Shown: positions 1 to 64,000 of the stretch, piece by piece | Numbering within the stretch: the first letter of the stretch is position 1 | Layout of the letters: each line of letters begins with the position of its first letter | DNA from: Rhizobiales bacterium 32-66-11 | GTDB lineage: Bacteria; Pseudomonadota; Alphaproteobacteria; Rhizobiales; Xanthobacteraceae | Direction of reading: 5' to 3' | DNA: 64,000 nucleotides | NCBI GenBank assembly: GCA_002304505.1 | Contig: NCEH01000020.1 | Coordinates: 1-64,000, forward strand | Translations under genes and position numbers: made by a program | Notes under the pieces: generated by a model | Databases searched by the model: none | What the model saw: the letters and a program-made list of their open reading frames with translations, nothing else | Told to the model about the DNA's origin: nothing

Positions 1-420
1 CACGCCGGGGGTGGGCATGAATTTGAACAGCTCTTCCAGGCGCGTCGGCGCGATGCCGATTTCCTCCAGGCATTCGCGATGGGCCGCCGCCGCCGGCGCC
101 TCGCCGGGATCGACCCGCCCGGCGACGATTTCCACCATCCGGCCGCGGCCGGTGGCCAGATGGGCGGCGAGGCGGAACTGGTGGATCAGCACCACGCGAT
201 CCCGCGCCGGATCGAAGCACAGCACGCCGACCACGCGCCCGCCGACCACGATATCGCGCTGGGACGTCTCGACCGCGCTGCCCGGCTCGTGAAGCAGGCG
301 CACGTCATAACGCAGATAGTCGCGAAACCCCTGGCCCAGCAGATGGGGCGGGGAGACCTCGACCTCCGCGGCGGCGTCGCCATGGGCGCGGGGCGGGGCG
401 ATCTTGCTCGGCTCGCTCAT
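1..420 (-). CDS. Nudix hydrolase, partial (C-terminus beyond window)
   Basis: The protein starts at an ATG at 420 and is open for 140 codons until the window ends, so its C-terminus is missing. Residues 101-123 form a complete Nudix box (G-x5-E-x7-RExxEExGx; seen as GRVDPGE, seven residues, then RECLEEIGI), which binds the divalent metal and the diphosphate of a nucleoside-diphosphate-X substrate. The preceding strand (VLIHQFRLA) and the EIVAG lead-in resemble ADP-ribose pyrophosphatases, so that substrate is the best guess but is not proven. Its ATG overlaps the stop codon of the upstream yejF-like gene by four bases (ATGA), so it is probably translationally coupled and is the last visible gene of the peptide-transport operon. 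Confidence 0.85.
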   Translation of the reverse strand, partial: MSEPSKIAPPRAHGDAAAEVEVSPPHLLGQGFRDYLRYDVRLLHEPGSAVETSQRDIVVGGRVVGVLCFDPARDRVVLIHQFRLAAHLATGRGRMVEIVAGRVDPGEAPAAAAHRECLEEIGIAPTRLEELFKFMPTPGV

Positions 421-1850
421 TGGGCGGTCACTCCCGCTTGGGCGGTTTCCAGATTGAAGGCGGCGGCAAACAGCGCTTTAGTATAGGCTTCCTTCGGGTT
501 TTGGAATACCTCTCGCGCGGGGCCTTCCTCGACCATCTTGCCGTTGCGCATGACCAGGATGCGGCTCGCCAGCGCCGAGACCACCCGCAAATCGTGTGAG
601 ATGAACATATAAGTCAGGGACCGGCGCCGCTGTAATCCGCGCAGCAGGTCCACGATCTGCGCCTGAACCAGCATCACCCGCAGCCCTTCGCCCACGATAT
701 CCTCGACGGACATGCGCGGGGAAAGGGCGCCGAACGGGTCCTGGAACACGATCTGCATGTCCGCCCGCAGCGGCCGCAATTGCTGGAAGCGCAGCCCGTC
801 GATGCGGTTGCCGAGGAAGGCGATGGGACCGCTGGAGGAAATCAGCCGCAGCAGAGCCAGCCCGAGCGTGGTCTTGCCCGAGCCGGATTCGCCCACCACG
901 CCCAAGGTCTCGCCCTCGTGGATATCGAGCGTGACCCCGTCCACCGCCTTCACATAGCCGATGGTGCGGCGAAGAATGCCGCGCTTGATGGGGAAATGGA
1001 CTTTGAGGTCCTGCGCCGAAACCACCACTTTCGCGTCCGGCGCAGCGGGGGCGGGGTCGGGTTTGGGCTCCGCATGCAGCAGCGCCTGGGTATAGGGGTG
1101 CTGGGGATGGAGGAAGGTCTCCTCCGCCCCGCCCTGTTCGACGATCTCGCCCTTGCTCATCACGCACACCCGGTCGGCGATCTTGCGCACGATGCCGAGG
1201 TCGTGGGTGATGAACAGCATCGCCATGCCCATGCGGGCCTGGAGATCCTTCAGCAGCTTGAGGATCTGTGCCTGGACCGTGACATCGAGGGCGGTGGTGG
1301 GCTCGTCGGCGATCAAGAGGTCCGGTTCGTTGGCGAGCGCCATGGCGATCATGACGCGCTGGCGCTGACCGCCGGAGAGCTGGTGGGGATAATCCGACAG
1401 GCGCCGCTCGGGATCGGGAATGCCCACTTCGTGCAGCAGTTCCAGCGTGCGTTCGCGCACCTGCGGCCCGCCCATGCCGCGATGGAGGATCAGCATCTCG
1501 CCGATCTGCTGGGAGATGGTGTGCAGCGGGTTGAGCGAGCTCATGGGTTCCTGGAACACCATGGTCACGTCATTGCCGCGCACACCGCGCAAGTCGCGCT
1601 CCGGCAAGGTGAGCAGGTCGCGGCCCTTGAACAGGATCTTGCCGGTGGGATGGCTCGCGGCCGGATAGGGCAGGAGTTTGAGCACCGAGAGCGCGGTGAC
1701 CGATTTTCCCGAGCCGGATTCGCCGACCAGCGCCACGGTCTCGCCGGGGGCGACATCGAACGAGACATTCTTCACGGCGAGAAAATCCCCGCCCACCCGG
1801 CGGAAAGCGACGGAGAGGTCTTGCACGGAGAGGAGCGGGGAGGGGGTCAT
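417..1850 (-). CDS. yejF: Peptide ABC transporter ATPase YejF-like, internally deleted
   Basis: This is the double-ATPase subunit of a YejABEF-type oligopeptide importer on the cytoplasmic face. The start is ATG 1850, overlapping the PIN gene stop by ATGA; an in-frame upstream extension to 1952 lies inside the PIN gene and is rejected. The first ATPase domain is complete: Walker A near residues 42-50 (GESGSGKS), Q-loop, signature LSGGQRQR, Walker B (LLIADEP) and H-loop (FITHDL). The second keeps Walker A (GESGSGKT), Q-loop ([12 protein letters not shown]) and H-loop (FISHDLR). However, only 50 residues separate Q-loop Gln from H-loop His, against 117 in the first domain. Signature and Walker B are missing, with the junction at about 669-677 (residues 392-395). 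At 477 residues it is shorter than the usual 530-550. Both composite ATP sites should be affected, so it may be inactive. Confidence 0.85.
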
Positions 1851-2284
1851 GCGGGGCGCAGGATGTCGTCGATGGTGAAAGGGGTGATGGCGAGGCGGGT
1901 CAGGCCGTCCGGTACGTGCAGGCGCTCGTCCGCGGTCACGAAATGAGAACACCGCGCCGCAAGGGCGGTCGCGAGATGGATCGCGTCCGGAAGCCGGATC
2001 GAGCGGAGCGCGGCGGCGGAGATCAGCAGCGCGCGCCCGACCTCCAGGACTTCGAAGCCGGCCGTCGGCGTGATCATGTCGGTGTAAGCCGCGATCACGG
2101 TCGTTGCCTCGGCCTCCAGCGGCTTGACGAGAATCTCGGCAAGGGTGATCTCGCTCGTCACGCCGATGATTTCTTCCGCTTCAATGGCCCGCAAAATCCA
2201 CCATGCATGGTCCGAGTGGGCGCCGACATGTTCCAGCGCGGTAATGAAGACGTTGGCGTCGAGATAGACGCGCGGAAGCGTCAT
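1847..2284 (-). CDS. PIN-domain toxin, VapC-like
   Basis: This 145-residue protein has the PIN ribonuclease fold signature. It starts MTLPRVYLDANVFI with Asp9, has acidic residues at Glu45/Glu50 (TSEITLAEIL), and Asp100 (RLPDAIHLATA) and Asp119 (FVTADERL), the usual metal-binding set of VapC toxins. ATG 2284 is chosen because it overlaps the upstream antitoxin stop by four bases (ATGA); a longer reading to 2371 would run through the antitoxin gene. Its own stop overlaps the yejF start in the same way. VapC toxins generally cut tRNA or rRNA; the target here cannot be read from sequence. It sits inside a peptide-transport operon, between yejE and yejF, which is an unusual place. Confidence 0.85.
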   Translation of the reverse strand: MTLPRVYLDANVFITALEHVGAHSDHAWWILRAIEAEEIIGVTSEITLAEILVKPLEAEATTVIAAYTDMITPTAGFEVLEVGRALLISAAALRSIRLPDAIHLATALAARCSHFVTADERLHVPDGLTRLAITPFTIDDILRPA

Positions 2285-2511
2285 CGGCGATCCCATTCGT
2301 CCCGCAGGGCGCGGACATGGGCGACGATCTCTTCCGACGATTCGAAATGGCTGCGCCGGGCGCTCTGCCATTTCGTGAAATGGCCGGCGGATGCGGCGGC
2401 GGGGATATCGTCTTCGAGCACGACGCGCACCGTGGTGCGTGACGTGACCGTCTCCCGCAGATCCTCCGGCAATTTCTCCACCGGATAATGCTCCCGCACG
2501 ATCCTGTTCAT
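2281..2511 (-). CDS. Putative antitoxin partner of the PIN toxin
   Basis: This 76-residue acidic-to-neutral protein precedes the PIN gene and overlaps it by ATGA, the normal layout of a vapBC pair with the antitoxin first. The N-terminal half (RETVTSRTTVRVVLEDD) resembles the short beta-strand DNA-binding region of AbrB- or ribbon-helix-helix-type antitoxins. The C-terminal half (SSEEIVAHVRALRDEWDRR) looks like a helix that could wrap the toxin. No confident family name can be given. It begins 34 bases after the yejE stop, with no obvious separate terminator between them, so it may be read through from the yej promoter as well as from one of its own. Confidence 0.7.
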   Translation of the reverse strand: MNRIVREHYPVEKLPEDLRETVTSRTTVRVVLEDDIPAAASAGHFTKWQSARRSHFESSEEIVAHVRALRDEWDRR

Positions 2512-2545
2512 GGCTTCATCTCCGTGACGCGCATCCTACCACACC

Positions 2546-3724
2546 TCACCCGAAGGTCTTGCGCGGGTCGAAGGCGTCGCGCACCGCTTCGCCGATGAAG
2601 ATCAGAAGGCTCAGCATCAATCCCACGGTGAAGAAGCCGGCAAGGCCGAGCCAGGGCGCCTGCACGTTGGATTTGCCTTGCGAGAGCAGTTCGCCCAGCG
2701 AGGGCGAGCCGGGCGGCAGGCCGAAGCCGAGGAAGTCCAGGGCCGTCAGCGTCATCACCGAGGAGGAGAGGATGAACGGCAGGAAGGTGAGCGTCGCCAC
2801 CATGGCATTGGGCAAAAGGTGCCGCACCATGATGGTGAAATTGTTCACCCCGAGGGCGCGGGCCGCCTGCACATATTCGAAATTGCGGGCGCGCAGGAAT
2901 TCCGCCCGCACGAGACTCACCAGCGAGACCCAGGAGAACAGCAGCAAGATGCCCAGCAGCACCCAGAAGCCGGGCACCAGCACCGAGGAGATGATCAGCA
3001 GCAGATAGAGCGAGGGAATGGAGGTCCACACTTCGATGAAGCGCTGGAACAACAGGTCCACCCAGCCGCCGAAATAGCCCTGCACCGCCCCCGCCGCGAC
3101 CCCGATGGCGGAGGAGACGAGGGTGAGCGCGAGCCCGAACAGCACCGAGATGCGGAAGCCGTAGATCAGGCGGGCCAGCACGTCGCGGCCCTGATCGTCG
3201 GTGCCGAGCCAATTGTATTCGAGCCCCGCGCAGCCGGAGACGCCCTTGCGCTCGGCCACCGATTTGCACTGCGCTTCGCTCAGCATCCAGGTGGGCGGCG
3301 AGGGGGCAGGGGTCGGCAGGTCGAGATTATGGGTGGAATAGTTGAAATGCACCGGCGGCCAGATCATCCAGCCGCCCTTTTCGTCGATCAGCTTGCGCAG
3401 ATAGGGATCGCGATAATCCGCCGTGGTCTCGAAATCCCCGCCGAAGGCCGTCTCGGGATAGGCTTTCAGCACCGGGAAATAATAGGCGCCGTCGAAGCGC
3501 ACCACGATCGGCCGGTCGTTGGCGATGAATTCCGCGAACAGGCTGAGCACGAACAGGATCATGAACAGCACGAACGACCACCAGCCGCGCGTGTTGGCGC
3601 GGAAATTGGCGATGCGCCGCTGGTTCAGCGGCGAGAAGAACGGCCGCTTGGTCGGCTTCGCGGTCGGCATGGGGGGCGCCGGCGTTGCGGGGGCGGTCTG
3701 CTGCGGGTGAGGAAGGGCCGCCAT
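2546..3724 (-). CDS. yejE: Peptide ABC transporter permease YejE-like
   Basis: This is the inner-membrane permease of the YejABEF-type peptide importer, 392 residues. A Pro-rich cytoplasmic N-terminus (residues 1-40) precedes the first membrane segment at about 49-67. A long periplasmic loop follows, then a block of five hydrophobic segments after the LGTDDQGRDVLARL motif typical of DppC/OppC-type permeases. The EAA loop that contacts the ATPase is visible as QAARALGV followed eleven residues later by LLPNA. It starts three bases after the yejB stop, so the two are almost certainly cotranslated. The antitoxin/PIN pair follows it, where yejF would be expected. Confidence 0.93.
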   Translation of the reverse strand: MAALPHPQQTAPATPAPPMPTAKPTKRPFFSPLNQRRIANFRANTRGWWSFVLFMILFVLSLFAEFIANDRPIVVRFDGAYYFPVLKAYPETAFGGDFETTADYRDPYLRKLIDEKGGWMIWPPVHFNYSTHNLDLPTPAPSPPTWMLSEAQCKSVAERKGVSGCAGLEYNWLGTDDQGRDVLARLIYGFRISVLFGLALTLVSSAIGVAAGAVQGYFGGWVDLLFQRFIEVWTSIPSLYLLLIISSVLVPGFWVLLGILLLFSWVSLVSLVRAEFLRARNFEYVQAARALGVNNFTIMVRHLLPNAMVATLTFLPFILSSSVMTLTALDFLGFGLPPGSPSLGELLSQGKSNVQAPWLGLAGFFTVGLMLSLLIFIGEAVRDAFDPRKTFG

Positions 3725-3727
3725 GGT

Positions 3728-4840
3728 TCAGACGTCCCGGGACTCGAAGTCGATCCGCGGATCGACCAGCATGTAAGTGAGGTCCGACAGCAGGCCGACC
3801 ACGAGGCCGGCCAAGGAGAAGATGTAGAGCGTGCCGAACACCACCGGATAATCCCGGTTCAGCACGCTTTCAAATCCCAGCAGGCCCAGCCCGTCGAGCG
3901 AGAAGATGGTCTCGATCAGCAGCGAGCCGGTGAAGAAGGCGGAGATGAAGGCGCCGGGAAAGCCGGCGATGACGATCAGCATCGCGTTCCGGAACACATG
4001 GCGATAGAGCACGCTGCGTTCGGACAGCCCCTTCATGCGGGCGGTGGTGACATATTGCTTGCGGATCTCTTCCAGGAACGAATTCTTGGTCAGCAAGGTC
4101 ATGGTGGCGAACGCGCCCAGCACCATGGAGGTGAGCGGCAACACCAGGTGCCAGCCATAATCCAAAATCCGCTCGGGCCAGGACATTTGGGCCCAATTGT
4201 CCGAGGTGAGGCCGCGCAGCGGGAACCAATCCAGGAACGAGCCGCCGGCGAACAGGATGATTAGCAGGATCGCGAACAGGAACGAGGGGATGGCATAGCC
4301 GACGATGATCACCGCCGAGGTCCACACGTCGAAGCGCGAGCCGTCGCGCATGGCCTTGGAGATGCCGAGCGGGATCGAGATGGCGTAGGTCAAAAGCGTC
4401 ATCCACAGGCCGAGCGAGATGGAGACCGGCATTTTCTCCGCGATCAGGTCGATGACGCGGATGTCGCGGAAATAGGAGCGGCCGAAATCGAAGGTCGCGT
4501 AATTCTTGATCATCAGCCAGAAGCGCTCATAGGCCGGCTTGTCGAAGCCGAACTGTTTCTCCAGCTCCTGGATGAATTTCGGGTCCAGCCCCTGGGCGCC
4601 GCGATATTTCGAGGCCGAGGCATCGGCCCCGCCACCGCCGGGCATGGCGGCACTGCCGGCGAAATCGCCGCCCTGGCCGGAAATGCGCGAGGTGGCGGAG
4701 GCGCCGTCGCCGGTCAATTGGGCGATCACCCGCTCCACCGGGCCGCCCGGGGCGAACTGCACCACCACGAAGGAAACCAGCATGATGCCGAGGATGGTCG
4801 GGATCATGAGGGCGACACGGCGGATGATATAAGCGAGCAT
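3728..4840 (-). CDS. yejB: Peptide ABC transporter permease YejB-like
   Basis: This is the second permease of the peptide importer, 370 residues, close to the 364 of the enterobacterial protein. The first membrane segment begins right at the N-terminus (LAYIIRRVALMIPTILGIML), as in DppB/OppB permeases, and is followed by the conserved FAPGGP. A large periplasmic insert (about residues 40-110) is rich in Gly, Ala and Ser. The EAA-like loop is VTTARMKGLSERSVLYRHVF. It lies 46 bases after the second binding-protein gene and three bases before yejE. With YejE it forms the channel for short peptides and, in enterobacteria, microcin C; the substrate here is inferred only from the family. Confidence 0.93.
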   Translation of the reverse strand: MLAYIIRRVALMIPTILGIMLVSFVVVQFAPGGPVERVIAQLTGDGASATSRISGQGGDFAGSAAMPGGGGADASASKYRGAQGLDPKFIQELEKQFGFDKPAYERFWLMIKNYATFDFGRSYFRDIRVIDLIAEKMPVSISLGLWMTLLTYAISIPLGISKAMRDGSRFDVWTSAVIIVGYAIPSFLFAILLIILFAGGSFLDWFPLRGLTSDNWAQMSWPERILDYGWHLVLPLTSMVLGAFATMTLLTKNSFLEEIRKQYVTTARMKGLSERSVLYRHVFRNAMLIVIAGFPGAFISAFFTGSLLIETIFSLDGLGLLGFESVLNRDYPVVFGTLYIFSLAGLVVGLLSDLTYMLVDPRIDFESRDV

Positions 4841-4886
4841 CGGGTCTCCAGGTTCGCGCCGACGGTGCGGGCTCTCGCCGGCGGCG

Positions 4887-6812
4887 TCAACCGCCCTTTA
4901 CGGGCGGCAGCGAGGATGCCGGCTTCTGCCACCAGGTGTCGAGCACGCCGCGATCATATTTCGGCTTCACGGCGGGCCGCTCGAACACATCCCAATAGGC
5001 CACCCAATGGGAGGCCTTGTTCCATTGCGGCACCCAATAGCGGCCCGAACGCAGCACCCGGTCGAGCGCGCGGGCGGCGGTCACCAGCTCCGGCCGGGTC
5101 CGCGCGGCCAGCGCCACGTCGATCAGCCCGTCGACAGCGGTATCGGAAATGCCGGAGAGATTGTTGGAGCCGCGCGTGCGCGCCGCCTCGCTGCCGAAAT
5201 AGGCGCGCAATTCCTCCCCCGGATTGAGCGAGACCGAATAGCGGCGGACCACGATGTCGAAATCGAAATCCTTCAGCCGGGCCTGATATTGCGCCGGATC
5301 GACGATGCGATAGGTCGCGTCGATCCCCAGCAGCTTGAGATTGCCGATGAAGCGCGAGGTGTGGCGCTCGAACGAGCCCTCGTCGTCCAGGAACTCGATC
5401 TGCAGCGGCTGGCCCTTGCCGTCCACCAGCTTGCCTTGCTGGACGGTGTAGCCCGCTTCCTTCAGCAAGGCGGCCGCGCGGCGCAGCAAGGCGCGATCCT
5501 GGCCCGAGCCGTCGGAGACGGGCGGGACATAAGCCGTCTCGAACACATCCTGCGGCAGGCGCTCGGCATAGGGGCGCAGCAGCTTTTCTTCCGCGGGAGA
5601 GGGCTTGCCCTGCGCCATCAGGTCCGAGTTCTGGAAGAACGACCAGGTGCGCTCATACTGGCCGTACATCAGATTCTTGTTGGTCCATTCGAAATCGAAG
5701 GCGAGCGAGATCGCCTCGCGCACCTGGCGATCGAAGAATTTCGGCCGGCGGGTGTTGAAGAACCAGCCCTGCGCGCCCGAGGGGGTCTCGTCGGGCAGCA
5801 CGTCGCGCTTCACATGGCCGTCGCGCAGCGCGGGAAAATCATATTGGGTCGACCAGGCGCGCGAGGTGAATTCCTCGCGGAACAGATAGACACGGGCCTT
5901 GAAGGCTTCGAACCCCACGTCCCGGTCGCGGAAATATTCAAAGCGCGCGATGTCGAAATTGTTGCGCCCCACGTTCACCGGCAGGTCTTTCGCCCAATAG
6001 TCCTGCACCCGGTCATATTCGATGAAGCGCCCGGATTCGAAGCGGCCGATCTTGTAGGGGCCGCTGCCGAGCGGCGGGTCGAGCGTCGTTTCCTCGAACT
6101 TGTGCTTGGCATAATAGGCCTTGGAGAAGATCGGCAGGCTCGCGGCATAGAGCGGCACGTCGCGCGGGCGCTGGGCGGTGAAGCGCAGGAGAACCGTGCC
6201 GGTCCCCTCCGCCTCGGCGCCGGTGAACTCGCGTAGCGCCTGGCGGATCAAGGGGTGGCCCTGCGCCTTCAGCGTGTTCAGCGAGAAGGCGACATCCTCG
6301 GCGGTGAGCGGCGTGCCGTCGTGGAAGCGCGCCTGCGGGCGCAGGCGGAAGGTGTAGAGCTGGCCGCCCTCGCCGATGGTCACGCCGGAAGCGAGAAGGC
6401 CATAGAGCGAATCCGGCTCGTCGGTGGCGCGGGCCATGAGGCTGTCGAAGATCAGCGCTAGCCCTTGGGCGGCATCCCCGCGCAGGATATAGCCGTTGAG
6501 CGAATTGAAGGTCTGGAACGACTGGTTATAGGCCGCCGTCGGGCCGATCTGCGAAAACGTGCCGCCCTTGGGGGCGTCCGGGTTGACATAGTCGAAATGC
6601 GCGAAGTCCTTGGGATATTTCAAATCCCCGAAGGACGAGAGGCCGTGCCGCTCGACGCCCGGCGCGGCCGGTGGCCCGCCCTCGGCCTCGGCCTCGGCCG
6701 CCGCCGTGCCGGAGGGCGCGCCTTGGGTTTGGCCGAACGCCGGACGGGCCAGCAGCGTGACCCCGCCGGCGGCGGCGAGGCGCAGCAGCGTGCGGCGATC
6801 GAAATCGCTCAT
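4887..6812 (-). CDS. yejA: YejA-type peptide-binding protein, second copy, Tat signal
   Basis: This is a periplasmic solute-binding protein of the DppA/OppA cluster, 641 residues. Start ATG 6812 overlaps the stop of the upstream paralogue by ATGA. The N-terminus SDFDRRTLLRLAAAGG is a twin-arginine signal, followed by a cleavage region near ARPAFGQ, so export is likely in folded form. The body shows the family landmarks: FDYVNPDAPKGG near the mature start, RLRPQARFHDGTPLTAEDV, GSGPYKI, REAISLAFDFEW and a C-terminal YWVPQWNKASHWVAYWD block. Two tandem binding proteins feeding one permease pair suggests a broadened peptide range; that is inference. Confidence 0.92.
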   Translation of the reverse strand: MSDFDRRTLLRLAAAGGVTLLARPAFGQTQGAPSGTAAAEAEAEGGPPAAPGVERHGLSSFGDLKYPKDFAHFDYVNPDAPKGGTFSQIGPTAAYNQSFQTFNSLNGYILRGDAAQGLALIFDSLMARATDEPDSLYGLLASGVTIGEGGQLYTFRLRPQARFHDGTPLTAEDVAFSLNTLKAQGHPLIRQALREFTGAEAEGTGTVLLRFTAQRPRDVPLYAASLPIFSKAYYAKHKFEETTLDPPLGSGPYKIGRFESGRFIEYDRVQDYWAKDLPVNVGRNNFDIARFEYFRDRDVGFEAFKARVYLFREEFTSRAWSTQYDFPALRDGHVKRDVLPDETPSGAQGWFFNTRRPKFFDRQVREAISLAFDFEWTNKNLMYGQYERTWSFFQNSDLMAQGKPSPAEEKLLRPYAERLPQDVFETAYVPPVSDGSGQDRALLRRAAALLKEAGYTVQQGKLVDGKGQPLQIEFLDDEGSFERHTSRFIGNLKLLGIDATYRIVDPAQYQARLKDFDFDIVVRRYSVSLNPGEELRAYFGSEAARTRGSNNLSGISDTAVDGLIDVALAARTRPELVTAARALDRVLRSGRYWVPQWNKASHWVAYWDVFERPAVKPKYDRGVLDTWWQKPASSLPPVKGG

Positions 6813-8701
6813 TGTCCGCTCGCCCCGACCTTGGCCGCCTTGGCCGGGTCCCACCACCAGATTTCCGGGAAGGCGTAGGAATAGCGCGGCAGCTTTTCCG
6901 GATGGCTGAAACGGTCCCAGCGGGCGGTGCGGGTGAAGTGCAGCGTCCAGGCGGGGATGACATAATCATTCCACAGCAACGCCCGGTCGAGCGCGTGGGT
7001 TGCCGCCACCAGATCCTCGCGGCTGGTGGCGTAGATCACCTTCTCGATCAGCGCGTCGATGGCGGGATTGGCAATGCCGGCATAATTGCGCGAACCGTCG
7101 CGCGTGGCGGACTCAGAGCCCCAAAAATCGCGCTGCTCATTGCCCGGCGAGAGCGACTGGCCCCAGCTGGCCACGATCATGTCGAAATCGCGCGAGCGGA
7201 TGCGGTTGATATATTGCGAGGTGTCCACCATCCGCACCGAGACGGCGATGCCCAGCCGCTCCAGGGCCGGCTTGTAGAACAGGGCCACGCGCTCGAATGC
7301 GGGGCTCGCCAGCAGGATCTCGATGGTGAAGGGGGCGCCGGAGGGGTCCACCAGCTGCCTGCCCTTCACCTGGAAGCCGGCCTCCTTCAGCAGGTCCGCC
7401 GCCTTGCGCAGATTGCTGCGGCGGTCCTGGTCGGTGCCGTTGACGGGGTTGGTGTAAGGCGTGGTGAAGACGTCCGGCGGCAGCTTGTCCTTCAGCGGGG
7501 TGAGGATCTCCAGCTCGCGGCCCGTGGGCAGGCCGGAGGAGGCGAGCTCGGTGCCGCTGAAATAGCTGTTCACGCGCTCATACTGGTCGAAGAACAGGGT
7601 CTTGTTCATGCCCTCGAAATCGAGCGCGTAATTCAGTGCGCGGCGCACGCGCGGGTCCTGGAACTTGGCGCGGCGCAAATTGGGCACGAACGCCTGCATG
7701 ACGCCCGAGGCGCGGTTCTCGAAGGTTTCGAGCAGCACCTTGCCTTCGCTCCTTGCGGGGAAGTCATAGGCGGTGGCCCAGTTCTTGGCCGAGGTCTCGA
7801 CGCGGAAATCATATTGGTCGGCCTTGAAGGCCTCCAGCTCCACCGTGTCGTCGCGATAATATTCGTAGCGGATCTCGTCGAAATTATTGGTGCCGACATT
7901 CACCGGCAGGTCCTTGCCCCAATAATCCTTCACCCGCTCGTACACGATGGTGCGGCCGGGCACGAAGGACTTGATCTTATAGGCGCCCGAGCCGAGCGGG
8001 GCTTCCAGCGTGCCTTGCGTGATGTCGCGCGCGCGGCCGGTGCCGTCGGTGCCGGTCCACCAATGCTTGGGCAGGACCATCATCTCGCCGACGATCTGCG
8101 GCAATTCGCGATTGCCGCCCTGGTCGAAGGTGAAGGTGACTTCCCGTTCGCCGGTCTTCTGGACGTCCTTCACATGGCGATAATAGAAGGCCTGGCCGGG
8201 ATTGTTCTTGGTCAGCACGTCGAACGACCACACCACGTCGTCGGGGGTGATGGGCGTGCCGTCATGCCATTTCGCCTCGGGGCGCAGGCGATAGGTGACG
8301 GAGGAGAAATCCGCCGGGAAACGCATGCCGTCCGCGATCAGGCCATAGGCGGTCGCCACCTCGTCGCGCGACTGGGTGGTGAGCGTATCGTAGATCAGGC
8401 CGAGACCCGCGCCGGGCGTGCCGCGCGTGATGATGGCGTTGAAGCTGTCGAACGTGCCGTTCTCCGACAGGCGCACCGTGCCGCCCTTGGGCGCGTCCGG
8501 GTTCACATAGTCGAAATGCTTGAAATCCGCCGGATATTTCGGCGTTCCCATCAAGGATGTCGCGGAGCGGAAGGGGCCGGCGTCCGCCGGCGCTGCGGGG
8601 GCGGAAGCGCCCTGCGCGGCCGCGTCGCGGATCGTCCCCGGCAGGCCCAGCATGGGCAGGAGGGAAACGAGGAGGGCGGCGAGGCGGACCTTCACAGGCA
8701 T
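6809..8701 (-). CDS. yejA: YejA-type peptide-binding protein, first copy, Sec signal
   Basis: This is the first gene of the peptide-transport operon, 630 residues. ATG 8701 is chosen because it gives a classical Sec signal peptide (MPVKVRLAALLVSLLPMLG, cleavage near DAAAQG); the longer reading to 8827 adds a non-signal-like extension. It shares the paralogue's landmarks: FDYVNPDAPKGG, LRPEAKWHDGTPITPDDV, GSGAYKI, RRALNYALDFEGMNK and a C-terminal aromatic segment (IPAWTLHFTRTARWD). The two copies clearly diverged long ago and use different export routes (Sec here, Tat in the second). No promoter was confidently identified in the 240 bases upstream. Confidence 0.92.
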   Translation of the reverse strand: MPVKVRLAALLVSLLPMLGLPGTIRDAAAQGASAPAAPADAGPFRSATSLMGTPKYPADFKHFDYVNPDAPKGGTVRLSENGTFDSFNAIITRGTPGAGLGLIYDTLTTQSRDEVATAYGLIADGMRFPADFSSVTYRLRPEAKWHDGTPITPDDVVWSFDVLTKNNPGQAFYYRHVKDVQKTGEREVTFTFDQGGNRELPQIVGEMMVLPKHWWTGTDGTGRARDITQGTLEAPLGSGAYKIKSFVPGRTIVYERVKDYWGKDLPVNVGTNNFDEIRYEYYRDDTVELEAFKADQYDFRVETSAKNWATAYDFPARSEGKVLLETFENRASGVMQAFVPNLRRAKFQDPRVRRALNYALDFEGMNKTLFFDQYERVNSYFSGTELASSGLPTGRELEILTPLKDKLPPDVFTTPYTNPVNGTDQDRRSNLRKAADLLKEAGFQVKGRQLVDPSGAPFTIEILLASPAFERVALFYKPALERLGIAVSVRMVDTSQYINRIRSRDFDMIVASWGQSLSPGNEQRDFWGSESATRDGSRNYAGIANPAIDALIEKVIYATSREDLVAATHALDRALLWNDYVIPAWTLHFTRTARWDRFSHPEKLPRYSYAFPEIWWWDPAKAAKVGASGQ

Positions 8702-8880
8702 CAGCGGCTCCGGAGGCTGGGATAAGCGACTGCACTTCAGCCAATATCCGATTATGGCACCTGCCGCGACGGCATAAAAATGGCGGGGCACGGGGCCGGC
8801 GCCACATTCTCCCCAGCCGGCGTGCACGTTGCGGTGAGGAGGTGCGGCGCGGGGCGGGCGGCGGAGGGCGAGAAACGAAA

Positions 8881-8906
8881 AAGGCCCTCCCGGTGGGGAG
8901 GGCCTT
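8881..8906 (-). terminator. Rho-independent terminator of hss
   Basis: An 11-bp perfect inverted repeat (8881-8891 with 8896-8906, loop GGTG) lies 39 bases past the hss stop. Read on the minus strand, the stem is followed by CTTTTTCGTTT, giving the U-tract of an intrinsic terminator for homospermidine synthase. Confidence 0.85.
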
Positions 8907-8944
8907 CGTTCAAGCGGTGCGGCGCGCGATTCGCGACCCCGCGG

Positions 8945-10375
8945 TCAGCGCACGATAATGTTCTTGAACTGCCAGGGGTCCTCGAGGTCGATGTCCTCGG
9001 GGAACAGGTCCACGCGCTTGGTGAGCGGGGTCCAGTCGGTATAGGTGCCCTTCACCTCGCCGAGATAGGGCGCCTGCACCTCAAGGCAGCGGCGGAAGTC
9101 CATTTCGTCGGCTTCCACGATGCCGGCTTGCGGATTTTCCAGCGCCCACACCATGCCCGCGAGCACGGCCGAGGTCACCTGGAGGCCGGTGGCGTTCTGG
9201 TAAGGCGCGAGCGCGCGCGCTTCCTCGATGGAGAGGTGCGAGCCGTACCAATAGGCGTTCTTGGCGTGGCCATAGACCAGCACGCCCAGTTCGTCCCGGC
9301 CGTCCACGATCTCGGTCTCGTCGAGGATCTTCCAGGACGGTTGCTGCACGCCGCCATTGCCGAACATCTCGTGCAGCGACAGCACCGCGTCGTTGCAGGG
9401 GTGATAGGCATAATGGCAGGTGGGGCGGTAGAGCACGTTCGCCCCGTCGCGCACGGTGAGATAATCGGCGATCGAGATCGCCTCATTGTGCGTCACCAGA
9501 TAGCCGAACTGCGGACCCGGCGTCGGGGTCCAGCTGCGCACGCGGGTGTCCGCGCCGGGCCGCATCAGATAGATGGCGGCGCCGCAGCCGGCCGCATGGG
9601 TGCGCCCGTCCGGAGGAAGCTGCTTCTCGTGCGTGCCCCAGCCGAGTTCGGCCGGCTGCAGGCCCTCGGAGACGAAGCCTTCCACCGACCAGGTGTTCAC
9701 GAACACGTCGGCGGGCTTGGGATCGCGGGCGCGCTGGGTGTCGCGCTCGGCGATGTGGATGCCCTTCACGCCGAGGGCGCGGGCGAGCTGCGCCCATTCC
9801 TCGCGGCTGGCGGGCTCGGGCCGGTCGAGCCCGGTGTCGGCGGCGATGTTGAGCAGCGCCTGTTTCACGAACCAGGACACCATGCCCGGATTGGCGCCGC
9901 AGGTGGAGACGGCGGTGGGGCCGCCCGGCGAACGCCGGCGTGCATCCAGCAGGCCTTCGCGCAGCGCGTAATTGGAGCGCGCCTCGGGGCCGAGCGTGTT
10001 GTCGAAATAAAAGCCCTTCCAGGGCTCGATGACCGTATCGACATAGAGCGCGCCGATCTCCCGGCACATCTCCATGATCGCGATCGACGACACGTCGACC
10101 GAGAGATTGACGCAGAAGCCGCGTCCGCCGCCCGCGGTCAGCAGGGGGGTGAGCAGGTCGCGATAATTCTCCGCCGTCACCTCGGACTGGATGAAGCGGA
10201 TGCCGCGTTCGTCCAGCAGAGCCCGATCCTTGTCCACGGGGTCGATAACCACGAAGCGGGATTTATCGAATTCGAAGTGGCGCTCGATAAGCGGCAGCGT
10301 GCCGCGACCGATCGACCCGAAGCCGATCATCACAATGGGTCCATCGATTTTCGCGTGAACCGGCCATTGGCTCAT
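8945..10375 (-). CDS. hss: Homospermidine synthase
   Basis: This 476-residue cytosolic enzyme is expected to make sym-homospermidine from putrescine (and spermidine), using bound NAD as hydride carrier. The N-terminus has a Rossmann nucleotide-binding loop (IGFGSIGRGTLPL, about residues 17-29), and the length matches the bacterial family (about 475-480). Conserved stretches include NLSVDVSS, IEPWKGFYFDN, STCGANPGMVSWF and the C-terminal MDFRRCLEVQAPYLGEVKGTY. Homospermidine is the characteristic long polyamine of many rhizobia and relatives, which supports the taxonomic reading. It is a single-gene unit: a clear terminator follows and about 450 bases without a gene lie upstream. Confidence 0.95.
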   Translation of the reverse strand: MSQWPVHAKIDGPIVMIGFGSIGRGTLPLIERHFEFDKSRFVVIDPVDKDRALLDERGIRFIQSEVTAENYRDLLTPLLTAGGGRGFCVNLSVDVSSIAIMEMCREIGALYVDTVIEPWKGFYFDNTLGPEARSNYALREGLLDARRRSPGGPTAVSTCGANPGMVSWFVKQALLNIAADTGLDRPEPASREEWAQLARALGVKGIHIAERDTQRARDPKPADVFVNTWSVEGFVSEGLQPAELGWGTHEKQLPPDGRTHAAGCGAAIYLMRPGADTRVRSWTPTPGPQFGYLVTHNEAISIADYLTVRDGANVLYRPTCHYAYHPCNDAVLSLHEMFGNGGVQQPSWKILDETEIVDGRDELGVLVYGHAKNAYWYGSHLSIEEARALAPYQNATGLQVTSAVLAGMVWALENPQAGIVEADEMDFRRCLEVQAPYLGEVKGTYTDWTPLTKRVDLFPEDIDLEDPWQFKNIIVR

Positions 10376-10827
10376 GATGGGGAATACTCCTCGTCAACGC
10401 CCAGATGTAAGCGCGGCCGCACCATGCGGACGGCGGGTCCCGCCGTCAACACTTGCCCGGTGAAAAGTGAAGAAACACAAGGCCTGGGACGGGATTTCAG
10501 GGGCGCAAAGAGGGGCTGGGACGACATAAAAGCGTCATGTCGAACCCGCCGGTTGCCGGAACCGCCGGCGGAGGCGAAGGCCCGGTCCCGCCCGTGGAAA
10601 GCTGCCGCAGCGTCGAACGGGCCTTGGTGTCGGGCCGGCCCTGACGTTTGGCAGGACCTGGCGTTGCCCGGCCTTGACGTTTGGGTCGGCGTTGGCGCCG
10701 GGGCGGCGCGGTCCGATTGTGCCGGCCCGTGCGGCGCGGCGGTTTGCCGCCCGCCGGTCGCCATGTCCCGTGCCGGGAGGAGGCCGGCGGCGCCCGCCCG
10801 CCGCTCCCGTCGCCAGGAGCGCGGCGG
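10376..10827. other. Intergenic region, no gene seen
   Basis: These 452 GC-rich bases separate hss from the truncated haemoglobin. Open frames run through on both strands, but none has a ribosome site, recognisable motif or conserved look. The stretch includes the hss upstream region and two copies of a 10-base word (TGACGTTTGG at 10642 and 10675) 33 bases apart. No promoter could be assigned with confidence. Confidence 0.5.
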
Positions 10828-11220
10828 TCAGGCCCGGTTCTGCATATGGGCGGCGAGCGCCTCCACGCGCGGCAGCAGCTCGGCGGCGGCGGTGCGGTTC
10901 GAAACCGTCTCGGCCAGCGCCTGGCGGAAGCACATCAGCCAGCCGTCGCGCTCGGCCGGGCCGATGGCGGCGGGGAAATGGCGCATGCGCAGGCGCGGAT
11001 GGCCGTTACGGGCCACGTAATCGGACGGGCCGCCCAGCCAATAGGTCAGATATTCCTCCAATTTGCGCGCGCTGCCCTCCAGGCTCGGGGGGTGGATGGC
11101 GCGGCATTCGGCAGCTTCCGGCAGCGTGTCCATCAAATGATAGAAGCGCCCCACGAGCGCGTGCACGGCGCCTGCGCCGCCGATCCGCGCATAGAGGCTG
11201 GGCTCCACGACGTCTGGCAT
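10828..11220 (-). CDS. Truncated haemoglobin, group II-like
   Basis: This 130-residue globin starts at ATG 11220 (MPDVVEPSLYARIGG); a longer reading into mobA is rejected. The 2-on-2 globin pattern is clear: YARIGG near the N-terminus, FYHLMDTLPEA, then LGGPSDYVARNGHPRLRMRH, whose His is the expected proximal haem ligand, and ERDGWLMCFRQAL with the distal-side Trp. These are group II (trHbO) features. Such proteins bind oxygen or nitric oxide and often serve in nitrosative or oxidative protection; the role here is not visible. It lies 34 bases downstream of mobA on the same strand and may be cotranscribed with it. Confidence 0.9.
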   Translation of the reverse strand: MPDVVEPSLYARIGGAGAVHALVGRFYHLMDTLPEAAECRAIHPPSLEGSARKLEEYLTYWLGGPSDYVARNGHPRLRMRHFPAAIGPAERDGWLMCFRQALAETVSNRTAAAELLPRVEALAAHMQNRA

Positions 11221-11254
11221 GTTTCCTTCCCGTTTTTCGCTTTTCGCGGCGAAC

Positions 11255-11905
11255 CTAGCGCGGCCGGCGCGCCGGCTCATCCTGGGACGATTGCGGAGCA
11301 TCCCGCGCCTGGAGTCGCGCCTGTTCGAGGTCCGCCGGGGTATTGACGTTGAAGAAGATCTCCGCCTCCGCCGCATAGGCGGCGACATCGGACGGCGGCA
11401 GGACCACGGCATCGAGGTTGTCGATGAAGCCCTCCATGCGCAGCGCACGGCGGAAGATGAAGGGCGCGATCAGCGGGGCGATGCGGCGGGCATAGATGGC
11501 GTGCAGCGGCTGGAGGCCGTAGCCGTCGCGCGGCACGGCGGCGTCGTGCGCACCGATGCTGGCGTTCAAATGGTGGATCACCGGCGGGGAGATAAAAGGC
11601 ATGTCGCAGCCGCACACGAACACCTTGTCGCCCCGCGCGTGGGTGAGCGCCGCCTGGAGCCCACCCAGCGCCCCGTTGCCGGGCGCGAGGTCGGGATGCA
11701 CCGCGAGCCCGCGCGCCGCATAGGGCTCGGGATCGGCGGCGATCACGATCAGCTCCTCGCACAGCGGCGCGAGGCGGGCGATCAGCCGGTCGATCACCGG
11801 CACGCCGCCCACGGTCACCAGCGCCTTGTTGACGTGGCCCATGCGCCGGGCCTGGCCGCCGGCGAGGATGGCGGCGCTGAGGCCGGAAATGCGCTGCTCA
11901 CTCAT
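11255..11905 (-). CDS. mobA: Molybdenum cofactor guanylyltransferase
   Basis: This enzyme is predicted to attach GMP to molybdopterin to make the guanine-dinucleotide molybdenum cofactor used by DMSO-reductase-family enzymes. The 216-residue protein starts at ATG 11905 (MSEQRISGLSAAILAGG); the upstream extension is Arg-rich and implausible. The GTP-binding motif LAGGQARRMGHVNKAL occupies about residues 14-29, and the CDMPF metal-binding motif of nucleotidyltransferases is near residue 107. The C-terminal FFNVNTPADLEQA is a family hallmark. It is divergent from the metal-transport cluster, with 167 bases between the starts. No other molybdenum-cofactor gene is in the window. Confidence 0.93.
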   Translation of the reverse strand: MSEQRISGLSAAILAGGQARRMGHVNKALVTVGGVPVIDRLIARLAPLCEELIVIAADPEPYAARGLAVHPDLAPGNGALGGLQAALTHARGDKVFVCGCDMPFISPPVIHHLNASIGAHDAAVPRDGYGLQPLHAIYARRIAPLIAPFIFRRALRMEGFIDNLDAVVLPPSDVAAYAAEAEIFFNVNTPADLEQARLQARDAPQSSQDEPARRPR

Positions 11906-12050
11906 CACGCTCTGCTCCACGCGGCGGACGCCCGCGGCGGGCCGGATATGGACGCGCCGTCCGCCCCTGGCAAGGCACGCGGCACGGCGCGCGGCGCGGC
12001 TCGCGAAAAAGTGGATCGGCTCGCGCTTGGTCATGCTGGACAGCAATTGG

Positions 12051-12063
12051 GATACTCTGTATC
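12051..12063. promoter_or_regulatory. Palindrome upstream of metal-uptake operon, possible operator
   Basis: GATAC-TCT-GTATC is a perfect interrupted palindrome, 10 bases before the ATG of the first gene of the metal-transport operon. Its position fits a repressor site such as one for a Fur-family metal sensor, but the sequence does not match the usual Zur or Mur consensus, so the binding protein is unknown. Confidence 0.4.
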
Positions 12064-12072
12064 AAAAGTCCC

Positions 12073-12255
12073 ATGACACTGATCGATCCCAGTTCCCCGG
12101 CCGCCTTGCACGGCGCCCCGCGTCCCGCCGGTGCGATGGCGCAGGCGTTGCCGGCGCCGTTCTCGGTGCTGCGGTCCTCGCTCGGGGCCCGGCTGGTTTT
12201 CGTGCTCGGGCTCAGTGCGGTGATGTGGGTGTTCGTCCTGTGGGTGATCGCATGA
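12073..12255 (+). CDS. Small single-pass membrane protein, metal-transport operon leader
   Basis: This 60-residue protein has a Pro/Ala-rich N-terminal half (residues 1-36) and one strongly hydrophobic C-terminal segment (about 39-59, LVFVLGLSAVMWVFVLWVIA). No family is recognised. Its stop overlaps the start of the ABC ATPase gene by ATGA, so it is probably translationally coupled and expressed with the transporter. The coupling and the membrane anchor suggest an accessory subunit or regulator of the transporter, but it could also be a leader whose translation sets expression of the ATPase. The ribosome site is weak. The palindrome at 12051-12063 lies directly upstream. Confidence 0.6.
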   Translation: MTLIDPSSPAALHGAPRPAGAMAQALPAPFSVLRSSLGARLVFVLGLSAVMWVFVLWVIA

Positions 12256-12998
12256 GCACGCCGATCCAGCTGCGCTTCCGCGACCTCACGCTCGGCTATG
12301 AGCGCCATCCCGCGGTTCACCATCTGGACGGCGCGGTGGAAGAAGGCGCGCTGCTCGCGGTGTGCGGGCCGAACGGCGCCGGCAAATCCACCCTCATGAA
12401 GGCGATTTCCGGCGCGCTGCGCCCGCTCGGCGGCGCCATCGAGCGCTGCGGGCTCGATTCCCGCGACATCGCCTATCTGCCCCAGGGGGCGGAGGTGGAT
12501 CGCTCCTTCCCCATCAGCGTCTATGATCTGGTGGCGATGGGGTTGTGGCGCCGCGCCGGCCTGTTCGGCGGCATCGGCAAGGGAAATCATGCCCGCATCG
12601 CCGACGCCATCGCCGCGGTCGGGCTCACCGGCTTCGAGCGCCGGCCCATCGGCACGCTGTCCGGCGGGCAGATGCAGCGCACCTTGTTCGCCCGCCTGCT
12701 GCTGCAGGATGCGCGGCTGATCCTGCTCGACGAGCCATTCAACGCGCTCGACGCCAAGACCGTGTCCGATCTGCTGGACCTGGTGCGCCGCTGGCACGGG
12801 GAAAAGCGCACGGTGCTCGCGGTGCTGCATGATTTCGAACTGGTGCGGGCGCATTTCCCGCAGACCCTGCTTCTGGCGCGCGGTCCCGTCGCCTGGGGAC
12901 CCACCGCCGAGGTGCTGGCGCCGGACAATCTCCTGCTGGCGCGCCGCATGACCGAGGCGCCGCAGGACGGCGCCGCCCCGTGCAGCGCGGCGGCCTGA
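12252..12998 (+). CDS. Zinc/manganese-type ABC transporter ATPase
   Basis: This 248-residue ATPase belongs to the ZnuC/MntB/AztA class. It starts at ATG 12252, inside the ATGA overlap with the small membrane protein; the longer reading from 11826 crosses the intergenic region and is rejected. Walker A GPNGAGKST is at about residues 39-47, the Q-loop is YLPQGAEVD, the signature LSGGQMQRTLFARLL, Walker B LILLDEP, and the switch His is in VLHDFE. Three bases separate it from the permease gene. With the next two genes it forms a complete metal importer. Zinc is the likeliest cargo, given the His-rich binding protein and GTPase downstream. Confidence 0.93.
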   Translation: MSTPIQLRFRDLTLGYERHPAVHHLDGAVEEGALLAVCGPNGAGKSTLMKAISGALRPLGGAIERCGLDSRDIAYLPQGAEVDRSFPISVYDLVAMGLWRRAGLFGGIGKGNHARIADAIAAVGLTGFERRPIGTLSGGQMQRTLFARLLLQDARLILLDEPFNALDAKTVSDLLDLVRRWHGEKRTVLAVLHDFELVRAHFPQTLLLARGPVAWGPTAEVLAPDNLLLARRMTEAPQDGAAPCSAAA

Positions 12999-13001
12999 AC
13001 C

Positions 13002-13874
13002 GTGAGCGTCTATGACCTGCTGGTCGGTCCGTTCGCGGAATTCGAATTCATGCGCCGCGCTCTGGTGGGCGTGTTCGCCTTGGCGATCGGTGCGGGGCCG
13101 GTTGGCGCCTTCCTGATGCTGCGGCGCATGAGCCTGACCGGCGACGCCATGGCGCATGCCATCCTTCCGGGGGCGGCGCTGGGCTTCCTGTTCTCGGGGC
13201 TGAACCTCTACGCCATGACCGTCGGCGGCATCGCCGCCGGGCTGCTGGTGGCGGTGGGCGCGGGCGTGATCGCCCGTGCGACCGAGCTGAAGGAGGACGC
13301 CTCCATGGCCGCCTTCTATCTCATTTCCCTGGCGCTCGGCGTGATGATCGTGTCGCTCAAGGGCTCGAACGTGGACCTTCTGCACGTGCTGTTCGGCACC
13401 GTGCTGGGGCTGGACGACCCGACGCTGATCCTGGTTGCGGGCATCGCCACGCTAACTCTGGTGACGCTGGCCATCATCTGGCGCCCTTTGGTGCTGGAAT
13501 GCGTGGATCCCACCTTCCTGGCCTCGGTGAGCCGGGCCGGCGGGCCGAGCCATATCGCCTTCCTGGCGCTGGTGGTGCTGAATCTCGTGGGCGGCTTCCA
13601 CGCGCTCGGAACCTTGCTTTCGGTGGGGCTGATGATGCTGCCCGCCGCCACCGCCCGCTTCTGGGTACGCGACCTGACGCCGCTGGTGGCGCTGGCCACC
13701 TGCATCGCCTTCGCGAGCGGGGCCATCGGCCTGCTCGTGTCCTACCATTTCGGCGCGCCCTCCGGGCCCGCCATCATCCTGGTGGCCGGCGCCGCCTATG
13801 CGGTCTCGGTCCTCATCGGTCCCGCCGGCGGCATCGTGACCGCCCGGGTGCAAAGACGGCATCTCGAAGCCTAA
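13002..13874 (+). CDS. Metal ABC transporter permease, ABC-3 family
   Basis: This 290-residue integral membrane protein starts with GTG at 13002, three bases after the ATPase stop. It matches the ZnuB/AztB-type family: the early GPVGAFLMLRRMSLTGDAMAHAILPGAALGF block is the conserved region around the first metal-path helices, and about eight hydrophobic segments follow. The later GGFHALGTLLSVGLMMLPAATARF is also typical. It would form a homodimeric channel for the metal handed over by the binding protein encoded 11 bases downstream. It does not by itself discriminate zinc from manganese. Confidence 0.93.
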   Translation: MSVYDLLVGPFAEFEFMRRALVGVFALAIGAGPVGAFLMLRRMSLTGDAMAHAILPGAALGFLFSGLNLYAMTVGGIAAGLLVAVGAGVIARATELKEDASMAAFYLISLALGVMIVSLKGSNVDLLHVLFGTVLGLDDPTLILVAGIATLTLVTLAIIWRPLVLECVDPTFLASVSRAGGPSHIAFLALVVLNLVGGFHALGTLLSVGLMMLPAATARFWVRDLTPLVALATCIAFASGAIGLLVSYHFGAPSGPAIILVAGAAYAVSVLIGPAGGIVTARVQRRHLEA

Positions 13875-13885
13875 CGGAGTAAGCC

Positions 13886-14848
13886 ATGCTCTCTCGTCGT
13901 TCCCTGCTCGCCGCGGCACTCGTGCTCGGCGTAACCCCGGCGCTCGCCCAGAGCGATGCCGGTGCCGCCGCCGCGAAGCTGCCGGTGGTGGCCTCCTTCT
14001 CCATTCTCGGGGATTTCGTGAAGAATGTCGGCGGCGACCGCATCGCGATGACCACCATCGTCGGTCCCAACAGCGATACCCACGTCTACCAGCCGACCCC
14101 GAGCGACGCGAAGAAGCTCGCCGCCGCCAAGGTGATCTTCGTCAACGGCCTCGGCTTCGAGGGCTGGATGGACCGCCTGGTGAAGGCCTCCGGCACCAAG
14201 GCGACGGTGGTGGTCGCCACCACCGGCATCAAGCCGCGCGAGCGCACCGCCGACGAGCCGCAGGACGACGACGACGCGCCGAAGGGCAAGAAGGACGCGC
14301 ACGCCGGCCACGACCACGGCCCGATCGACCCCCACGCCTGGCAGTCGGTGGCCAATGCCAAGGTCTATGTGGCCAATATCCGCGACGGCCTGATCGCCGC
14401 CGACCCCGCCGGCAAGGACGTCTACACCGCCAATGCCGCCGCCTATCTCGCCAAGCTGGACGCGCTCCAGGCGGATGTGGTGAAGGCCGTCGCCACCATC
14501 CCGGAGGACCACCGCCGCATCATCACGTCCCATGACGCCTTCGGCTATTTCGGCGATGCCTATGGCCTGAAGCTGCTGGCGCCGGAAGGAGTCTCGACCG
14601 AGAGCGAGGCCTCGGCCAAGGACGTCGGCCGCATCATCCGCCAGATCAAGGCGCAGAAGGTGCCGGCGGTCTTCCTGGAGAATGTCACCAATCCGCGCCT
14701 GGTCGACCGCATCGCCAAGGAAAGCGGCGCCAAGGTGGGCGGCACGCTCTATTCCGACGCCCTGTCCGATGACAAAGGCCCCGCCACCACCTACATCGAC
14801 ATGGTGCACTACAACCTGCGTGAGCTTTCGGCCGCCCTGGCGAGCTGA
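13886..14848 (+). CDS. Metal-binding periplasmic protein, ZnuA/AztC-like
   Basis: This is a cluster A-I (cluster 9) binding protein of 320 residues, with a signal peptide [22 protein letters not shown]. Ligand candidates are His66 (DTHVYQP), His150 (DPHAW), His216 (TSHDAF) and Asp291 (YSDALSD), the three-His-plus-Asp set known for zinc-specific AztC/ZnuA proteins. A flexible charged loop at about 124-145 (DDDD, then HAGHDHG) is typical of zinc proteins, which use such loops to capture metal. It follows the permease by 11 bases. A strong GC hairpin at 14887-14916 separates it from the GTPase gene. Confidence 0.93.
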
Positions 14849-14886
14849 TCCGCACCGCGGGTGGGGGCAAAGGATTTTCATTTGAC

Positions 14887-14916
14887 CGCGCGGCCGGCTT
14901 CCTCGCCGGCCGCGCG
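14887..14916. other. Strong intercistronic GC hairpin
   Basis: A perfect 12-bp inverted repeat (14887-14898 with 14905-14916, loop TTCCTC) lies between the binding-protein and GTPase genes. There is no T-run on either side, so it is not a classical terminator. It could shield the 3' end of the upstream message or lower expression of the downstream gene. Confidence 0.55.
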
Positions 14917-14952
14917 CCATGCGGCGGGGCCGAAGCCCGCACAGGAGAAACC

Positions 14953-16041
14953 ATGTCTGCATCTGCAACCGCATCCGAAAAAATCCCCGTCACCGTGCTC
15001 ACCGGCTATCTCGGCGCCGGCAAGACCACGCTGCTCAACCGCATCCTCTCCGAGCCGCACGGCAAGAAATACGCCGTCATCGTCAATGAGTTCGGCGAAG
15101 TGGGCATCGACAACGACCTCGTGGTGGGCGCCGACGAGGAAGTGTTCGAGATGAACAACGGCTGCATCTGCTGCACCGTGCGCGGCGATCTCATCCGCAT
15201 CATCGACGGGCTCATGCGCCGCAAGGGCGGCTTCGACGGCATCATCGTGGAGACCACCGGCCTCGCCGATCCCGCGCCCGTGGCCCAGACCTTCTTCGTC
15301 GACGAGGAGATGGGCGCGCGTACCAAATTGGACGCCGTGGTGACCGTGGCGGATGCCAAATGGCTCATCGACCGGCTGAAGGACGCGCCCGAGGCGAAGA
15401 ACCAGATCGCCTTCGCCGACGTGATCCTGCTCAACAAGACCGATCTCGTCACCCCCGAGGAACTGGCCGAGGTGGAAGCGCGCATCCGCGCCATCAATCC
15501 CTATGCCACGCTCCACCGCACCCTGAAATCCGCCATCGCCCTCGACCAGGTGCTGGACCGCGGCGCGTTCGACCTCGATCGCATCCTCTCGCTGGAGCCG
15601 GCGTTCCTGGAGCAGGACGAGCATGTGCACGACGAGACCTGCGGCCCGGACTGCGGCCATGATCATGGCCATGATCACGGGCACGACCATGATCATGGGC
15701 ACGGCCACCATCACGGCCACGGCGGGCTGAAGCATTTCCACGACGAGGACATGCAGTCGGTCTCGATTTCCACCGACAAGCTCATGGACCCGGACAAATT
15801 CTTCCCCTGGGTGCAGGAACTGGTGGCCACCGAGGGCATCAACATCCTGCGCTCCAAGGGCATCCTCGCATTCAAGGACGATCCCGACCGGTTCGTGTTC
15901 CAGGGCGTGCACATGATCCTGGACGGCGATCACCAGCGTCCCTGGAAGCCGGAAGAGAAGTTGCAGAGCCGCATCGTCTTCATCGGCCGCAATCTCGACC
16001 GCACGAAGCTGGAAGACGGCTTCCTGAGCTGCGCCGCCTGA
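14953..16041 (+). CDS. COG0523/CobW-family metal GTPase, His-rich
   Basis: This 362-residue G3E GTPase probably delivers or allocates zinc in the cytosol. Walker [10 protein letters not shown] is at 18-26, the family-defining CxCC metal site (GCICC) at 70-74, the switch segment VETTGLADP at 99-107, and the guanine-specificity motif NKTD at 161-164. A His/Asp/Gly-rich stretch follows at about 224-263 ([23 protein letters not shown]), then a CobW C-terminal domain from about 268 to 355. The His-rich loop and the neighbouring metal importer favour the zinc-related subgroup over the cobalamin or nitrile-hydratase subgroups. It is in line with the transporter genes, though the hairpin upstream may uncouple its level from theirs. 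Confidence 0.93.
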
Positions 16042-16071
16042 GCCCCGTCCGGGCCCGGCGCGCGCCCGGCG

Positions 16072-17133
16072 TCAGCCCCGCGCGTGCGCCGGGCGCAGGC
16101 GCCGGAGCGGGGCGGGCAGGGTGCGGTCGATCCAGGCCGCGAACGCCTGGCGGCGCGGGTAGAGCCACAGGCCCGCGCCCATCACCGCGCCCCCCAGCAC
16201 CGAGAGCGCGAACGGAAACAGCAGCGAATCCTTGAACACCTCGCCCACCAGGTGGCCGACATAGAAGCAGATGCCGATCGCCCCGAACACGGCATAGACC
16301 CGCCGCGCCAGGAAGATGGCGAGCAGCACCAGGCCGACATTGATCAGGCAATAGAGCGCCATGGACCATTCGGTGCCGCCGTCCTGCAAGCTCAGCCCGC
16401 CCCAGAAGGTCACCGCCGCCACCAGATGCAGCCAGAAGGCGAAATCGGCGCGGGTGGCGGCGAGATCCACCGCCCAGGCGATCAGCAGCAGCGCGAGGCC
16501 GAAATAGAGCGAGACGTCGCGCCGCTCCTCCCAGCCCAGCTCCGGCCCGTGGAACAGCACCGGGGCAAGGTCCATGGAGAGGAACCAGAGCGCGAACGCC
16601 ATGACCGCGACGATGAAAGGGAAGCGGTAGAAATAAAGGGCGAGCGCGCCCGCCGCGAGGGTGGCGAGTTCCATGGGCAGCCAGCTGCCGTGGATCCAGC
16701 GATAGAAATCCACATAGGTGCCGGGCGTCCCCTGCGGCCCCCAGGCGTCGAGCGTGTCCTGGATGCCGAACACGGCGAGCGGCGCCATGCCCACCGCAAC
16801 CGCGATCATCAGCCCGCCCGGCGTGGTCAGCCCGCGCCGCCACACTTGGTCGCCGGCGACCAGGAATACCCCGGCATAGACGATCGCGGTCAGCGTCAGC
16901 GCGATGCCGCCCATCTGCGCGAAGGCGAGGGTGGCGAACAGGGTCATGGCGCCGATGATGGTCAGCGCCCCGCCGTACCAGAGCAGATGGGTCAGATCGA
17001 AGCGCGGCTTCGCCATCGCGGCGGCGTTTGGGGAGGGGTCGGGAGGCAAAGCGGCCAGCAGCCGCGCCACCGCGTCCGGGGCGAGGGCGGCGGCGGTGGC
17101 GGCCGCGGCGATCTGTTCGCGGGTGAAGGACAT
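16072..17133 (-). CDS. Polytopic membrane protein of unknown function
   Basis: This 353-residue protein starts at ATG 17133 (MSFTREQIAAAA). A soluble N-terminal helical segment (about 1-50) is followed by roughly ten hydrophobic segments. The overall shape, with a short N-terminal domain and a GGALTIIGAM first helix, recalls DUF2157/DUF4401-type membrane proteins, but no function is known for those. Aromatic residues are common in the loops (VDFYRWIHGSW). It is convergent with the GTPase gene, 30 bases apart, and is preceded by a perfect 12-bp inverted repeat at 17165-17193. Confidence 0.75.
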   Translation of the reverse strand: MSFTREQIAAAATAAALAPDAVARLLAALPPDPSPNAAAMAKPRFDLTHLLWYGGALTIIGAMTLFATLAFAQMGGIALTLTAIVYAGVFLVAGDQVWRRGLTTPGGLMIAVAVGMAPLAVFGIQDTLDAWGPQGTPGTYVDFYRWIHGSWLPMELATLAAGALALYFYRFPFIVAVMAFALWFLSMDLAPVLFHGPELGWEERRDVSLYFGLALLLIAWAVDLAATRADFAFWLHLVAAVTFWGGLSLQDGGTEWSMALYCLINVGLVLLAIFLARRVYAVFGAIGICFYVGHLVGEVFKDSLLFPFALSVLGGAVMGAGLWLYPRRQAFAAWIDRTLPAPLRRLRPAHARG

Positions 17134-17164
17134 GGCTTCGCTCCGTCTCGCCCCGAGAGCACGT

Positions 17165-17193
17165 CCCATCTGATTGCGACCCAATCAGATGGG
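17165..17193. repeat. 12-bp perfect inverted repeat upstream of membrane protein
   Basis: CCCATCTGATTG at 17165-17176 pairs with CAATCAGATGGG at 17182-17193 across a five-base loop. It lies 32 bases upstream of the membrane-protein ATG. It may be an operator or one copy of a dispersed intergenic palindrome; only one copy is in this window. Confidence 0.5.
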
Positions 17194-17265
17194 TAAAACG
17201 GTCTCAATCAGTCTCTCGTGCCGGCTCCGCGCGGGACGCAAGGGGCGGGAGGCCCCGCCGAGGCT

Positions 17266-18753
17266 CTAGATGAAATACAGGACGGTGATGAGCGCGAAGC
17301 AGGGCAAAAGGAACAGGCAGGACCAGCCCATATAGCCGAAGAAGCTCGGCATCTTCACGCCGCGATGGCGCGCGATGGAGAGCACCATGAAGTTGGGCGC
17401 ATTGCCGATATAGGTCATGGCGCCCATAAACACCGCGCCCGCCGAGATCGCCTCCAGCGTCACCTGCAACGGCCCCATGAGGCGATAGGCATCGCCGCCC
17501 GCGAGGTTGAAGAAGACAAGGTAGGTCGGCGCATTGTCCAGGAACGAGGACAGGAGGCCGGTCAGCCAGAAATACCACACATTCACCGGCTGGCCGCTCG
17601 GATCGGTGACGAGGTCCACCAGTGGCGCCAGCGCGCCGGTGGCGCCCGCGCGCAGGATGGCGATGACCGGGATGATGGTCAGGAAGATGGCGGCGAACAG
17701 CTTCGCCACCTCCAGGATCGGCTCCCAGTCGAACCCGTTGCGCTCGCGCACGAGGCGCGGGGTGATGGCGAGCGACACGAAGGCGATGGCGATCAGCAGC
17801 ACGTCGCGCACCACCCATTGCAGCTCCACGCGGGTGCCGTAGACGTCGAACCCGATGCCCGGCTTCCACAGCGCGCTCAGCAGAATGGCGCCGATGATGC
17901 CGATCAGCAGCGGCACGTTCTGCAAGCCGCGCACATTGACGTGCTCGGTATCCGGGGTGGGATCGGGCAGCGGCGGCGGGGTTTCCTTGGAATAGAAATA
18001 GCGGTCGAGAAAATAGAAGGCGACCAGCAGCAGGCCGGCCACCACCAAGGTGTCGTGCAGCAAATGGGTGGTGGTCCAGAAGAAGCTGACGCCCTTCAGG
18101 AAGCCCAGGAACAGCGGCGGGTCGCCGAGCGGGGTCAGCGAGCCGCCGATGTTCGACACCAGGAAGATGAAGAACACCACCACGTGCACGTTATAGCGGC
18201 GGTTGTCGTTCGCCCGCAGCAACGGGCGGATCAGCACCATGGAGGCGCCGGTGGTGCCGATGAGGCTGGCGATCACCGTGCCAAAGGCGAGAATGCCGGT
18301 GTTGGTCAGCGGCGTGCCGTGGATGTTGCCGGCGATCAGGATGCCGCCGGACACCGTGAACAGCGAGAACAGCAGGATGATGAAAGGAATATATTCCAGC
18401 GCCGCCGTATGCACCACTTCGTGCAGCATCAGGCTGGGCCCGAAGGTGAGCGCGAACGGCACCATGAAGCAGGCGCCCCAGAACAGCGCCACCTTGCCGT
18501 AATGATGGTGCCAGAAATGGTTCGCCAATAGCGGAAACAGCGCGATCGACAGCAGCATGCCGGCGAACGGGAGGCCCCAGAGCAGGTTCAGATCGGCGCC
18601 ATTGATGGTCGTCACGCCCGGCGCGGCGGCGTTTGCGAGCGAGGCATTCAGCAGAACCGGAAGGGCGGCCAGGGTGCCGGCGAGAATCCGCAGTCCGGTT
18701 CCCCTGCGGGATGCGCGCGGCCTTGCGGTTTCACGTTCCGGATTTGGCCCCAC
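17266..18753 (-). CDS. Sodium/proton antiporter-like membrane protein
   Basis: This 495-residue protein belongs to the ion-transporter superfamily (NhaD/ArsB/citrate-type). A signal-like hydrophobic N-terminus (LRILAGTLAALPVLLNASLANA) is followed by about twelve hydrophobic segments. Diagnostic stretches are TVSGGILIAGNIHGTPLTNT, GTTGASMVLIRPLLRAN, FLVSNIGGSLTPLGDPPLFLGFLKG and SSFLDNAPTYLVFFNLAGG, the two re-entrant-loop regions of this fold. The start is GTG 18753, with GGGGAGGA about ten bases upstream; the nearby ATG is in another frame. Sodium export is the usual annotation for this subfamily, but the ion cannot be fixed from sequence. It stands alone. Confidence 0.85.
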   Translation of the reverse strand: MGPNPERETARPRASRRGTGLRILAGTLAALPVLLNASLANAAAPGVTTINGADLNLLWGLPFAGMLLSIALFPLLANHFWHHHYGKVALFWGACFMVPFALTFGPSLMLHEVVHTAALEYIPFIILLFSLFTVSGGILIAGNIHGTPLTNTGILAFGTVIASLIGTTGASMVLIRPLLRANDNRRYNVHVVVFFIFLVSNIGGSLTPLGDPPLFLGFLKGVSFFWTTTHLLHDTLVVAGLLLVAFYFLDRYFYSKETPPPLPDPTPDTEHVNVRGLQNVPLLIGIIGAILLSALWKPGIGFDVYGTRVELQWVVRDVLLIAIAFVSLAITPRLVRERNGFDWEPILEVAKLFAAIFLTIIPVIAILRAGATGALAPLVDLVTDPSGQPVNVWYFWLTGLLSSFLDNAPTYLVFFNLAGGDAYRLMGPLQVTLEAISAGAVFMGAMTYIGNAPNFMVLSIARHRGVKMPSFFGYMGWSCLFLLPCFALITVLYFI

Positions 18754-18862
18754 CGTCCATCCTCCCCACTTCGCCCTAAGCCTTTTGATGGACGATGGCG
18801 GCGGCTAACGCAAGCTGGCCGCTCCGGTTTTGGCTTTGGATGTGCCGCAGCGTCAGGCGGGA

Positions 18863-21346
18863 TCAGGTGCCGCGCGGCTTCGCCCGGTGCGTCGGCGGCG
18901 CGCTCGCCGGGTCCTCCGGCCAGGGATGGCGCGGATAGCGCCCGCGCATTTCGGCCCGCACGTCGCGCCAGGAGCCGCGCCAGAATTGCGGCAGATCCTT
19001 CGTCACCTGGATCGGCCGGTGGGCCGGCGAGAGCAAAGACAGGATCAGCGGCACCTTGCCGGCAGCGATGGCGGGATGGCGGGTGAGGCCGAACAATTCC
19101 TGCACCCGCACCGCCAGCAGCGGGCCTTCGGGATTTTCATAATCGATCGGCAGGCGCGAGCCCGAGGGCGCGTCGAAATGGGTCGGCGCCTCCGCCTCCA
19201 GGCGGGCCGTGAGCGCATAGGGCAGCAAGGCGTGAAGTGCATGGCCAAGATCCCCCGCGCCGATCTGCGCGAGCGAGGACTTGCCGTCGAGAAACGGCGC
19301 GAGCCAGACGTCCGCCGTGGCGGAAAGCGTTGCGTCGGAGAGGTCGGGCCAGCCCTGCGCTTCGCCCTCCGCATGGCGCAGGAATTCCACCCGGTCGCGC
19401 CATTGCGCCAGCGCCGCCGTCCAGGGCAGGCGGTTCATGCCGAGGCCCGCAATCCCCTGGGCCAGCACCCGCGCCGTCTCTGCGCCCGCCGGCACCGGAC
19501 GCGGACGGTCGGCGAGCACCAAGGCGCGCAGGCGCCGGGTTTCGCGCGCCCGCACGGCGGCGGCCTCGGCATCGAAGCCGATCTCGATTCCGCTGCGGAT
19601 CTCGCCCGCGAACAGGCGCTCCAGCTCCTCGTCGGACAGCGCGGCAGCAAGCGAGATGCGCGCCGCCTCCGCCCGGCCGGAAATTTCCGCGACCGAAAGC
19701 AGCGGTGCCCTGGCGAGCGCGGCGGACGGCTCCATCACCCCGCCGCGCCCGTTCGCCAGCAGGAAACGCGTGCCATCGCCGCGCGCCTTCGCCACCCGGT
19801 CGGGAAAGGCGAGCGCCAGCAAGGCGGCGGGAGAGGGGGCCTCGCCCTTTTTCGAGCCGCGCGCGCCGGCAAGATCGGCCCAGCGCTCCGCGAGGCGGCG
19901 GGCATCGTCGGCGCGGCGCGAGCGGTCGCGGCGGAACTCCTCCAGGCGGTGGAGGAGGTCCACGCTCTCCCCGCCGAGCCCGCGTTCCACCAGGAGCGCG
20001 GCGATTTCAGCGGCCAGCGCGGCCACACCGGCATCGGCGCCCATCACCACCATATGGGCGAGGCGCGGCGGCAGCGGCAGGCGCGCCATGCGCCGGCCGA
20101 GGGATGTCACCGCGCCGTCTTCGTCGAGCGCGCCGAGCAGCACCAGCAGCGCCTTCGCCTCGATGAGCGCGGGCAATGGCGGGGGATCGAGAAAGGCAAG
20201 GCTGCGGGCATCGCGCACGCCCCAGACCGCAAGATCCAGCACCAGGCCGGAGAGGTCGGCGGCGAGGATTTCCGGGGTCGCGAAGGCTTGCAGGCTCGCG
20301 GTCTCCCCTTCGCCCCACAGGCGATAGCACACGCCCGGCTCGGTGCGTCCCGCGCGGCCGCGCCTTTGGTCGGCGGCGGCGCGGGAGACGCGCACGGTCT
20401 CAAGCCGCGTCAGCCCCACGTCCGGCTCGAACCGCGGCACGCGGGCAAGCCCGCCGTCCACCACCACGCGCACGCCCTCGATGGTGAGGCTGGTTTCGGC
20501 GATGGAGGTGGCCAGCACCACCTTGCGCCGTCCGGCAGGCGCCGGCAGCACCGCGCGATCCTGCTCGGCGGCATCCAGCGCCCCATAGAGCGGCACGATA
20601 TCGACGGAGGGATCCCGCACCTGCGCGCGCAAAAGGTTTTCCGTGCGGCGGATTTCGCCCGCACCGGGCAAAAACGCGAGCACCGAGCCGCGCTCGGCGC
20701 CAAGCGCGGTCTTCACCGCCTCCGCCACCTGGGCATCGATGGGCGCGCGGGCATCGCGGCCGAGATAGCGGGTGGTGACCGGAAAGGCCCGGCCCTCGCT
20801 CTCCACCACCGGCGCCGGCGCGCCCGCCCCGCCCAGCAGCGTGGCGACGCGGGCGCCGTCCAGCGTCGCCGACATGGGCAGAAGCCGCAGATCCTCGCGC
20901 AGCGCGCCTTGCGAATCGAGCGCGAGGGCGAGGCCGAGGTCGGCGTCGAGGCTGCGCTCGTGATATTCGTCGAACAGCACCGCCGCGACACCCGACAATT
21001 CCGGATCGTCGAGGATCATGCGGGTGAAAACGCCTTCGGTGATCACCTCGATCTGCGTGCGCCGCGAGACTTCCGAGCGCAGGCGCACCCGATAGCCGAC
21101 CCGATCCCCCACCCGCTCGCCGAGCGTCTGCGCCATGCGATGGGCGGCGGCGCGGGCGGCGAGGCGGCGCGGCTCCAGCACCAGGATGCGCCGGCCGGCG
21201 ACCCATGGCTCGTCCATCAGCGCCAGCGGCACGCGCGTGGTCTTGCCGGCCCCCGGCGGAGCGACCAGCACGGCGCTCGCCCGCGCGCGCAGCGTCGCGG
21301 TGAGGGCGGGCAGAATGGCATCGATGGGCAGGCGAGTATCGAACAT
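18863..21346 (-). CDS. hrpB: ATP-dependent RNA helicase HrpB
   Basis: This is an 827-residue DEAH-box-like helicase, the normal length for HrpB. Walker A APPGAGKTT is at 29-37, the DEYH Walker B at 126-129 and the SAT motif at 159-161. Motif VI is in the QRRGRAGRTEPG stretch, preceded by the ATSIAETSLTIEGVRVVVDGGL block. A helicase-associated HA2-like region and the HrpB C-terminal domain (EAPTHFDAPSGSRLPIDYENPEGP) follow. The physiological role of HrpB is poorly defined in any bacterium; RNA remodelling is assumed. It ends 110 bases from the antiporter gene on the same strand and is divergent from the WD40 gene. Confidence 0.95.
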   Translation of the reverse strand: MFDTRLPIDAILPALTATLRARASAVLVAPPGAGKTTRVPLALMDEPWVAGRRILVLEPRRLAARAAAHRMAQTLGERVGDRVGYRVRLRSEVSRRTQIEVITEGVFTRMILDDPELSGVAAVLFDEYHERSLDADLGLALALDSQGALREDLRLLPMSATLDGARVATLLGGAGAPAPVVESEGRAFPVTTRYLGRDARAPIDAQVAEAVKTALGAERGSVLAFLPGAGEIRRTENLLRAQVRDPSVDIVPLYGALDAAEQDRAVLPAPAGRRKVVLATSIAETSLTIEGVRVVVDGGLARVPRFEPDVGLTRLETVRVSRAAADQRRGRAGRTEPGVCYRLWGEGETASLQAFATPEILAADLSGLVLDLAVWGVRDARSLAFLDPPPLPALIEAKALLVLLGALDEDGAVTSLGRRMARLPLPPRLAHMVVMGADAGVAALAAEIAALLVERGLGGESVDLLHRLEEFRRDRSRRADDARRLAERWADLAGARGSKKGEAPSPAALLALAFPDRVAKARGDGTRFLLANGRGGVMEPSAALARAPLLSVAEISGRAEAARISLAAALSDEELERLFAGEIRSGIEIGFDAEAAAVRARETRRLRALVLADRPRPVPAGAETARVLAQGIAGLGMNRLPWTAALAQWRDRVEFLRHAEGEAQGWPDLSDATLSATADVWLAPFLDGKSSLAQIGAGDLGHALHALLPYALTARLEAEAPTHFDAPSGSRLPIDYENPEGPLLAVRVQELFGLTRHPAIAAGKVPLILSLLSPAHRPIQVTKDLPQFWRGSWRDVRAEMRGRYPRHPWPEDPASAPPTHRAKPRGT

Positions 21347-21485
21347 GGAGCACGGCGACCAAGAGAGCCGCCCCTTAGGCCATCAAAGCGCAGGGAAATC
21401 CAGAGCGGCGCCCTCAGCGTGGCCCAATGGCGGGACAAGGCGGCGACCTTGGCTTATGAAGGCGGCATCCGACCGCCTTTATGGA

Positions 21486-22490
21486 ATGTCGCCCGAAATG
21501 CCGTCCACGCCGTCCACGCTCACCGACAAGGTGCGCACCTTCGCCCTCGACGGGGCGACCGCCGCCGCCGCCTTCCTGCGCGGCACCTGCGTCTTCATCT
21601 CCGAGACCGGCACCGCACTCTTTCCCGACGCGGACCGCACGCTTGCGCTGCACGACGGCGTGGTGCTGTGCGCCGCGGGCGACGGGCAGCGCCTCGTGAC
21701 CGGCGGCGACGACGGCAAGGTGATGGAGGTGCTCGCCAGCGGCGAAGCGAAGACCCTCGCCGCGCAGAACGGCAGCTGGATCGACCGCATCGCGCTCGGG
21801 CCGGACGGCGCCGTCGCCTATTCCGCCGGCAAGACCGCTTTCCTGGTGCCGGCGAAAGGCGAGGTGCGCAGCTTTGCCGCACCCTCCACCGTCGGCGGCC
21901 TCGCCTTCGCGCCCAAGGGGCTGCGGGTGGCGGTGGCGCATTATGGCGGGGTCAGCCTGTGGTATCCCAACGCCGCCGACGCGAAGCCAGAGGTGCTGGA
22001 ATGGAAGGGCTCCCATCTCGGCGTCACCTATTCGCCGGACGGACGCTTCATCATCACCACCATGCAGGAACCCTCGCTGCACGGCTGGCGCCTCGCCGAC
22101 GGCGCGCACATGCGCATGACCGGCTATCCGGCGCGGGTGAAGAGCTTCGCATTCACCCATGACGGCAAGTGGCTGGTCTCCTCCGGCTCCACCGAAGTGG
22201 TGCTGTGGCCGTTCGCCACCAAGGACGGCCCGATCGGCAAGCAGCCCTCCATGCAGGCGCCTTCCGCCAGCGGCGGGCGCGTGAGCGTGGTGGCGTGCCA
22301 TCCCAAGGACCCGGTGATGGCCTGCGGCTATGATGACGGCATGGTGCTGATGGTGCGCCTGACCGACGGCGCGGAAATCCTGCTGCGGGCGCCCGACGCG
22401 TCGGTGGTGAGCACCATCGCCTGGCGCAAGGACGGCGGCGCGGTGGCCTTCGGCACCGCGGGCGGCAGCGCCGGCCTGCTGGAGTTTTAG
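21486..22490 (+). CDS. WD40-repeat protein, possible zinc-GTPase partner
   Basis: This beta-propeller protein of about 334 residues starts at ATG 21486 or at the ATG four codons later (21498); the longer reading from 21135 overlaps hrpB and is rejected. Repeats are visible as recurring strand units with SPDG, THDG or GPDG turns ([41 protein letters not shown]). There is no signal peptide, so it is likely cytosolic. From memory, such WD40 proteins accompany COG0523 GTPases in some rhizobial genomes; here it is 5.4 kb from the GTPase, separated by genes on the other strand. That link is inference only. Confidence 0.75.
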
Positions 22491-22683
22491 GTTTGATGTT
22501 TGCGGTGCACGGGGGCGGCGGGGGTGGGATTCGCACCCGGCACGGCGCGGCAGGATGGACCAAGCCCGCGCCGCGCCGCCGTCTGGATGTGATCGTCGCG
22601 GGGCTGTCACGTCGAACAGCTATCGGCTAACGTCAGCGTCATCTCGCAGGCGCGAGATGCACCATGCCGGTCGGAGATGCTCC

Positions 22684-23430
22684 ATGAAGATCGAGGACGT
22701 TCGCCGCAACGCCTACTCCATGCCCCTGACGAATCCCGCCTATCCGCCGGGACCCTACCGCTTCTTCGACCGCGAGTTCATGATCATCACCTACCGCACC
22801 GACATCGAGGCCCTGCGCCGGGTCGTGCCGGAGCCGCTTGAAGTGTACGAGCCGCTGGTGAAGTACGAATTCATCCGCATGCCCGATTCCACCGGCTTCG
22901 GCGATTATACCGAGACCGGACAGGTGATCCCGGTGAAGCTCGACGGCGTGGAAGGCGGCTACGTCCATTCCATGTATCTGGACGACGAGGCGCCGATCGC
23001 CGGCGGCCGCGAGCTGTGGGGCTTCCCCAAGAAGTATGCCCACCCCAAGATGGAAGTGGAAAAGGACGTCCTGGTCGGCCGCCTGCATTATGGCAAGACC
23101 CTGTGCGTGGAAGCCACCATGGGCTACAAGCACAAGCAGGCCGACAAGGACGCGGTGCTCGCCGCCCTGAAGACCCCGAGCTTCCTGATCAAGATCATCC
23201 CCCATGTGGATGCCACCCCGCGGATCTGCGAGCTGGTGCGTTATTATCTGGAAGACATCCAGCTCAAGGAATGCTGGACCGGCCCGGCCGCGCTCGGCCT
23301 GTATCCGCACGTGATGGCGGATGTCGCCAAACTGCCGGTGCTGGAAGTGGTTTCCGCCCTGCACCTGCGCGCCGACCTGACGCTCGGCATGGGCGAAGTG
23401 GTTTACGACTATATGACCGAGACGAAATGA
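22684..23430 (+). CDS. adc: Acetoacetate decarboxylase
   Basis: This 248-residue enzyme should convert acetoacetate to acetone and CO2 through a Schiff base. ATG 22684 ([14 protein letters not shown]) is chosen over the longer frame from 22555. The active-site region is [13 protein letters not shown], with the catalytic Lys at position 116 and its adjacent Lys at 117 (the pair whose charge repulsion lowers the pKa). The N-terminal [14 protein letters not shown] and the C-terminal [16 protein letters not shown] are standard for the family. It precedes a patatin phospholipase gene; adc, patatin and 3-hydroxybutyrate dehydrogenase genes commonly cluster in rhizobia around PHB and ketone-body breakdown. 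A short hairpin at 22640-22659 lies in its leader. Confidence 0.95.
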
Positions 23431-23574
23431 TCCGGCCCGGAGCGCGCGCCGGCACTCGGCGCTTGCGCTCCGGCGCCTGATCCCGCCTTCTTCGAACACG
23501 ACGGCGTGGTCCGGCGAGGGGTGGCGGGGAAACCCCACTCCTCGCGCTGAACGGGCCGCGGGCCGCCAAGCTGG

Positions 23575-24738
23575 ATGGGGAACGACATGCGCACGCGGAT
23601 CTGTGAAAATCCCAACGACATCAGCGAGATCGTCAAGGATTACGACCGTGTCGCCCTGGTGTTCCAGGGAGGCGGCGCGCTCGGTGCCTATCAGGCGGGC
23701 GTCTATGAGGCGCTCTCGATCGCCGGCGCTGAGCCCAATTGGGTCTCCGGCGTCTCCATCGGCGCGATCAATTCGGCGATCATCGCCGGCAACACGCTGG
23801 AAAACCGCATTCCCCGCCTGCGGGAATTCTGGGAGACCGTGTCCGGCCGCAAGATCTGGCCGTTCACCCCCGACGGCGACATCTTCCGCGCCGTGCGCAA
23901 TCAGATGAGTGCAATGGTGACCATGAATTTGGGTCAACCGGGCTTCTTCAAGCCGCGTTTTCCCAATCCCTGGCTCCTGCCCACCGGCTCGGCGAACGCC
24001 ACCAGCCTCTACGACACCGAACCTCTGCGTGAGACCCTGCTGAAGCTGGTCGATTTCGACCTCATCAACAATGGCTCTAAGCGCTTTTCCGTGGGCGCGG
24101 CGAACGTGCGCACCGGTAACTTCATCTATTTCGACAATACCACCCACCGCATCGGTCCCGAGCATGTGATGGCCTCCGGCGCCCTGCCGCCGGCGTTCCC
24201 GCCGGTGCGCATCGACGGCGAATATTATTGGGACGGCGGCGTGGTCTCCAACACCCCGCTGCAATGGCTGCTGGACCAGCCGGATCATCCGGGCGCCCTG
24301 GTGTTCCAGGTGGATCTGTTCTCCGCGCGCGGCGATCTGCCCCGCGACATGTTCCAGGTGATCGAGCGGCAGAAGGACATCGTCTATTCCAGCCGCACGC
24401 GCTACACCACGGACCTGTTCCGCCGGGTGCAATTGCTGCGCTCCCGGCATGCGGAAGCGGTGCTGCGCATTCCCGAGCAGCTGCGCACCGAGGAAGACCA
24501 GCAGGTGATCTCCGATTATGAGAAGTCCGGCGCGGTCAACATCTGCCACCTGATCTATCAGGAGAAGGATTACGAGCGCGACTTCAAGGATTACGAATTC
24601 TCCGGCACCTCGATGCGCGACCATTGGGCCTCGGGCTTCGAGGACACGGTGAAGACCTTGCGCCATCCGCAATGGCTCATGAAGCCGGACAAGAGCAAGG
24701 CCATCGTCGTCCACGACGTGCATCGCATCGACGACTGA
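23575..24738 (+). CDS. Patatin-like phospholipase (DUF3734-type)
   Basis: This 387-residue lipid acyl hydrolase carries the patatin dyad. The oxyanion loop GGGALG is at 32-37, the nucleophile elbow GVSIG at 59-63 with Ser61, and the catalytic Asp in YYWDGGVVSN at about residue 220. The C-terminal third (RQKDIVYSSRTRYTTD onward, ending in a FEDTVKTLRHPQW block) matches the DUF3734 extension seen in alphaproteobacterial patatins. It follows adc on the same strand after 144 bases, and a terminator closes the unit, so the two genes are probably one transcript. The natural substrate is unknown. A role at the PHB-granule surface is possible but is inference from the neighbours. Confidence 0.92.
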   Translation: MGNDMRTRICENPNDISEIVKDYDRVALVFQGGGALGAYQAGVYEALSIAGAEPNWVSGVSIGAINSAIIAGNTLENRIPRLREFWETVSGRKIWPFTPDGDIFRAVRNQMSAMVTMNLGQPGFFKPRFPNPWLLPTGSANATSLYDTEPLRETLLKLVDFDLINNGSKRFSVGAANVRTGNFIYFDNTTHRIGPEHVMASGALPPAFPPVRIDGEYYWDGGVVSNTPLQWLLDQPDHPGALVFQVDLFSARGDLPRDMFQVIERQKDIVYSSRTRYTTDLFRRVQLLRSRHAEAVLRIPEQLRTEEDQQVISDYEKSGAVNICHLIYQEKDYERDFKDYEFSGTSMRDHWASGFEDTVKTLRHPQWLMKPDKSKAIVVHDVHRIDD

Positions 24739-24782
24739 GCCCGCCTGCCTGAGCCGCCAAGGCGGCCTTGAAACGCGCAAAT

Positions 24783-24812
24783 CCCCGGCTTTCAGGCCGG
24801 GGCTTTTCGTTT
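24783..24812 (+). terminator. Rho-independent terminator after patatin gene
   Basis: Stem CCCCGGC at 24783-24789 pairs with GCCGGGG at 24796-24802, followed by CTTTTCGTTT. It ends the adc-patatin unit and also separates it from the convergent TSUP exporter gene. Confidence 0.85.
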
Positions 24813-24829
24813 GCGCGGCGGCGCGCGCC

Positions 24830-25588
24830 TCAGACGAAGAGGCCGCGCGCCAGCATGAATGCGCCGAGGCCGAGCAGGCCGGCGAAGAAGCAGGTCTTGA
24901 ACGTCGCTGGAGAGAAGGTGAGGCGCATGCGCCGGCCCACCTCCATGCCGATCAGCGCCGGCACCAAAGCGATCAGCGACAACATCACCGCGTGCGGATC
25001 GGCGAGCGGCGCATCGCCGCCGGTGAGCGCGAAGGCGAGGGTGAAATTCGCCACCGTGAAGGTGAGGCCGAGCGCCTGGATCAGGTCCTCCCGCTCCAGC
25101 GCGAGCGATTGCAGATAGGGCGCGGACGGCATGACCGTGACGCCGGTGGTGCCGGTCAGGAACCCGGCGGCGAGGCCGATCACCGGCGAGAGCCATCCTT
25201 CCCAGGCGGAGGGGGTGTGGAAATGGATCGAGCGCAGGCCGAGCACGCCATAGACGGACAAGGTCAGCCCCAGCAGCGGCGGCGCCCAGTGGGAACTGAG
25301 GCCGCCCAGCCAATAGCCGCCGATCAGCGTGCCCGCCATCAGCGTGAGCAGCAGCGTCCAGAACCGCTTCGCATTGGGCAGGATGCGCGGGCCGCTGAAC
25401 AATTGCAGCACATTGGTCACGGTCGCCGGAACGATGATCATCGCCGCGGCGTGGGACGGCGGCATGACGATGCTCAGCAGGCCGACACCGATGGTCGGCA
25501 GGCCCATGGCGATGACGCCTTTCACCACGCCGGCGAGGACCAGCGCGAAGGCGATGAAAATTAGGGTGAGCAAGGACCAGTCGGACAT
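24830..25588 (-). CDS. TSUP-family membrane exporter (TauE/SafE)
   Basis: This 252-residue membrane protein starts at ATG 25588 (MSDWSLLTLIFIAFALVLAG). It has about eight hydrophobic segments and the family hallmarks of TauE/SafE proteins: the early VVKGVIAMGLPTIGVGLLS and the inverted-repeat counterpart AAGFLTGTTGVTVMPSAPYLQSL. The family moves sulfite, sulfoacetate and other organic or inorganic anions across the inner membrane. The divergent LysR gene 87 bases away is the likely regulator, and its ligand may be the transported compound or its precursor. The exact substrate cannot be read. Confidence 0.9.
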   Translation of the reverse strand: MSDWSLLTLIFIAFALVLAGVVKGVIAMGLPTIGVGLLSIVMPPSHAAAMIIVPATVTNVLQLFSGPRILPNAKRFWTLLLTLMAGTLIGGYWLGGLSSHWAPPLLGLTLSVYGVLGLRSIHFHTPSAWEGWLSPVIGLAAGFLTGTTGVTVMPSAPYLQSLALEREDLIQALGLTFTVANFTLAFALTGGDAPLADPHAVMLSLIALVPALIGMEVGRRMRLTFSPATFKTCFFAGLLGLGAFMLARGLFV

Positions 25589-25675
25589 GGCGCGAACATG
25601 CTGCTTCCGCCCCATCCCGGCAATGTGGAACTTCCGCTTCTAGCCTTCGGAACATCCGAAGGATAAGCTTCTCCC

Positions 25676-26578
25676 ATGCGCCTGGATCTCTCGGACCTGC
25701 GGTTGTTCCTGAATGTGGTGGAGGCCGGCAGCCTCACCGCCGGAGCCGCCCGCGCCCATCTGGCGCTGGCCTCGGTCAGCGCGCGCATCCGCGACATGGA
25801 GGCGGAGATCGGCACGCCGCTGCTGGAGCGCGGCCGCGCCGGCGTCGCCGTGACCCCGGCGGGGGAAGCGCTGGTGCATCATGCCCGCCTGATGCTGGCG
25901 CAGAGCGAACGCATGCGCGGCGAGCTCGCAGGCTATGGCAAGGGCTTGAAGGGCCATGTGCGCCTGTGGTGCAACACCGCCGCCTTCGGCCATGGCCTCT
26001 CCGCGGACCTCGCCCGCTTCCTCGCCGCCAATCCCAATATCGACATGGATCTGGAGGAGCGGCCGAGCTGGCAGATCGCCCAGGCGCTGGCCGAGGGGCT
26101 GATCCATCTCGGCATCACCTCGGATGCCGCCGATACCTCGGGCCTGCATCTGACGCGCTATCGCGAGGATCATCTGGTGGTGGCGCTGCCGCGCGGCCAT
26201 CCGCTTTGCGAGCGGGCCAGCCTGCGCATTGCCGATGTGCTGGACGAGCCGTTCGTCGGCCTGCCCGAGGGCAACGGTCTGCAAAGCCTGGTGGAGCGCA
26301 ATGCGGTGCGAGCCGGCGGGACGCTCAAATATCGGGTGCGGGTGAACGGCTTCGCCGCGGTCGCGACCATGGTGGGGCCGCACATCGAGGCCCATGTGGG
26401 GCTTGCGGTGATCCCGGCGGCGGTGGCGCAGCAATTGCGCGAGAGCCACGCGCTGGTGTTCGTGCCGCTGGACGAGCCTTGGGCGCGCCGCACTTTGGTG
26501 ATCGCGGTGCGGCGCGAAGACGTGCTGCCCGCCTATGCCCAGCGCCTGCTCGCCTATCTGCGTCCGGCGGGCGCATGA
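25676..26578 (+). CDS. LysR-family transcriptional regulator
   Basis: This 300-residue regulator has a winged helix-turn-helix at residues 1-60 (LSDLRLFLNVVEAGSLTAGAARAHLALASVSARIRDMEAEIGTPLLER) and a LysR substrate-binding domain from about 90 to the C-terminus. It is divergent from the TSUP exporter gene with an 87-base intergenic region, the classical layout for a LysR protein controlling its neighbour and itself. No clean T-N11-A palindrome was picked out in the short intergenic region. It ends 34 bases before the convergent glutathione S-transferase gene. Confidence 0.93.
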   Translation: MRLDLSDLRLFLNVVEAGSLTAGAARAHLALASVSARIRDMEAEIGTPLLERGRAGVAVTPAGEALVHHARLMLAQSERMRGELAGYGKGLKGHVRLWCNTAAFGHGLSADLARFLAANPNIDMDLEERPSWQIAQALAEGLIHLGITSDAADTSGLHLTRYREDHLVVALPRGHPLCERASLRIADVLDEPFVGLPEGNGLQSLVERNAVRAGGTLKYRVRVNGFAAVATMVGPHIEAHVGLAVIPAAVAQQLRESHALVFVPLDEPWARRTLVIAVRREDVLPAYAQRLLAYLRPAGA

Positions 26579-26612
26579 GGCCGGGCGCGCGCGGCGCCGG
26601 CCGGGTCGGCCC

Positions 26613-27263
26613 TCAGAATTCGACGTCCAGCTCTTCCAGCTCTTCCGGCTCGGCTTTTGCGCCGGCGATCCATTCCTGCATGAGGGGATGGGCCATCATG
26701 CGGTCGCGATAGGCGGCGCAGGCGGCGTCGAGCGCGACGTCATAGGTGGCGAAGCGCGAGCACACCGGCGCATACATGGCGTCCGCGAGCGTGATGTTCG
26801 CGCCCATCAGATACGGCCCGCCATGGGCGGCGAAGCAGCCGCGCCAGATGGCGAGGATGCGCTCGATGTCCGCCTGGGCGCCGGCCCACACCTTGAAGCC
26901 GGGGAAATGGGCCTTCATGTTCATCGGCAGGGCCGAGCGCATGTTGGCGAAGCCGGAATGCATCTCGCCGGAGATCGAGAGGCAGTGCGCCCGCGCCGCG
27001 CGGTCGGCGGGCAGCAACTGGGCTTGCGGGAAGACTTCGTTGAGATAGGCGGCGATGGCCAGCGTATCCCACACGGTCACGCCCTCATGCACCAGGCGCG
27101 GCACGAGGAAGGAGGGGGAGAGCAGCAGCAGTTCGGCCTTCGCGTCCGGATCGTCCACCGGCACCCGCTCTTCCTCGAAGGCGAGGCCCGCCATCTTGCA
27201 CAGCAGCCAGCCGCGCAGCGACCAGGAGGAGTAATTCTTGCTGGAAATGGTGAGGGCGCTCAT
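26613..27263 (-). CDS. Glutathione S-transferase family protein
   Basis: This 216-residue protein has an N-terminal thioredoxin-like domain that starts SALTISSKNYSSWSLRGWLLCKMAG; the SSWSLRG segment carries the catalytic Ser position of this GST subgroup. The cis-Pro region is FLVPRL, followed by an acidic VTVWDTLAIAAYLNE segment where glutathione's gamma-glutamyl group usually binds. The C-terminal helical domain holds GPYLMGANITLADAMYAPVCSRF. ATG 27263 is preferred over 27320. The C-terminus is unusually acidic (EPEELEELDVEF). The substrate is unknown. A TGC-N3-GCA box lies 50 bases upstream of the start. Confidence 0.9.
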   Translation of the reverse strand: MSALTISSKNYSSWSLRGWLLCKMAGLAFEEERVPVDDPDAKAELLLLSPSFLVPRLVHEGVTVWDTLAIAAYLNEVFPQAQLLPADRAARAHCLSISGEMHSGFANMRSALPMNMKAHFPGFKVWAGAQADIERILAIWRGCFAAHGGPYLMGANITLADAMYAPVCSRFATYDVALDAACAAYRDRMMAHPLMQEWIAGAKAEPEELEELDVEF

Positions 27264-27312
27264 GAACGTCACCGCTGGCTCGAAGGCATCTGGAGCAATC
27301 TTAGCGGTTGTG

Positions 27313-27324
27313 TGTTGCAATGCA
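27313..27324. promoter_or_regulatory. TGC-N3-GCA box, possible PhaR/PhbF-type site
   Basis: TGTTGCAATGCA resembles the TGC-N3-GCA core described for PhaR/PhbF repressors of PHB genes. It lies between the GST gene (50 bases upstream of its start) and phaZ (about 240 bases upstream of its start). The match is short and could be chance. Confidence 0.3.
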
Positions 27325-27560
27325 CCACCCCCCGCTCCAATATCCTTTCTAGAAGTACATCCGAACGAGCGCGTAGGGAAGTGTAGAACAGAAATTGCGC
27401 CAAAGCCTTAGCTCTTTCGGACAGGTCGAATTGCGGGCCGGCCCGGGTGTCGGCGTGGCTCGCTCAGCGGGTATCCAGCGGGTAAAAGGCGTTCAAACGC
27501 GATGAAAAAGAACCTGTCTTCCAGGACCCAGCCCCCCTCTTGCCGGCAGCGAAGGGCATC

Positions 27561-28790
27561 ATGATGTACCTCGCTTACCAGACCCAGTCCGATCTGATGG
27601 ACCCCTTGCGCTTCGGGGCCCACATGGCCCGGCGCGCGCTCGACAATTCCTTTCTCTCCCTGTTCAGCACCGAGAGCATGCGCACCAGCATGCGCCATCT
27701 CTCGGCCGCGTTCGAGATGGTGGAGCGCGCCGGGCTCAGCCACGCGCGCCTGCCGTTCGGCATCGCCAGCACCATGGTCGGCAACCAGGAAGTGGAAGTC
27801 ACCGAGGAGCCGGCCCATGTGCTGCCCTTCGGCACCTTGCTGCATTTCAAGAAGGACACCACGGTACCGCAGCCGCGGGTGCTGGTGGTGGCGCCGCTCT
27901 CCGGCCATTTCGCCACCCTGCTCGTGGGCACGGTGAAGACCCTGCTGCCCGACCACGACGTCTATATCACCGACTGGCACAATGCCCGCGACGTGAGCCT
28001 GGAGCACGGCGCCTTCGGCTTCGACGATTATGTCGAGCACGTCATCAAGTTCCTGGAATTCATGGGTCCCGGCTGTCACATCCTGGGCGTGTGCCAGCCG
28101 TGCGTGCAGGTTCTGGTGGCCGCAGCTGTCATGGCACAGGAGGGCAATCCCGCCTATCCGCGCTCCATGACGCTCATGGCCGGCCCCATCGATTGCCGCA
28201 TCAATCCCACCAAGGTCAACGAGCTGGCCACCTCCAAGCCCATCTCCTGGTTCGAGAAGAATCTCATCGCCACCGTGCCGATGGGCTTCAAGGGCGCCGG
28301 GCGCAAGGTCTATCCCGGTTTCATCCAGTTGACCGCCTTCGTCAGCATGAATTTGAACCGCCATGTGAAGGCGCACATGGAGCTGTACGAGAACCTCGCC
28401 GCCGGCGAGCTGGAAAAGGCCGAGGCCACCAAGCATTTCTACGATGAATATTTCGCGGTTCTGGATCTCGCGTCGGAATTCTATCTGGAGACGGTGAAAT
28501 ACGTGTTCCAGGATTATCTTCTGCCGAAGGGCGAATTGACCTATCGCGGCAATCCCATCGACTTCAAGGCCATCCGCCGCACCGCCTTGCTGACCGTGGA
28601 AGGCGAGCGGGACGATATCTGCTCCATCGGCCAGACCATGGCGGCGCAGGATATCTGCACGGGCCTGCGGCCCCACCGCAAGCGCCACCACATGCAGGCG
28701 GGCGTCGGGCATTACGGCGTGTTCAGCGGGCGCAAATGGGCCGGACAGGTCTATCCCCTGGTGCGCAACCACATCCTCGCCAGCGATTAA
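27561..28790 (+). CDS. phaZ: Intracellular poly(3-hydroxybutyrate) depolymerase
   Basis: This 409-residue enzyme mobilises stored PHB granules in the cytosol. The start is ATG 27561 (MMYLAYQTQSD). There is no signal peptide, consistent with the intracellular class. The nucleophile elbow reads GVCQP with Cys178, the hallmark of this family, in place of the Ser of extracellular depolymerases. The substrate-side stretches VAPLSGHFATLL and ITDWHNARDV are conserved, and the catalytic Asp and His are expected in VEGERDDICSIGQT and QAGVGHYGVFSGRKW. A hairpin follows the stop. PHB breakdown yields 3-hydroxybutyrate and then acetoacetate, linking it to the adc gene 5 kb upstream. Confidence 0.95.
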   Translation: MMYLAYQTQSDLMDPLRFGAHMARRALDNSFLSLFSTESMRTSMRHLSAAFEMVERAGLSHARLPFGIASTMVGNQEVEVTEEPAHVLPFGTLLHFKKDTTVPQPRVLVVAPLSGHFATLLVGTVKTLLPDHDVYITDWHNARDVSLEHGAFGFDDYVEHVIKFLEFMGPGCHILGVCQPCVQVLVAAAVMAQEGNPAYPRSMTLMAGPIDCRINPTKVNELATSKPISWFEKNLIATVPMGFKGAGRKVYPGFIQLTAFVSMNLNRHVKAHMELYENLAAGELEKAEATKHFYDEYFAVLDLASEFYLETVKYVFQDYLLPKGELTYRGNPIDFKAIRRTALLTVEGERDDICSIGQTMAAQDICTGLRPHRKRHHMQAGVGHYGVFSGRKWAGQVYPLVRNHILASD

Positions 28791-28797
28791 CTAAGTC

Positions 28798-28819
28798 CCC
28801 CCGGCCGGGCGGCCGGGGG
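28798..28819. terminator. GC-rich hairpin between convergent phaZ and PfpI genes
   Basis: CCCCCGGCC at 28798-28806 pairs with GGCCGGGGG at 28811-28819 around a four-base loop. There is no T-tract, so termination would be weak or Rho-assisted. It sits between the ends of two converging genes. Confidence 0.5.
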
Positions 28820-28859
28820 CGAAGCGCCGTGCGGGCGCGCTCCAGCTGAGCCGGGGCCC

Positions 28860-29426
28860 TCAGGCCGCGTGCTGCCCGCTGTGTTTTCCTTCCGCGAATT
28901 CCTCGATCATCTTGGCGTTGAAGTCGGGAATATCCTTCGGGTTGCGGCTGGTGACGAGGCCCTGGTCCACCATCACCGACTTATCTTCCACCTTCGCCCC
29001 GGCATTGGCGAGATCCACCTGGATCGCCTTATAGCCGGTCATCGACCGCCCCTTCACGAGCCCGGCCGAGATCAGCACCTGCGGACCATGGCAGATGGCG
29101 GCCACGGGCTTCTTTTCGGTGAAGAAGGCGCGGGTGAAGGCGAGCGCCTTTTCGTTGATGCGCAGCGCGTCCGGGTTCATCACTCCGCCCGGCAGCAGCA
29201 GAGCGTCGAAGTTTTTCGCATCGGCGGCGTCGAGCGCGACGTCCACCTTGATCTTGTCGGCGGGCGTGTCGTGATTGACGCCCTGCACTTCGCCCTTCTC
29301 GGGACTGACGATCTTCACATCGGCGCCGGCCGCTCGCAGGGCCTTCACCGGTTCGGTCAGCTCCACATTCTCGAAGCCGTTGGCGACCAGGACCGCGATC
29401 CTGCGTCCGTCGAGACGGTTAGCCAT
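28860..29426 (-). CDS. DJ-1/PfpI-family protein
   Basis: This 188-residue type 1 glutamine-amidotransferase-like protein has the nucleophilic elbow AAICHGPQ (Cys at about residue 112) and the upstream acidic partner in ANGFENVEL. The loop LLPGGVMNPDALR is standard for PfpI/YhbO/YraA proteins. Members have been reported as proteases, deglycases or stress chaperones; which applies here is not known. A good ribosome site (AAGGAG) precedes ATG 29426. It is divergent from the aminotransferase gene, with 143 bases between the starts. Confidence 0.92.
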   Translation of the reverse strand: MANRLDGRRIAVLVANGFENVELTEPVKALRAAGADVKIVSPEKGEVQGVNHDTPADKIKVDVALDAADAKNFDALLLPGGVMNPDALRINEKALAFTRAFFTEKKPVAAICHGPQVLISAGLVKGRSMTGYKAIQVDLANAGAKVEDKSVMVDQGLVTSRNPKDIPDFNAKMIEEFAEGKHSGQHAA

Positions 29427-29569
29427 GGAAATTCTCCTTTTTGCACATTGGTGCTATCGGTGCGCCCAAGCCCCGTGGCGTAAGGACGAACCCGTCCGGC
29501 CCCGGGGAACAACCCGAGGAAGCAGCAAGGGGTTCCTGGCGCCGCCGGGAGCCCGAGGGAGAGACCCCG

Positions 29570-30754
29570 ATGTTGAAAACCGTCGCCGCCTTCGACCGGA
29601 TCGGCGAGGAAAATGCGTTCGCCGTTCTGGCGCGCGCCACCACGCTCGCGAGCCAGGGCCGCGACATCATCAATCTCGGCATCGGCCAGCCCGATTTCCG
29701 CACCCCCGAGCCTATCGTGGAAGCCGCCATCAAGGCGCTGCGCGACGGGCAGCACGGCTATACGCCCTCGGTGGGCATCGCGCCTTTGCGCGAGGCGGTG
29801 ACGGCCGACCTCCACAAGCGCTACGGCGTCGAGGTGGATCCGGGTCTCGTGATGATCGTGCCCGGCGGCAAGGTCACCATGTATGCGGCAATCCGCCTGT
29901 TTGGCGAGCCGGGCGCGGAGATCCTCTATCCCGATCCCGGCTTTCCCATCTATCGCTCGATGATCGAGCACACCGGCGCGACCCCGATCCCGGTGCCGAT
30001 CCGCGAGGAAAACGCCTTCGCCTTCTCGGCCGAGGAGACGCTGGCGCTGATCACGCCGAAGACCCGCCTGCTGATCATCAATTCCCCCGCCAATCCCACC
30101 GGCGGCGTCACCCCCAAGGCCGAGATCGACAAGCTGGTGAAGGGCCTTGCCGCTTATCCCCATGTGGCGATCCTATCGGACGAGATCTACGATCATTTCG
30201 TCTTCGACGGGGAAACCCACCAGACCCTGCTCGCCTATCCGGAGATCCGCGACCGGCTGATTCTGCTCAACGGCTGGTCCAAGACCTATGCCATGACCGG
30301 CTGGCGGCTCGGCTATTCCATCTGGCCGAAGGGCCTGTATGAGCAGGTGCGCAAGCTTTCGGTAAACGCCTGGAGCTGCGTCAATGCCGCGACCCAATAT
30401 GCCGGCATCGCCGCGCTTCAGGGTCCGCAGGATGCGGTGCACGCCATGGTGGCCGAGTTCGACCGCCGCCGCCACGTCGTGGTGGAGGGGCTGAATGCGC
30501 TGCCGGGCATCTCCTGCGCAACGCCGGGCGGGGCCTTCTACGCCTTCCCCAACGTCGCCGGCACCGGCTGGCCCTCGGCCAAGGCGCTCGCCTCCGCCTT
30601 GCTGGAGGAGGCCGGCGTGGCAGTGATCGGCGGGCCGGATTTCGGCGTCTATGGGGAAGGCTATCTGCGGCTATCCTATGCCAATTCGGCCGAGAACATC
30701 CGGGCCGCGCTGGGCCGGATCGCGGCCTTCCTGGCGCAGCGGCAGGTGGCCTGA
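29570..30754 (+). CDS. Class I pyridoxal-phosphate aminotransferase
   Basis: This 394-residue fold-type I aminotransferase starts at ATG 29570 (MLKTVAAFDRIGEENAF) with GGGAGAGA upstream; the frame open to 29441 lacks support. The substrate-gate motif NLGIGQPDF, the cofactor-binding INSPANPTGG and SDEIYDHFVFDG, and the Schiff-base Lys in NGWSKTYAMTGWRLGY are all present, as is the carboxylate-binding Arg near YLRLSYANS. It is closest in appearance to aspartate/alanine-type aminotransferases, but substrate specificity is open. The gene for an LprI-like protein follows 22 bases later and may be cotranscribed. Confidence 0.92.
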   Translation: MLKTVAAFDRIGEENAFAVLARATTLASQGRDIINLGIGQPDFRTPEPIVEAAIKALRDGQHGYTPSVGIAPLREAVTADLHKRYGVEVDPGLVMIVPGGKVTMYAAIRLFGEPGAEILYPDPGFPIYRSMIEHTGATPIPVPIREENAFAFSAEETLALITPKTRLLIINSPANPTGGVTPKAEIDKLVKGLAAYPHVAILSDEIYDHFVFDGETHQTLLAYPEIRDRLILLNGWSKTYAMTGWRLGYSIWPKGLYEQVRKLSVNAWSCVNAATQYAGIAALQGPQDAVHAMVAEFDRRRHVVVEGLNALPGISCATPGGAFYAFPNVAGTGWPSAKALASALLEEAGVAVIGGPDFGVYGEGYLRLSYANSAENIRAALGRIAAFLAQRQVA

Positions 30755-30776
30755 TCCCGCGCCGGGCGGAGGGGGA

Positions 30777-31427
30777 ATGACACGCCGCGCCTTCGCCCGC
30801 ATAATGTTCGCCGGCAGGAAATGCGCCGGTCCTATCCGCGCGCGTTTTGCGCCTGGACGCGCTCCGGCGGCCCCTCTCCTGCTGGCGTTCGCGCTTCTGC
30901 TTGCGATCCCGGACGGCGGGGCGCACGCCCAGCCGCCTGCCTCAACCCCTTCCCCGACCCCGAAGACGGCGGTGCTGGAGCCCTGGCCCTCCACCGCCCG
31001 CTGCCGCGCCGGCGTGGCATTGGCACGCGACTATAATCGCTGCCTCTACGATGCGATCCAGGTGTCCGAGAAGGGGATGGAGGCCGCGCTCGCCAACGCC
31101 TTCGCGGTGATCGAGGCGCGCGGCGACCTTCTGCCCGCCCAGCGCAACCGCTGGCGCATCCTGCTGGACGAGGCGCAGATCCGCTTCGGCATGTATCGCA
31201 ATTTCGATTGCCAGAGCGTGGCGCCGTTCGAGGGGCTGCGCGGCATCGGCAATTTCGAGCAGCGGGCCTTGTGCCTGATCGCCAATAACGAGCGCCGGGC
31301 GGAGGATCTGCGCCGCCGCTATGGCGAGGTGCCCAAGCCCGCCGCGCCCGCGCCGGCCGTGGCGGTGGAGAACATCGGCACCCGCCCCGCCACCTGGCTC
31401 ACCGCCGTGGCGCGGCCGCTGGATTAG
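30777..31427 (+). CDS. LprI/DUF1311-like secreted protein
   Basis: This 216-residue protein has an Arg-rich N-terminus and a hydrophobic export segment (APLLLAFALLLAIPDGGAHAQ, about 33-53), so it is predicted to reach the periplasm. The mature part contains four spaced Cys (STARC, NRC, NFDC, RALC) in a helical frame with AQRNRWRILLDEAQIRF. That matches the DUF1311 domain of lysozyme inhibitor LprI. Start ATG 30777 gives a long n-region; a later Met at about residue 10 is possible. In that family the protein protects peptidoglycan from host lysozyme; whether this applies to an environmental bacterium is unknown. Palindromic repeats follow the gene. Confidence 0.75.
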   Translation: MTRRAFARIMFAGRKCAGPIRARFAPGRAPAAPLLLAFALLLAIPDGGAHAQPPASTPSPTPKTAVLEPWPSTARCRAGVALARDYNRCLYDAIQVSEKGMEAALANAFAVIEARGDLLPAQRNRWRILLDEAQIRFGMYRNFDCQSVAPFEGLRGIGNFEQRALCLIANNERRAEDLRRRYGEVPKPAAPAPAVAVENIGTRPATWLTAVARPLD

Positions 31428-31448
31428 CCGGGCACGCTTCAGACAGAA

Positions 31449-31601
31449 ATCCCCCTCTCCCCGCCGGGGAGAGGGCTGGGGTGAGGGGCGCGCCGCGCGA
31501 GCAAGGGGCCGGGCACTTCCACCCCGAGGGTCCCCCTCACCCGCCCGCTGCGCGGTCGACCTCTCCCCCTCGGGGAGAGGTGAGGGGCCGCCCCTCACCC
31601 A
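31449..31601. repeat. Intergenic palindromic repeat element (REP-like)
   Basis: Two perfect 10-bp hairpins occur: 31453-31462 with 31466-31475 (CCCTCTCCCC core) and 31559-31568 with 31572-31581 (ACCTCTCCCC core). Flanking GTGAGGGG and CCCCTCAC words could form a larger fold. C/T-rich elements of this kind are scattered between genes in many Rhizobiales. This is the only copy in the window, and it fills the gap before kdgK. Confidence 0.8.
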
Positions 31602-31681
31602 CCTGCCGCCTAAACCCATTGGACTTGCGCCGGCACGTGCCTTTCGCCAAAGGTGCGGACGGATGCGTTCGAGGAAGTGCA

Positions 31682-32551
31682 ATGGCCAAAGTGGTGTGCG
31701 TGGGCGAAGTGATGGTGGAACTGGCGCGCGGCAACGATGGCCGGTTCGGCCTTGCGTTCGCTTATGCCACCGCGCTCGGCGACGATGCCTATTCCGCCCA
31801 GATCCTCGACCTTGCCGCCAGCGAAGGCGTGCAGCGCGAGGCGGTGCTGATCGCCAAGGGGCGGGTGCCGGGCCTCTATCTCATCACCACCGACGATCGG
31901 GGCGAGCGCACCTTTCATTATTGGCGCGACACCGCGCCCGCCCGTTCGCTGTTCGAATTCGAGGGCTGGCAGGGCGTCGCCGAAATCCTGGTGGATGCGC
32001 GGGCGACCTATTTCTCCGGCATCACCTTGTCGCTCTATTCCAATGTCGGGCTCGGCCGGTTTCTCGCGGCGCTGGAGATGGCGGGCGAGCGGGGCGCCTG
32101 GCGCGTGTTCGACGGCAATTACCGCCCGCGCGGCTGGGGCGGCGATGTCGCGCGCGCCCGCATGGTGTTCGCCGAGGCGCTGAAGCGCGCCTCGCTCGCC
32201 ATGCCCACGTTCGAGGACGAGGCCGCGCTCTGGGGCGATGCCTCGCCGCACGCCACCATCGAGCGCATGACCACCTATGGGGTGAGCGAGGTGGTGGTGA
32301 AGAATGGCGCCGGCGGCGCGCTGGTCTATGCCGAAGGGCGCATCGTCGAGGTGCCGGTGGAGCGCGAGGTTCACCCCGTGGACACCACCGGCGCCGGCGA
32401 CAGCTTCAACGCCGCCTATCTCGCCGCCCGGCTGAAGGGCGCGAGCCCGGAAGAGGCGGCGCGCGCCGGCCATCGCCTCGCCGGCACGGTGATCCTGCAT
32501 CGCGGCGCCATCATCCCGCGCGCCGCGCAGGAAGGTGTGAGCGCGCATTGA
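31682..32551 (+). CDS. kdgK: 2-keto-3-deoxygluconate kinase, internally deleted
   Basis: This is a PfkB-family sugar kinase of 289 residues that would make 2-keto-3-deoxy-6-phosphogluconate. The start is ATG 31682 with GAGGAAG upstream. The C-terminal PfkB signature DTTGAGDSFNAAYLAARL is intact and supplies the catalytic Asp. Family-specific parts are also present: GVGEVMVELARG-like start (VCVGEVMVELARG), RVPGLYLI, ERTFHYWRD, FDGNYRPRGW and the GAIIPR end. However, residues 20-35 read GRFGLAFAYATALGDD. The GGDTxNTAVYxAR segment that normally sits between GLAF and YATALGDD, and binds the sugar, is absent. The protein is about 20 residues shorter than usual. The junction is near 31757-31763 and the frame is kept. 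Activity is doubtful. Confidence 0.85.
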   Translation: MAKVVCVGEVMVELARGNDGRFGLAFAYATALGDDAYSAQILDLAASEGVQREAVLIAKGRVPGLYLITTDDRGERTFHYWRDTAPARSLFEFEGWQGVAEILVDARATYFSGITLSLYSNVGLGRFLAALEMAGERGAWRVFDGNYRPRGWGGDVARARMVFAEALKRASLAMPTFEDEAALWGDASPHATIERMTTYGVSEVVVKNGAGGALVYAEGRIVEVPVEREVHPVDTTGAGDSFNAAYLAARLKGASPEEAARAGHRLAGTVILHRGAIIPRAAQEGVSAH

Positions 32552-32555
32552 GCGC

Positions 32556-32576
32556 CGGGGCGCCTGACGCGCCCCG
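32556..32576. terminator. GC hairpin between convergent kdgK and eda
   Basis: CGGGGCGC at 32556-32563 pairs with GCGCCCCG at 32569-32576. It lies in the 41-base gap between two converging stop codons. No T-run follows, so its terminator role is tentative. Confidence 0.45.
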
Positions 32577-32592
32577 CTCGCTCGGCCGCTCC

Positions 32593-33240
32593 TCAGCCGA
32601 ACTTAGCAGCCCGGGGCAAAGCGGCGGCGACGCTCGCGAGATCGCGGATGGCGGCAAAATCGCCGGCGCGGATCAGATCGGCCGGCACCACCCAGGAGCC
32701 GCCCACGGCCACCACGTTCGGCAGCGCGAGATAGTTCGCCACATTGGCCGGCCCGATGCCGCCCGTGGGGCAGAAGCGCAAATGCGGCAGTGGACCCGCC
32801 ACCGATTTCAGGAAAGCGACGCCGCCCGAAGCCTCGGCCGGGAAGAATTTCAGCACCTCGAAGCCGAGCCCCGACAGCACCATGGCTTCGCTCGTGGTGG
32901 CGCAGCCGGGCAACACCGGCACCGGCGCCTGGGCCAGGGATTCGGCGAAATGGGGGGTCGTGCCAGGGCTCACCAGATAGGCCGCGCCGGCCTCGAGGGC
33001 AGCTTCCACCTGCGCCTGATTGGTGACCGTGCCGGCGCCGGCGAGCGCGCCTTCCACATCGCGCACAATGTGGCGGATCGCCTCCAGCGCCACCGGCGTG
33101 CGCAGCGTCACTTCGATCAGCGGCAGCCCGCCCTGCACCAGCGCGCGGGCGAGCGGCACGGCATCTTCCAGGCGTTCGATCACCACCACCGGGATGACGG
33201 GCGCGCGGGCGACGAAGGGGAGCGGGCTTGGAAGGCTCAT
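32593..33240 (-). CDS. eda: 2-keto-3-deoxy-6-phosphogluconate aldolase
   Basis: This 215-residue class I aldolase cleaves 2-keto-3-deoxy-6-phosphogluconate to pyruvate and glyceraldehyde 3-phosphate, the last step of the Entner-Doudoroff pathway. The Schiff-base Lys is Lys131 in VLKFFPAEA. The general acid/base Glu43 is in LIEVTLRTP, with Arg47 nearby, and the phosphate-binding loop is CPTGGI. Length and motifs are normal. It is convergent with kdgK, whose product feeds it, so the pair forms a small uronate/gluconate-degradation unit. No other pathway gene is in the window. The gene is read away from a 162-base upstream gap. Confidence 0.95.
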
Positions 33241-33402
33241 GATGTGTCTCTCTCAACCGAGCCGCCTTTGAACCCCACCCGCCGGCCGCTGTCGAGGGGG
33301 CATGGCGCGGGCCCAAGCGGCGGGGTCGGGCGGGCCGCCTCAAGGGGTTGAAACGATTTAAGAAATGCCCGGCGGAAAATCGGCGGTCCGGCGCGCGGGC
33401 GC

Positions 33403-33888
33403 TCAGACCAAAGCGGTCATCAGGCTGGAGCTTGGGAACAAGGCGAGCCCGGCACCGGCGAGCGCCACCCCATAGGGCAGGCTTTCCGCGAGCTTGAGGC
33501 CGCCCCAGCCGCGTCGCGCCCAGAGCGTGACGCCGCCCACCAGCAGCGCGCCGAACAGGCCGCAGATCAAGGCAAAGGCCGGCAATTGGGAGGGATCGAG
33601 CCACAGCGCCAGCGCGGCGGCGAGCTTGGCATCGCCGGCGCCAATGAGATCATGGGCGAACAGCCAGAAGCCGGCCGCCAGCACGCCGCCCGCCAGCATC
33701 AGTCGCAGCGGCAGGTCGCCCACCGGTCCCGAGGCGGCGAGCAGCGCAAAGCCGCCGGCGAGGGCGAGAATGATGAGATTGGGGATGATCCGGCGCGCCA
33801 AATCGGTGGCGATGGCCACCGACAGCGCCGCCGGAAACAGGCCGAGCACCAGCAGATGGTCGAGCGGGAAAAACGCCACGCCGCTCAA
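33403..33888 (-). CDS. cpaA: Prepilin peptidase, CpaA/TadV type
   Basis: This 161-residue inner-membrane aspartic peptidase (A24 family) cleaves Flp prepilins. The two catalytic Asp are in AIATDLARRIIPN and in the GxGD motif DLIGAGDAKL. Six hydrophobic segments are visible, with none of the cytoplasmic methylase domain of PilD. The likely start is TTG 33888, whose TTGA overlaps the pilin stop codon in the same way as the ATGA junctions elsewhere in the window; a GTG four codons later is the alternative. The longer reading to 34182 runs through the pilin gene in another frame and is rejected. It is paired with one Flp pilin gene only. Confidence 0.88.
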   Translation of the reverse strand: MSGVAFFPLDHLLVLGLFPAALSVAIATDLARRIIPNLIILALAGGFALLAASGPVGDLPLRLMLAGGVLAAGFWLFAHDLIGAGDAKLAAALALWLDPSQLPAFALICGLFGALLVGGVTLWARRGWGGLKLAESLPYGVALAGAGLALFPSSSLMTALV

Positions 33889-34049
33889 TTGCCCGCCGCT
33901 GCGGCGCCGGCCTTCAGGCGCGCCAGGGTGAGGCCGATCTGGGTCAGCACGGTGACGATGGCAATGGACAGCCCGGCGGCGATCAGCCCGTATTCCAGGG
34001 CCGTCGAGCCGTGTTCTTCCCTTACGAAGCGGGCCAGCAAGAGCTTCAT
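33885..34049 (-). CDS. Flp/Fap-type pilin
   Basis: This 54-residue prepilin is small and easily missed. It starts at ATG 34049 (MKLLLARFVREEHG). The leader is short and basic. The Flp processing motif G/xxxxEY is visible as HG-STALEY, with cleavage after Gly14, Glu at +5 and Tyr at +6. The hydrophobic assembly helix follows (GLIAAGLSIAIVTVLTQIGL), then a short tail. Its stop overlaps the cpaA TTG start. Flp pili drive tight surface adherence; the assembly ATPase, secretin and Tad platform genes are not in the window, so this is either a satellite pilin locus or the edge of a split system. Confidence 0.9.
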   Translation of the reverse strand: MKLLLARFVREEHGSTALEYGLIAAGLSIAIVTVLTQIGLTLARLKAGAAAAGN

Positions 34050-34208
34050 CGCGCACCCTCGTCCGCGCTGTCCCGCGCGGCTGTCTCAGACGGCGTGAGG
34101 CGCCGTCCTTGGTTCGAACGCTAGGGGATGCTCCTTTGCCGAGTGGTAAACGCGCCGCGCCCGGCAGCTCTCGCGCCGGCACAGCTTGTGCGGAAGGTTA
34201 ACGCTCCC

Positions 34209-35378
34209 TCAGCAGCGCTCGGCCGCGACCGGCTGCGCGCGAGCGTCCAACCGCTGGGACACCAGCCCGAGGCAGAGCGCCGCGCACGCGAGCGCAATGC
34301 CCACGAACGGCAGGTTCTGATAGGCAAGGCCGTGGGTGATGGCGATGGCGCCGATCCAGGCGCCGGCGGCATTGCCGAGGTTGAAGGCGCCCTGGTTGAG
34401 GGTGGAGGCAAGGTTCGGCGCCGAGGCGGCGGTATCCACCACGCGCAATTGCAGCAGCGGCACAAGCGCGAAGGCGAGCACGCCCCACACCGTGAGGACG
34501 GCGAGCGCGGGCGCGGGCCTGGTGCTCGCGGGCACGAACACCACCAGCACGACGATCAGCACCACCAGGGTGCCGATGAGCGAGGGCATCAGCCGCCAGT
34601 CGGCGAGCCTGCCGCCCAGCATGTTGCCGGCGGTCAGCCCCACCCCAAACAGCAGCAGCGCGCCGGTGATGGCGTTCGCGGAAAGCCCCGTCACCTGCGC
34701 CAGCAAGGGCGAGATATAGGTGAAGACGCTGAACAGGCTGGCCGAGCACAGCACGCTGATCAGCATGGCGAGCGCCACCTGGGCATCGCCGAGCACGCGG
34801 AATTCGCTCAGGATGCGGCCGCTCTTCATGGGCAGGCCGCGGGGCAGCAGCACCACCAAGGCGGCGAGCGCCGCAGCCCCGATGAGCGCCACCGCGAAGA
34901 AGGTGGAGCGCCAGCCGAGCCATTGGCCGAGCGCCGTGCCGGCCGGAACCCCGAGCACATTGGCGATGGTGAGGCCGGCGAACATCAGCGCGATCGCCTG
35001 CGCCCGCTTGTGGCGCGGCACGAGGTCGGAGGCGACCACCGAGCCGATGCCGAAGAAGGCGGCATGGCAGAAGGCGGTGACGATGCGCGCGCCCATCAGC
35101 AGGCCGTAGCTGGGCGCGAGCGCGCACAATATGTTGCCGCCGATGAACACCGCCATCAGCCCCACCAAAGTGGTCTTGCGTGGCCAGTTGGCGGTGAGGA
35201 TGGCGAGCAGCGGCGCGCCGATCACCACCCCGAGCGCATAGCCCGTCACCAGAAGCCCGGCCTGCGGAATGGTCACGCCGAGGTCGCGCGCCACGTCGGG
35301 CAGAAGGCCCATCACCACGAATTCCGTGGTGCCGATGCCGAAGGCGGCGACGGCGAGGGACAGGAGCGACAAGGGCAT
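34209..35378 (-). CDS. MFS drug/sugar efflux transporter, DHA1 type
   Basis: This 389-residue major-facilitator protein has twelve hydrophobic segments and the DHA1 motifs: AAFGIGTTEFVVMGLLPDVA in the first helix region and a shortened loop-2 motif A (ANWPRKTTLVG). The GTTEFV sequence is typical of the AraJ/YdhP-like arabinose/drug efflux subfamily. Substrate is unknown. It starts at ATG 35378, divergent from the alpha/beta hydrolase gene, and an FNR/FixK-like box lies 42 bases upstream, suggesting oxygen-linked control. It ends about 160 bases upstream of the Flp pilin start, on the same strand. Confidence 0.92.
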   Translation of the reverse strand: MPLSLLSLAVAAFGIGTTEFVVMGLLPDVARDLGVTIPQAGLLVTGYALGVVIGAPLLAILTANWPRKTTLVGLMAVFIGGNILCALAPSYGLLMGARIVTAFCHAAFFGIGSVVASDLVPRHKRAQAIALMFAGLTIANVLGVPAGTALGQWLGWRSTFFAVALIGAAALAALVVLLPRGLPMKSGRILSEFRVLGDAQVALAMLISVLCSASLFSVFTYISPLLAQVTGLSANAITGALLLFGVGLTAGNMLGGRLADWRLMPSLIGTLVVLIVVLVVFVPASTRPAPALAVLTVWGVLAFALVPLLQLRVVDTAASAPNLASTLNQGAFNLGNAAGAWIGAIAITHGLAYQNLPFVGIALACAALCLGLVSQRLDARAQPVAAERC

Positions 35379-35419
35379 GGGAACGTCCGCGCTGAGAGGG
35401 GGCCGGCGAGGCGTAAGAT

Positions 35420-35433
35420 TTGACTTTGATCAA
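35420..35433. promoter_or_regulatory. FNR/FixK-like box
   Basis: TTGAC-TTTG-ATCAA matches the TTGAT-N4-ATCAA consensus of FNR/FixK/FnrL regulators at nine of ten fixed positions. It lies 42 bases upstream of the MFS transporter start and 170 bases upstream of the divergent hydrolase gene. Confidence 0.45.
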
Positions 35434-35603
35434 ATTGATGCGCCGCAGCAAGTGTGCCGCAGTATGGCCAGCCATGCAGCGGTGCCGCACGGCATCTTGC
35501 CGAACCCCTCATGCCGAATGGCGAAGCCTTGGCATCGCGACAGTGCGCGCGGGTCTGATATGTTGCGGCAAAGCCGCGTTGGACGGGGCGGGAGAGATGC
35601 GCG

Positions 35604-36803
35604 ATGGGCCTGTGGTTCAAGGACGATCTGTTTGAGGCCCAGTTCCTGCGCACGCTCGGCCACACCTATTATGGCGGCGCCGATATTGGCGAATGCCTCG
35701 CGCTCGCGGCCCGTATCCCGCAGGGCGACACCGAGCGCTGGCATGGCGAATGGAATGCGCTTGCCGAACGGCTTTATGACGCCGGCCAGGCGAGCCTTGC
35801 CGCCGGCCGGGGCACCAGCGCGCGCCAGGCGTTCCTGCGCGCCGCCAATTATTTCCGCGCCTCGGCGCTGTTCCTGCTGGCGGCACCGGTCGATCCCCGC
35901 GCGGTGAAAGCCTATGAGCGCCAGGCCGAAGCCTTCGCCCGCGCCTGCGCGCTGATGACCCATCCGGTGGAGAGCGTGCGCATCCCGTTCGAGGAGACGC
36001 GCCTTCACGGCCTGTTCCTGCGGCCCTCCGCCGACGACACGCCGCGCCCGACGCTGATCGTCACCGGCGGTTATGACGGCACGGCGGAGGAGAATTTCTT
36101 CTTCAGCGGCGCGGCGGCGCTGGAGCGCGGCTATAACGTGCTGCTCTATGACGGGCCGGGGCAGGGCGAGGCGCTGTTCAAGCAGGGCCTGCATCTGCGG
36201 TCGGACTGGGAAAACGTGCTGCGCCCGGTGGTGGATTTCGTCCTCGCCCAGCCGGGGGTGGACCCCGAGCGCGTCGCGCTCTACGGCCTCAGCCTCGGCG
36301 GCTATCTGGCGGCGCGCGGCGCCAGCGGCGAGCCGCGCCTTGCCGCTTTGGTGGTCGATCCCGGCCAATATGCGCTGCTGGACGAGATGCGGGCGCGCCT
36401 GCCGCGCTGGCTCGGGCGCGGCCTGCCGAAGGGCAATCCCCTCACCCGCCGCGTGCTGAGCCGGATGATGGACCGCATGATGCGCAGCCCCACCAAGGGC
36501 TGGGGCCTGCGGCGCGGCCTGTTCGTCAATGGCGTGGCGACGCCCTGGGATTATGTGCAATCCATCGCCGCCTTCACCCTGGAGGGCCGCGCGCAGGAGA
36601 TCGCCTGTCCCACCATGGTCTGCAAGGCCGAAGGGGACCAGATCGGTGCTTCGGCGCAAAGCCTGTTCGAGCATCTCGCCTGCACCAAGCGGCTGGCGCT
36701 CTTCAAGGCGGAGGAGGGGGCCGCGGCGCATTGCGAGGGCGGCGCCCGCGCGCTCTTCAACCGCGAGATGTTCGACTGGCTGGATGCCGTGCTCGCGCGC
36801 TGA
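35604..36803 (+). CDS. Alpha/beta hydrolase, FrsA/dihydropseudooxynicotine-hydrolase-like
   Basis: This 399-residue serine hydrolase has a helical N-terminal domain (about 1-120) rich in Ala and Tyr that caps the active site. A canonical alpha/beta-hydrolase core follows from about 125. The nucleophile elbow is YGLSLGGYLA with Ser230, the oxyanion region is VTGGYDGTAEE, the acid is likely in CKAEGDQIG, and the His in EGAAAHCEGG. This architecture recalls C-C bond hydrolases such as 2,6-dihydropseudooxynicotine hydrolase and FrsA-type esterases, but the substrate is unknown. It ends 10 bases before the convergent holA gene. Confidence 0.85.
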   Translation: MGLWFKDDLFEAQFLRTLGHTYYGGADIGECLALAARIPQGDTERWHGEWNALAERLYDAGQASLAAGRGTSARQAFLRAANYFRASALFLLAAPVDPRAVKAYERQAEAFARACALMTHPVESVRIPFEETRLHGLFLRPSADDTPRPTLIVTGGYDGTAEENFFFSGAAALERGYNVLLYDGPGQGEALFKQGLHLRSDWENVLRPVVDFVLAQPGVDPERVALYGLSLGGYLAARGASGEPRLAALVVDPGQYALLDEMRARLPRWLGRGLPKGNPLTRRVLSRMMDRMMRSPTKGWGLRRGLFVNGVATPWDYVQSIAAFTLEGRAQEIACPTMVCKAEGDQIGASAQSLFEHLACTKRLALFKAEEGAAAHCEGGARALFNREMFDWLDAVLAR

Positions 36804-36813
36804 GCGGCGCGGC

Positions 36814-37839
36814 TTAGGCGGCGTCGCGGCGGCGCACGGCGAGGTTCAGCAGCACCCGTTCGGTGATCGGCTGGGCCATGGCGGCATTGCGCCGGCAGGC
36901 GAGGACAGCTTCGTCCACGGTGAGGATGGCGCGCAGGCAGCGGTCCGGCGTGAACGCGCGCAAGGCCTTGTCCACCAAAGGCTTGCGGGAGAAATGCACG
37001 GCCGGGCGGGCCTGATCGATCACCCGCTCGATGCTGCTGCCGCCCTCCACCGCCAGCGCCATCTGGTGCAGCGACATGAGCGCCCGCAGCAGCGCGCCGA
37101 GAATGGCGTCGGGCCGGGTTGCCGCGCCCCAGGCCTTGGCGAGCGCGGTGGCGGTCTCTACCGGCTGGCCGGCGAGCGCGGCGTCCACCACATCGTCCAT
37201 GGCGAGCGCGGAGGCATCGCCCACGATCAGCCGGACGTCTTCCAGCGTCACGCGGCCCTGGCCCTTGGCATAGAGCGCCAGCTTCTCGATCTCGCCGCGC
37301 GAGGCGAGGCGGTCGCCGCCGATGAGGGAGACCAGCAGGTCGCGCGCGTCGCGGTCGATGGCGAGGCCGGCTTCGCCCAGCATGGTGTCGACGAGGCGCA
37401 TCAGGTCGCGCTCGCCGTCGGCATAGCAGGGAATGGCCAGCGCGTTCGGCGCGCCTTCGCATAAAGAGCGCAGCGGCGCGCCCTTCTTCAGGTCGCCGGC
37501 CTCCACCACCACCAAGGCGTCGCACGGCTCGGCGAGCACGGGTTCGAGCGCGGGCACGAGGTTGCGGCTGCCGGCGCGCACCCACACCACGCGCTGCCCG
37601 CCGAACAGGCCGATGGTGCGCGTTTCGTCCATGAGCCGACGGGGATCGGAGGAGAGGTCGTCGCCGTCGAGCCGTACCACGGCGAATGGATCGCTGGTGT
37701 CGGGCACGGCGCGGCGCACGAGGCCGGCCGCGCGCTCGCGCACCAGCCCCATGTCGGGGCCGTAGATCAGCACCACGGGACGCTTTGGATCGCGGCGGGC
37801 GAGGGCGGAATCGGCCTCGCCCGCGCGCACCGCAACCAT
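36814..37839 (-). CDS. holA: DNA polymerase III subunit delta
   Basis: This 341-residue clamp-loader subunit opens the sliding clamp during replication. The N-terminal AAA-like part contains VVLIYGPDMGLVRERAAGL and the conserved LFGGQRVVWVR, then LVVVEAGDLKKGAPL and IPCYADGERDL. The C-terminal collar domain holds RPDAILGALLRALMSLHQMA. All are typical of alphaproteobacterial HolA. It follows lptE with a three-base gap and is the last gene of a leuS-lptE-holA unit. In many Rhizobiales this unit abuts parAB near the chromosome origin; here a hydrolase gene converges on holA instead, so parAB has been separated. Confidence 0.93.
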   Translation of the reverse strand: MVAVRAGEADSALARRDPKRPVVLIYGPDMGLVRERAAGLVRRAVPDTSDPFAVVRLDGDDLSSDPRRLMDETRTIGLFGGQRVVWVRAGSRNLVPALEPVLAEPCDALVVVEAGDLKKGAPLRSLCEGAPNALAIPCYADGERDLMRLVDTMLGEAGLAIDRDARDLLVSLIGGDRLASRGEIEKLALYAKGQGRVTLEDVRLIVGDASALAMDDVVDAALAGQPVETATALAKAWGAATRPDAILGALLRALMSLHQMALAVEGGSSIERVIDQARPAVHFSRKPLVDKALRAFTPDRCLRAILTVDEAVLACRRNAAMAQPITERVLLNLAVRRRDAA

Positions 37840-37842
37840 GGG

Positions 37843-38481
37843 TCAGCGCGCCGGAGCGGTGGCCGGGGCTGCGGCCGGTGCCGCCGGCGGCGGTGCCACC
37901 GGCGGGCTGCCGGTCGGGGGACCGCCGGGAGCGGGTGTGCCGGTCGGGTTCTTGATGAAGAAGGCGGCCAGCTGCACCTTGATCTGGTCCGCGACCACTT
38001 GCGAGGCGCGGCTTTCCGCATCGCGCGCGGCGCTGTAATTGGCGAAGCGCTGTTCGCTGACGTCGGTGGAGACCGCGGCGGCCGCCTTGCCGGAGGCGAT
38101 CGGCGGCTTGGTCTCCTCGCCCGCGCGCACCAGCTTCCAATCGCCTTCCACGCGGAAAGTCTTCGCTTCCGGCAGGCCCGATTGGGTGTCGACGATGGCG
38201 AACGAGCTGGACGAGCGCACCGTGATGAACATCTTGTACGGCGCATTGGCGGGATTCCCCGCGCCGCCGGTGAGATTGTAGATCAAATCGTTGCGCAGAT
38301 CGTTGCCGATGCGTCCGTTGATCTTGACGATCTCGATGTCCTGCAGCCGCTCCTGCAGGGCAGGTCCGGCGGCGGTGGTGTTTGCCGCATACATGGGCTG
38401 GAAACAGCCGGCGAGCGCCCCGGAGAGGGCGCACACGAGGCCGAGGCGGGCGAGCAGCGCGGCGCGGTCAGGCGACAACAT
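37843..38481 (-). CDS. lptE: LPS-assembly lipoprotein LptE
   Basis: This 212-residue outer-membrane lipoprotein plugs LptD and is needed for lipopolysaccharide export. The signal peptide ends in a lipobox (GALAGC, Cys at about residue 26) followed by FQPMYA, the usual mature start. The body has the LptE pattern [22 protein letters not shown]. The C-terminal 40 residues are a Pro/Ala/Gly-rich tail, common in rhizobial forms and probably disordered. ATG 38481 overlaps the leuS 3' end by 14 bases, so the two are translationally linked. The start of holA follows its stop by three bases. Confidence 0.92.
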
Positions 38482-41098
38482 TCACGATCCTCTGTGGAAC
38501 CACGATGATACGCTTCGGCGGCCGCCCGTCGAGGGCGCGCTGCACGGTTTCAAGGGCGAGCACGGCGGCTTCGATCTCCGCCGAGGTCGCCTCGCGCGGA
38601 ACGATGATGTCGTCGCGCTTGCGGCCGTTGATCTGGATCGGCAGCGTGATGGTGTTCTGCACCAGCAGCGCCGGGTCAACCTTGGGCCATGCGGCCTCGG
38701 CAACCAGGCCCTCATGGCCGAGCGCGGCCCAGCATTCTTCCGCCAGATGCGGCGTCATGGGGGCGACGGTGCGCACCAGCATTTCCGCCGCCTCGCGCAA
38801 GGCAAACGCCATGTCCGGCGCCACCTCGCCGGCGCGCACGCCGGCAATCGCCTGGCCGAAGGCATTGGCGAATTCGTGCACGTGCGCGACCGCCACGTTG
38901 AAGCGCAGGCGCTCCACATCCTCGGCCACCGTGGCGACCAGGGCGTGGGAGGCACGGCGCAAAGCGGTGGCGTCCGCACCGAAGCTGTCCGGACGTGGCG
39001 CATCGGCCGGCGCGCCGAGCGCAATGCCCTCGTGCACCAGGCGCCACACGCGCTGCACGAAGCGCCATGCGCCCTCGATGCCGGACTGGGTCCACTCGCT
39101 GTCGCGCTCGGGCGGGGTGTCCGCCAGCATGAACCAGCGCGCGCAATCCACGCCATAGGTGTCGGCCACCACTTCCGGGGCCACCACGTTGCGCTTGGAC
39201 TTGGACATCTTCTCCGGCGGGCCGACCACCACGTCCTCGCCGGTCTCGATCTTCACCGCCTTGCCGGTACCGAGGAGCTTCACCTCCTCCGGGAACAGCC
39301 AGCGGCCGGCTTTGTCCTTATAGGTCTCGTGGACAATCATGCCCTGGGTGAACAGGCCGGCGAACGGCTCCTTGATGTCTACGCGGCCGCAGGCGTTCAG
39401 CGCCCGGGTGAAGAAGCGCGAATAGAGCAGGTGCAGGATCGCGTGCTCGATGCCGCCGATATATTGGTCCACCGGCAGCCAGTGGCGCACGGCGTCCTTG
39501 TCGAGCGGCTTCGACGCGTCGTCGCTGGCGTAGCGCAGGAAATACCAGGACGAATCCACGAAGGTGTCCATGGTGTCGGTTTCGCGCTTGGCCGGCGCGC
39601 CGCACTTGGGGCACGGCACGTTGCGCCACGCCTTGGCGCGATCCAGCGGATTGCCCGGCATGTCGAAGGTGACGTCGTCCGGCAGCGTCACGGGCAGCTG
39701 GTCGCGCGGCACACCCACGGGGCCGCAGGTCTCGCAATGGATGATGGGGATCGGGCAGCCCCAATAGCGCTGGCGCGAGATGCCCCAGTCGCGCAGGCGG
39801 AAATTCACCTGCCGCTTGCCCTGCGGCTCGTCGCCGATGCGGAATCGCTCCAATTGCCGGGCGACCGCCTCTTTCGCCGCGTCCACGGCCATGCCGTCGA
39901 GGAATTGGGAATTGAACAGCGTGCCCTCGCCGTCATAGGCGATGTCGGCCACGGTGAAGGCGGCCGGGTCCGCGCCCTCGGGCAGCACCACGGGGGTGAC
40001 GGTGAGGCCGTATTTGCGGGCGAAATCGAGGTCGCGCTGGTCGTGCGCCGGGCAGCCGAAGATGGCGCCGGTGCCGTAGTCCATCAGCACGAAATTGGCC
40101 ACATAGACCGGCACGGTGCGGCTGGCATCGAGCGGATGCACCACTTTCAGGCCGGTGTCATAGCCCATCTTCTCCTGGGTCTCGATCGCCTCGGCGGTGG
40201 TGCCGCCCTTCTTGCAGGCGACCACGAAGGCGGCGAGCGCTTCGTCCTTCGCCGCCAGCGCCGTCGTCAGGGGATGGTCGGGCGAGAGCGCCAGGAACGA
40301 CGCGCCGAACAGCGTATCGGGGCGGGTGGTATAGACCTTCACCGCCGCGGTGCCGGCCGGGATCTTCTCCCGGTGATGGGCCTTGGACAGCTCGAACAGG
40401 ACTTCGAGGCCTTCCGAGCGGCCGATCCAGTTGCGCTGCATGAGGCGCACCCGGTCCGGCCAGCGGTCGAGCGTGTCGAGGGCGTCGAGCAGGTCCTGGG
40501 CGAAATCGGTGATGCGGAAGAACCATTGGGAGAGCTTGCGCCGCTCCACCACCGCGCCGGAGCGCCAGCCGCGCCCGTCGATCACCTGCTCATTGGCGAG
40601 CACGGTGTTGTCGATGGGGTCCCAATTGACCTCGCTCTCCTTGCGATAGGCGAGGTCCTTGTCGAAGAAGTCGAGGAAGATGCGCTGCTGCTCGACATAA
40701 TAGGAGGGATCGCAAGTGGCGATCTCGCGGTTCCAGTCGAGCGACAGGCCGAGCAGCTGGAGCTGCTCCTTCATGGAGGCGATGTTTTCGTAGGTCCAGG
40801 CCTTGGGATGGATGCCGCGCTCGATGGCGGCATTCTCCGCCGGCAGGCCGAAGGCATCCCAGCCCATGGGATGGAGCACGTTGAAGCCCTGCATGCGCTT
40901 GGTGCGCGCGAGCACGTCGCCCATCACATAATTGCGCCCATGGCCGATATGGATGCGGCCCGACGGATAGGGGAACATCTCCATCACGAAGAATTTTGGA
41001 CGCGGATCGTCGTTCCGCGTGCGGAAGATGCCGCGGTCCTTCCAAATCTTCTGCCAACGGGGTTCGGCGTCGCGCGCGTTGTATCGGTCTGTGGTCAT
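38468..41098 (-). CDS. leuS: Leucyl-tRNA synthetase
   Basis: This 876-residue class I aminoacyl-tRNA synthetase charges tRNA-Leu. The HIGH motif ([15 protein letters not shown]) is at 50-53 and KMSKS ([13 protein letters not shown]) at about 631-635. The CP1 editing domain is complete, including the threonine-rich [12 protein letters not shown] stretch and GCPAHDQRD, and the Zn-like CPKCGAP motif is present. The C-terminal anticodon-binding and tRNA-contact domains end in [13 protein letters not shown]. Length is normal. It heads the leuS-lptE-holA unit. About 210 bases separate its start from the divergent ArsR gene, with room for promoters for both. Confidence 0.97.
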
Positions 41099-41258
41099 CG
41101 AATATCTATGCGGTCCAAGGGCGGCGGGACTAGGACAGAAACCGCGCCACGGGTCAACCTTCGCAGCTGCGGCGAAGGGGCGGGCGTCGTGAAAGAGCCC
41201 GGCCGCGCGCCCCCGGCGTTTGGCCGCGCCCCCGCCGTGAAGAAGCGCCCATTGACCA

Positions 41259-41309
41259 ATTCATAGCTCCGTGGTTATGAATCTAATTCATAGCCGTTGG
41301 ATTATGATT
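41259..41309. promoter_or_regulatory. Tandem inverted repeats, probable ArsR operators
   Basis: ATTCATA-N10-TATGAAT (41259-41282) is followed, 27 bases start to start, by ATTCATA-N10-TATGATT (41286-41309). The second copy ends three bases before the preferred ATG of the ArsR-family gene. The repeated half-sites and position make autoregulation by the encoded repressor likely. Confidence 0.7.
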
Positions 41310-41311
41310 TC

Positions 41312-41635
41312 ATGCCGAATGCCCCCGACCTCCTCTTCAAGGCGCTGGCCGATCCCACCCGGCGGGCCATATTTGAACGCCTCTGCAGCGCCGGCGAGCA
41401 GACCGTGGGCGCGCTGACGGCGCAGGCCGGGATTTCGCAGCCCGCCGTCTCCAAGCACCTGGGCGCCCTGAAACAGGCCGGGCTGGTGCGCGACCGCCCT
41501 CAGGGCCGGCAGACTCACTACAGCGCCCAGCCCCACGCCCTTGCCCCTCTGATCGACTGGACACGCCAGATGTCGGCCTTCTGGGCCGGCCGGTTCGACG
41601 AACTCGAAACCCTGCTGAACAGGATGGACCAATGA
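41312..41635 (+). CDS. ArsR-family transcriptional repressor
   Basis: This 107-residue winged-helix repressor starts at ATG 41312 (MPNAPDLLFKALADPTRRAIFERL); an upstream TTG at 41297 would overlap the operator and is less likely. The DNA-recognition helix is in AQAGISQPAVSKHLGALKQAGLV. No CxC metal site of classical ArsR/SmtB sensors is present, which fits the SRPBCC-associated subgroup that is not metal responsive. Its stop overlaps the next gene by ATGA. Two tandem inverted repeats just upstream are its probable operators, so the two-gene unit is likely self-repressed; the inducing signal is unknown. Confidence 0.92.
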   Translation: MPNAPDLLFKALADPTRRAIFERLCSAGEQTVGALTAQAGISQPAVSKHLGALKQAGLVRDRPQGRQTHYSAQPHALAPLIDWTRQMSAFWAGRFDELETLLNRMDQ

Positions 41636-42042
41636 CAAAGATGGCCGAAGAGACACGCACCGTCGTGGTCGAGCGCGCGCTTGCCCATTCCCCCCAGAAG
41701 GTGTGGCGTGCGCTCACGCAGCCGCATCTGATCGAAACCTGGCTCATGAAGAATAATTTCGAGCCGGTGGTGGGCCACAGCTTCGATCTGCGCGCGGACT
41801 GGGGTGGCGTGACCTGCCGGGTGCTGGAGATCGAACCGCAGGCGCTATTGTCCTACACGTGGTCGGGCATGGGCCTGGAAAGCGTCGTCACCTGGACCTT
41901 GGTCCCGACCGGCGAGGGAACGTTGCTGCGCATGGAGCAGTCGGGCTTCCGGCCGGGCCAGGAGCAGGCCTATCACGGCGCCCAGGCCGGATGGCCGCGG
42001 TTCCTTGCGGCATTGGAGCAGACCCTGGACCGGCCGGACTGA
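41632..42042 (+). CDS. SRPBCC/AHSA1-domain protein
   Basis: This 136-residue protein has the START-like AHSA1 fold pattern: VVVERALAHSPQKVWRALTQPHLIETWLM at the N-terminus, then VVGHSFDLRADWGGVTCRVLEIEPQALLSYTW, and a C-terminal helix GAQAGWPRFLAALEQTL. Such proteins have a deep hydrophobic cavity for a small ligand. ArsR-SRPBCC pairs are common and often stress- or ligand-responsive, but no function is proven. It is translationally coupled to the repressor through ATGA and is expected to be controlled by it. Confidence 0.92.
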   Translation: MTKMAEETRTVVVERALAHSPQKVWRALTQPHLIETWLMKNNFEPVVGHSFDLRADWGGVTCRVLEIEPQALLSYTWSGMGLESVVTWTLVPTGEGTLLRMEQSGFRPGQEQAYHGAQAGWPRFLAALEQTLDRPD

Positions 42043-42151
42043 AGCGCGACGTACTCGGGCGGGCATGCATGGCACAGTTGCGGGCCATCCCGCCGGCGTG
42101 CTGGCTCGGCGGGCCGGGGCCATGCTAACCAGCAAGGCCAAGGAGACCGCC

Positions 42152-43525
42152 ATGCCGATCGTGATGCCCGAGTGCTTCGCCCCCGCCGCCATGTCCTCCA
42201 TGCCGGTGCGCCTCGTGACCCGGGAGGGCTTCAAGACCGCGCCCTTGCCACAGGCGGCGCGGCGGTTCGCGGAAGCGGCGGGCTTCAAGGGCGAAAGCGG
42301 CAAATTGATCGCGCTGCCCGGCGCGGACGGCGCGGTCTCCGGCTTTTTGTTCGGCGTGCCGGGAGAAAAGGGCGATCCGTTCGCCGCCGGCGCACTGCCC
42401 GGCCTGCTGCCGGAAGGCGATTATCATCTGGAAGGCGAAATCGGCGCGCTCGATGCCCTCGCGTTCGTCCTCGGCACCTATCGCTTCACCCGCTATCGCA
42501 CCAATTCCAAGGGCCGTGTCCGCCTGAAGCTCGGCGCGGGCGATGATGCCGCCGCGCTCGCGCGCACATTCGAGGCGGTGAGCCTGGTGCGCGACCTGGT
42601 CAATACGCCGGCGAACGATCTGGGGCCGGCGGAATTGGAAGACGCCGCCCGCCGCCTCGCGGCCCGCCATGGGGCGAGCTTCCGTTCCATTGTCGGGGCG
42701 GATCTGCTGGCGCGCAATTTCCCGCTGATCCATACCGTCGGGCGCGCCGCCACCCGCGCGCCGCGCCTGCTGGATTTCACCTGGGGGCCGGAAGACGCGC
42801 CCAAGGTGACATTGGTGGGCAAGGGCGTGTGCTTCGACACCGGCGGGCTCGACATCAAGCCTTCCTCCGGCATGCTGATCATGAAGAAGGACATGGGCGG
42901 GGCGGCCACCGCGCTGGGCTTGGCCCATCTCATCATGTCGCGCGGCTTGAAGGTGCGGCTGCGGGTGCTGATCCCGGCGGTGGAGAATGCCATCGCGGGC
43001 GACGCCTTCCGCCCTGGCGACATCTTCGCGAGCCGCAAGGGCCTGACCGTGGAGATCGGCAATACCGATGCCGAGGGGCGTCTGGTGCTGGCCGATGCGC
43101 TCTCGCTGGCGGACGAGGATAGCCCCGACCTGCTGGTGGATTTCGCCACCCTCACCGGCGCCGCCCGGGTCGCGCTCGGTCCCCATCTGCCGCCGGCCTA
43201 TACGGACGACGAGACGCTCGCGGCCGATCTCGCCCGCCACGCCCAGGCGCAGGCCGATCCGCTCTGGCGCCTGCCGCTGTGGCGGCCTTATGCGTCGATG
43301 ATCGACTCCAAGGTGGCCGACATCAACAATGCCGGCGCGGGCGGCTTTGCCGGCTCGATCACGGCGGCGCTGTTCCTGGCGCGCTTCGTCGAGACCGCCA
43401 AATCCTGGCTGCATCTCGACATTTATGCTTGGAACCCCTCCGCCCGTCCCGGCCGGCCGGAAGGCGGCGAGGCGCAGACCATCCGCGCGCTCGACGCGCT
43501 CATCGCCGAGCGCTACGGCGCATGA
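42152..43525 (+). CDS. Leucyl aminopeptidase, M17 family
   Basis: This 457-residue cytosolic metallo-aminopeptidase releases N-terminal residues from peptides. ATG 42152 is chosen because AAGGAGA lies nine bases upstream; an ATG at 42122 is possible. The active site is complete: VGKGVCFDTGGLDIKPSSGMLIMKKDMGGAA carries the metal ligands and catalytic Lys, and NTDAEGRLVLADAL is the M17 signature with the catalytic Arg. The N-terminal domain is the shorter variant seen in alphaproteobacterial second-copy enzymes. Its stop overlaps the NlpC/P60 start by ATGA, suggesting joint use in turnover of cell-wall peptides. Confidence 0.94.
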   Translation: MPIVMPECFAPAAMSSMPVRLVTREGFKTAPLPQAARRFAEAAGFKGESGKLIALPGADGAVSGFLFGVPGEKGDPFAAGALPGLLPEGDYHLEGEIGALDALAFVLGTYRFTRYRTNSKGRVRLKLGAGDDAAALARTFEAVSLVRDLVNTPANDLGPAELEDAARRLAARHGASFRSIVGADLLARNFPLIHTVGRAATRAPRLLDFTWGPEDAPKVTLVGKGVCFDTGGLDIKPSSGMLIMKKDMGGAATALGLAHLIMSRGLKVRLRVLIPAVENAIAGDAFRPGDIFASRKGLTVEIGNTDAEGRLVLADALSLADEDSPDLLVDFATLTGAARVALGPHLPPAYTDDETLAADLARHAQAQADPLWRLPLWRPYASMIDSKVADINNAGAGGFAGSITAALFLARFVETAKSWLHLDIYAWNPSARPGRPEGGEAQTIRALDALIAERYGA

Positions 43526-44376
43526 CCGATCTTCCCAAAGGCCGCGACCCGCGCCTGACCCCCGCCAAGGCCAATCTCGCCGCCGAGAGCCTGCGCGGCA
43601 TCGTCGATGCGCCGTTCTACAACGAAGGCGTGAAGCGCCGGGTGGTGGAGCCGGTGGCGGGGATGCGCCGCGCGCCTTCCTCCACGGCTGCGCTCGATAC
43701 CGAAGCGCTCCAGGGCGAGATCGTCACCATCTATGAGGATGAGGGCGAGGGCTGGGCCTGGGGCCAGCTGGAGAGCGACGGCTATGTGGGTTATCTGCCG
43801 AGCGAATCGCTCGCCGCGCCGGGTCCCGCGCCGACCCACAAGGTGCGCGCGCAGCGCACCTTCCTGTTCCCCGGCCCCGACATCAAGCTGCCGCCGCGCG
43901 CGGTGCTGCCGTTCGGCGCGCAGGTGGAGGTGCGCGAATTGCGCGGCGCCTTCGCCGTGACGCCGCAGGGGTTTCTGCCGGCGGTGCATGTGGCGCCGCT
44001 GGATGTGCTGGAGGCGGATTTCGTGGCGGTGGCGGGGCGGTTCCTCGGCACGCCCTATCTGTGGGGCGGGCGTTCGGCCTTCGGGCTCGATTGCTCCGGG
44101 CTGGTGCAGACCGCGCTTGCCGCCTGCGGCATCGCCGCGCCGCGCGACAGCGACCAGCAGGAATCAGCCCTCGGCACGGCGGTTCCGCTGGATGCGCCGT
44201 TGCGGCGGGGCGATTTGCTGTTCTGGCCGGGCCATGTGGCGATCGTCGAGGATGAGGCGCGTTTGCTGCACGCCAATGCCTTCGCCATGGACGTCGCCCG
44301 TGAGCCCTTGCCGGCCGCGCTCGCCCGCATCGCCGAGAAGACGCCGCTGCGCAGCATCAAGCGGCTGGGGATTTAA
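43522..44376 (+). CDS. NlpC/P60 endopeptidase with SH3-like domains
   Basis: This 284-residue cysteine peptidase probably cleaves within peptidoglycan stem peptides, likely the D-Glu-diaminopimelate bond. Two bacterial SH3-like segments occupy about 40-160 (EIVTIYEDEGEGWAWGQLESDGYVGYL and the FGAQVEVRELRGAF region). The catalytic domain follows with Cys191 (GLDCSGLVQTAL), His238 (WPGHVAIV) and His250 (LLHANAF). No signal peptide is seen, so it may act on recycled cytosolic muropeptides, in line with the leucyl aminopeptidase it is coupled to and the AmpG-like importer encoded opposite. Its TAA stop overlaps the stop of that convergent gene within TTAA. Confidence 0.92.
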   Translation: MTDLPKGRDPRLTPAKANLAAESLRGIVDAPFYNEGVKRRVVEPVAGMRRAPSSTAALDTEALQGEIVTIYEDEGEGWAWGQLESDGYVGYLPSESLAAPGPAPTHKVRAQRTFLFPGPDIKLPPRAVLPFGAQVEVRELRGAFAVTPQGFLPAVHVAPLDVLEADFVAVAGRFLGTPYLWGGRSAFGLDCSGLVQTALAACGIAAPRDSDQQESALGTAVPLDAPLRRGDLLFWPGHVAIVEDEARLLHANAFAMDVAREPLPAALARIAEKTPLRSIKRLGI

Positions 44377-45746
44377 CCGGCTGGCTGCTCCGCCACGGCA
44401 TCCTTCTTCGCCAGCGACTTGAAATGGCCGCGTGCCTGCAGCCAGGCCAGCAGGATCAGGCCCGGAATGCCGGCGATGACGGTGATGACGAAGAACAGGG
44501 CCCAGCCGGTGGCCTCGACGATATAGCCGCCGCCGGAGGCGAGGAACGTGCGGCCGACGGCGGTGAGCGCGGTGAGCAGGGCATATTGGGTGGCGGTATG
44601 TGCCCGCGCTCCGCACAGGGCAGAGAGATAGGCGACGAAGATCACCGTGCCGATGGCGCTGGTGAAATTCTCCACCACCACGGTCGCGGTAAGCGCCGCC
44701 ACATTCACCCCGATCAACGCCTGGGCGGAGAAGGCGAGGTTCGAGGTCATCTGCAAAATGCCGCCGATCCACAGGCAGGTGACGAGCGGATAGGCGCGCG
44801 CCAGAGCGCCGCCGGCAAAGCCGCCAAGCAATGCGGCGGCGAGCCCGACCCCCTTCACGATGGCCGCATAGGTGGCCTTGTCGAAGCCGATGGAGATGAC
44901 GAACGGCGCCGTGAGCACGCCGGCCAGCGCATCGCAGAACTTGAACAGCAGCACGAACAGCAGGATGGTCACCGCCTGGTCGCGCGAGAGGAATTCGCTG
45001 AACGCGCCCACGGCGGTTGCGACGACGCGCTTCAGCGCGCTGCCCTCGCGGGTCGGCGTGTCGCCATCGTGGCGCACCGGGGCGTCCGGCTCGCGGGCAA
45101 GGAAAGTCGCGGCGATGCCCACCCCCATGAACAGCGCGGCGGCCACATAGCCCCAGGTCCACACCTGCGCGCGCGGCACGCCATAGACTTCCAGCGCCGC
45201 CACGATGGCGATGACCCCGGCGCCCGACACCAGCATGCCGATGCGATAGGCCGCCACATAGCCCGCCATGCCGGCGGCCTGTTCGGAGGTGTCGAGCCGT
45301 TCCACGCGGAACGCATCCACCACGATGTCCTGCGTCGCCGAGACGGTGGCGACGATCACCGCCCCGAGTGCCACGGCGAACGGCGCCGCCATCGGATCCT
45401 GGAAGCCGAGGAACAGAATGGCGAAGGCGAGCACGATCTGGGTGGCGAGCAGCCAGCCGCGCCGCCGCCCGAGCCAGCGAGAGAGCACCGGCACGTCCAG
45501 CGCATCGACGATCGGCGCCCAGAGGAATTTCAGCGTGTAGGGCAGGCCCACCAGGGAGAACAGGCCGATGGTGGCGAGATTGACGCCGGCTTCCGTCATC
45601 CAGACCGACAGCGTAGTGCCGGTGAGCGCCAGCGGCAGGCCGGAGGAGAAGCCGAGCAGGATCACCACCAGCACGCTCGGCCGCAAATAGACCGCGAGCG
45701 CCGCGAATGCGGAGGACGCGCGCGCATTCGCGGTACGAAGGCTCAT
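44373..45746 (-). CDS. ampG: AmpG-like muropeptide permease, MFS family
   Basis: This 457-residue membrane protein starts at ATG 45746 (MSLRTANARASS). About twelve to fourteen hydrophobic segments are seen, with AmpG landmarks: LLGFSSGLPLALTGTTLSVWMTEAGVNLATIGLFSLVGLPYTLKFLWAP at the start, then SATQDIVVDAFRVERL and the late TATQYALLTALTAVGRTF. AmpG imports GlcNAc-anhydroMurNAc peptides from the periplasm for wall recycling and beta-lactamase induction. It converges on the NlpC/P60 gene with overlapping stops, giving a plausible uptake-plus-digestion neighbourhood. The response-regulator gene lies 64 bases upstream on the same strand. Confidence 0.9.
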   Translation of the reverse strand: MSLRTANARASSAFAALAVYLRPSVLVVILLGFSSGLPLALTGTTLSVWMTEAGVNLATIGLFSLVGLPYTLKFLWAPIVDALDVPVLSRWLGRRRGWLLATQIVLAFAILFLGFQDPMAAPFAVALGAVIVATVSATQDIVVDAFRVERLDTSEQAAGMAGYVAAYRIGMLVSGAGVIAIVAALEVYGVPRAQVWTWGYVAAALFMGVGIAATFLAREPDAPVRHDGDTPTREGSALKRVVATAVGAFSEFLSRDQAVTILLFVLLFKFCDALAGVLTAPFVISIGFDKATYAAIVKGVGLAAALLGGFAGGALARAYPLVTCLWIGGILQMTSNLAFSAQALIGVNVAALTATVVVENFTSAIGTVIFVAYLSALCGARAHTATQYALLTALTAVGRTFLASGGGYIVEATGWALFFVITVIAGIPGLILLAWLQARGHFKSLAKKDAVAEQPAG

Positions 45747-45810
45747 GAAGCGGGCTCCAGCGTGGGGGGGGCGGGTGGCCAAGCGGCCCGGGCGCGGATC
45801 GCGAATGGGC

Positions 45811-46479
45811 TCAGGCCTGCCCATGGCTCCACAGGCCGGATTCCACCTTGGAGACGGCGATGACCGCCTGGGTGCGGCTTTCCACCCCGAGCTTCTGGAG
45901 GATGGCCGAGACATGGGCCTTCACGGTCGCCTCGGACACCGACAATTCATAGGCGATCTGCTTGTTGAGCCGCCCTTCGGACAGCATCATCAGCACCCGC
46001 ACCTGCTGCGGGGTCAAGGTGGAGAGGCGGGCGAGGATGGCGTCGGATTCGCTGTCGCCGCGGCCGGAAAGATTGATATCCGGCGGCGCCCAGCTTCCGC
46101 CGGCGAGCACGGTGGCCACCGCATCGCGCATGGCGGTGACGCCGAGGGTCTTGGGGATGAAGCCCGAGGCGCCGAGATCGAGGCAGCGGCGGATGATCGG
46201 CGCCTCCTCATTGCCGGAGACCACCACCACCGGCACGCCGGCATATTGGGCGCGCAGATAGATGAGGCCGGAAAAGCCGCGCGCGCCGGGCATGGTGAGA
46301 TCCAGCAGGATCAGGTCGAAATCCGCTTCCTTGTCCAGCAAAGCGTGGAGATCGTCGAATGTGCCAACCTCCGCGATTTCGCTCTGGGGATAGAGCGCAG
46401 CGAGCGCTTCGCGCAGCGCGCCGCGAAACATCGGATGGTCGTCGGCGATGACGAGCCGGAAGGCGTTGGCGTCTCCCAA
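45811..46479 (-). CDS. LuxR-type (NarL/FixJ) response regulator
   Basis: This 222-residue two-domain regulator has a receiver domain at about 7-125 with the acidic pair Asp13/Asp14 (IADDHPMFRGAL), phospho-acceptor Asp60 (LILLDLTMPG) and Lys110 (GFIPKTLG). A LuxR helix-turn-helix follows at about 152-207 (LTPQQVRVLMMLSEGRLNKQIAYELSVSEATVKAHVSAILQKLGV). The likely start is TTG 46479, with GGGGGAG about eight bases upstream; the frame open to 46605 has a basic, non-conserved extension. No histidine kinase is encoded nearby, so the partner is elsewhere. It is 64 bases upstream of the ampG-like gene on the same strand and might be cotranscribed with it. Confidence 0.9.
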   Translation of the reverse strand: MGDANAFRLVIADDHPMFRGALREALAALYPQSEIAEVGTFDDLHALLDKEADFDLILLDLTMPGARGFSGLIYLRAQYAGVPVVVVSGNEEAPIIRRCLDLGASGFIPKTLGVTAMRDAVATVLAGGSWAPPDINLSGRGDSESDAILARLSTLTPQQVRVLMMLSEGRLNKQIAYELSVSEATVKAHVSAILQKLGVESRTQAVIAVSKVESGLWSHGQA

Positions 46480-46866
46480 ATGGCTTCTCCCCCGGTCCCA
46501 CCGGCTGTTAATTGCCCACCGGCTTTGCTTGCCACCGGCTTTGCTCGAGGCCCGCGCGCGAATCGGAACGAACCGAATCATCCGACCCGCCGGCGCGCGT
46601 TGCAAGCCGGCTTATCCACCCGTGCCTTGAGGGCATAGGCGGCGGTATGGAGTCAAGCGGGCAGGTCAAGTCCCGGCGCAATCGCCGCGGGTGGCGCGGG
46701 TGGCGCGGCGCGCCCCGACATTGCCTATTCAAAAGGCAATCATGCTTAAGAAATAATCAGTTTCAGCTTTGGTGAGGAATTTTTCGTCGCGCGGGCGGGG
46801 CCCGCCAAGCGGGAGTAAGGATTTCGCGCGAGGCAAGGTGACGCGGGCGCGCCGCTGCAAATAAAA
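46480..46866. other. Intergenic region, no gene seen
   Basis: These 387 bases separate the response-regulator gene from the gstI terminator. They contain the response regulator's upstream region, a small inverted repeat ATTGCCT/AGGCAAT (46720-46740), and an AT-rich stretch around 46735-46790. One DnaA-box-like word (TTATCCACC, 46611-46619) occurs. No open frame looks real. Confidence 0.5.
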
Positions 46867-46894
46867 AGGGCCGGCGCATGTGCGGGCCGGCCCT
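46867..46894 (-). terminator. Rho-independent terminator of gstI
   Basis: AGGGCCGGC at 46867-46875 pairs with GCCGGCCCT at 46886-46894. On the minus strand the stem is followed by TTTTTATTT. It lies 60 bases beyond the gstI stop and supports a real minus-strand transcript there. Confidence 0.85.
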
Positions 46895-46954
46895 CAGGTC
46901 ATGTGCAAGTGTTTGAAAGACGAACGTGGCATGGGTTGCGTGGACGTCTTGAAT

Positions 46955-47152
46955 TCAGCGCTTGCGGGGCGTCTCCGCTTCCTGAATTGCGGCTTCGTGA
47001 TACCAGCTGCTGCCGAAATTTTGGGTTGCGATCTGCATCGCAGCAAGGTCGTTCACGGGCTTGGCGGGAGTCTGCCGGCCGGAAACACCCGCACGTCCGC
47101 CAGCGGGGAAGGCATAAATCTTTGCAGATCCTGAATACTGACTCGAGGCCAT
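46955..47152 (-). CDS. gstI: GstI-like/DUF2735 small protein, glutamine synthetase II translation inhibitor
   Basis: This 65-residue protein is transcribed away from glnII. It has the conserved core of the DUF2735/GstI-type family: SAKIYAFPAGGRAG near the N-terminus and FGSSWYHEAAIQEAE near the C-terminus. In Rhizobium leguminosarum, gstI (63 codons) lies divergently upstream of glnII and its product blocks GSII synthesis after transcription; size, orientation and position here match. The link between DUF2735 and GstI is from memory. GAGAGAG serves as ribosome site before ATG 47152, and a clear terminator follows the stop. A 12-base palindrome (TGCGATATCGCA, 47178-47189) lies 26 bases upstream of the start. 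Confidence 0.75.
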   Translation of the reverse strand: MASSQYSGSAKIYAFPAGGRAGVSGRQTPAKPVNDLAAMQIATQNFGSSWYHEAAIQEAETPRKR

Positions 47153-47511
47153 TCGATCTCTCTCTCGTTTTGTGCTGTGCGATATCGCATCAAACGTTGG
47201 GTAATCTTAGCATGGACTGCTCGCGTTTTATACAAGCTGCCTCTTTTAAAATCACCGTTTGACTACATTATCAGCACTTCGGTTTTTGCATCTTCGGCTA
47301 GCATTCTCTGAAGAGGGAACGTGCGGTTACGCATGAAGTTCCAGCCGGGTCCCGCGGCTTGGTCGGGATTGCTGTCAAATGGAGCCTGTTCATTTCCTGG
47401 GCACGCCCTTCGGCCTTATGCTGAGCCGCCTATCTTGTGCGGGCCTGGGGGAAACCGATGCCGCCGCAGATTGCGCGGTCGCATCTGCCCGGTTCGGCCT
47501 CTTGGCCGGGT

Positions 47512-47527
47512 TGGCATAGGAAATGCT
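47512..47527 (+). promoter_or_regulatory. Sigma-54-type promoter of glnII
   Basis: TGGCATAGGAAATGCT has GG (47513-47514) and GC (47525-47526) separated by exactly 10 bases, as required for -24/-12 promoters, and a good TGGCA upstream half. Transcription would start near 47538, leaving a leader of about 100 bases before glnII. Confidence 0.65.
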
Positions 47528-47627
47528 TGGGGGAGGCCAGCCAGTTGGCGGCCGAGCACGCCATTCGCTGCCGGTCCCTTTTCGGGGTCGCGCATCCGAA
47601 CACGGTCACATGTCGCGTCATCAGCTC

Positions 47628-47640
47628 ACGAGAGGCTCGT
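47628..47640 (+). promoter_or_regulatory. Start-codon hairpin in glnII leader
   Basis: ACGAG-AGG-CTCGT forms a 5-bp stem ending one base before the glnII ATG and includes the GAGAGG ribosome site. It is a natural target for translational control, consistent with the known post-transcriptional action of GstI on glnII. Confidence 0.5.
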
Positions 47641-47641
47641 A

Positions 47642-48682
47642 ATGACAAAGTACAAACTCGAGTACATATGGCTGGACGGGTACAGCCCCGTTCCCAATCT
47701 GCGTGGGAAGACGCAGATCAAGGAATTTGACCATTTCCCCGCGCTCGATGAGCTGCCGCTTTGGGGCTTCGACGGTTCGTCCACCAATCAGGCCGAAGGC
47801 CGCAGCTCGGATTGCGTGCTGAAGCCGGTCGCGATCTATCCCGACCCGGCGCGCAAGAACGGCGCTTTGGTGATGTGCGAAGTCATGATGCCGGACGGCG
47901 TCACCCCGCACGCCACCAACGCCCGCGCCACCATCCTGGACGACGAAGGCGCCTGGTTCGGCTTCGAGCAGGAGTATTTCTTCTACAAGGACGGCCGTCC
48001 GCTCGGCTTCCCCGAGCATGGCTATCCCGCCCCGCAGGGCCCCTACTATACCGGCGTCGGCTTCAAGAATGTCGGCGACGTCGCCCGTGAGATCGTCGAG
48101 GAGCATCTCGAGCTCTGCCTCGAGGCCGGCATCAACCACGAAGGCATCAACGCGGAAGTCGCGAAGGGCCAGTGGGAATTCCAGATCTTCGGCAAGGGCT
48201 CCAAGCGGGCCGCCGACGAAGTTTGGATGGCGCGCTACCTGCTGCTCCGCCTGACCGAAAAATATGGCGTGGACATCGAGTTCCACTGCAAGCCGCTCGG
48301 CGATACCGACTGGAACGGCTCGGGCATGCACGCCAACTTCTCGACCAAGTACATGCGCGAAGTCGGCGGCAAGGAGTATTTCGAAGCCCTCATGGCGGCC
48401 TTCGACAAGAACCTCGACGACCACATCGCCGTATATGGTCCGGACAACCATCTGCGCCTGACCGGCAAGCACGAGACCGCGCCGTGGAACAAGTTCAGCT
48501 ATGGCGTGGCTGACCGTGGCGCCTCGATCCGCGTCCCGCACTCGTTCATCAAGAACGACTACAAGGGCTATCTTGAGGATCGCCGCCCCAATTCCCAGGG
48601 CTGCCCCTATCAGATCGCTTCGCAGATCCTGAAGACCGTCTCCGAGGTTCCCACCAAGGACAGCGTCTCGGCTGCGGCCTGA
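47642..48682 (+). CDS. glnII: Glutamine synthetase type II
   Basis: This 346-residue enzyme is the eukaryote-like GSII found in rhizobia and some other bacteria, and makes glutamine from glutamate, ammonium and ATP. It is much shorter than the 470-residue GSI. Diagnostic stretches are LPLWGFDGSSTNQAEG at the N-terminal active site, GFEQEYFFYKDGRPLGFP with the metal-ligand Glu residues, GQWEFQIFG, NGSGMHANFSTKYMRE, and the C-terminal EDRRPNSQGCPYQIASQI. GSII lacks the adenylylation site of GSI and is controlled at synthesis, usually by NtrC/sigma-54 and, in Rhizobium, by GstI. Both elements appear upstream here, and a strong terminator follows. Confidence 0.96.
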   Translation: MTKYKLEYIWLDGYSPVPNLRGKTQIKEFDHFPALDELPLWGFDGSSTNQAEGRSSDCVLKPVAIYPDPARKNGALVMCEVMMPDGVTPHATNARATILDDEGAWFGFEQEYFFYKDGRPLGFPEHGYPAPQGPYYTGVGFKNVGDVAREIVEEHLELCLEAGINHEGINAEVAKGQWEFQIFGKGSKRAADEVWMARYLLLRLTEKYGVDIEFHCKPLGDTDWNGSGMHANFSTKYMREVGGKEYFEALMAAFDKNLDDHIAVYGPDNHLRLTGKHETAPWNKFSYGVADRGASIRVPHSFIKNDYKGYLEDRRPNSQGCPYQIASQILKTVSEVPTKDSVSAAA

Positions 48683-48698
48683 TTTTTTCCCATCCTCT

Positions 48699-48738
48699 GA
48701 AAATGGCGCGGCCCTCGGGTCCGCGCCATTTTCTTTTG
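48699..48738 (+). terminator. Rho-independent terminator of glnII
   Basis: A perfect 13-bp stem (GAAAATGGCGCGG at 48699-48711 with its complement at 48721-48733) is followed by TTTT. Because the arms are A/T-ended, it may also work for the convergent yjbQ-like gene. Confidence 0.9.
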
Positions 48739-48762
48739 GCCGCGGCGCTCAATCCCCCGCGT

Positions 48763-49230
48763 TCAATCCCGCGCTTCCCCGCAGAAGCACAGCACCACCT
48801 CGCGCACATGCGGGCGGGCGCGATGCTCGATGAGATACAGCGCCTGCCAGGTGCCGAGCCGCAGCGCGCCGTCCGCCACCGGAATCGCAAGGTCGCTGGC
48901 GGTGAGCGCGGTGCGGATATGGGCCGGCATGTCGTCCGGCCCCTCCAGGTCATGCACCCAGGGATGATCCGAAGGCGCGAGGCGCCGCAAGGCGGTGAGC
49001 AGGTCCACCCGCACGTCCGGGTCGGCATTCTCCTGGATCGTCAGCGAAGCGGAGGTGTGGCGGCAGAACAGGTGCAGCATGCCGTCGCGTGCGCCGATCT
49101 CGGCCAGGAAGGCACGGGCCTCGCGGGTCAGGTCGATGAAGCCCTCGCCGCGCGTCTCCACCTCCAGCAGCGCCTGGGCGCAGATGTCGAGGGCGGTGAC
49201 ACGCGGGCGGCCGCGGCGGATCTGGCTCAT
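48763..49230 (-). CDS. YjbQ-family protein (UPF0047)
   Basis: This 155-residue protein has the UPF0047 signature: a FIDLTREARAFLAEIGARDGMLHLFCRHTSASLTIQENADPDVRVDL block with the conserved His-Thr-Ser-Ala, followed by HPWVHDLEGPDDMPAHIRTALTASDLAIPV and GTWQALYLIEHR. Some members have a weak thiamin-phosphate synthase activity in other bacteria, but the true role is unresolved. ATG 49230 (MSQIRRGRP) is preferred. It overlaps nothing functional; the next gene on the same strand ends 10 bases upstream. Confidence 0.92.
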   Translation of the reverse strand: MSQIRRGRPRVTALDICAQALLEVETRGEGFIDLTREARAFLAEIGARDGMLHLFCRHTSASLTIQENADPDVRVDLLTALRRLAPSDHPWVHDLEGPDDMPAHIRTALTASDLAIPVADGALRLGTWQALYLIEHRARPHVREVVLCFCGEARD

Positions 49231-49240
49231 GCCGGGGGCT

Positions 49241-50092
49241 TCACAGCGCGACACCCTTCACCAAAGCGGTGATCAGCTGGGCGATGCGGCCCGAGGGCTC
49301 GGCCATGGTTTCCAATATGGTGAAATGATTGGCGTCGGGGATTTCCTCATAATGCAACGGCAGGCCCTGCGCCGCGCGATGGGCGGCGAAATCGGCGGTC
49401 TGCTTGCGCATGAGGGGCAGTTCGGCGCTGCCGGCCACCAGGATCAGCGGAACCGCCCCGCGCCCCGGCAGCAAGGTGGGCGAATTGCGCGCCACCGCCG
49501 CTTCGTCGAGCCCCAGCTTGGCGTTGATATAAATGTGCCGCATGGGCTCCAGGTCGAACACGCCCGAGATGGCGAGGCCGCCCTTGATCAGGGGATGATC
49601 GAGGTTCATCACCGCCAGATGTCCGCCGGCCGACCAGCCGGAGAGGAACACCCGGTCCACATCGCCGCCGAGCGCCGGCAGCTCGCGCGTGAGATGGCGC
49701 AGGCCGGCGCGGATTTCCTGGCTGATGTCGTCGATGGTGGCGTCGGGCGCCAGCGTATAGCCCATGAGCGCGACATTGATGCCGTGGGCGAGCGGCCCGG
49801 CGGCGCAGAAGGTGAAGTCCTCCTTCGCCCGCATCTGCCAATAGCCGCCGTGGATGAACACCAGGGTCGGGGCATTCTCGCCCGCCTTGAGGAAGTCGAT
49901 GCGGTTGCGCGGGCCGGGGCCGTACGGCAGGTCGAGCGTGAGGCAGCATTGCGCGCGCAGGGCCGCCGAGCGCTCGGCCCAGCCGCGCAGGATTTCGGCG
50001 CTGTCAGCGACGGCGGCCGAATTGTTGAAGGCGCGGTCGCGGGTCTCCTGGTCGAGGGCGCGCCAGTCGGGCGCTTCAATCGCGATGTCCAT
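49241..50092 (-). CDS. Alpha/beta hydrolase, kynurenine-formamidase/esterase-like
   Basis: This 283-residue serine hydrolase starts at ATG 50092 (MDIAIEAPDWRAL). The oxyanion motif HGGYW, the nucleophile elbow SGWSAGGHLA, and the His in PDANHFTILE are visible; HGGYW plus a short N-terminal helical cap recalls arylformamidases and BD-FAE-type esterases. The kyn genes are not nearby, so tryptophan breakdown is only a suggestion. It lies between the P1 peptidase and YjbQ genes on the same strand, 118 bases downstream of the peptidase stop. Confidence 0.85.
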   Translation of the reverse strand: MDIAIEAPDWRALDQETRDRAFNNSAAVADSAEILRGWAERSAALRAQCCLTLDLPYGPGPRNRIDFLKAGENAPTLVFIHGGYWQMRAKEDFTFCAAGPLAHGINVALMGYTLAPDATIDDISQEIRAGLRHLTRELPALGGDVDRVFLSGWSAGGHLAVMNLDHPLIKGGLAISGVFDLEPMRHIYINAKLGLDEAAVARNSPTLLPGRGAVPLILVAGSAELPLMRKQTADFAAHRAAQGLPLHYEEIPDANHFTILETMAEPSGRIAQLITALVKGVAL

Positions 50093-50210
50093 CCCCAAGC
50101 TCTCCCGCGCACCGAATCCGTTTCCTGTCCGAGGCAGAGCCGACACCGGAATGGCGCGGCATTCAAGAGCCGCGGCGTGTTGGGGCCCGGTCCTCCGGTC
50201 GGCGCATGAC

Positions 50211-51308
50211 CTATCCCACCAGCTCCGCCAGCCGCGTCCCGTCGAGCGCCGCCACATGCCGCCCGCGCTTGCCGGTGACGGGATCGGCCGCCAGCATGGC
50301 GTTCAAGACCGCCTCCTCCACGCTTTCCACCGCCGCCAGGAAGAGCGGGTCGAGATCGTCGCTGGAAAGCGCCTCCAGCTTCAGCCGCGGCGGCTCCGGC
50401 AGTGGGCCGGGGGAATTGGCGGTGGTGAAGGCCAGGAAGATATCGCCGGAATTATTGCCCGACGGCGTGCCGCCGCGCCCGATGCCGATCGCCGCCCGCT
50501 TGGCGAGGCGCTGCATCTGGGTCGGCAGCAAGGGCGCGTCGGTGGCGAGGATGACGATGATGGAGCCCCGCTCGCGGGTCCATAGCAGATTGTCGGTCAG
50601 CGTTTCGCCCAGATGCCGGCCGCAGACGGTGAGCCAGGGGCGGATGCCGTGATTGGCCTGCACCAGCGCCCCCACCGTGAAGGCGCCCGTGGGGGTATGG
50701 GCAATGCGCGAGGCGGTGCCGGTGCCGCCCTTGTATTCATAACAGATCATGCCCGTGCCGCCGCCCACCGAGCCCTCCGCCACCGCCCCGCCCCGGGCGC
50801 CGTCGATGGCCGCGCGCACATGCTCTTCCGTGATGTGGAAGCCTGAAATATCGTTGAGATATCCATCATAGGTCTCGGCCACCACCGGCAGCACCCACAG
50901 GTCTTCCCCGATCACCGGGCCGAAGGTGCGGCACAGCCAGCGCGCGGTGGCATGATGCGCGATGCCGAGCGAGAGCGTGTTGGTGAGGGTGATCGGCCCG
51001 GTGAACCAGCCGGCCTCGTGGATCCAGTGCACGCCGGTCATCTCGCCATTGCCGTTCATGGAGAAGGCGCCGGCCCAGATGGGTTCGAGCAGGGCGTCGG
51101 GCGGGCGGGGCAGCACGGCGGTGACGCCGGTGAGGATGCCTTCCTGCGGCGCTGTCAGGGTGGTCATGCCGACCTCGACGCCGGCGACGTCGGTGATGGC
51201 GTTGAGGGGACCCGGCGTCCCCGGCAGCTTCAGGCCGAGCCCCCGGGCGCGCGGCCGGCCGGTGGCGGCATGGGTCGCCGGGGCGAATCGGATGTGAGGT
51301 TCGCTCAT
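50211..51308 (-). CDS. P1-family aminopeptidase (DmpA/BapA-like)
   Basis: This 365-residue N-terminal-nucleophile hydrolase is predicted to self-cleave into two chains. The processing site reads SGNNSGD, with Ser287 as the new N-terminal nucleophile. The upstream glycine-rich GARGGAVAEGSVGGGTGMICYEYKGGTGTASR and LTNTLSLGIAHHA are conserved family stretches. Relatives release D-amino acids or beta-peptides. No signal peptide is apparent. It is followed on the same strand by an alpha/beta hydrolase. ATG 51308 (MSEPHIRFAP) gives the usual length. Confidence 0.92.
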   Translation of the reverse strand: MSEPHIRFAPATHAATGRPRARGLGLKLPGTPGPLNAITDVAGVEVGMTTLTAPQEGILTGVTAVLPRPPDALLEPIWAGAFSMNGNGEMTGVHWIHEAGWFTGPITLTNTLSLGIAHHATARWLCRTFGPVIGEDLWVLPVVAETYDGYLNDISGFHITEEHVRAAIDGARGGAVAEGSVGGGTGMICYEYKGGTGTASRIAHTPTGAFTVGALVQANHGIRPWLTVCGRHLGETLTDNLLWTRERGSIIVILATDAPLLPTQMQRLAKRAAIGIGRGGTPSGNNSGDIFLAFTTANSPGPLPEPPRLKLEALSSDDLDPLFLAAVESVEEAVLNAMLAADPVTGKRGRHVAALDGTRLAELVG

Positions 51309-51426
51309 GGTTCAGCCTTCGCGATCGCGCCGCGGGGGCGCTTTTCCGGACATCGGGCGAAATCGACGTGAAAAGAACCGAACAGCGGCTTCATGGCGCG
51401 GAAACCGGCCACGAAACCGATATTCG

Positions 51427-51879
51427 TCAGGTGCGGTCGCCGCTTGGCGTGCCATTCACCAGATCGCGCAGGCGGCGGAAGGCGCGCTCGGCATAATCCA
51501 AAGCGGCGTCGAAATCCGACTGGCTCGGCAGGTAGGATGATCCCGCATTGGGGGCAATGGCGGGCTTTCCTTCCAGGGTGGCGATGCGGGCCTGAAGCCG
51601 GGCAATCTCGGCCTCATAGGCATCGCGCGAATCCGGCACCGACTCGCAGGAATAGCCCGCCGAACCCTTGCCGCAGAAGGAAACCTGGCCGGTCTGGGTA
51701 TCGAGCTTCAGCGCACCCCCCTCCACCGGAGAGAAGCTGTAGCGCGGCCCTGCCGGTGTCTGCTCCGGTGTCGAAGTACCGGGCGCGACCGGCTCGGCCG
51801 CGTGCGCCACAGGCGTCAGAAGAAGCGCCGCGAACCCAATACCGGCAAGGGTTTGTCGGCTCATGGAAACCCAGTGCAT
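51427..51879 (-). CDS. Secreted protein of unknown function
   Basis: This 150-residue protein has a signal peptide (MSRQTLAGIGFAALLLTPVAHA, preceded by five residues if ATG 51879 is used). ATG 51879 has GGGAGACGG just upstream; ATG 51864 is the alternative. The mature part has two Cys (SFCGKGSAGYSC) that could form a disulfide, a YSFSPVEGGALKLDTQTGQVSFC segment, a short coiled-coil-like helix (YEAEIARLQARIATLEG) and a C-terminal helix AALDYAERAFRRLRDLVNG. No known domain is recognised. Such proteins occur as orphan genes in related genomes; function is unknown. Confidence 0.7.
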   Translation of the reverse strand: MHWVSMSRQTLAGIGFAALLLTPVAHAAEPVAPGTSTPEQTPAGPRYSFSPVEGGALKLDTQTGQVSFCGKGSAGYSCESVPDSRDAYEAEIARLQARIATLEGKPAIAPNAGSSYLPSQSDFDAALDYAERAFRRLRDLVNGTPSGDRT

Positions 51880-51944
51880 CGTCCGTCTCCCGTCAGGCAT
51901 GGTGCGTGCGACTCTCGCAGGGGAAAGGGGCCGAACAGCGGCGC

Positions 51945-52583
51945 TCAGGCCCGCTCCACCGGATGAAAGGCCGCCCGGCCGCTGGCTAGGGCATCCTCCA
52001 GCAGCTCGATCCGATCCTGGCCCCAAAAGACTTCTCCATCAAGCACATAGGCCGGTGCGCCGAAGACGTCGGCAGCCAGCGCCTGCTCCCGGTTGGCGAG
52101 ATAGGCGGCATCCACCTCGGCGGTTTCGGCGGCGGCGAGCAGGTCCGCGCCGGGCAGGCCGACTTCATCGCACATGGCGGCGATCACCTGCGGGTCGGCC
52201 AAGTTCTGCTGTTTCTGCCAGATGCCGGAAAAGATAAGCGGCAGAAGGGGTGCGATGTTGTGTCCACGGGCCAGCGCGGCGATCAGAACCTTGTCGGCGA
52301 GCGCGCCGTTCAGCGGCCAATGCGCCGGATGAAGGTGAAAATCCACCCCCAGCTTCACCCGCCAGCGCTGGAGTTCCAGCAGGCGATAGCGCTGGCGCTG
52401 CGGCGCCCGCCGCGCCAGCGGCAGGCCGCCGGATTCCGCGAACACCGATCCCAGCTCCACCGGGATGAACCGCACCCGCGCGCCGTTCCGGGCCGCAGCC
52501 GCCATGAAACGGGCATGGCCAAGGAAGGTCCAGGGACTGACGATGGAGAAGAAATAGTCGATCTGGCGGGGTGTTGCGGACAT
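51945..52583 (-). CDS. 2-hydroxychromene-2-carboxylate isomerase-like (GST kappa/DsbA fold)
   Basis: This 212-residue glutathione-dependent isomerase-like protein begins IDYFFSIVSPWTFLG, where the Ser of SPW replaces the CxxC of DsbA, the mark of the HCCA isomerase/GST-kappa group. The C-terminal FGAPAYVLDGEVFWGQDRIELLEDAL contains the cis-Pro loop and is highly conserved. Classical members act in naphthalene degradation, but most genomic copies have no known substrate, and no aromatic-degradation gene is near. ATG 52583 is chosen. It stands alone on the minus strand. Confidence 0.9.
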   Translation of the reverse strand: MSATPRQIDYFFSIVSPWTFLGHARFMAAAARNGARVRFIPVELGSVFAESGGLPLARRAPQRQRYRLLELQRWRVKLGVDFHLHPAHWPLNGALADKVLIAALARGHNIAPLLPLIFSGIWQKQQNLADPQVIAAMCDEVGLPGADLLAAAETAEVDAAYLANREQALAADVFGAPAYVLDGEVFWGQDRIELLEDALASGRAAFHPVERA

Positions 52584-52801
52584 GGGTGCCTCCGTTTGCG
52601 CGTGTTCTAGCACGCCTCGGCGGATTTGGAGCGCCCTGCGGGGGCGCCCTTTTCCGGCGATGCGCGCGCTCCGCGATTGATGCGGGTCAAGGCACGCAAG
52701 CGGTAGGAGCGCATGGTTTAAATGCGACTTTGCCCGGTGTGGACGGTGTGTCTAAGCTGAGGCGAGACCTTAACTCCGGCCGCTCGTTCGAAAGGCCAGC
52801 C

Positions 52802-53173
52802 ATGGCAACCCGCCGTCCCGAACTCGATGCCCTCAAGGCTGAACTGGCGGCGCAAGCCCCGGCCGCGCCCGCCGCCCATGCCGCCCGGTCGCGCGCGAAG
52901 CCGGCCGCCGCCTCCCCGCCGGAGGCCGCACCCCATGAAACCCTTCAGGCCCAGGCCGCCCCGCCGAACGAGGATGCGCCCCAGCCCGGGACCGGTGAGG
53001 CGCCGGAGCCGAGCCTTTCCGAACTCCAAGCCCTGGTGCGCGATCTCCAGGCCGCCGTCACTGACGCGAAGGCGCAGGCCGATGCCACCGTCTCCGCGCA
53101 TCCGGCGGTCTCTGTTGCCTCGGCCTTTCTTCTTGGCGTCCTGGTGGGACGCGCATGGGGACGTTCGTCATGA
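52802..53173 (+). CDS. Small tail-anchored protein with Ala/Pro-rich region
   Basis: This 123-residue protein begins MATRRPELDALKAEL, has an Ala/Pro-rich middle (about 18-70), then an amphipathic helix (LSELQALVRDLQAAVTDAKAQADATVSAHP). It ends with one hydrophobic, Gly-spaced segment (VASAFLLGVLVGRAWGRSS), so it is probably anchored in the inner membrane with most of the chain in the cytosol. The layout resembles ElaB/DUF883-type proteins, which bind ribosomes in enterobacteria, but similarity is only general. It overlaps the next gene by ATGA; the two membrane proteins are probably made together. Confidence 0.7.
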   Translation: MATRRPELDALKAELAAQAPAAPAAHAARSRAKPAAASPPEAAPHETLQAQAAPPNEDAPQPGTGEAPEPSLSELQALVRDLQAAVTDAKAQADATVSAHPAVSVASAFLLGVLVGRAWGRSS

Positions 53174-53637
53174 AACTCGATAATGCCGTGCGAAACCTGC
53201 GTGTTCTCTGGCGCGCGGACTCCATTATCGCGGACATTCATCTGCGCACGCTGCTGGCGCGCTCCGGCATCTTCGTTTTCGCCGCTTTGATCGCCTCCGG
53301 CGGCGTGCTGATGCTGGGCGTCGCCGCCTATCTCGCCTTGTCCGAGCTGTGGGGTCCGATCTGGGCGGCGGTTGCGGTGGGCGGAGGCAATATCGTCGTG
53401 GCGGGCATTGCGGCGGTGATCGCGGGCGCCATCAAGCCGGGGCGCGACCTCGATTTCGCCAATGAAATCCACAAATCGGCCATCGAGGCCCTGGCGGCGG
53501 ACCTGCGCGAAGCCGAGGGCGAGGTGAAGGCGATTGCCAATGCGGTGCGCCACCCCTTCGATTCGGCCTTGCCGGCGCTGCTCGTGCCGGTGGTGGGATC
53601 GCTGCTGAAGGGGCTGCGGTCCGACCGCGGAAAATAG
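53170..53637 (+). CDS. Phage-holin-family/Holin-X-like membrane protein
   Basis: This 155-residue protein has a soluble N-terminus (MKLDNAVRNLRVLWRADSIIADIHLRTLLAR), two hydrophobic helices (about 36-59 and 68-90) joined by ELWGP, and an amphipathic C-terminal half ending near LLVPVVGSLLKGLRSDRGK. The two-helix core resembles the phage-holin/Actinobacteriophage holin-X superfamily; chromosomal copies are widespread and are not known to lyse cells. It is coupled to the tail-anchored protein upstream by ATGA and ends 15 bases before the convergent holC gene. Confidence 0.75.
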   Translation: MKLDNAVRNLRVLWRADSIIADIHLRTLLARSGIFVFAALIASGGVLMLGVAAYLALSELWGPIWAAVAVGGGNIVVAGIAAVIAGAIKPGRDLDFANEIHKSAIEALAADLREAEGEVKAIANAVRHPFDSALPALLVPVVGSLLKGLRSDRGK

Positions 53638-53652
53638 CGGCAAGCAAAGGGG

Positions 53653-54102
53653 TTACGCCTTGCGCACCCAGCGGCCGTTTTCGTCCTGCTGCCAATAGGT
53701 GAGGGTGTGGCCGGCGGCCTTGGCCTCGCGCCAGCGGTCGCGCGCCGCGGCGACGGCTTCTTCATCGCGGCCGTTGAACATATGGACCACCCGCAGATAG
53801 GGCGTCGCATCGGCGAGGATTGCGCCGTCCACCAGGAAGCGCACATGCGCCCCGTTGGGATTGTCTTCGGTGGTGGTGATGAGGATCGGCTGGCGCTCCA
53901 CCTGCGGCTGCGCGTCCGTGCCGTGGGGCAGGAACGAGCTCTCGTTATAGGTCCACAGATGGGCGTCGAGCGCATCGCGCCGCTCGAGCGAGGAGCATTG
54001 GACGACGCAGCGCCATCCCCGCTCCAGGCTCTTTTCGAGCAAGGCGGGCAGGGCGTCCTCCAGGGGGCGCCGCTCCAGATGATAGAAGACGACTTCGCTC
54101 AA
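53653..54102 (-). CDS. holC: DNA polymerase III subunit chi
   Basis: This 149-residue replication protein links the clamp loader to single-stranded-DNA-binding protein. The start is probably TTG 54102 (SEVVFYHLERRPLEDALP) with AAGGAA six bases upstream; the ATG at 54138 gives an extension not usual in the family. The pattern FYHLERRPLE, GWRCVVQCSSLERRDALDAHLWTY, ESSFLPHGT and PILITTTEDNPNGA is diagnostic. With holA at 37 kb it is the second clamp-loader gene of the window. It is separated from the alpha/beta hydrolase gene on the same strand by about 80 bases. Confidence 0.93.
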   Translation of the reverse strand: MSEVVFYHLERRPLEDALPALLEKSLERGWRCVVQCSSLERRDALDAHLWTYNESSFLPHGTDAQPQVERQPILITTTEDNPNGAHVRFLVDGAILADATPYLRVVHMFNGRDEEAVAAARDRWREAKAAGHTLTYWQQDENGRWVRKA

Positions 54103-54184
54103 CGCCCGTTCCTTCGCCGCGCGACCTTGCGGGGCCAAGTGCCAGATGTGCGGCGCCCCGCGGGCCCGGTCAAGCGCTTGGGCT

Positions 54185-54967
54185 CTAGACGAATTCCTCC
54201 AGCACCGCCGTCAGCCGCTCCAGATCCTCCGGGCGCGAGAGGCGGTGGTCGCCATCCTTCACCAGCGAGAACACCACGTCGTCCTCCGCGAGGCAGGAGA
54301 CGAGGCGCATGGCGTGCTGCCAGGGCACGTCTTCATCCTGCGCACCCTGCAGGATGCGCACCGGGCAGCCCACCGCAAACGGCGCACCAAGGACGAGGTG
54401 GCGTCGCCCGTCCTCGATCAGGGCGCGGGTGATGACATAGGGGTCGGCGCTATATTCGGAGGGCCGCTCATAGCGGCCGGTCTCCAGGATCGCCGCCTGC
54501 GCCGCGGGCGGAAAGCGCGCCCACATCAAATCCTCGGTGAAATCGGGCGCCGGGGCGATCAGCACCAGGGCTTTCAGCCGGCTCTCGCCCCGTGCGGCAA
54601 GGCTCCGCGCGGCAAGGGCGCGGGCGAGCAGCAAAGCCATCCAACCGCCCATGGAGGAGCCGACGAGGATCTGCGGGCCGACGGTCTCCCGGTCGAACAC
54701 GGCGAGCGCTTCCTCGGCCCAGGCGGAGATGGTGCCATCCTCGAACCGGCCCGCGGATTCCCCGTGGCCGGAATAATCGAAGCGCACATAGGCCTGCCCG
54801 CGCTGGGCGGCCCAATGGGCGAGGGTCTGCGCCTTGGAGCCCATCATGTCGGACTTGAAGCCGCCGAGCCACATCACGCCGGGCACCTGGCCGGGCAGGC
54901 GCCGCACCGCGATGGCGCGGCCGTTCACGTCGAGATGGGAGAGGATTTCCGCGCCGGGTGTGGTCAT
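54185..54967 (-). CDS. Alpha/beta hydrolase, ABHD10/carboxylesterase-like
   Basis: This 260-residue serine hydrolase has the nucleophile elbow LVGSSMGGWMALL (Ser in GSSMGG), the preceding FDYSGHGESAG, the catalytic Asp in GAQDEDVPWQHA and His in DGDHRLSRPEDL. This combination and length fit the small cytosolic ABHD10/ydeN-like carboxylesterase group. The substrate is unknown. It starts at ATG 54967, 17 bases after the dapE stop on the same strand, so the two genes are probably cotranscribed, followed by holC. Confidence 0.9.
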   Translation of the reverse strand: MTTPGAEILSHLDVNGRAIAVRRLPGQVPGVMWLGGFKSDMMGSKAQTLAHWAAQRGQAYVRFDYSGHGESAGRFEDGTISAWAEEALAVFDRETVGPQILVGSSMGGWMALLLARALAARSLAARGESRLKALVLIAPAPDFTEDLMWARFPPAAQAAILETGRYERPSEYSADPYVITRALIEDGRRHLVLGAPFAVGCPVRILQGAQDEDVPWQHAMRLVSCLAEDDVVFSLVKDGDHRLSRPEDLERLTAVLEEFV

Positions 54968-54984
54968 GGTCGGTTCCGAACGGG

Positions 54985-56175
54985 TCAGGCCGCAAACGCG
55001 GCGAAATAGCGCGCGATCATCAGCTCATAGATGCGGGTGAGGTCTTCCAGGTCGCGGACCGGGGTGGATTCGTCGACCGCATGCATGGTGCGGCCCACCA
55101 GGCCGAACTCCACCACCGGGCACAGGTCCTTGATGAAGCGCGCATCCGACGTGCCGCCGGAGGTGGAATGCTCCGGCACGCGGCCCGTCACCTCGGCGAT
55201 GGCGGCGCTGACGAGATCGACGAACGGCCCGGGCGCGGTGAGGAAGCTCGCGCTTGCCCCGGTCCGGAAGGTCACTTCATAGGAGCCCGTGCCGTGCGCG
55301 CCGGCGAGGCGGCGGGTGATCTCGGCCTTCAGGGTCTCGAGCGTGAACTGGTCGTTGAACCGCACGTTGAACTTGGCCTCAGCCTCGGCGGGAATGACGT
55401 TGAACGCGGGATTGCCCACGTCCACCGAGACCACTTCCAGGTTCGAGGGCGGAAAATGCGCCGATCCGGCGTCGAGCGGTTGCGCGGTCAAGGCCGTCAG
55501 CAGCCGCATGAGGCGCGGGACCGGATTGTCGGCGAGATGGGGATAGGCCACATGCCCCTGCTTGCCGTGCACATGGATGACGCCCGAAAGGCTGCCGCGC
55601 CGGCCGATCTTCACTGCATCGCCGAGCGCCGCGGGATTTGTGGGCTCCCCGAGAATACAATGGTCCACCCGCTCGCCGCGGACTTTCAGCCAGTCCACCA
55701 CCTTCACCGTGCCGTCGAGCGCGGGGCCTTCCTCGTCGCCGGTGATGAGGAAGGAAATCGCGCCTTTGTTCGGCCTGCCATGGCGCAGCGCCGCCGCCAG
55801 CGCCGCGGCGACCGCGCCCTTCATGTCCACGGCGCCCCGGCCGAACAGCTGCCCGTCCACAACCTCCGCGCCGAACGGGGGATGGCTCCAGGTGGCTTCA
55901 TTGCCCGGCGGCACCACGTCCACATGGCCGGCGAAGCACAGGTTGGGCGCGCCGGAGCCGATCCGCGCATAGAGATTGGCGATCGGCGTGCCGGCGCTGT
56001 CGAACGGCAGAAGCGTCACCTCATAGCCTGCGCTTTCCAGGATCTGCGCGACCAGAGCGACGGCACCCTCGGCATGGGGCGTCACCGAGGGCGCGCGCAG
56101 CAGGGCCTGGGCCAAAGCGAGGGGATCGCGCAGCGCGATGGGGGCTTCGCTCTTGACGGGAAGGGGGCTGCTCAT
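54985..56175 (-). CDS. dapE: Succinyl-diaminopimelate desuccinylase
   Basis: This 396-residue zinc hydrolase makes LL-diaminopimelate for lysine and peptidoglycan synthesis. The metal-binding landmarks are [41 protein letters not shown] (catalytic Glu pair), ILGEPTN and the late [12 protein letters not shown]. The dimerisation insert contains [20 protein letters not shown]. Length is slightly above the 375 of the Escherichia coli protein because of an N-terminal extension. It is the first of a dapE-hydrolase-holC run and is divergent from the MscS channel gene, with about 180 bases between the starts. Confidence 0.96.
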
Positions 56176-56355
56176 GGAGGTAGATCCGCGTCGAGGTTTT
56201 CCTGTTCTTAGTGCGCTTTGCCCGCGAATGGAAACGGTCGCGCGGCCTGCTGCCGGCGTTGCGTGCGTCGCAGCCGGTTCCAGGCGGCCATCAGTCCGCC
56301 GCCTTCGCTTTCCTATAAGGCGCCTTCGTTACGGGCGCCCCCTGGAGGTTTACCC

Positions 56356-58950
56356 ATGTCGCGACCCATCGCGCGCGCCGCCATTCTGGCCGGATTTTTG
56401 ATCGCGGTCCTGCTCGCCGGCCTGTCCGTGCCCGGTTTTGCGGCACCGGCGAGCGATCCGGCGGTGCAGGCCGCGCGCGAGAAGATGGATGCGACACGAT
56501 CCTCGCTCGACAGCATCGAGGGCGCGCTCTCGGTGGAGGGGCTGCGCGCCGACGATCTCGACGAACTGCGCAACCGCCTCGACCCGGTGCGGCGCGACTT
56601 GGGCACGCGCACCGATGCCCTGGTGCCCCTTCTGGCCAATGCGAAGACACGCGCCCAGGAACTGGGGACCCCTCCCGCCGCCGGCGCGCCGCCGGAAGAT
56701 CCCTCCGTCACCGCCGACCGCGAGAGCATGCAAGGCCTGATCACGGAGCTGGATGCCGTGATCAAGCAGAACCGCGCCTTGCTGGTGCGGGCCGATCAAT
56801 TGTCGGACCGTCTTTCGAGCCGTCGCCGGGTCCTGTTCACCGGCCAATTGTTGAACCGATCCATGAGCATCCTCGACCCGAGCCTGTGGACCGGGGCGGC
56901 GAGCGGGCTCGGCGCCGAGGGCCGCTCGCTGCGGTTCCTGGCGAACGATTGGTTGGCCTATGCCCTTCAGCGCCAGGGCGGCCCGGTGCTGGTGGCGATC
57001 ACGGCGGGAGCGCTGGCGATCTTCGCCTTCGTGTTCGGCATCGGTCTCTTCTTCAGGCGCAAGTTCGCGTGCCCGCCACCCGCCGAGGGCGCCAGCTATT
57101 CTCGGCTGCGGTCCGCCCGAGAGGCGGTGAAGATGGCGGTGTTCAATGCCCTCACCACGCCCATCGCCGTCATCGCCGCCTTCTCCTTCATTGGCGGGTT
57201 CGATGTGACGCCGCCGCGGGCCCTGGATGTGATCAACGGCCTGCTGGTCGCGGTCTTCATCCAGTCGATCGGCCTTGCGGTATCCCGCGCACTGCTGGCA
57301 CCGGGCCAGCCCTGGCGCCGCTTGCCCCCCTTGTCCGATTATTCGGCAATGCTCTCGCACCGTTATTTCTCTTGGATGGTGTGGACGCTCTCGATCGCCG
57401 CATTTCTCAACGCCGTGCATAAGGCGCTGTTTGCACCGGTGGCGCTGACGGTTGCCACCAGCGCGGTCATGGCGCTTCTCATTGGCCTGTTCTTGACCCG
57501 CATGCTGGTCTTACTGGCGAATCACGAGGAGGTGGAGGAGAGCGAGGAACGGACCGCAGCCGAAGGCGCTGGTGACGGCGGCGAACGCGCGCGGGCCGGC
57601 GTGCCGTGGATGCGTTTCGTCATGTGGCTGGTGCTGGCGGGGATCGCCGGCGCCCTGATCTCGGGATACGTCGGGCTCGCCGCCTTTGTTTCGGCGCGTC
57701 TGGTGGTCGCCGCGACGGTGATCGCCTGCCTCTATGTGCTGAACGAACTGATCGAGGCGTTTTTCGGCGGACTGAGGCCGGATACGCAGCATGCGCGCCT
57801 GGTTTCCCGCACGCTGGGCCTGCGGCAGGAGCGGCTTGACCTGCTGGGCACGCTGACCGCCGCGGTCCTGAAGCTGATGCTCCTCGCTACCGCCTTGCTG
57901 GTGATCTCCGGCAGCTGGGGCACCTCCACCGCCGACGTCATGGATACGATCGAGCGGGTTTCGTTCGGCGTGCGGATCGGCGCCACCACCATCACGCTCG
58001 GCAATGTGATCTATGCGCTCGTCCTGCTGATCGCCGGCATTTTCATCGCGCGCGCGATCCAGCGCTGGGTCTCGACCAAATTCCTGCCCCGCACCGGGCT
58101 TGAACCGAGCCTGCAATCCTCCATCGCCACCATCATCGGCTATATCGGCACCATCGTCGCCCTGATGGTCGCCATGGGCGAGATCGGGCTTAACCTCGAG
58201 AACATCGCCCTGGTGGCCGGCGCGCTCTCGGTCGGTATCGGCTTCGGCCTGCAATCGATCGTGTCGAACTTCGTCTCGGGCCTGATCCTGCTGGCGGAAC
58301 GGCCGATCCGGGTGGGCGACACCATCAATGTGAAGGGCGAGGAAGGCTATGTGCGCCGCATCAGCGTGCGCTCCACCGAGATCGAGACCTTCGAGCGGGC
58401 GACCGTCATCGTGCCCAATTCCGACCTGATCTCGGGCATGGTGAAGAATTTCACCCATTCCAACACCACCGGGCGGGTGATCGTGGCGGTGAACGTCACC
58501 TATGACGGGGACCTGGAGGAGGTGCGGGACATTCTGGTGGCCTGCGCCTGCGACCACCCTCAGGTCCTGCAATCGCCGCCGCCGCGCGTGTTCCTCACCA
58601 AATTCGCCGATGCCGGGCTCGGCTTCGAACTGCGCTGCGTGGTGGCGAACGTGGATTACGGGCTGACGGTCAAGAGCGACCTGCACTTCGCCATCCTCAC
58701 GCGGTTCCGCAAGGCCGGCATCGGCATGGCCTGCCAGCCTTGGGCGGCGCTGGCGCGCGCGCCGGCCGACATGGTGCCCCCCGCGCCGCGGCCGGAGCCT
58801 GCCCCGCTGGCGGAGATTGCGCCGCCGCGGTCCGCCCCGGTCCCATCTCCCGCCGCTCCCTCCCCATCCCCCGTTGCCGCGGCCACGGAGGACGGAAAGC
58901 CGGCACGGCCCGGAATTCTCGGGGCCGCGCAACAGCCGGAGGGCGCCTGA
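56356..58950 (+). CDS. MscS-type mechanosensitive channel with DUF3772 domain
   Basis: This 864-residue inner-membrane channel has a signal-like N-terminus, a periplasmic helical DUF3772 region (about 40-180, ATRSSLDSIEGALSVEGLR and LLVRADQLSDRLS), then about ten hydrophobic segments. The MscS core follows, with pore helix MVAMGEIGLNLENIALVAGALSVGIGFGLQSIVSNFVSGLILLAERPIRVGDTI and the beta domain VRRISVRSTEIETFE. The C-terminus has a Pro/Ala tail, probably unstructured. Large periplasmic domains place it in the MscK/YnaI-like group that responds to osmotic downshock. ATG 56356 is preceded by CTGGAGGT. A gene for a CAP lipoprotein follows. Confidence 0.93.
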   Translation: MSRPIARAAILAGFLIAVLLAGLSVPGFAAPASDPAVQAAREKMDATRSSLDSIEGALSVEGLRADDLDELRNRLDPVRRDLGTRTDALVPLLANAKTRAQELGTPPAAGAPPEDPSVTADRESMQGLITELDAVIKQNRALLVRADQLSDRLSSRRRVLFTGQLLNRSMSILDPSLWTGAASGLGAEGRSLRFLANDWLAYALQRQGGPVLVAITAGALAIFAFVFGIGLFFRRKFACPPPAEGASYSRLRSAREAVKMAVFNALTTPIAVIAAFSFIGGFDVTPPRALDVINGLLVAVFIQSIGLAVSRALLAPGQPWRRLPPLSDYSAMLSHRYFSWMVWTLSIAAFLNAVHKALFAPVALTVATSAVMALLIGLFLTRMLVLLANHEEVEESEERTAAEGAGDGGERARAGVPWMRFVMWLVLAGIAGALISGYVGLAAFVSARLVVAATVIACLYVLNELIEAFFGGLRPDTQHARLVSRTLGLRQERLDLLGTLTAAVLKLMLLATALLVISGSWGTSTADVMDTIERVSFGVRIGATTITLGNVIYALVLLIAGIFIARAIQRWVSTKFLPRTGLEPSLQSSIATIIGYIGTIVALMVAMGEIGLNLENIALVAGALSVGIGFGLQSIVSNFVSGLILLAERPIRVGDTINVKGEEGYVRRISVRSTEIETFERATVIVPNSDLISGMVKNFTHSNTTGRVIVAVNVTYDGDLEEVRDILVACACDHPQVLQSPPPRVFLTKFADAGLGFELRCVVANVDYGLTVKSDLHFAILTRFRKAGIGMACQPWAALARAPADMVPPAPRPEPAPLAEIAPPRSAPVPSPAAPSPSPVAAATEDGKPARPGILGAAQQPEGA

Positions 58951-59027
58951 GGGAGAGGATGCTAACGCTTCCTAAACCTCGCCGCCCTCACATAGCGGGC
59001 CGAAACCTTTCCTGTCCTGGAGGCCGC

Positions 59028-59540
59028 ATGCGCGCCGCTCCCCTCATCGTGCTCCTCTCGTTCCTGCTGGCCGCCTGCGGCACGACGGACGTGGAGCCGA
59101 CCAAGCCCGCCTTCTATGACGATCTCGCCAAGAGCGGGCAGCCCGTGGACCCGGCCGCCGCCGCCTCCATCATCAGCGCCTACCGGACCGGAAAGGGCCT
59201 GTCCGCCGTGGCCATCGACCCTGCCTTAAGCCGCGTCGCCCAGGATCAGGCGGACGCCATGGCCAAGGCCGACACGCTCTCGCACGAGGTGGGCGGACGC
59301 ACCTTCGTCATGCGCATGAAGGCCTCCGGCTATGACCCGGCAATCGCGGTGGAGAATGTGGGCGCCGGCTATCACACCCTTGCCGAGGCCTTCTCCGGCT
59401 GGCGCGACAGCCCGCCCCACAACAAGAACATGCTGACCCCCGGCGTCACCCGCATGGGCATCGCCACCGCCTTCAATCCGCGCTCCAAATACAAGGTCTA
59501 TTGGGCCCTGGTGCTGGCGCAGCCGGAGAAGGTGCGTTGA
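59028..59540 (+). CDS. CAP-domain (SCP-like) lipoprotein
   Basis: This 170-residue protein has a lipoprotein signal (MRAAPLIVLLSFLLAACGTTD, Cys17), so it is anchored in the outer or inner membrane facing the periplasm. The CAP/SCP domain is short but recognisable: LSAVAIDPALSRVAQDQADAMAKADTLSHEV with the conserved His, AVENVGAGYHTLAEAFSGWRDSPPHNKNML, and the closing KVYWALVLAQP. Bacterial members have no agreed function; surface binding or proteolysis has been proposed. It lies 77 bases downstream of the MscS gene on the same strand. Confidence 0.9.
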   Translation: MRAAPLIVLLSFLLAACGTTDVEPTKPAFYDDLAKSGQPVDPAAAASIISAYRTGKGLSAVAIDPALSRVAQDQADAMAKADTLSHEVGGRTFVMRMKASGYDPAIAVENVGAGYHTLAEAFSGWRDSPPHNKNMLTPGVTRMGIATAFNPRSKYKVYWALVLAQPEKVR

Positions 59541-59611
59541 CCGGGCGTCCGCGTGCCGGTCGGTGCATCGCACAATGAGGATGGACGCGGACGCAACAGA
59601 GCTTTAGCTTG

Positions 59612-59640
59612 CCTTCCTGCCTAAGCTTTAAGCAGGAAGG
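59612..59640 (+). promoter_or_regulatory. Hairpin sequestering acyl-CoA synthetase ribosome site
   Basis: CCTTCCTGC at 59612-59620 pairs perfectly with GCAGGAAGG at 59632-59640 across an 11-base loop. The right arm is itself the ribosome-binding sequence AGGAAGG. When folded, the site would be blocked. No T-tract follows, so it is not a terminator. Confidence 0.55.
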
Positions 59641-61247
59641 TGAAGTTGTCCGCATCGGGTGAGTATGACCGCCGTCGTGCCGCGTTCCAATGGCACGTTC
59701 CTGCGCGCTACAATATTGCAATCCATGCCTGCGACAGCTGGGCCGAACGTGAGCCGGATCGCCCGGCCCTGTTCCTGCCGCGCGACACGGGCTTCGCGCC
59801 GCTGAGCTATGGGGCGGTGGCCGCCGCCTCGAACCGGCTGGCGCGCGCCTTGGCCCGGCGCGGCATCGGGCGCGGCGACCGGGTGGCGATCCTGCTGCCG
59901 CAAGGGCTTGAGGTGCTCGCCACCCATCTCGCCACCTACAAGCTCGGCGCCATCGCCGTGCCCCTGGCGGCGGTGTTCGGCATCGACGCCATCTCCTACC
60001 GCCTGGAGGATTCCGGCGCCGCCGCGCTGGTGAGCGATGCGGCCGGCCTCGCCAAGCTGCCGGTGCGCCCGGCCGGCCTGTCCGTCCTGGTCTCGACCGA
60101 TGGCCCCTCCGGCGACGTGCTCGGCTTTGCCGAAATGAGCGCCGGCGAGAGCCCGGCTCCCCTTCCCATGGACAGCGGGCCGGACGATCCGGCGCTGATG
60201 ATCTACACATCCGGCACCACCGGCCAGCCCAAGGGTGCGCTGCACGGCCACCGGGTGCTGCTGCCCCATGTGGCGGGCATGCAATTCACCCATGACGATT
60301 TGCCCAAGGCCGGCGACCGCATGTGGACCCCGTCCGACTGGGCCTGGGCCGGCGGGCTCTTGAACACGCTGTTCCCTGCGCTGGCGCTGGGCGTGCCGGT
60401 GGTGGTGCAGCCGCCGGGCAAGTTCGATCCCGAGCGGGCGTTCCACATGATGGCGCGGGCGCAGGTGCGCAACGTCTTCATTCCGCCGACGGCGCTGAAG
60501 ATGATGCGGGCGGTGGCACGCCCGAAGGAGCGCTTCGGCTTCGACCTGCGCACCGTGGGGTCGGCGGGCGAGGCGCTGGGGGCGGAGACGTTCCAATGGG
60601 GGCGGGAGGCGCTGGGCGTTCCCATCAATGAATTCTACGGCCAGACCGAATGCAATTACGTCATCGGCTCCAACGCCGCCATGGGCGTCGCGCGGGCCGG
60701 AGCGACGGGCAAGCCTTTGCCGGGCCATGACGTCGCCGTGCTGCGGCCGGACGGCGTGCCCTGCGCCATCGAGGAGATGGGGCAGATCGCCATCCGCGCG
60801 CCCAACCCCGTGATGTTCCTCAATTATTGGAACCGCCCCGAGGCGACGGCGGAGAAATTCTCCGGCGATTGGATGCTGACCGGCGACCTCGCCCGGCAGG
60901 ATGGCGAGGGCTATATCCATTTCCTCGGCCGGGACGATGATGTCATCACCTCCGCCGGCTATCGCATCGGCCCGGCGGAGATCGAGGATTGCATCTTGCG
61001 CCATCCCGCCATCGCCATTGCCGCCGTGGTCGGCAAGGCGGATCCGGTGCGCACCCAGGTGGTGAAAGCCTTCCTGGTGCTGAAAGATGGCTATGCGCCG
61101 AGCGAGACGTTGAAGGCCGAGGTGCAGGCGCTCGTGCGCAACACTCTGGCGGGCTATGAATATCCGCGCGAGATCGTGTTCCTGGAGGAAATGCCGCTCA
61201 CCAGTTCCGGCAAGGTGATCCGGCGGCTGCTGCGCGATCAGGACTGA
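59640..61247 (+). CDS. Acyl-CoA synthetase, AMP-forming
   Basis: This 535-residue adenylate-forming enzyme activates a carboxylic acid to its CoA thioester. The AMP-binding P-loop is MIYTSGTTGQPKGALHG, with the A5 motif EFYGQTECNYV, A7 WMLTGDLARQDGEGYIHFLGRDDDVI and the catalytic Lys in PLTSSGKVIRRLL. Overall it resembles medium-chain acyl- or benzoate-type synthetases. The start is uncertain: GTG 59640 overlaps the hairpin arm, while TTG 59646 lies at a normal distance from AGGAAGG. The hairpin upstream may control translation. The parS region follows the stop. Confidence 0.92.
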   Translation: MKLSASGEYDRRRAAFQWHVPARYNIAIHACDSWAEREPDRPALFLPRDTGFAPLSYGAVAAASNRLARALARRGIGRGDRVAILLPQGLEVLATHLATYKLGAIAVPLAAVFGIDAISYRLEDSGAAALVSDAAGLAKLPVRPAGLSVLVSTDGPSGDVLGFAEMSAGESPAPLPMDSGPDDPALMIYTSGTTGQPKGALHGHRVLLPHVAGMQFTHDDLPKAGDRMWTPSDWAWAGGLLNTLFPALALGVPVVVQPPGKFDPERAFHMMARAQVRNVFIPPTALKMMRAVARPKERFGFDLRTVGSAGEALGAETFQWGREALGVPINEFYGQTECNYVIGSNAAMGVARAGATGKPLPGHDVAVLRPDGVPCAIEEMGQIAIRAPNPVMFLNYWNRPEATAEKFSGDWMLTGDLARQDGEGYIHFLGRDDDVITSAGYRIGPAEIEDCILRHPAIAIAAVVGKADPVRTQVVKAFLVLKDGYAPSETLKAEVQALVRNTLAGYEYPREIVFLEEMPLTSSGKVIRRLLRDQD

Positions 61248-61292
61248 TTTTTCCCGGATTTCGCCTGCAGGCACGGCGGTCCGGGGAAAAAT
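61247..61292. other. Structured intergenic element next to parS
   Basis: A near-perfect inverted repeat (61247-61258 with 61280-61292, one bulged base) encloses the 10-base palindrome GCCTGCAGGC (61263-61272). It begins at the acyl-CoA synthetase stop and ends where parS starts. It could act as a weak bidirectional terminator or as a cruciform beside the segregation site. Confidence 0.5.
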
Positions 61293-61307
61293 GTTTCACG
61301 TGAAACA
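61292..61307. other. parS chromosome-segregation site
   Basis: TGTTTCACGTGAAACA is a perfect 16-base palindrome identical to the canonical ParB-binding parS sequence, as used in Caulobacter and matching the wider bacterial consensus. It lies between two convergent genes. parS sites are normally found within tens of kilobases of the replication origin, so this window is probably origin-proximal. Confidence 0.9.
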
Positions 61308-61429
61308 AGGACTTGGCGCGGACGAAGAGGGGTTTCGTGGCCCCTCTCCGCGCTCCTCCGCGACACCGAACCGGCCTTTCGGTGAAAGGTTCGCGTGGCG
61401 AAATTCGCCGGGCCGAGTCAGGCGCGAAT

Positions 61430-62008
61430 TCAGGCGCGGGCGCGCTCCGGGCCCGGCCACGCCGGCATGCGGGCGATGAGGGCGCGATAGGGGCCGAGGA
61501 ACAGCAGGATCATGGTCAGCTTCACCCCATAGTCGAACACTGCCCAGGTCTGCCACGGGAGATCCGTGCCGGCGAAGGCGAGGGTGAAGAAGACCAGGGT
61601 GTCGATGGCGCTGGAGATCAAGCCGGAGACGAAGGGCGGCATCCACCAGGCGCGCCGGCGCAGGCGGTCGAACACGCGCGCGTCCAGCAATTGGGCGGCG
61701 AGGAAGGCGGTGCCCGAGGCGAGCGCGATGCGCGGCGTCGCCAGCAGGGCGGAGAGCGCCACCGCCAGCGCGAACCCCACATAGATCACCCGCCGCGTGC
61801 GCGCCGGGCCGAGGCGGCGGTTGGTGAGGTCGTTCACCAGGAAGGTGACGGGATAGGTGAAGGCGCCGTAGGTGAGATAATCCGCAAGGCCGAACGGCTC
61901 GAACGGAAACTGCACCAGCACATTGGCGGTGAGCACCGCCGCGCACATAAAGAAAACCGCGAGCGCAAACGCCCGCGGTTCGGATTGCAGAAGCATGAGG
62001 CGCGGCAT
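61430..62008 (-). CDS. yhhQ: Queuosine precursor transporter
   Basis: This 192-residue membrane protein of the VUT/YhhQ family takes up queuosine precursors (7-cyano- or 7-aminomethyl-7-deazaguanine). Six hydrophobic segments are seen. Conserved parts are TANVLVQFP, the YGAFTYPVTFLVNDLTNR motif, and the closing YGVKLTMILLFLGPYRAL. It starts at ATG 62008, about 40 bases after the rpmB stop on the same strand, and is slightly shorter than average for the family. The parS site lies 120 bases beyond its stop. Confidence 0.92.
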   Translation of the reverse strand: MPRLMLLQSEPRAFALAVFFMCAAVLTANVLVQFPFEPFGLADYLTYGAFTYPVTFLVNDLTNRRLGPARTRRVIYVGFALAVALSALLATPRIALASGTAFLAAQLLDARVFDRLRRRAWWMPPFVSGLISSAIDTLVFFTLAFAGTDLPWQTWAVFDYGVKLTMILLFLGPYRALIARMPAWPGPERARA

Positions 62009-62049
62009 GGGAATGCGCGTCCTTTAAAACCGTCGATCGCGAAACGCGA

Positions 62050-62349
62050 TCAGGCGGCGGGCTTCACCTCGGCCATGGCCTTGACCACGAGACGCTTGAT
62101 CTCGAGGGCGCGCTGGGAGAGTTCCTCGTCGCGCGCCTTCTTGAGGAAGGCATCGAGGCCGCCGCGATGATCGACGCTCTTCAGCGCGTTGGCGCTGACG
62201 CGGAAGCGCACCGAACGGCCGAGAATTTCGCTCTCGAGCGTCACGTTGCAGAGATTCGGCAAGAACCGGCGCTTGGTCTTGTGGTTCGAGTGGCTCACGA
62301 GGTGGCCAGTCAGAACCCCCTTGCCGGTCAGGTCGCACCGCCGGGACAT
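62050..62349 (-). CDS. rpmB: 50S ribosomal protein L28
   Basis: This 99-residue ribosomal protein has the standard start [33 protein letters not shown] and the conserved [28 protein letters not shown]. The C-terminal extension after about residue 80 is typical of alphaproteobacterial L28. It is followed by yhhQ on the same strand, possibly in one transcript. About 290 bases without a gene separate it from the divergent aspartoacylase-family gene, which leaves room for its promoter, though no boxes were clear enough to name. Confidence 0.97.
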
Positions 62350-62636
62350 GGCAGAAGTCCTTCAAATTCGTTGATCACGGACGCGGAAGCCCAGGGCCGA
62401 ACCCGGCCCCTCGTCTCACACCCGCATGTATCGGGAAGGCGCTCGTATAAGGGGAGCCGGCTTCCGCGTCAAGCTCGGGGCGTGCGTTCCGGCGTCGTGG
62501 GTCATTCACGGCGCACCCTCGCGCCCACCTCCCCAAGGCTGCCCCCCACGTCTGACGCTGGGAGACGGGGGAGGGATTTGCCATCGGCGTGTATGGTGGC
62601 GGCCGGAACGTCGGTTTTCACGGTAGGGCCTCCCTC

Positions 62637-63830
62637 ATGCCACACCCGCCCGAAGAGCGTCTCGATCGGCGCGATTTCATGATCGCATCGGCGCGCGCGT
62701 CCCTTGCAACCCTTGGCGCCTCGGCTGCGCTGGTCGCCGATTCCGGCGCCGCGCACGCTGAGGGGCCGGTCCCGTCCGCCGCCGGTGCGGCGCCCGCCGC
62801 GCCCTCCGGTACGGTCTATACCGGCGACACGATCCAGGGGAAAAAGGTCGTCAGCACGCTCGATGTCGCCGACCTGGAGCCGGGGCGGACGCACTTTTTA
62901 TATTTCCAGGGCGTGCAGATGCCCACCGGGCAGTATTGGTATGTGTCCGTCACCGTCGCCAAGGGGGCAAAGCCGGGCAAGCGCGTGGTTCTGGTCAGCG
63001 GCGTGCACGGCGACGAGATGAGTTCCGTGCACACCGTGCAGAGCGTGATGAACCAGCTCGATCCGCGGCAGATGTCGGGCACGGTGATGGCGGTCACGGA
63101 CGTCTCCCGCCCGGCGCTGGAAGGCATGCAGCGCAGATGGCCCAATGAAGGCCGGGGCGCCGATCTGATCGACATGAACCGGGAATGGCCCGGCAATGAG
63201 AACGGCCTCACCGCGCCCAGCCGGCATGCGGGACTGCTGTTCAACCGCCTGCTGCGGCCGAACGCCGATGCCGCCATCGATTTTCATACCGGCACCACCG
63301 GCTTCGATGTCACCGCCTTCAACATCGGCGGCCTGGATGTGCCCGCCATCAAGGCGATGGTGGAGCTTTATCCGGTGGGCCAGATCTTCGACAATCACGT
63401 GTATCCCGGCGTGCTGCACAATGCCTTCATCGACGCGGGCATTCCCGCCTTCACGCCGGAAATCGGCGCCGCGCGGGTGCTGAACCTCGAAATGGCCGCG
63501 CTGTTCGTGGAAGGCACGATGAACGTGCTGAAGCATCATGGCATCGTGCCGGGGCCCATGGGGCGCACCGGCAAGGACGTTGACGTCTTCATCGGCAACA
63601 GCGCGTTCCCGATCCTGGCGACCAAGGGCGGGCTGGTGGAGCATCTGGTGAAGCTCAACGATAAGGTCGAAGCGGGACAGAAAGTGGCGGTCCAGCGCGA
63701 CAGTTTCGGGCAGGTGGTGGCGGAATATACCAGCGGCGTCGCCGGCGCGGTCACGGGCCAGCGCAGCGACGCCATGGCCGAGCCCGGCAACCCCCTGGTC
63801 TTCATCCTGTTCCACACGCCGGCGCAATGA
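62637..63830 (+). CDS. Succinylglutamate desuccinylase/aspartoacylase-family protein, Tat-exported
   Basis: This 397-residue zinc carboxypeptidase-like hydrolase has a twin-arginine signal (LDRRDFMIASARASLATLG) and should act in the periplasm. Zinc ligands are seen in GVHGDEMSSVH (HxxE) and in DFHTGT (His), with the catalytic Glu likely in FTPEIGA. The C-terminal half has the barrel-like GGLVEHLVKLNDKVEAGQKVAVQRDSFG segment common to AstE/ASPA-fold enzymes. Substrate is unknown; export makes an amidase-like role on an N-acylated compound more likely than arginine catabolism. ATG 62637 is chosen as it gives the signal peptide. Confidence 0.88.
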   Translation: MPHPPEERLDRRDFMIASARASLATLGASAALVADSGAAHAEGPVPSAAGAAPAAPSGTVYTGDTIQGKKVVSTLDVADLEPGRTHFLYFQGVQMPTGQYWYVSVTVAKGAKPGKRVVLVSGVHGDEMSSVHTVQSVMNQLDPRQMSGTVMAVTDVSRPALEGMQRRWPNEGRGADLIDMNREWPGNENGLTAPSRHAGLLFNRLLRPNADAAIDFHTGTTGFDVTAFNIGGLDVPAIKAMVELYPVGQIFDNHVYPGVLHNAFIDAGIPAFTPEIGAARVLNLEMAALFVEGTMNVLKHHGIVPGPMGRTGKDVDVFIGNSAFPILATKGGLVEHLVKLNDKVEAGQKVAVQRDSFGQVVAEYTSGVAGAVTGQRSDAMAEPGNPLVFILFHTPAQ

Positions 63831-63846
63831 CCGGGCCGGGCCACCT

Positions 63847-64000
63847 TTACGACCCCCGCTCCGCCGGCAGAAACACCGCCTGCGCCTCCCGCGCCGCCTT
63901 GGCGATGAAGTCGGCGGCCACCTTCACGCGGGCAAGGTCGCGCGTGTCGGCATGGGTGAGCAGCCAGAAGCTGCGGATCAGCGAAACCTCCTGCGGCAGG
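63847..64000 (-). CDS. LysR-family regulator, C-terminal fragment
   Basis: The last 50 codons of a gene that enters from beyond the right edge are visible. They read LPQEVSLIRSFWLLTHADTRDLARVKVAADFIAKAAREAQ and end at a stop at 63847. The SFWLLTHADxRDLARVKVAADFI pattern is the usual C-terminus of a LysR substrate-binding domain. The DNA-binding part is outside the window. It is convergent with the aspartoacylase-family gene, with 16 bases between the stops, so it is not in the classical divergent position to regulate it. Confidence 0.75.
   Translation of the reverse strand, partial: LPQEVSLIRSFWLLTHADTRDLARVKVAADFIAKAAREAQAVFLPAERGS

Follow-up and report, generated by a model that had tools for sequence, protein, structure and literature searches.

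A kdgK ortholog of Rhizobiales bacterium 32-66-11 without its N-terminal GGD-x-x-N segment

Structures of 2-dehydro-3-deoxygluconokinase (KdgK) have been solved from Shigella flexneri (3lhx) and Oceanicola granulosus (4e69/4ebu). Their core fold resembles that of the protein described here, but they contain an N-terminal segment (AGDTFNTAWYLARL in 4e69) that this protein lacks. Human ketohexokinase belongs to the same superfamily; its residues Gly41, Asn42 and Asn45 make direct contact with bound fructose, and the Gly40Arg variant, altered in the di-glycine pair, is inactive (PMC2651755). We equated these residues with the GGDxxN motif of KdgK through the shared family motif, not through an alignment; by this analogy, they support the suggestion of a preliminary description of the locus that the missing segment would contact the sugar. 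The KdgK orthologs of Aquabacter, Xanthobacter and Azorhizobium (NF052444, PF00294) share 52–83% identity with the protein outside the gap, as well as its gene neighbourhood and the catalytic GAGDSF region. In contrast to these orthologs, however, it has no di-glycine hinge, GGDxxN motif or helix alpha1 (18 residues).

The gene lies in a window of 64,000 nucleotides, the whole stretch of DNA that was analysed, among the following features.

29564..30754, plus strand: class I/II aminotransferase, conserved upstream and used as a synteny marker for orthologous kdgK loci
30771-31427: small protein, weakly matching the LprI domain (PF07007, E 3.8e-6)
31682..32551, plus strand: ortholog of kdgK (2-dehydro-3-deoxygluconokinase) from which 18 codons are deleted in frame, identified by translation, profile searches and alignment
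31759..31760, plus strand: deletion junction (F26/A27), with 54 nt absent relative to orthologs and at most 2 nt of microhomology (CG)
32593..33240, minus strand: eda (KDPG/KHG aldolase), convergent and intact (PF01081 full length, E 2.8e-68; ungapped against relatives)

The kdgK frame contained no stops and encoded 289 aa, versus about 307 expected. Its product matched PfkB (PF00294) with an E value of 2.5e-41, but the match started only at residue 21 (profile 48-298); that of the intact ortholog L032 begins at profile position 1. The best NCBIfam match was NF052444 (KdgK) at 252.1 bits, short of the equivalog cut-off of 400 bits, and the N-terminal motif was missing from this alignment. By tblastn, the product was 72–78% identical to the KdgK proteins of Aquabacter, Xanthobacter and Azorhizobium, and the order aminotransferase, kdgK and convergent eda was kept in relatives. 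By best match and conserved gene neighbourhood, 31682-32551 is a true kdgK ortholog, as the preliminary description had it, and its coordinates for the frame were correct.

Two further elements lie between the aminotransferase gene and kdgK. The small LprI-domain protein was conserved at this place in many relatives. Directly upstream of kdgK, at 31447-31600, we observed a palindromic GC-rich repeat (CCCTCTCCCCGCCGGGGAGAGGG ... GGTGAGGGGC), dozens of copies of which occurred across the same genome and that of a genus-mate; it is a dispersed, REP-like element.

Compared with the closest orthologs, the gene lacked 54 nt in frame, corresponding to exactly 18 residues, and this was the only gap of the protein in alignment with its nearest orthologs. 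Translation across the junction read ...ARGNDGRFGLAF up to the deletion point and AYATALGDDAYSAQ... from there on. The orthologs carry GGDTFNTAVYLxRAGxxx at this position, or GGDTFNTAVYLxRAGIET in the nearest relatives; the lost residues are thus the di-glycine hinge, the GGD-x-x-N sugar-binding motif and helix alpha1. At the other end of the protein, the PfkB C-terminal signature DTTGAGDSFNA, with the catalytic Asp, was present at residues 234-244 and invariant with the closest orthologs. The ortholog alignment therefore bore out the earlier reading of an otherwise intact kinase without GGD-x-x-N and the helix that follows, and narrowed the estimated loss of about 18-20 residues to exactly 18.

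A scan of the genome collection yielded 80 ortholog loci; besides Aquabacter, Xanthobacter, Azorhizobium and Ancylobacter, the genomes represented were mostly of Hyphomicrobiales. The segment was nearly invariant among these loci (GGDTFN in about 77 of the 80 alignment rows) and was kept at 79 of these aligned loci, 78 of them with 18 aligned residues and one intact on inspection. At the remaining locus, L082, a TGA stood just before the segment, which was still encoded downstream. This locus (3981-4300; apparently also G020:C199) comes from a Hyphomicrobiales metagenome-assembled genome, and its kdgK, otherwise intact but interrupted by the in-frame TGA directly ahead of the GGD motif, represents either a pseudogene or a sequence error. 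When the N-terminal 97 residues of the short protein were used as query against 296 family genomes, no other ungapped junction occurred among the matches listed, which either began at query residue 21, past the gap, or were gapped by 18 residues. Nor was the same deletion seen among the matches listed from viral contigs, plasmids and family genomes. The genus-mate G001 (79% complete) gave no kdgK match, so the deletion could not be dated within the genus.

We consider it probable that the gene is a recent loss-of-function deletion allele of the single, vertically inherited kdgK of this Xanthobacteraceae bacterium; it looks like an ordinary gene-breaking deletion in one genome rather than an enzyme of a novel type. 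An assembly or consensus error, with an intact kdgK in the true genome, appears unlikely, although the restriction of the deletion to a single genome and the lack of decay in the remainder of the gene would fit such an error, as would the draft state of the assembly (241 contigs, estimated contamination 3.97%). Against this, the junction was located about 31.7 kb from the start of a contig of 134 kb, the neighbouring eda and aminotransferase genes aligned ungapped with relatives, and a 60-aa probe containing the segment found the missing piece nowhere else in the assembly, on no other contig. Furthermore, there was no tandem repeat at the junction, and intact orthologs had no direct repeat across the segment ends (the longest shared word was 8 nt and did not occur at both boundaries). 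Together with the minimal microhomology, this suggests neither repeat slippage nor assembly repeat collapse, and both were rejected as routes to the gap, as no direct or tandem repeats of useful length were available. The 54 bp were probably removed by a short illegitimate deletion that was not repeat-mediated.

The rest of the protein evolved no faster than in relatives. Its distance to outgroups was 97.7 differences, compared with 93.8-105.7 for intact orthologs; pairwise dN was well below dS throughout, and only one change fell on a site that did not vary among the other sequences compared. This indicates that the deletion is either recent or not real, and the relative rate and dN/dS led us to reject pseudogene decay of long standing. 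Old decay of kdgK is accordingly disfavoured by the sequence, and we give hardly any credence to a pseudogene of great age that has long been unused: the loss of an essential motif and the failure to find the upstream uronate genes in the assembly would suit it, but stops, frameshifts and excess substitutions were all absent. However, an open frame and normal constraint would also be expected of a conserved shortened enzyme.

We then modelled the 289-aa protein with AlphaFold2 from a 22-row alignment, and as a control the intact ortholog L032, aligned to the same set of relatives. Mean pLDDT was 82.9 for the short protein versus 90.9 for L032, and fell to about 46-53 at residues 11-30. The control model had strands 11-16 and 22-27 and helix 29-39, all of which were lost from that of the short protein. 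The modelled core superposed on the KdgK structures 3lhx and 4e69/4ebu with TM scores of 0.86-0.88. The models thus suggest that the catalytic core is retained and that the lid strands and helix alpha1, which form the sugar pocket, are lost. The shortened KdgK would still be translated and keep its ATP-binding catalytic core, but would probably be inactive, as its sugar pocket and lid could not form. The preliminary description had expected activity to be lost or changed; loss appears likely from the model and the ketohexokinase motif data, whereas nothing pointed to a change.

A functional shortened kinase, in which the deletion is tolerated or the substrate changed and the lid and sugar pocket are rebuilt from other residues, seems very unlikely to us. 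The in-frame loss and open frame, the intact GAGDSF loop and core, the lack of substitution acceleration and the persistence of the core fold in the model are all compatible with such an enzyme. However, the segment hardly varies across the family, the model lacks helix alpha1 and the lid strands and has low confidence in that region, replacement of one glycine of the homologous motif abolishes ketohexokinase activity (PMC2651755), and no relative shares the short form. We regard as slightly less probable still that a PfkB sugar kinase works here, perhaps on an altered substrate, without the di-glycine hinge, GGDxxN motif and helix alpha1. If the short protein were active, the N-terminal motif could no longer be viewed as essential in this kinase family. 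Otherwise, the deletion has little significance except for annotation: automated methods would label the gene a sugar kinase and predict a KDG branch that probably does not operate in the organism.

The preliminary description had also called for a search for a second kdgK, and no second PfkB-type KDG kinase was found in the genome assembly. Five PfkB matches were present: kdgK itself, a distant match on C222 that may be adenosine-kinase-like by sequence, PdxY on C196, and two frames judged from sequence or position to be putatively ThiD-like (C111) and HldE-like (C16). A DgoK (PF05035) is encoded together with DgoA on a different contig and belongs to the galactonate route.

Growth on glucuronate or galacturonate had been proposed as an assay of the kinase, but neither UxaC nor UxuA was found in the genome assembly, so growth on these substrates would say nothing about KdgK, making the assay unsuitable. 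Both enzymes were present in three close genera, two of which were taken as Aquabacter cavernae and Aquabacter sp. P-9; the third is presumably Azorhizobium. Many kdgK-positive family members also lacked the pair, indicating that its absence alone does not make kdgK useless; because this holds for most of them, loss of UxaC and UxuA is weakened as an explanation of the deletion. Other IlvD/Edd-type dehydratases in the genome might make KDG, and the KDG pathway is therefore not proven dispensable. The Entner-Doudoroff dehydratase Edd was also present, which explains the intact eda independently of kdgK. The convergent aldolase gene is thus intact, as previously described, but carries no information on kdgK, since Edd uses it.

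If the allele is a recent loss of function, three circumstances probably made the deletion tolerable: eda remains in use for the Entner-Doudoroff pathway by way of Edd, the uronate route into KDG (UxaC, UxuA) is apparently absent, and a sugar-acid catabolic cluster of the Aquabacter type is missing beside kdgK in the window. In two Aquabacter genomes (L193, 1744-6181, and L194, 1721-6222), such a cluster was observed upstream of the aminotransferase-kdgK pair; it comprised an HpaI-type aldolase, an L-arabinonate-dehydratase-type gene, a probable binding-protein gene and a GntR-type regulator, none of which occurred within the window. Separately, the DgoK-DgoA pair was located beside an ABC transporter (L207, 157-4312; G000 contig C145), a galactonate-type route with its own kinase.
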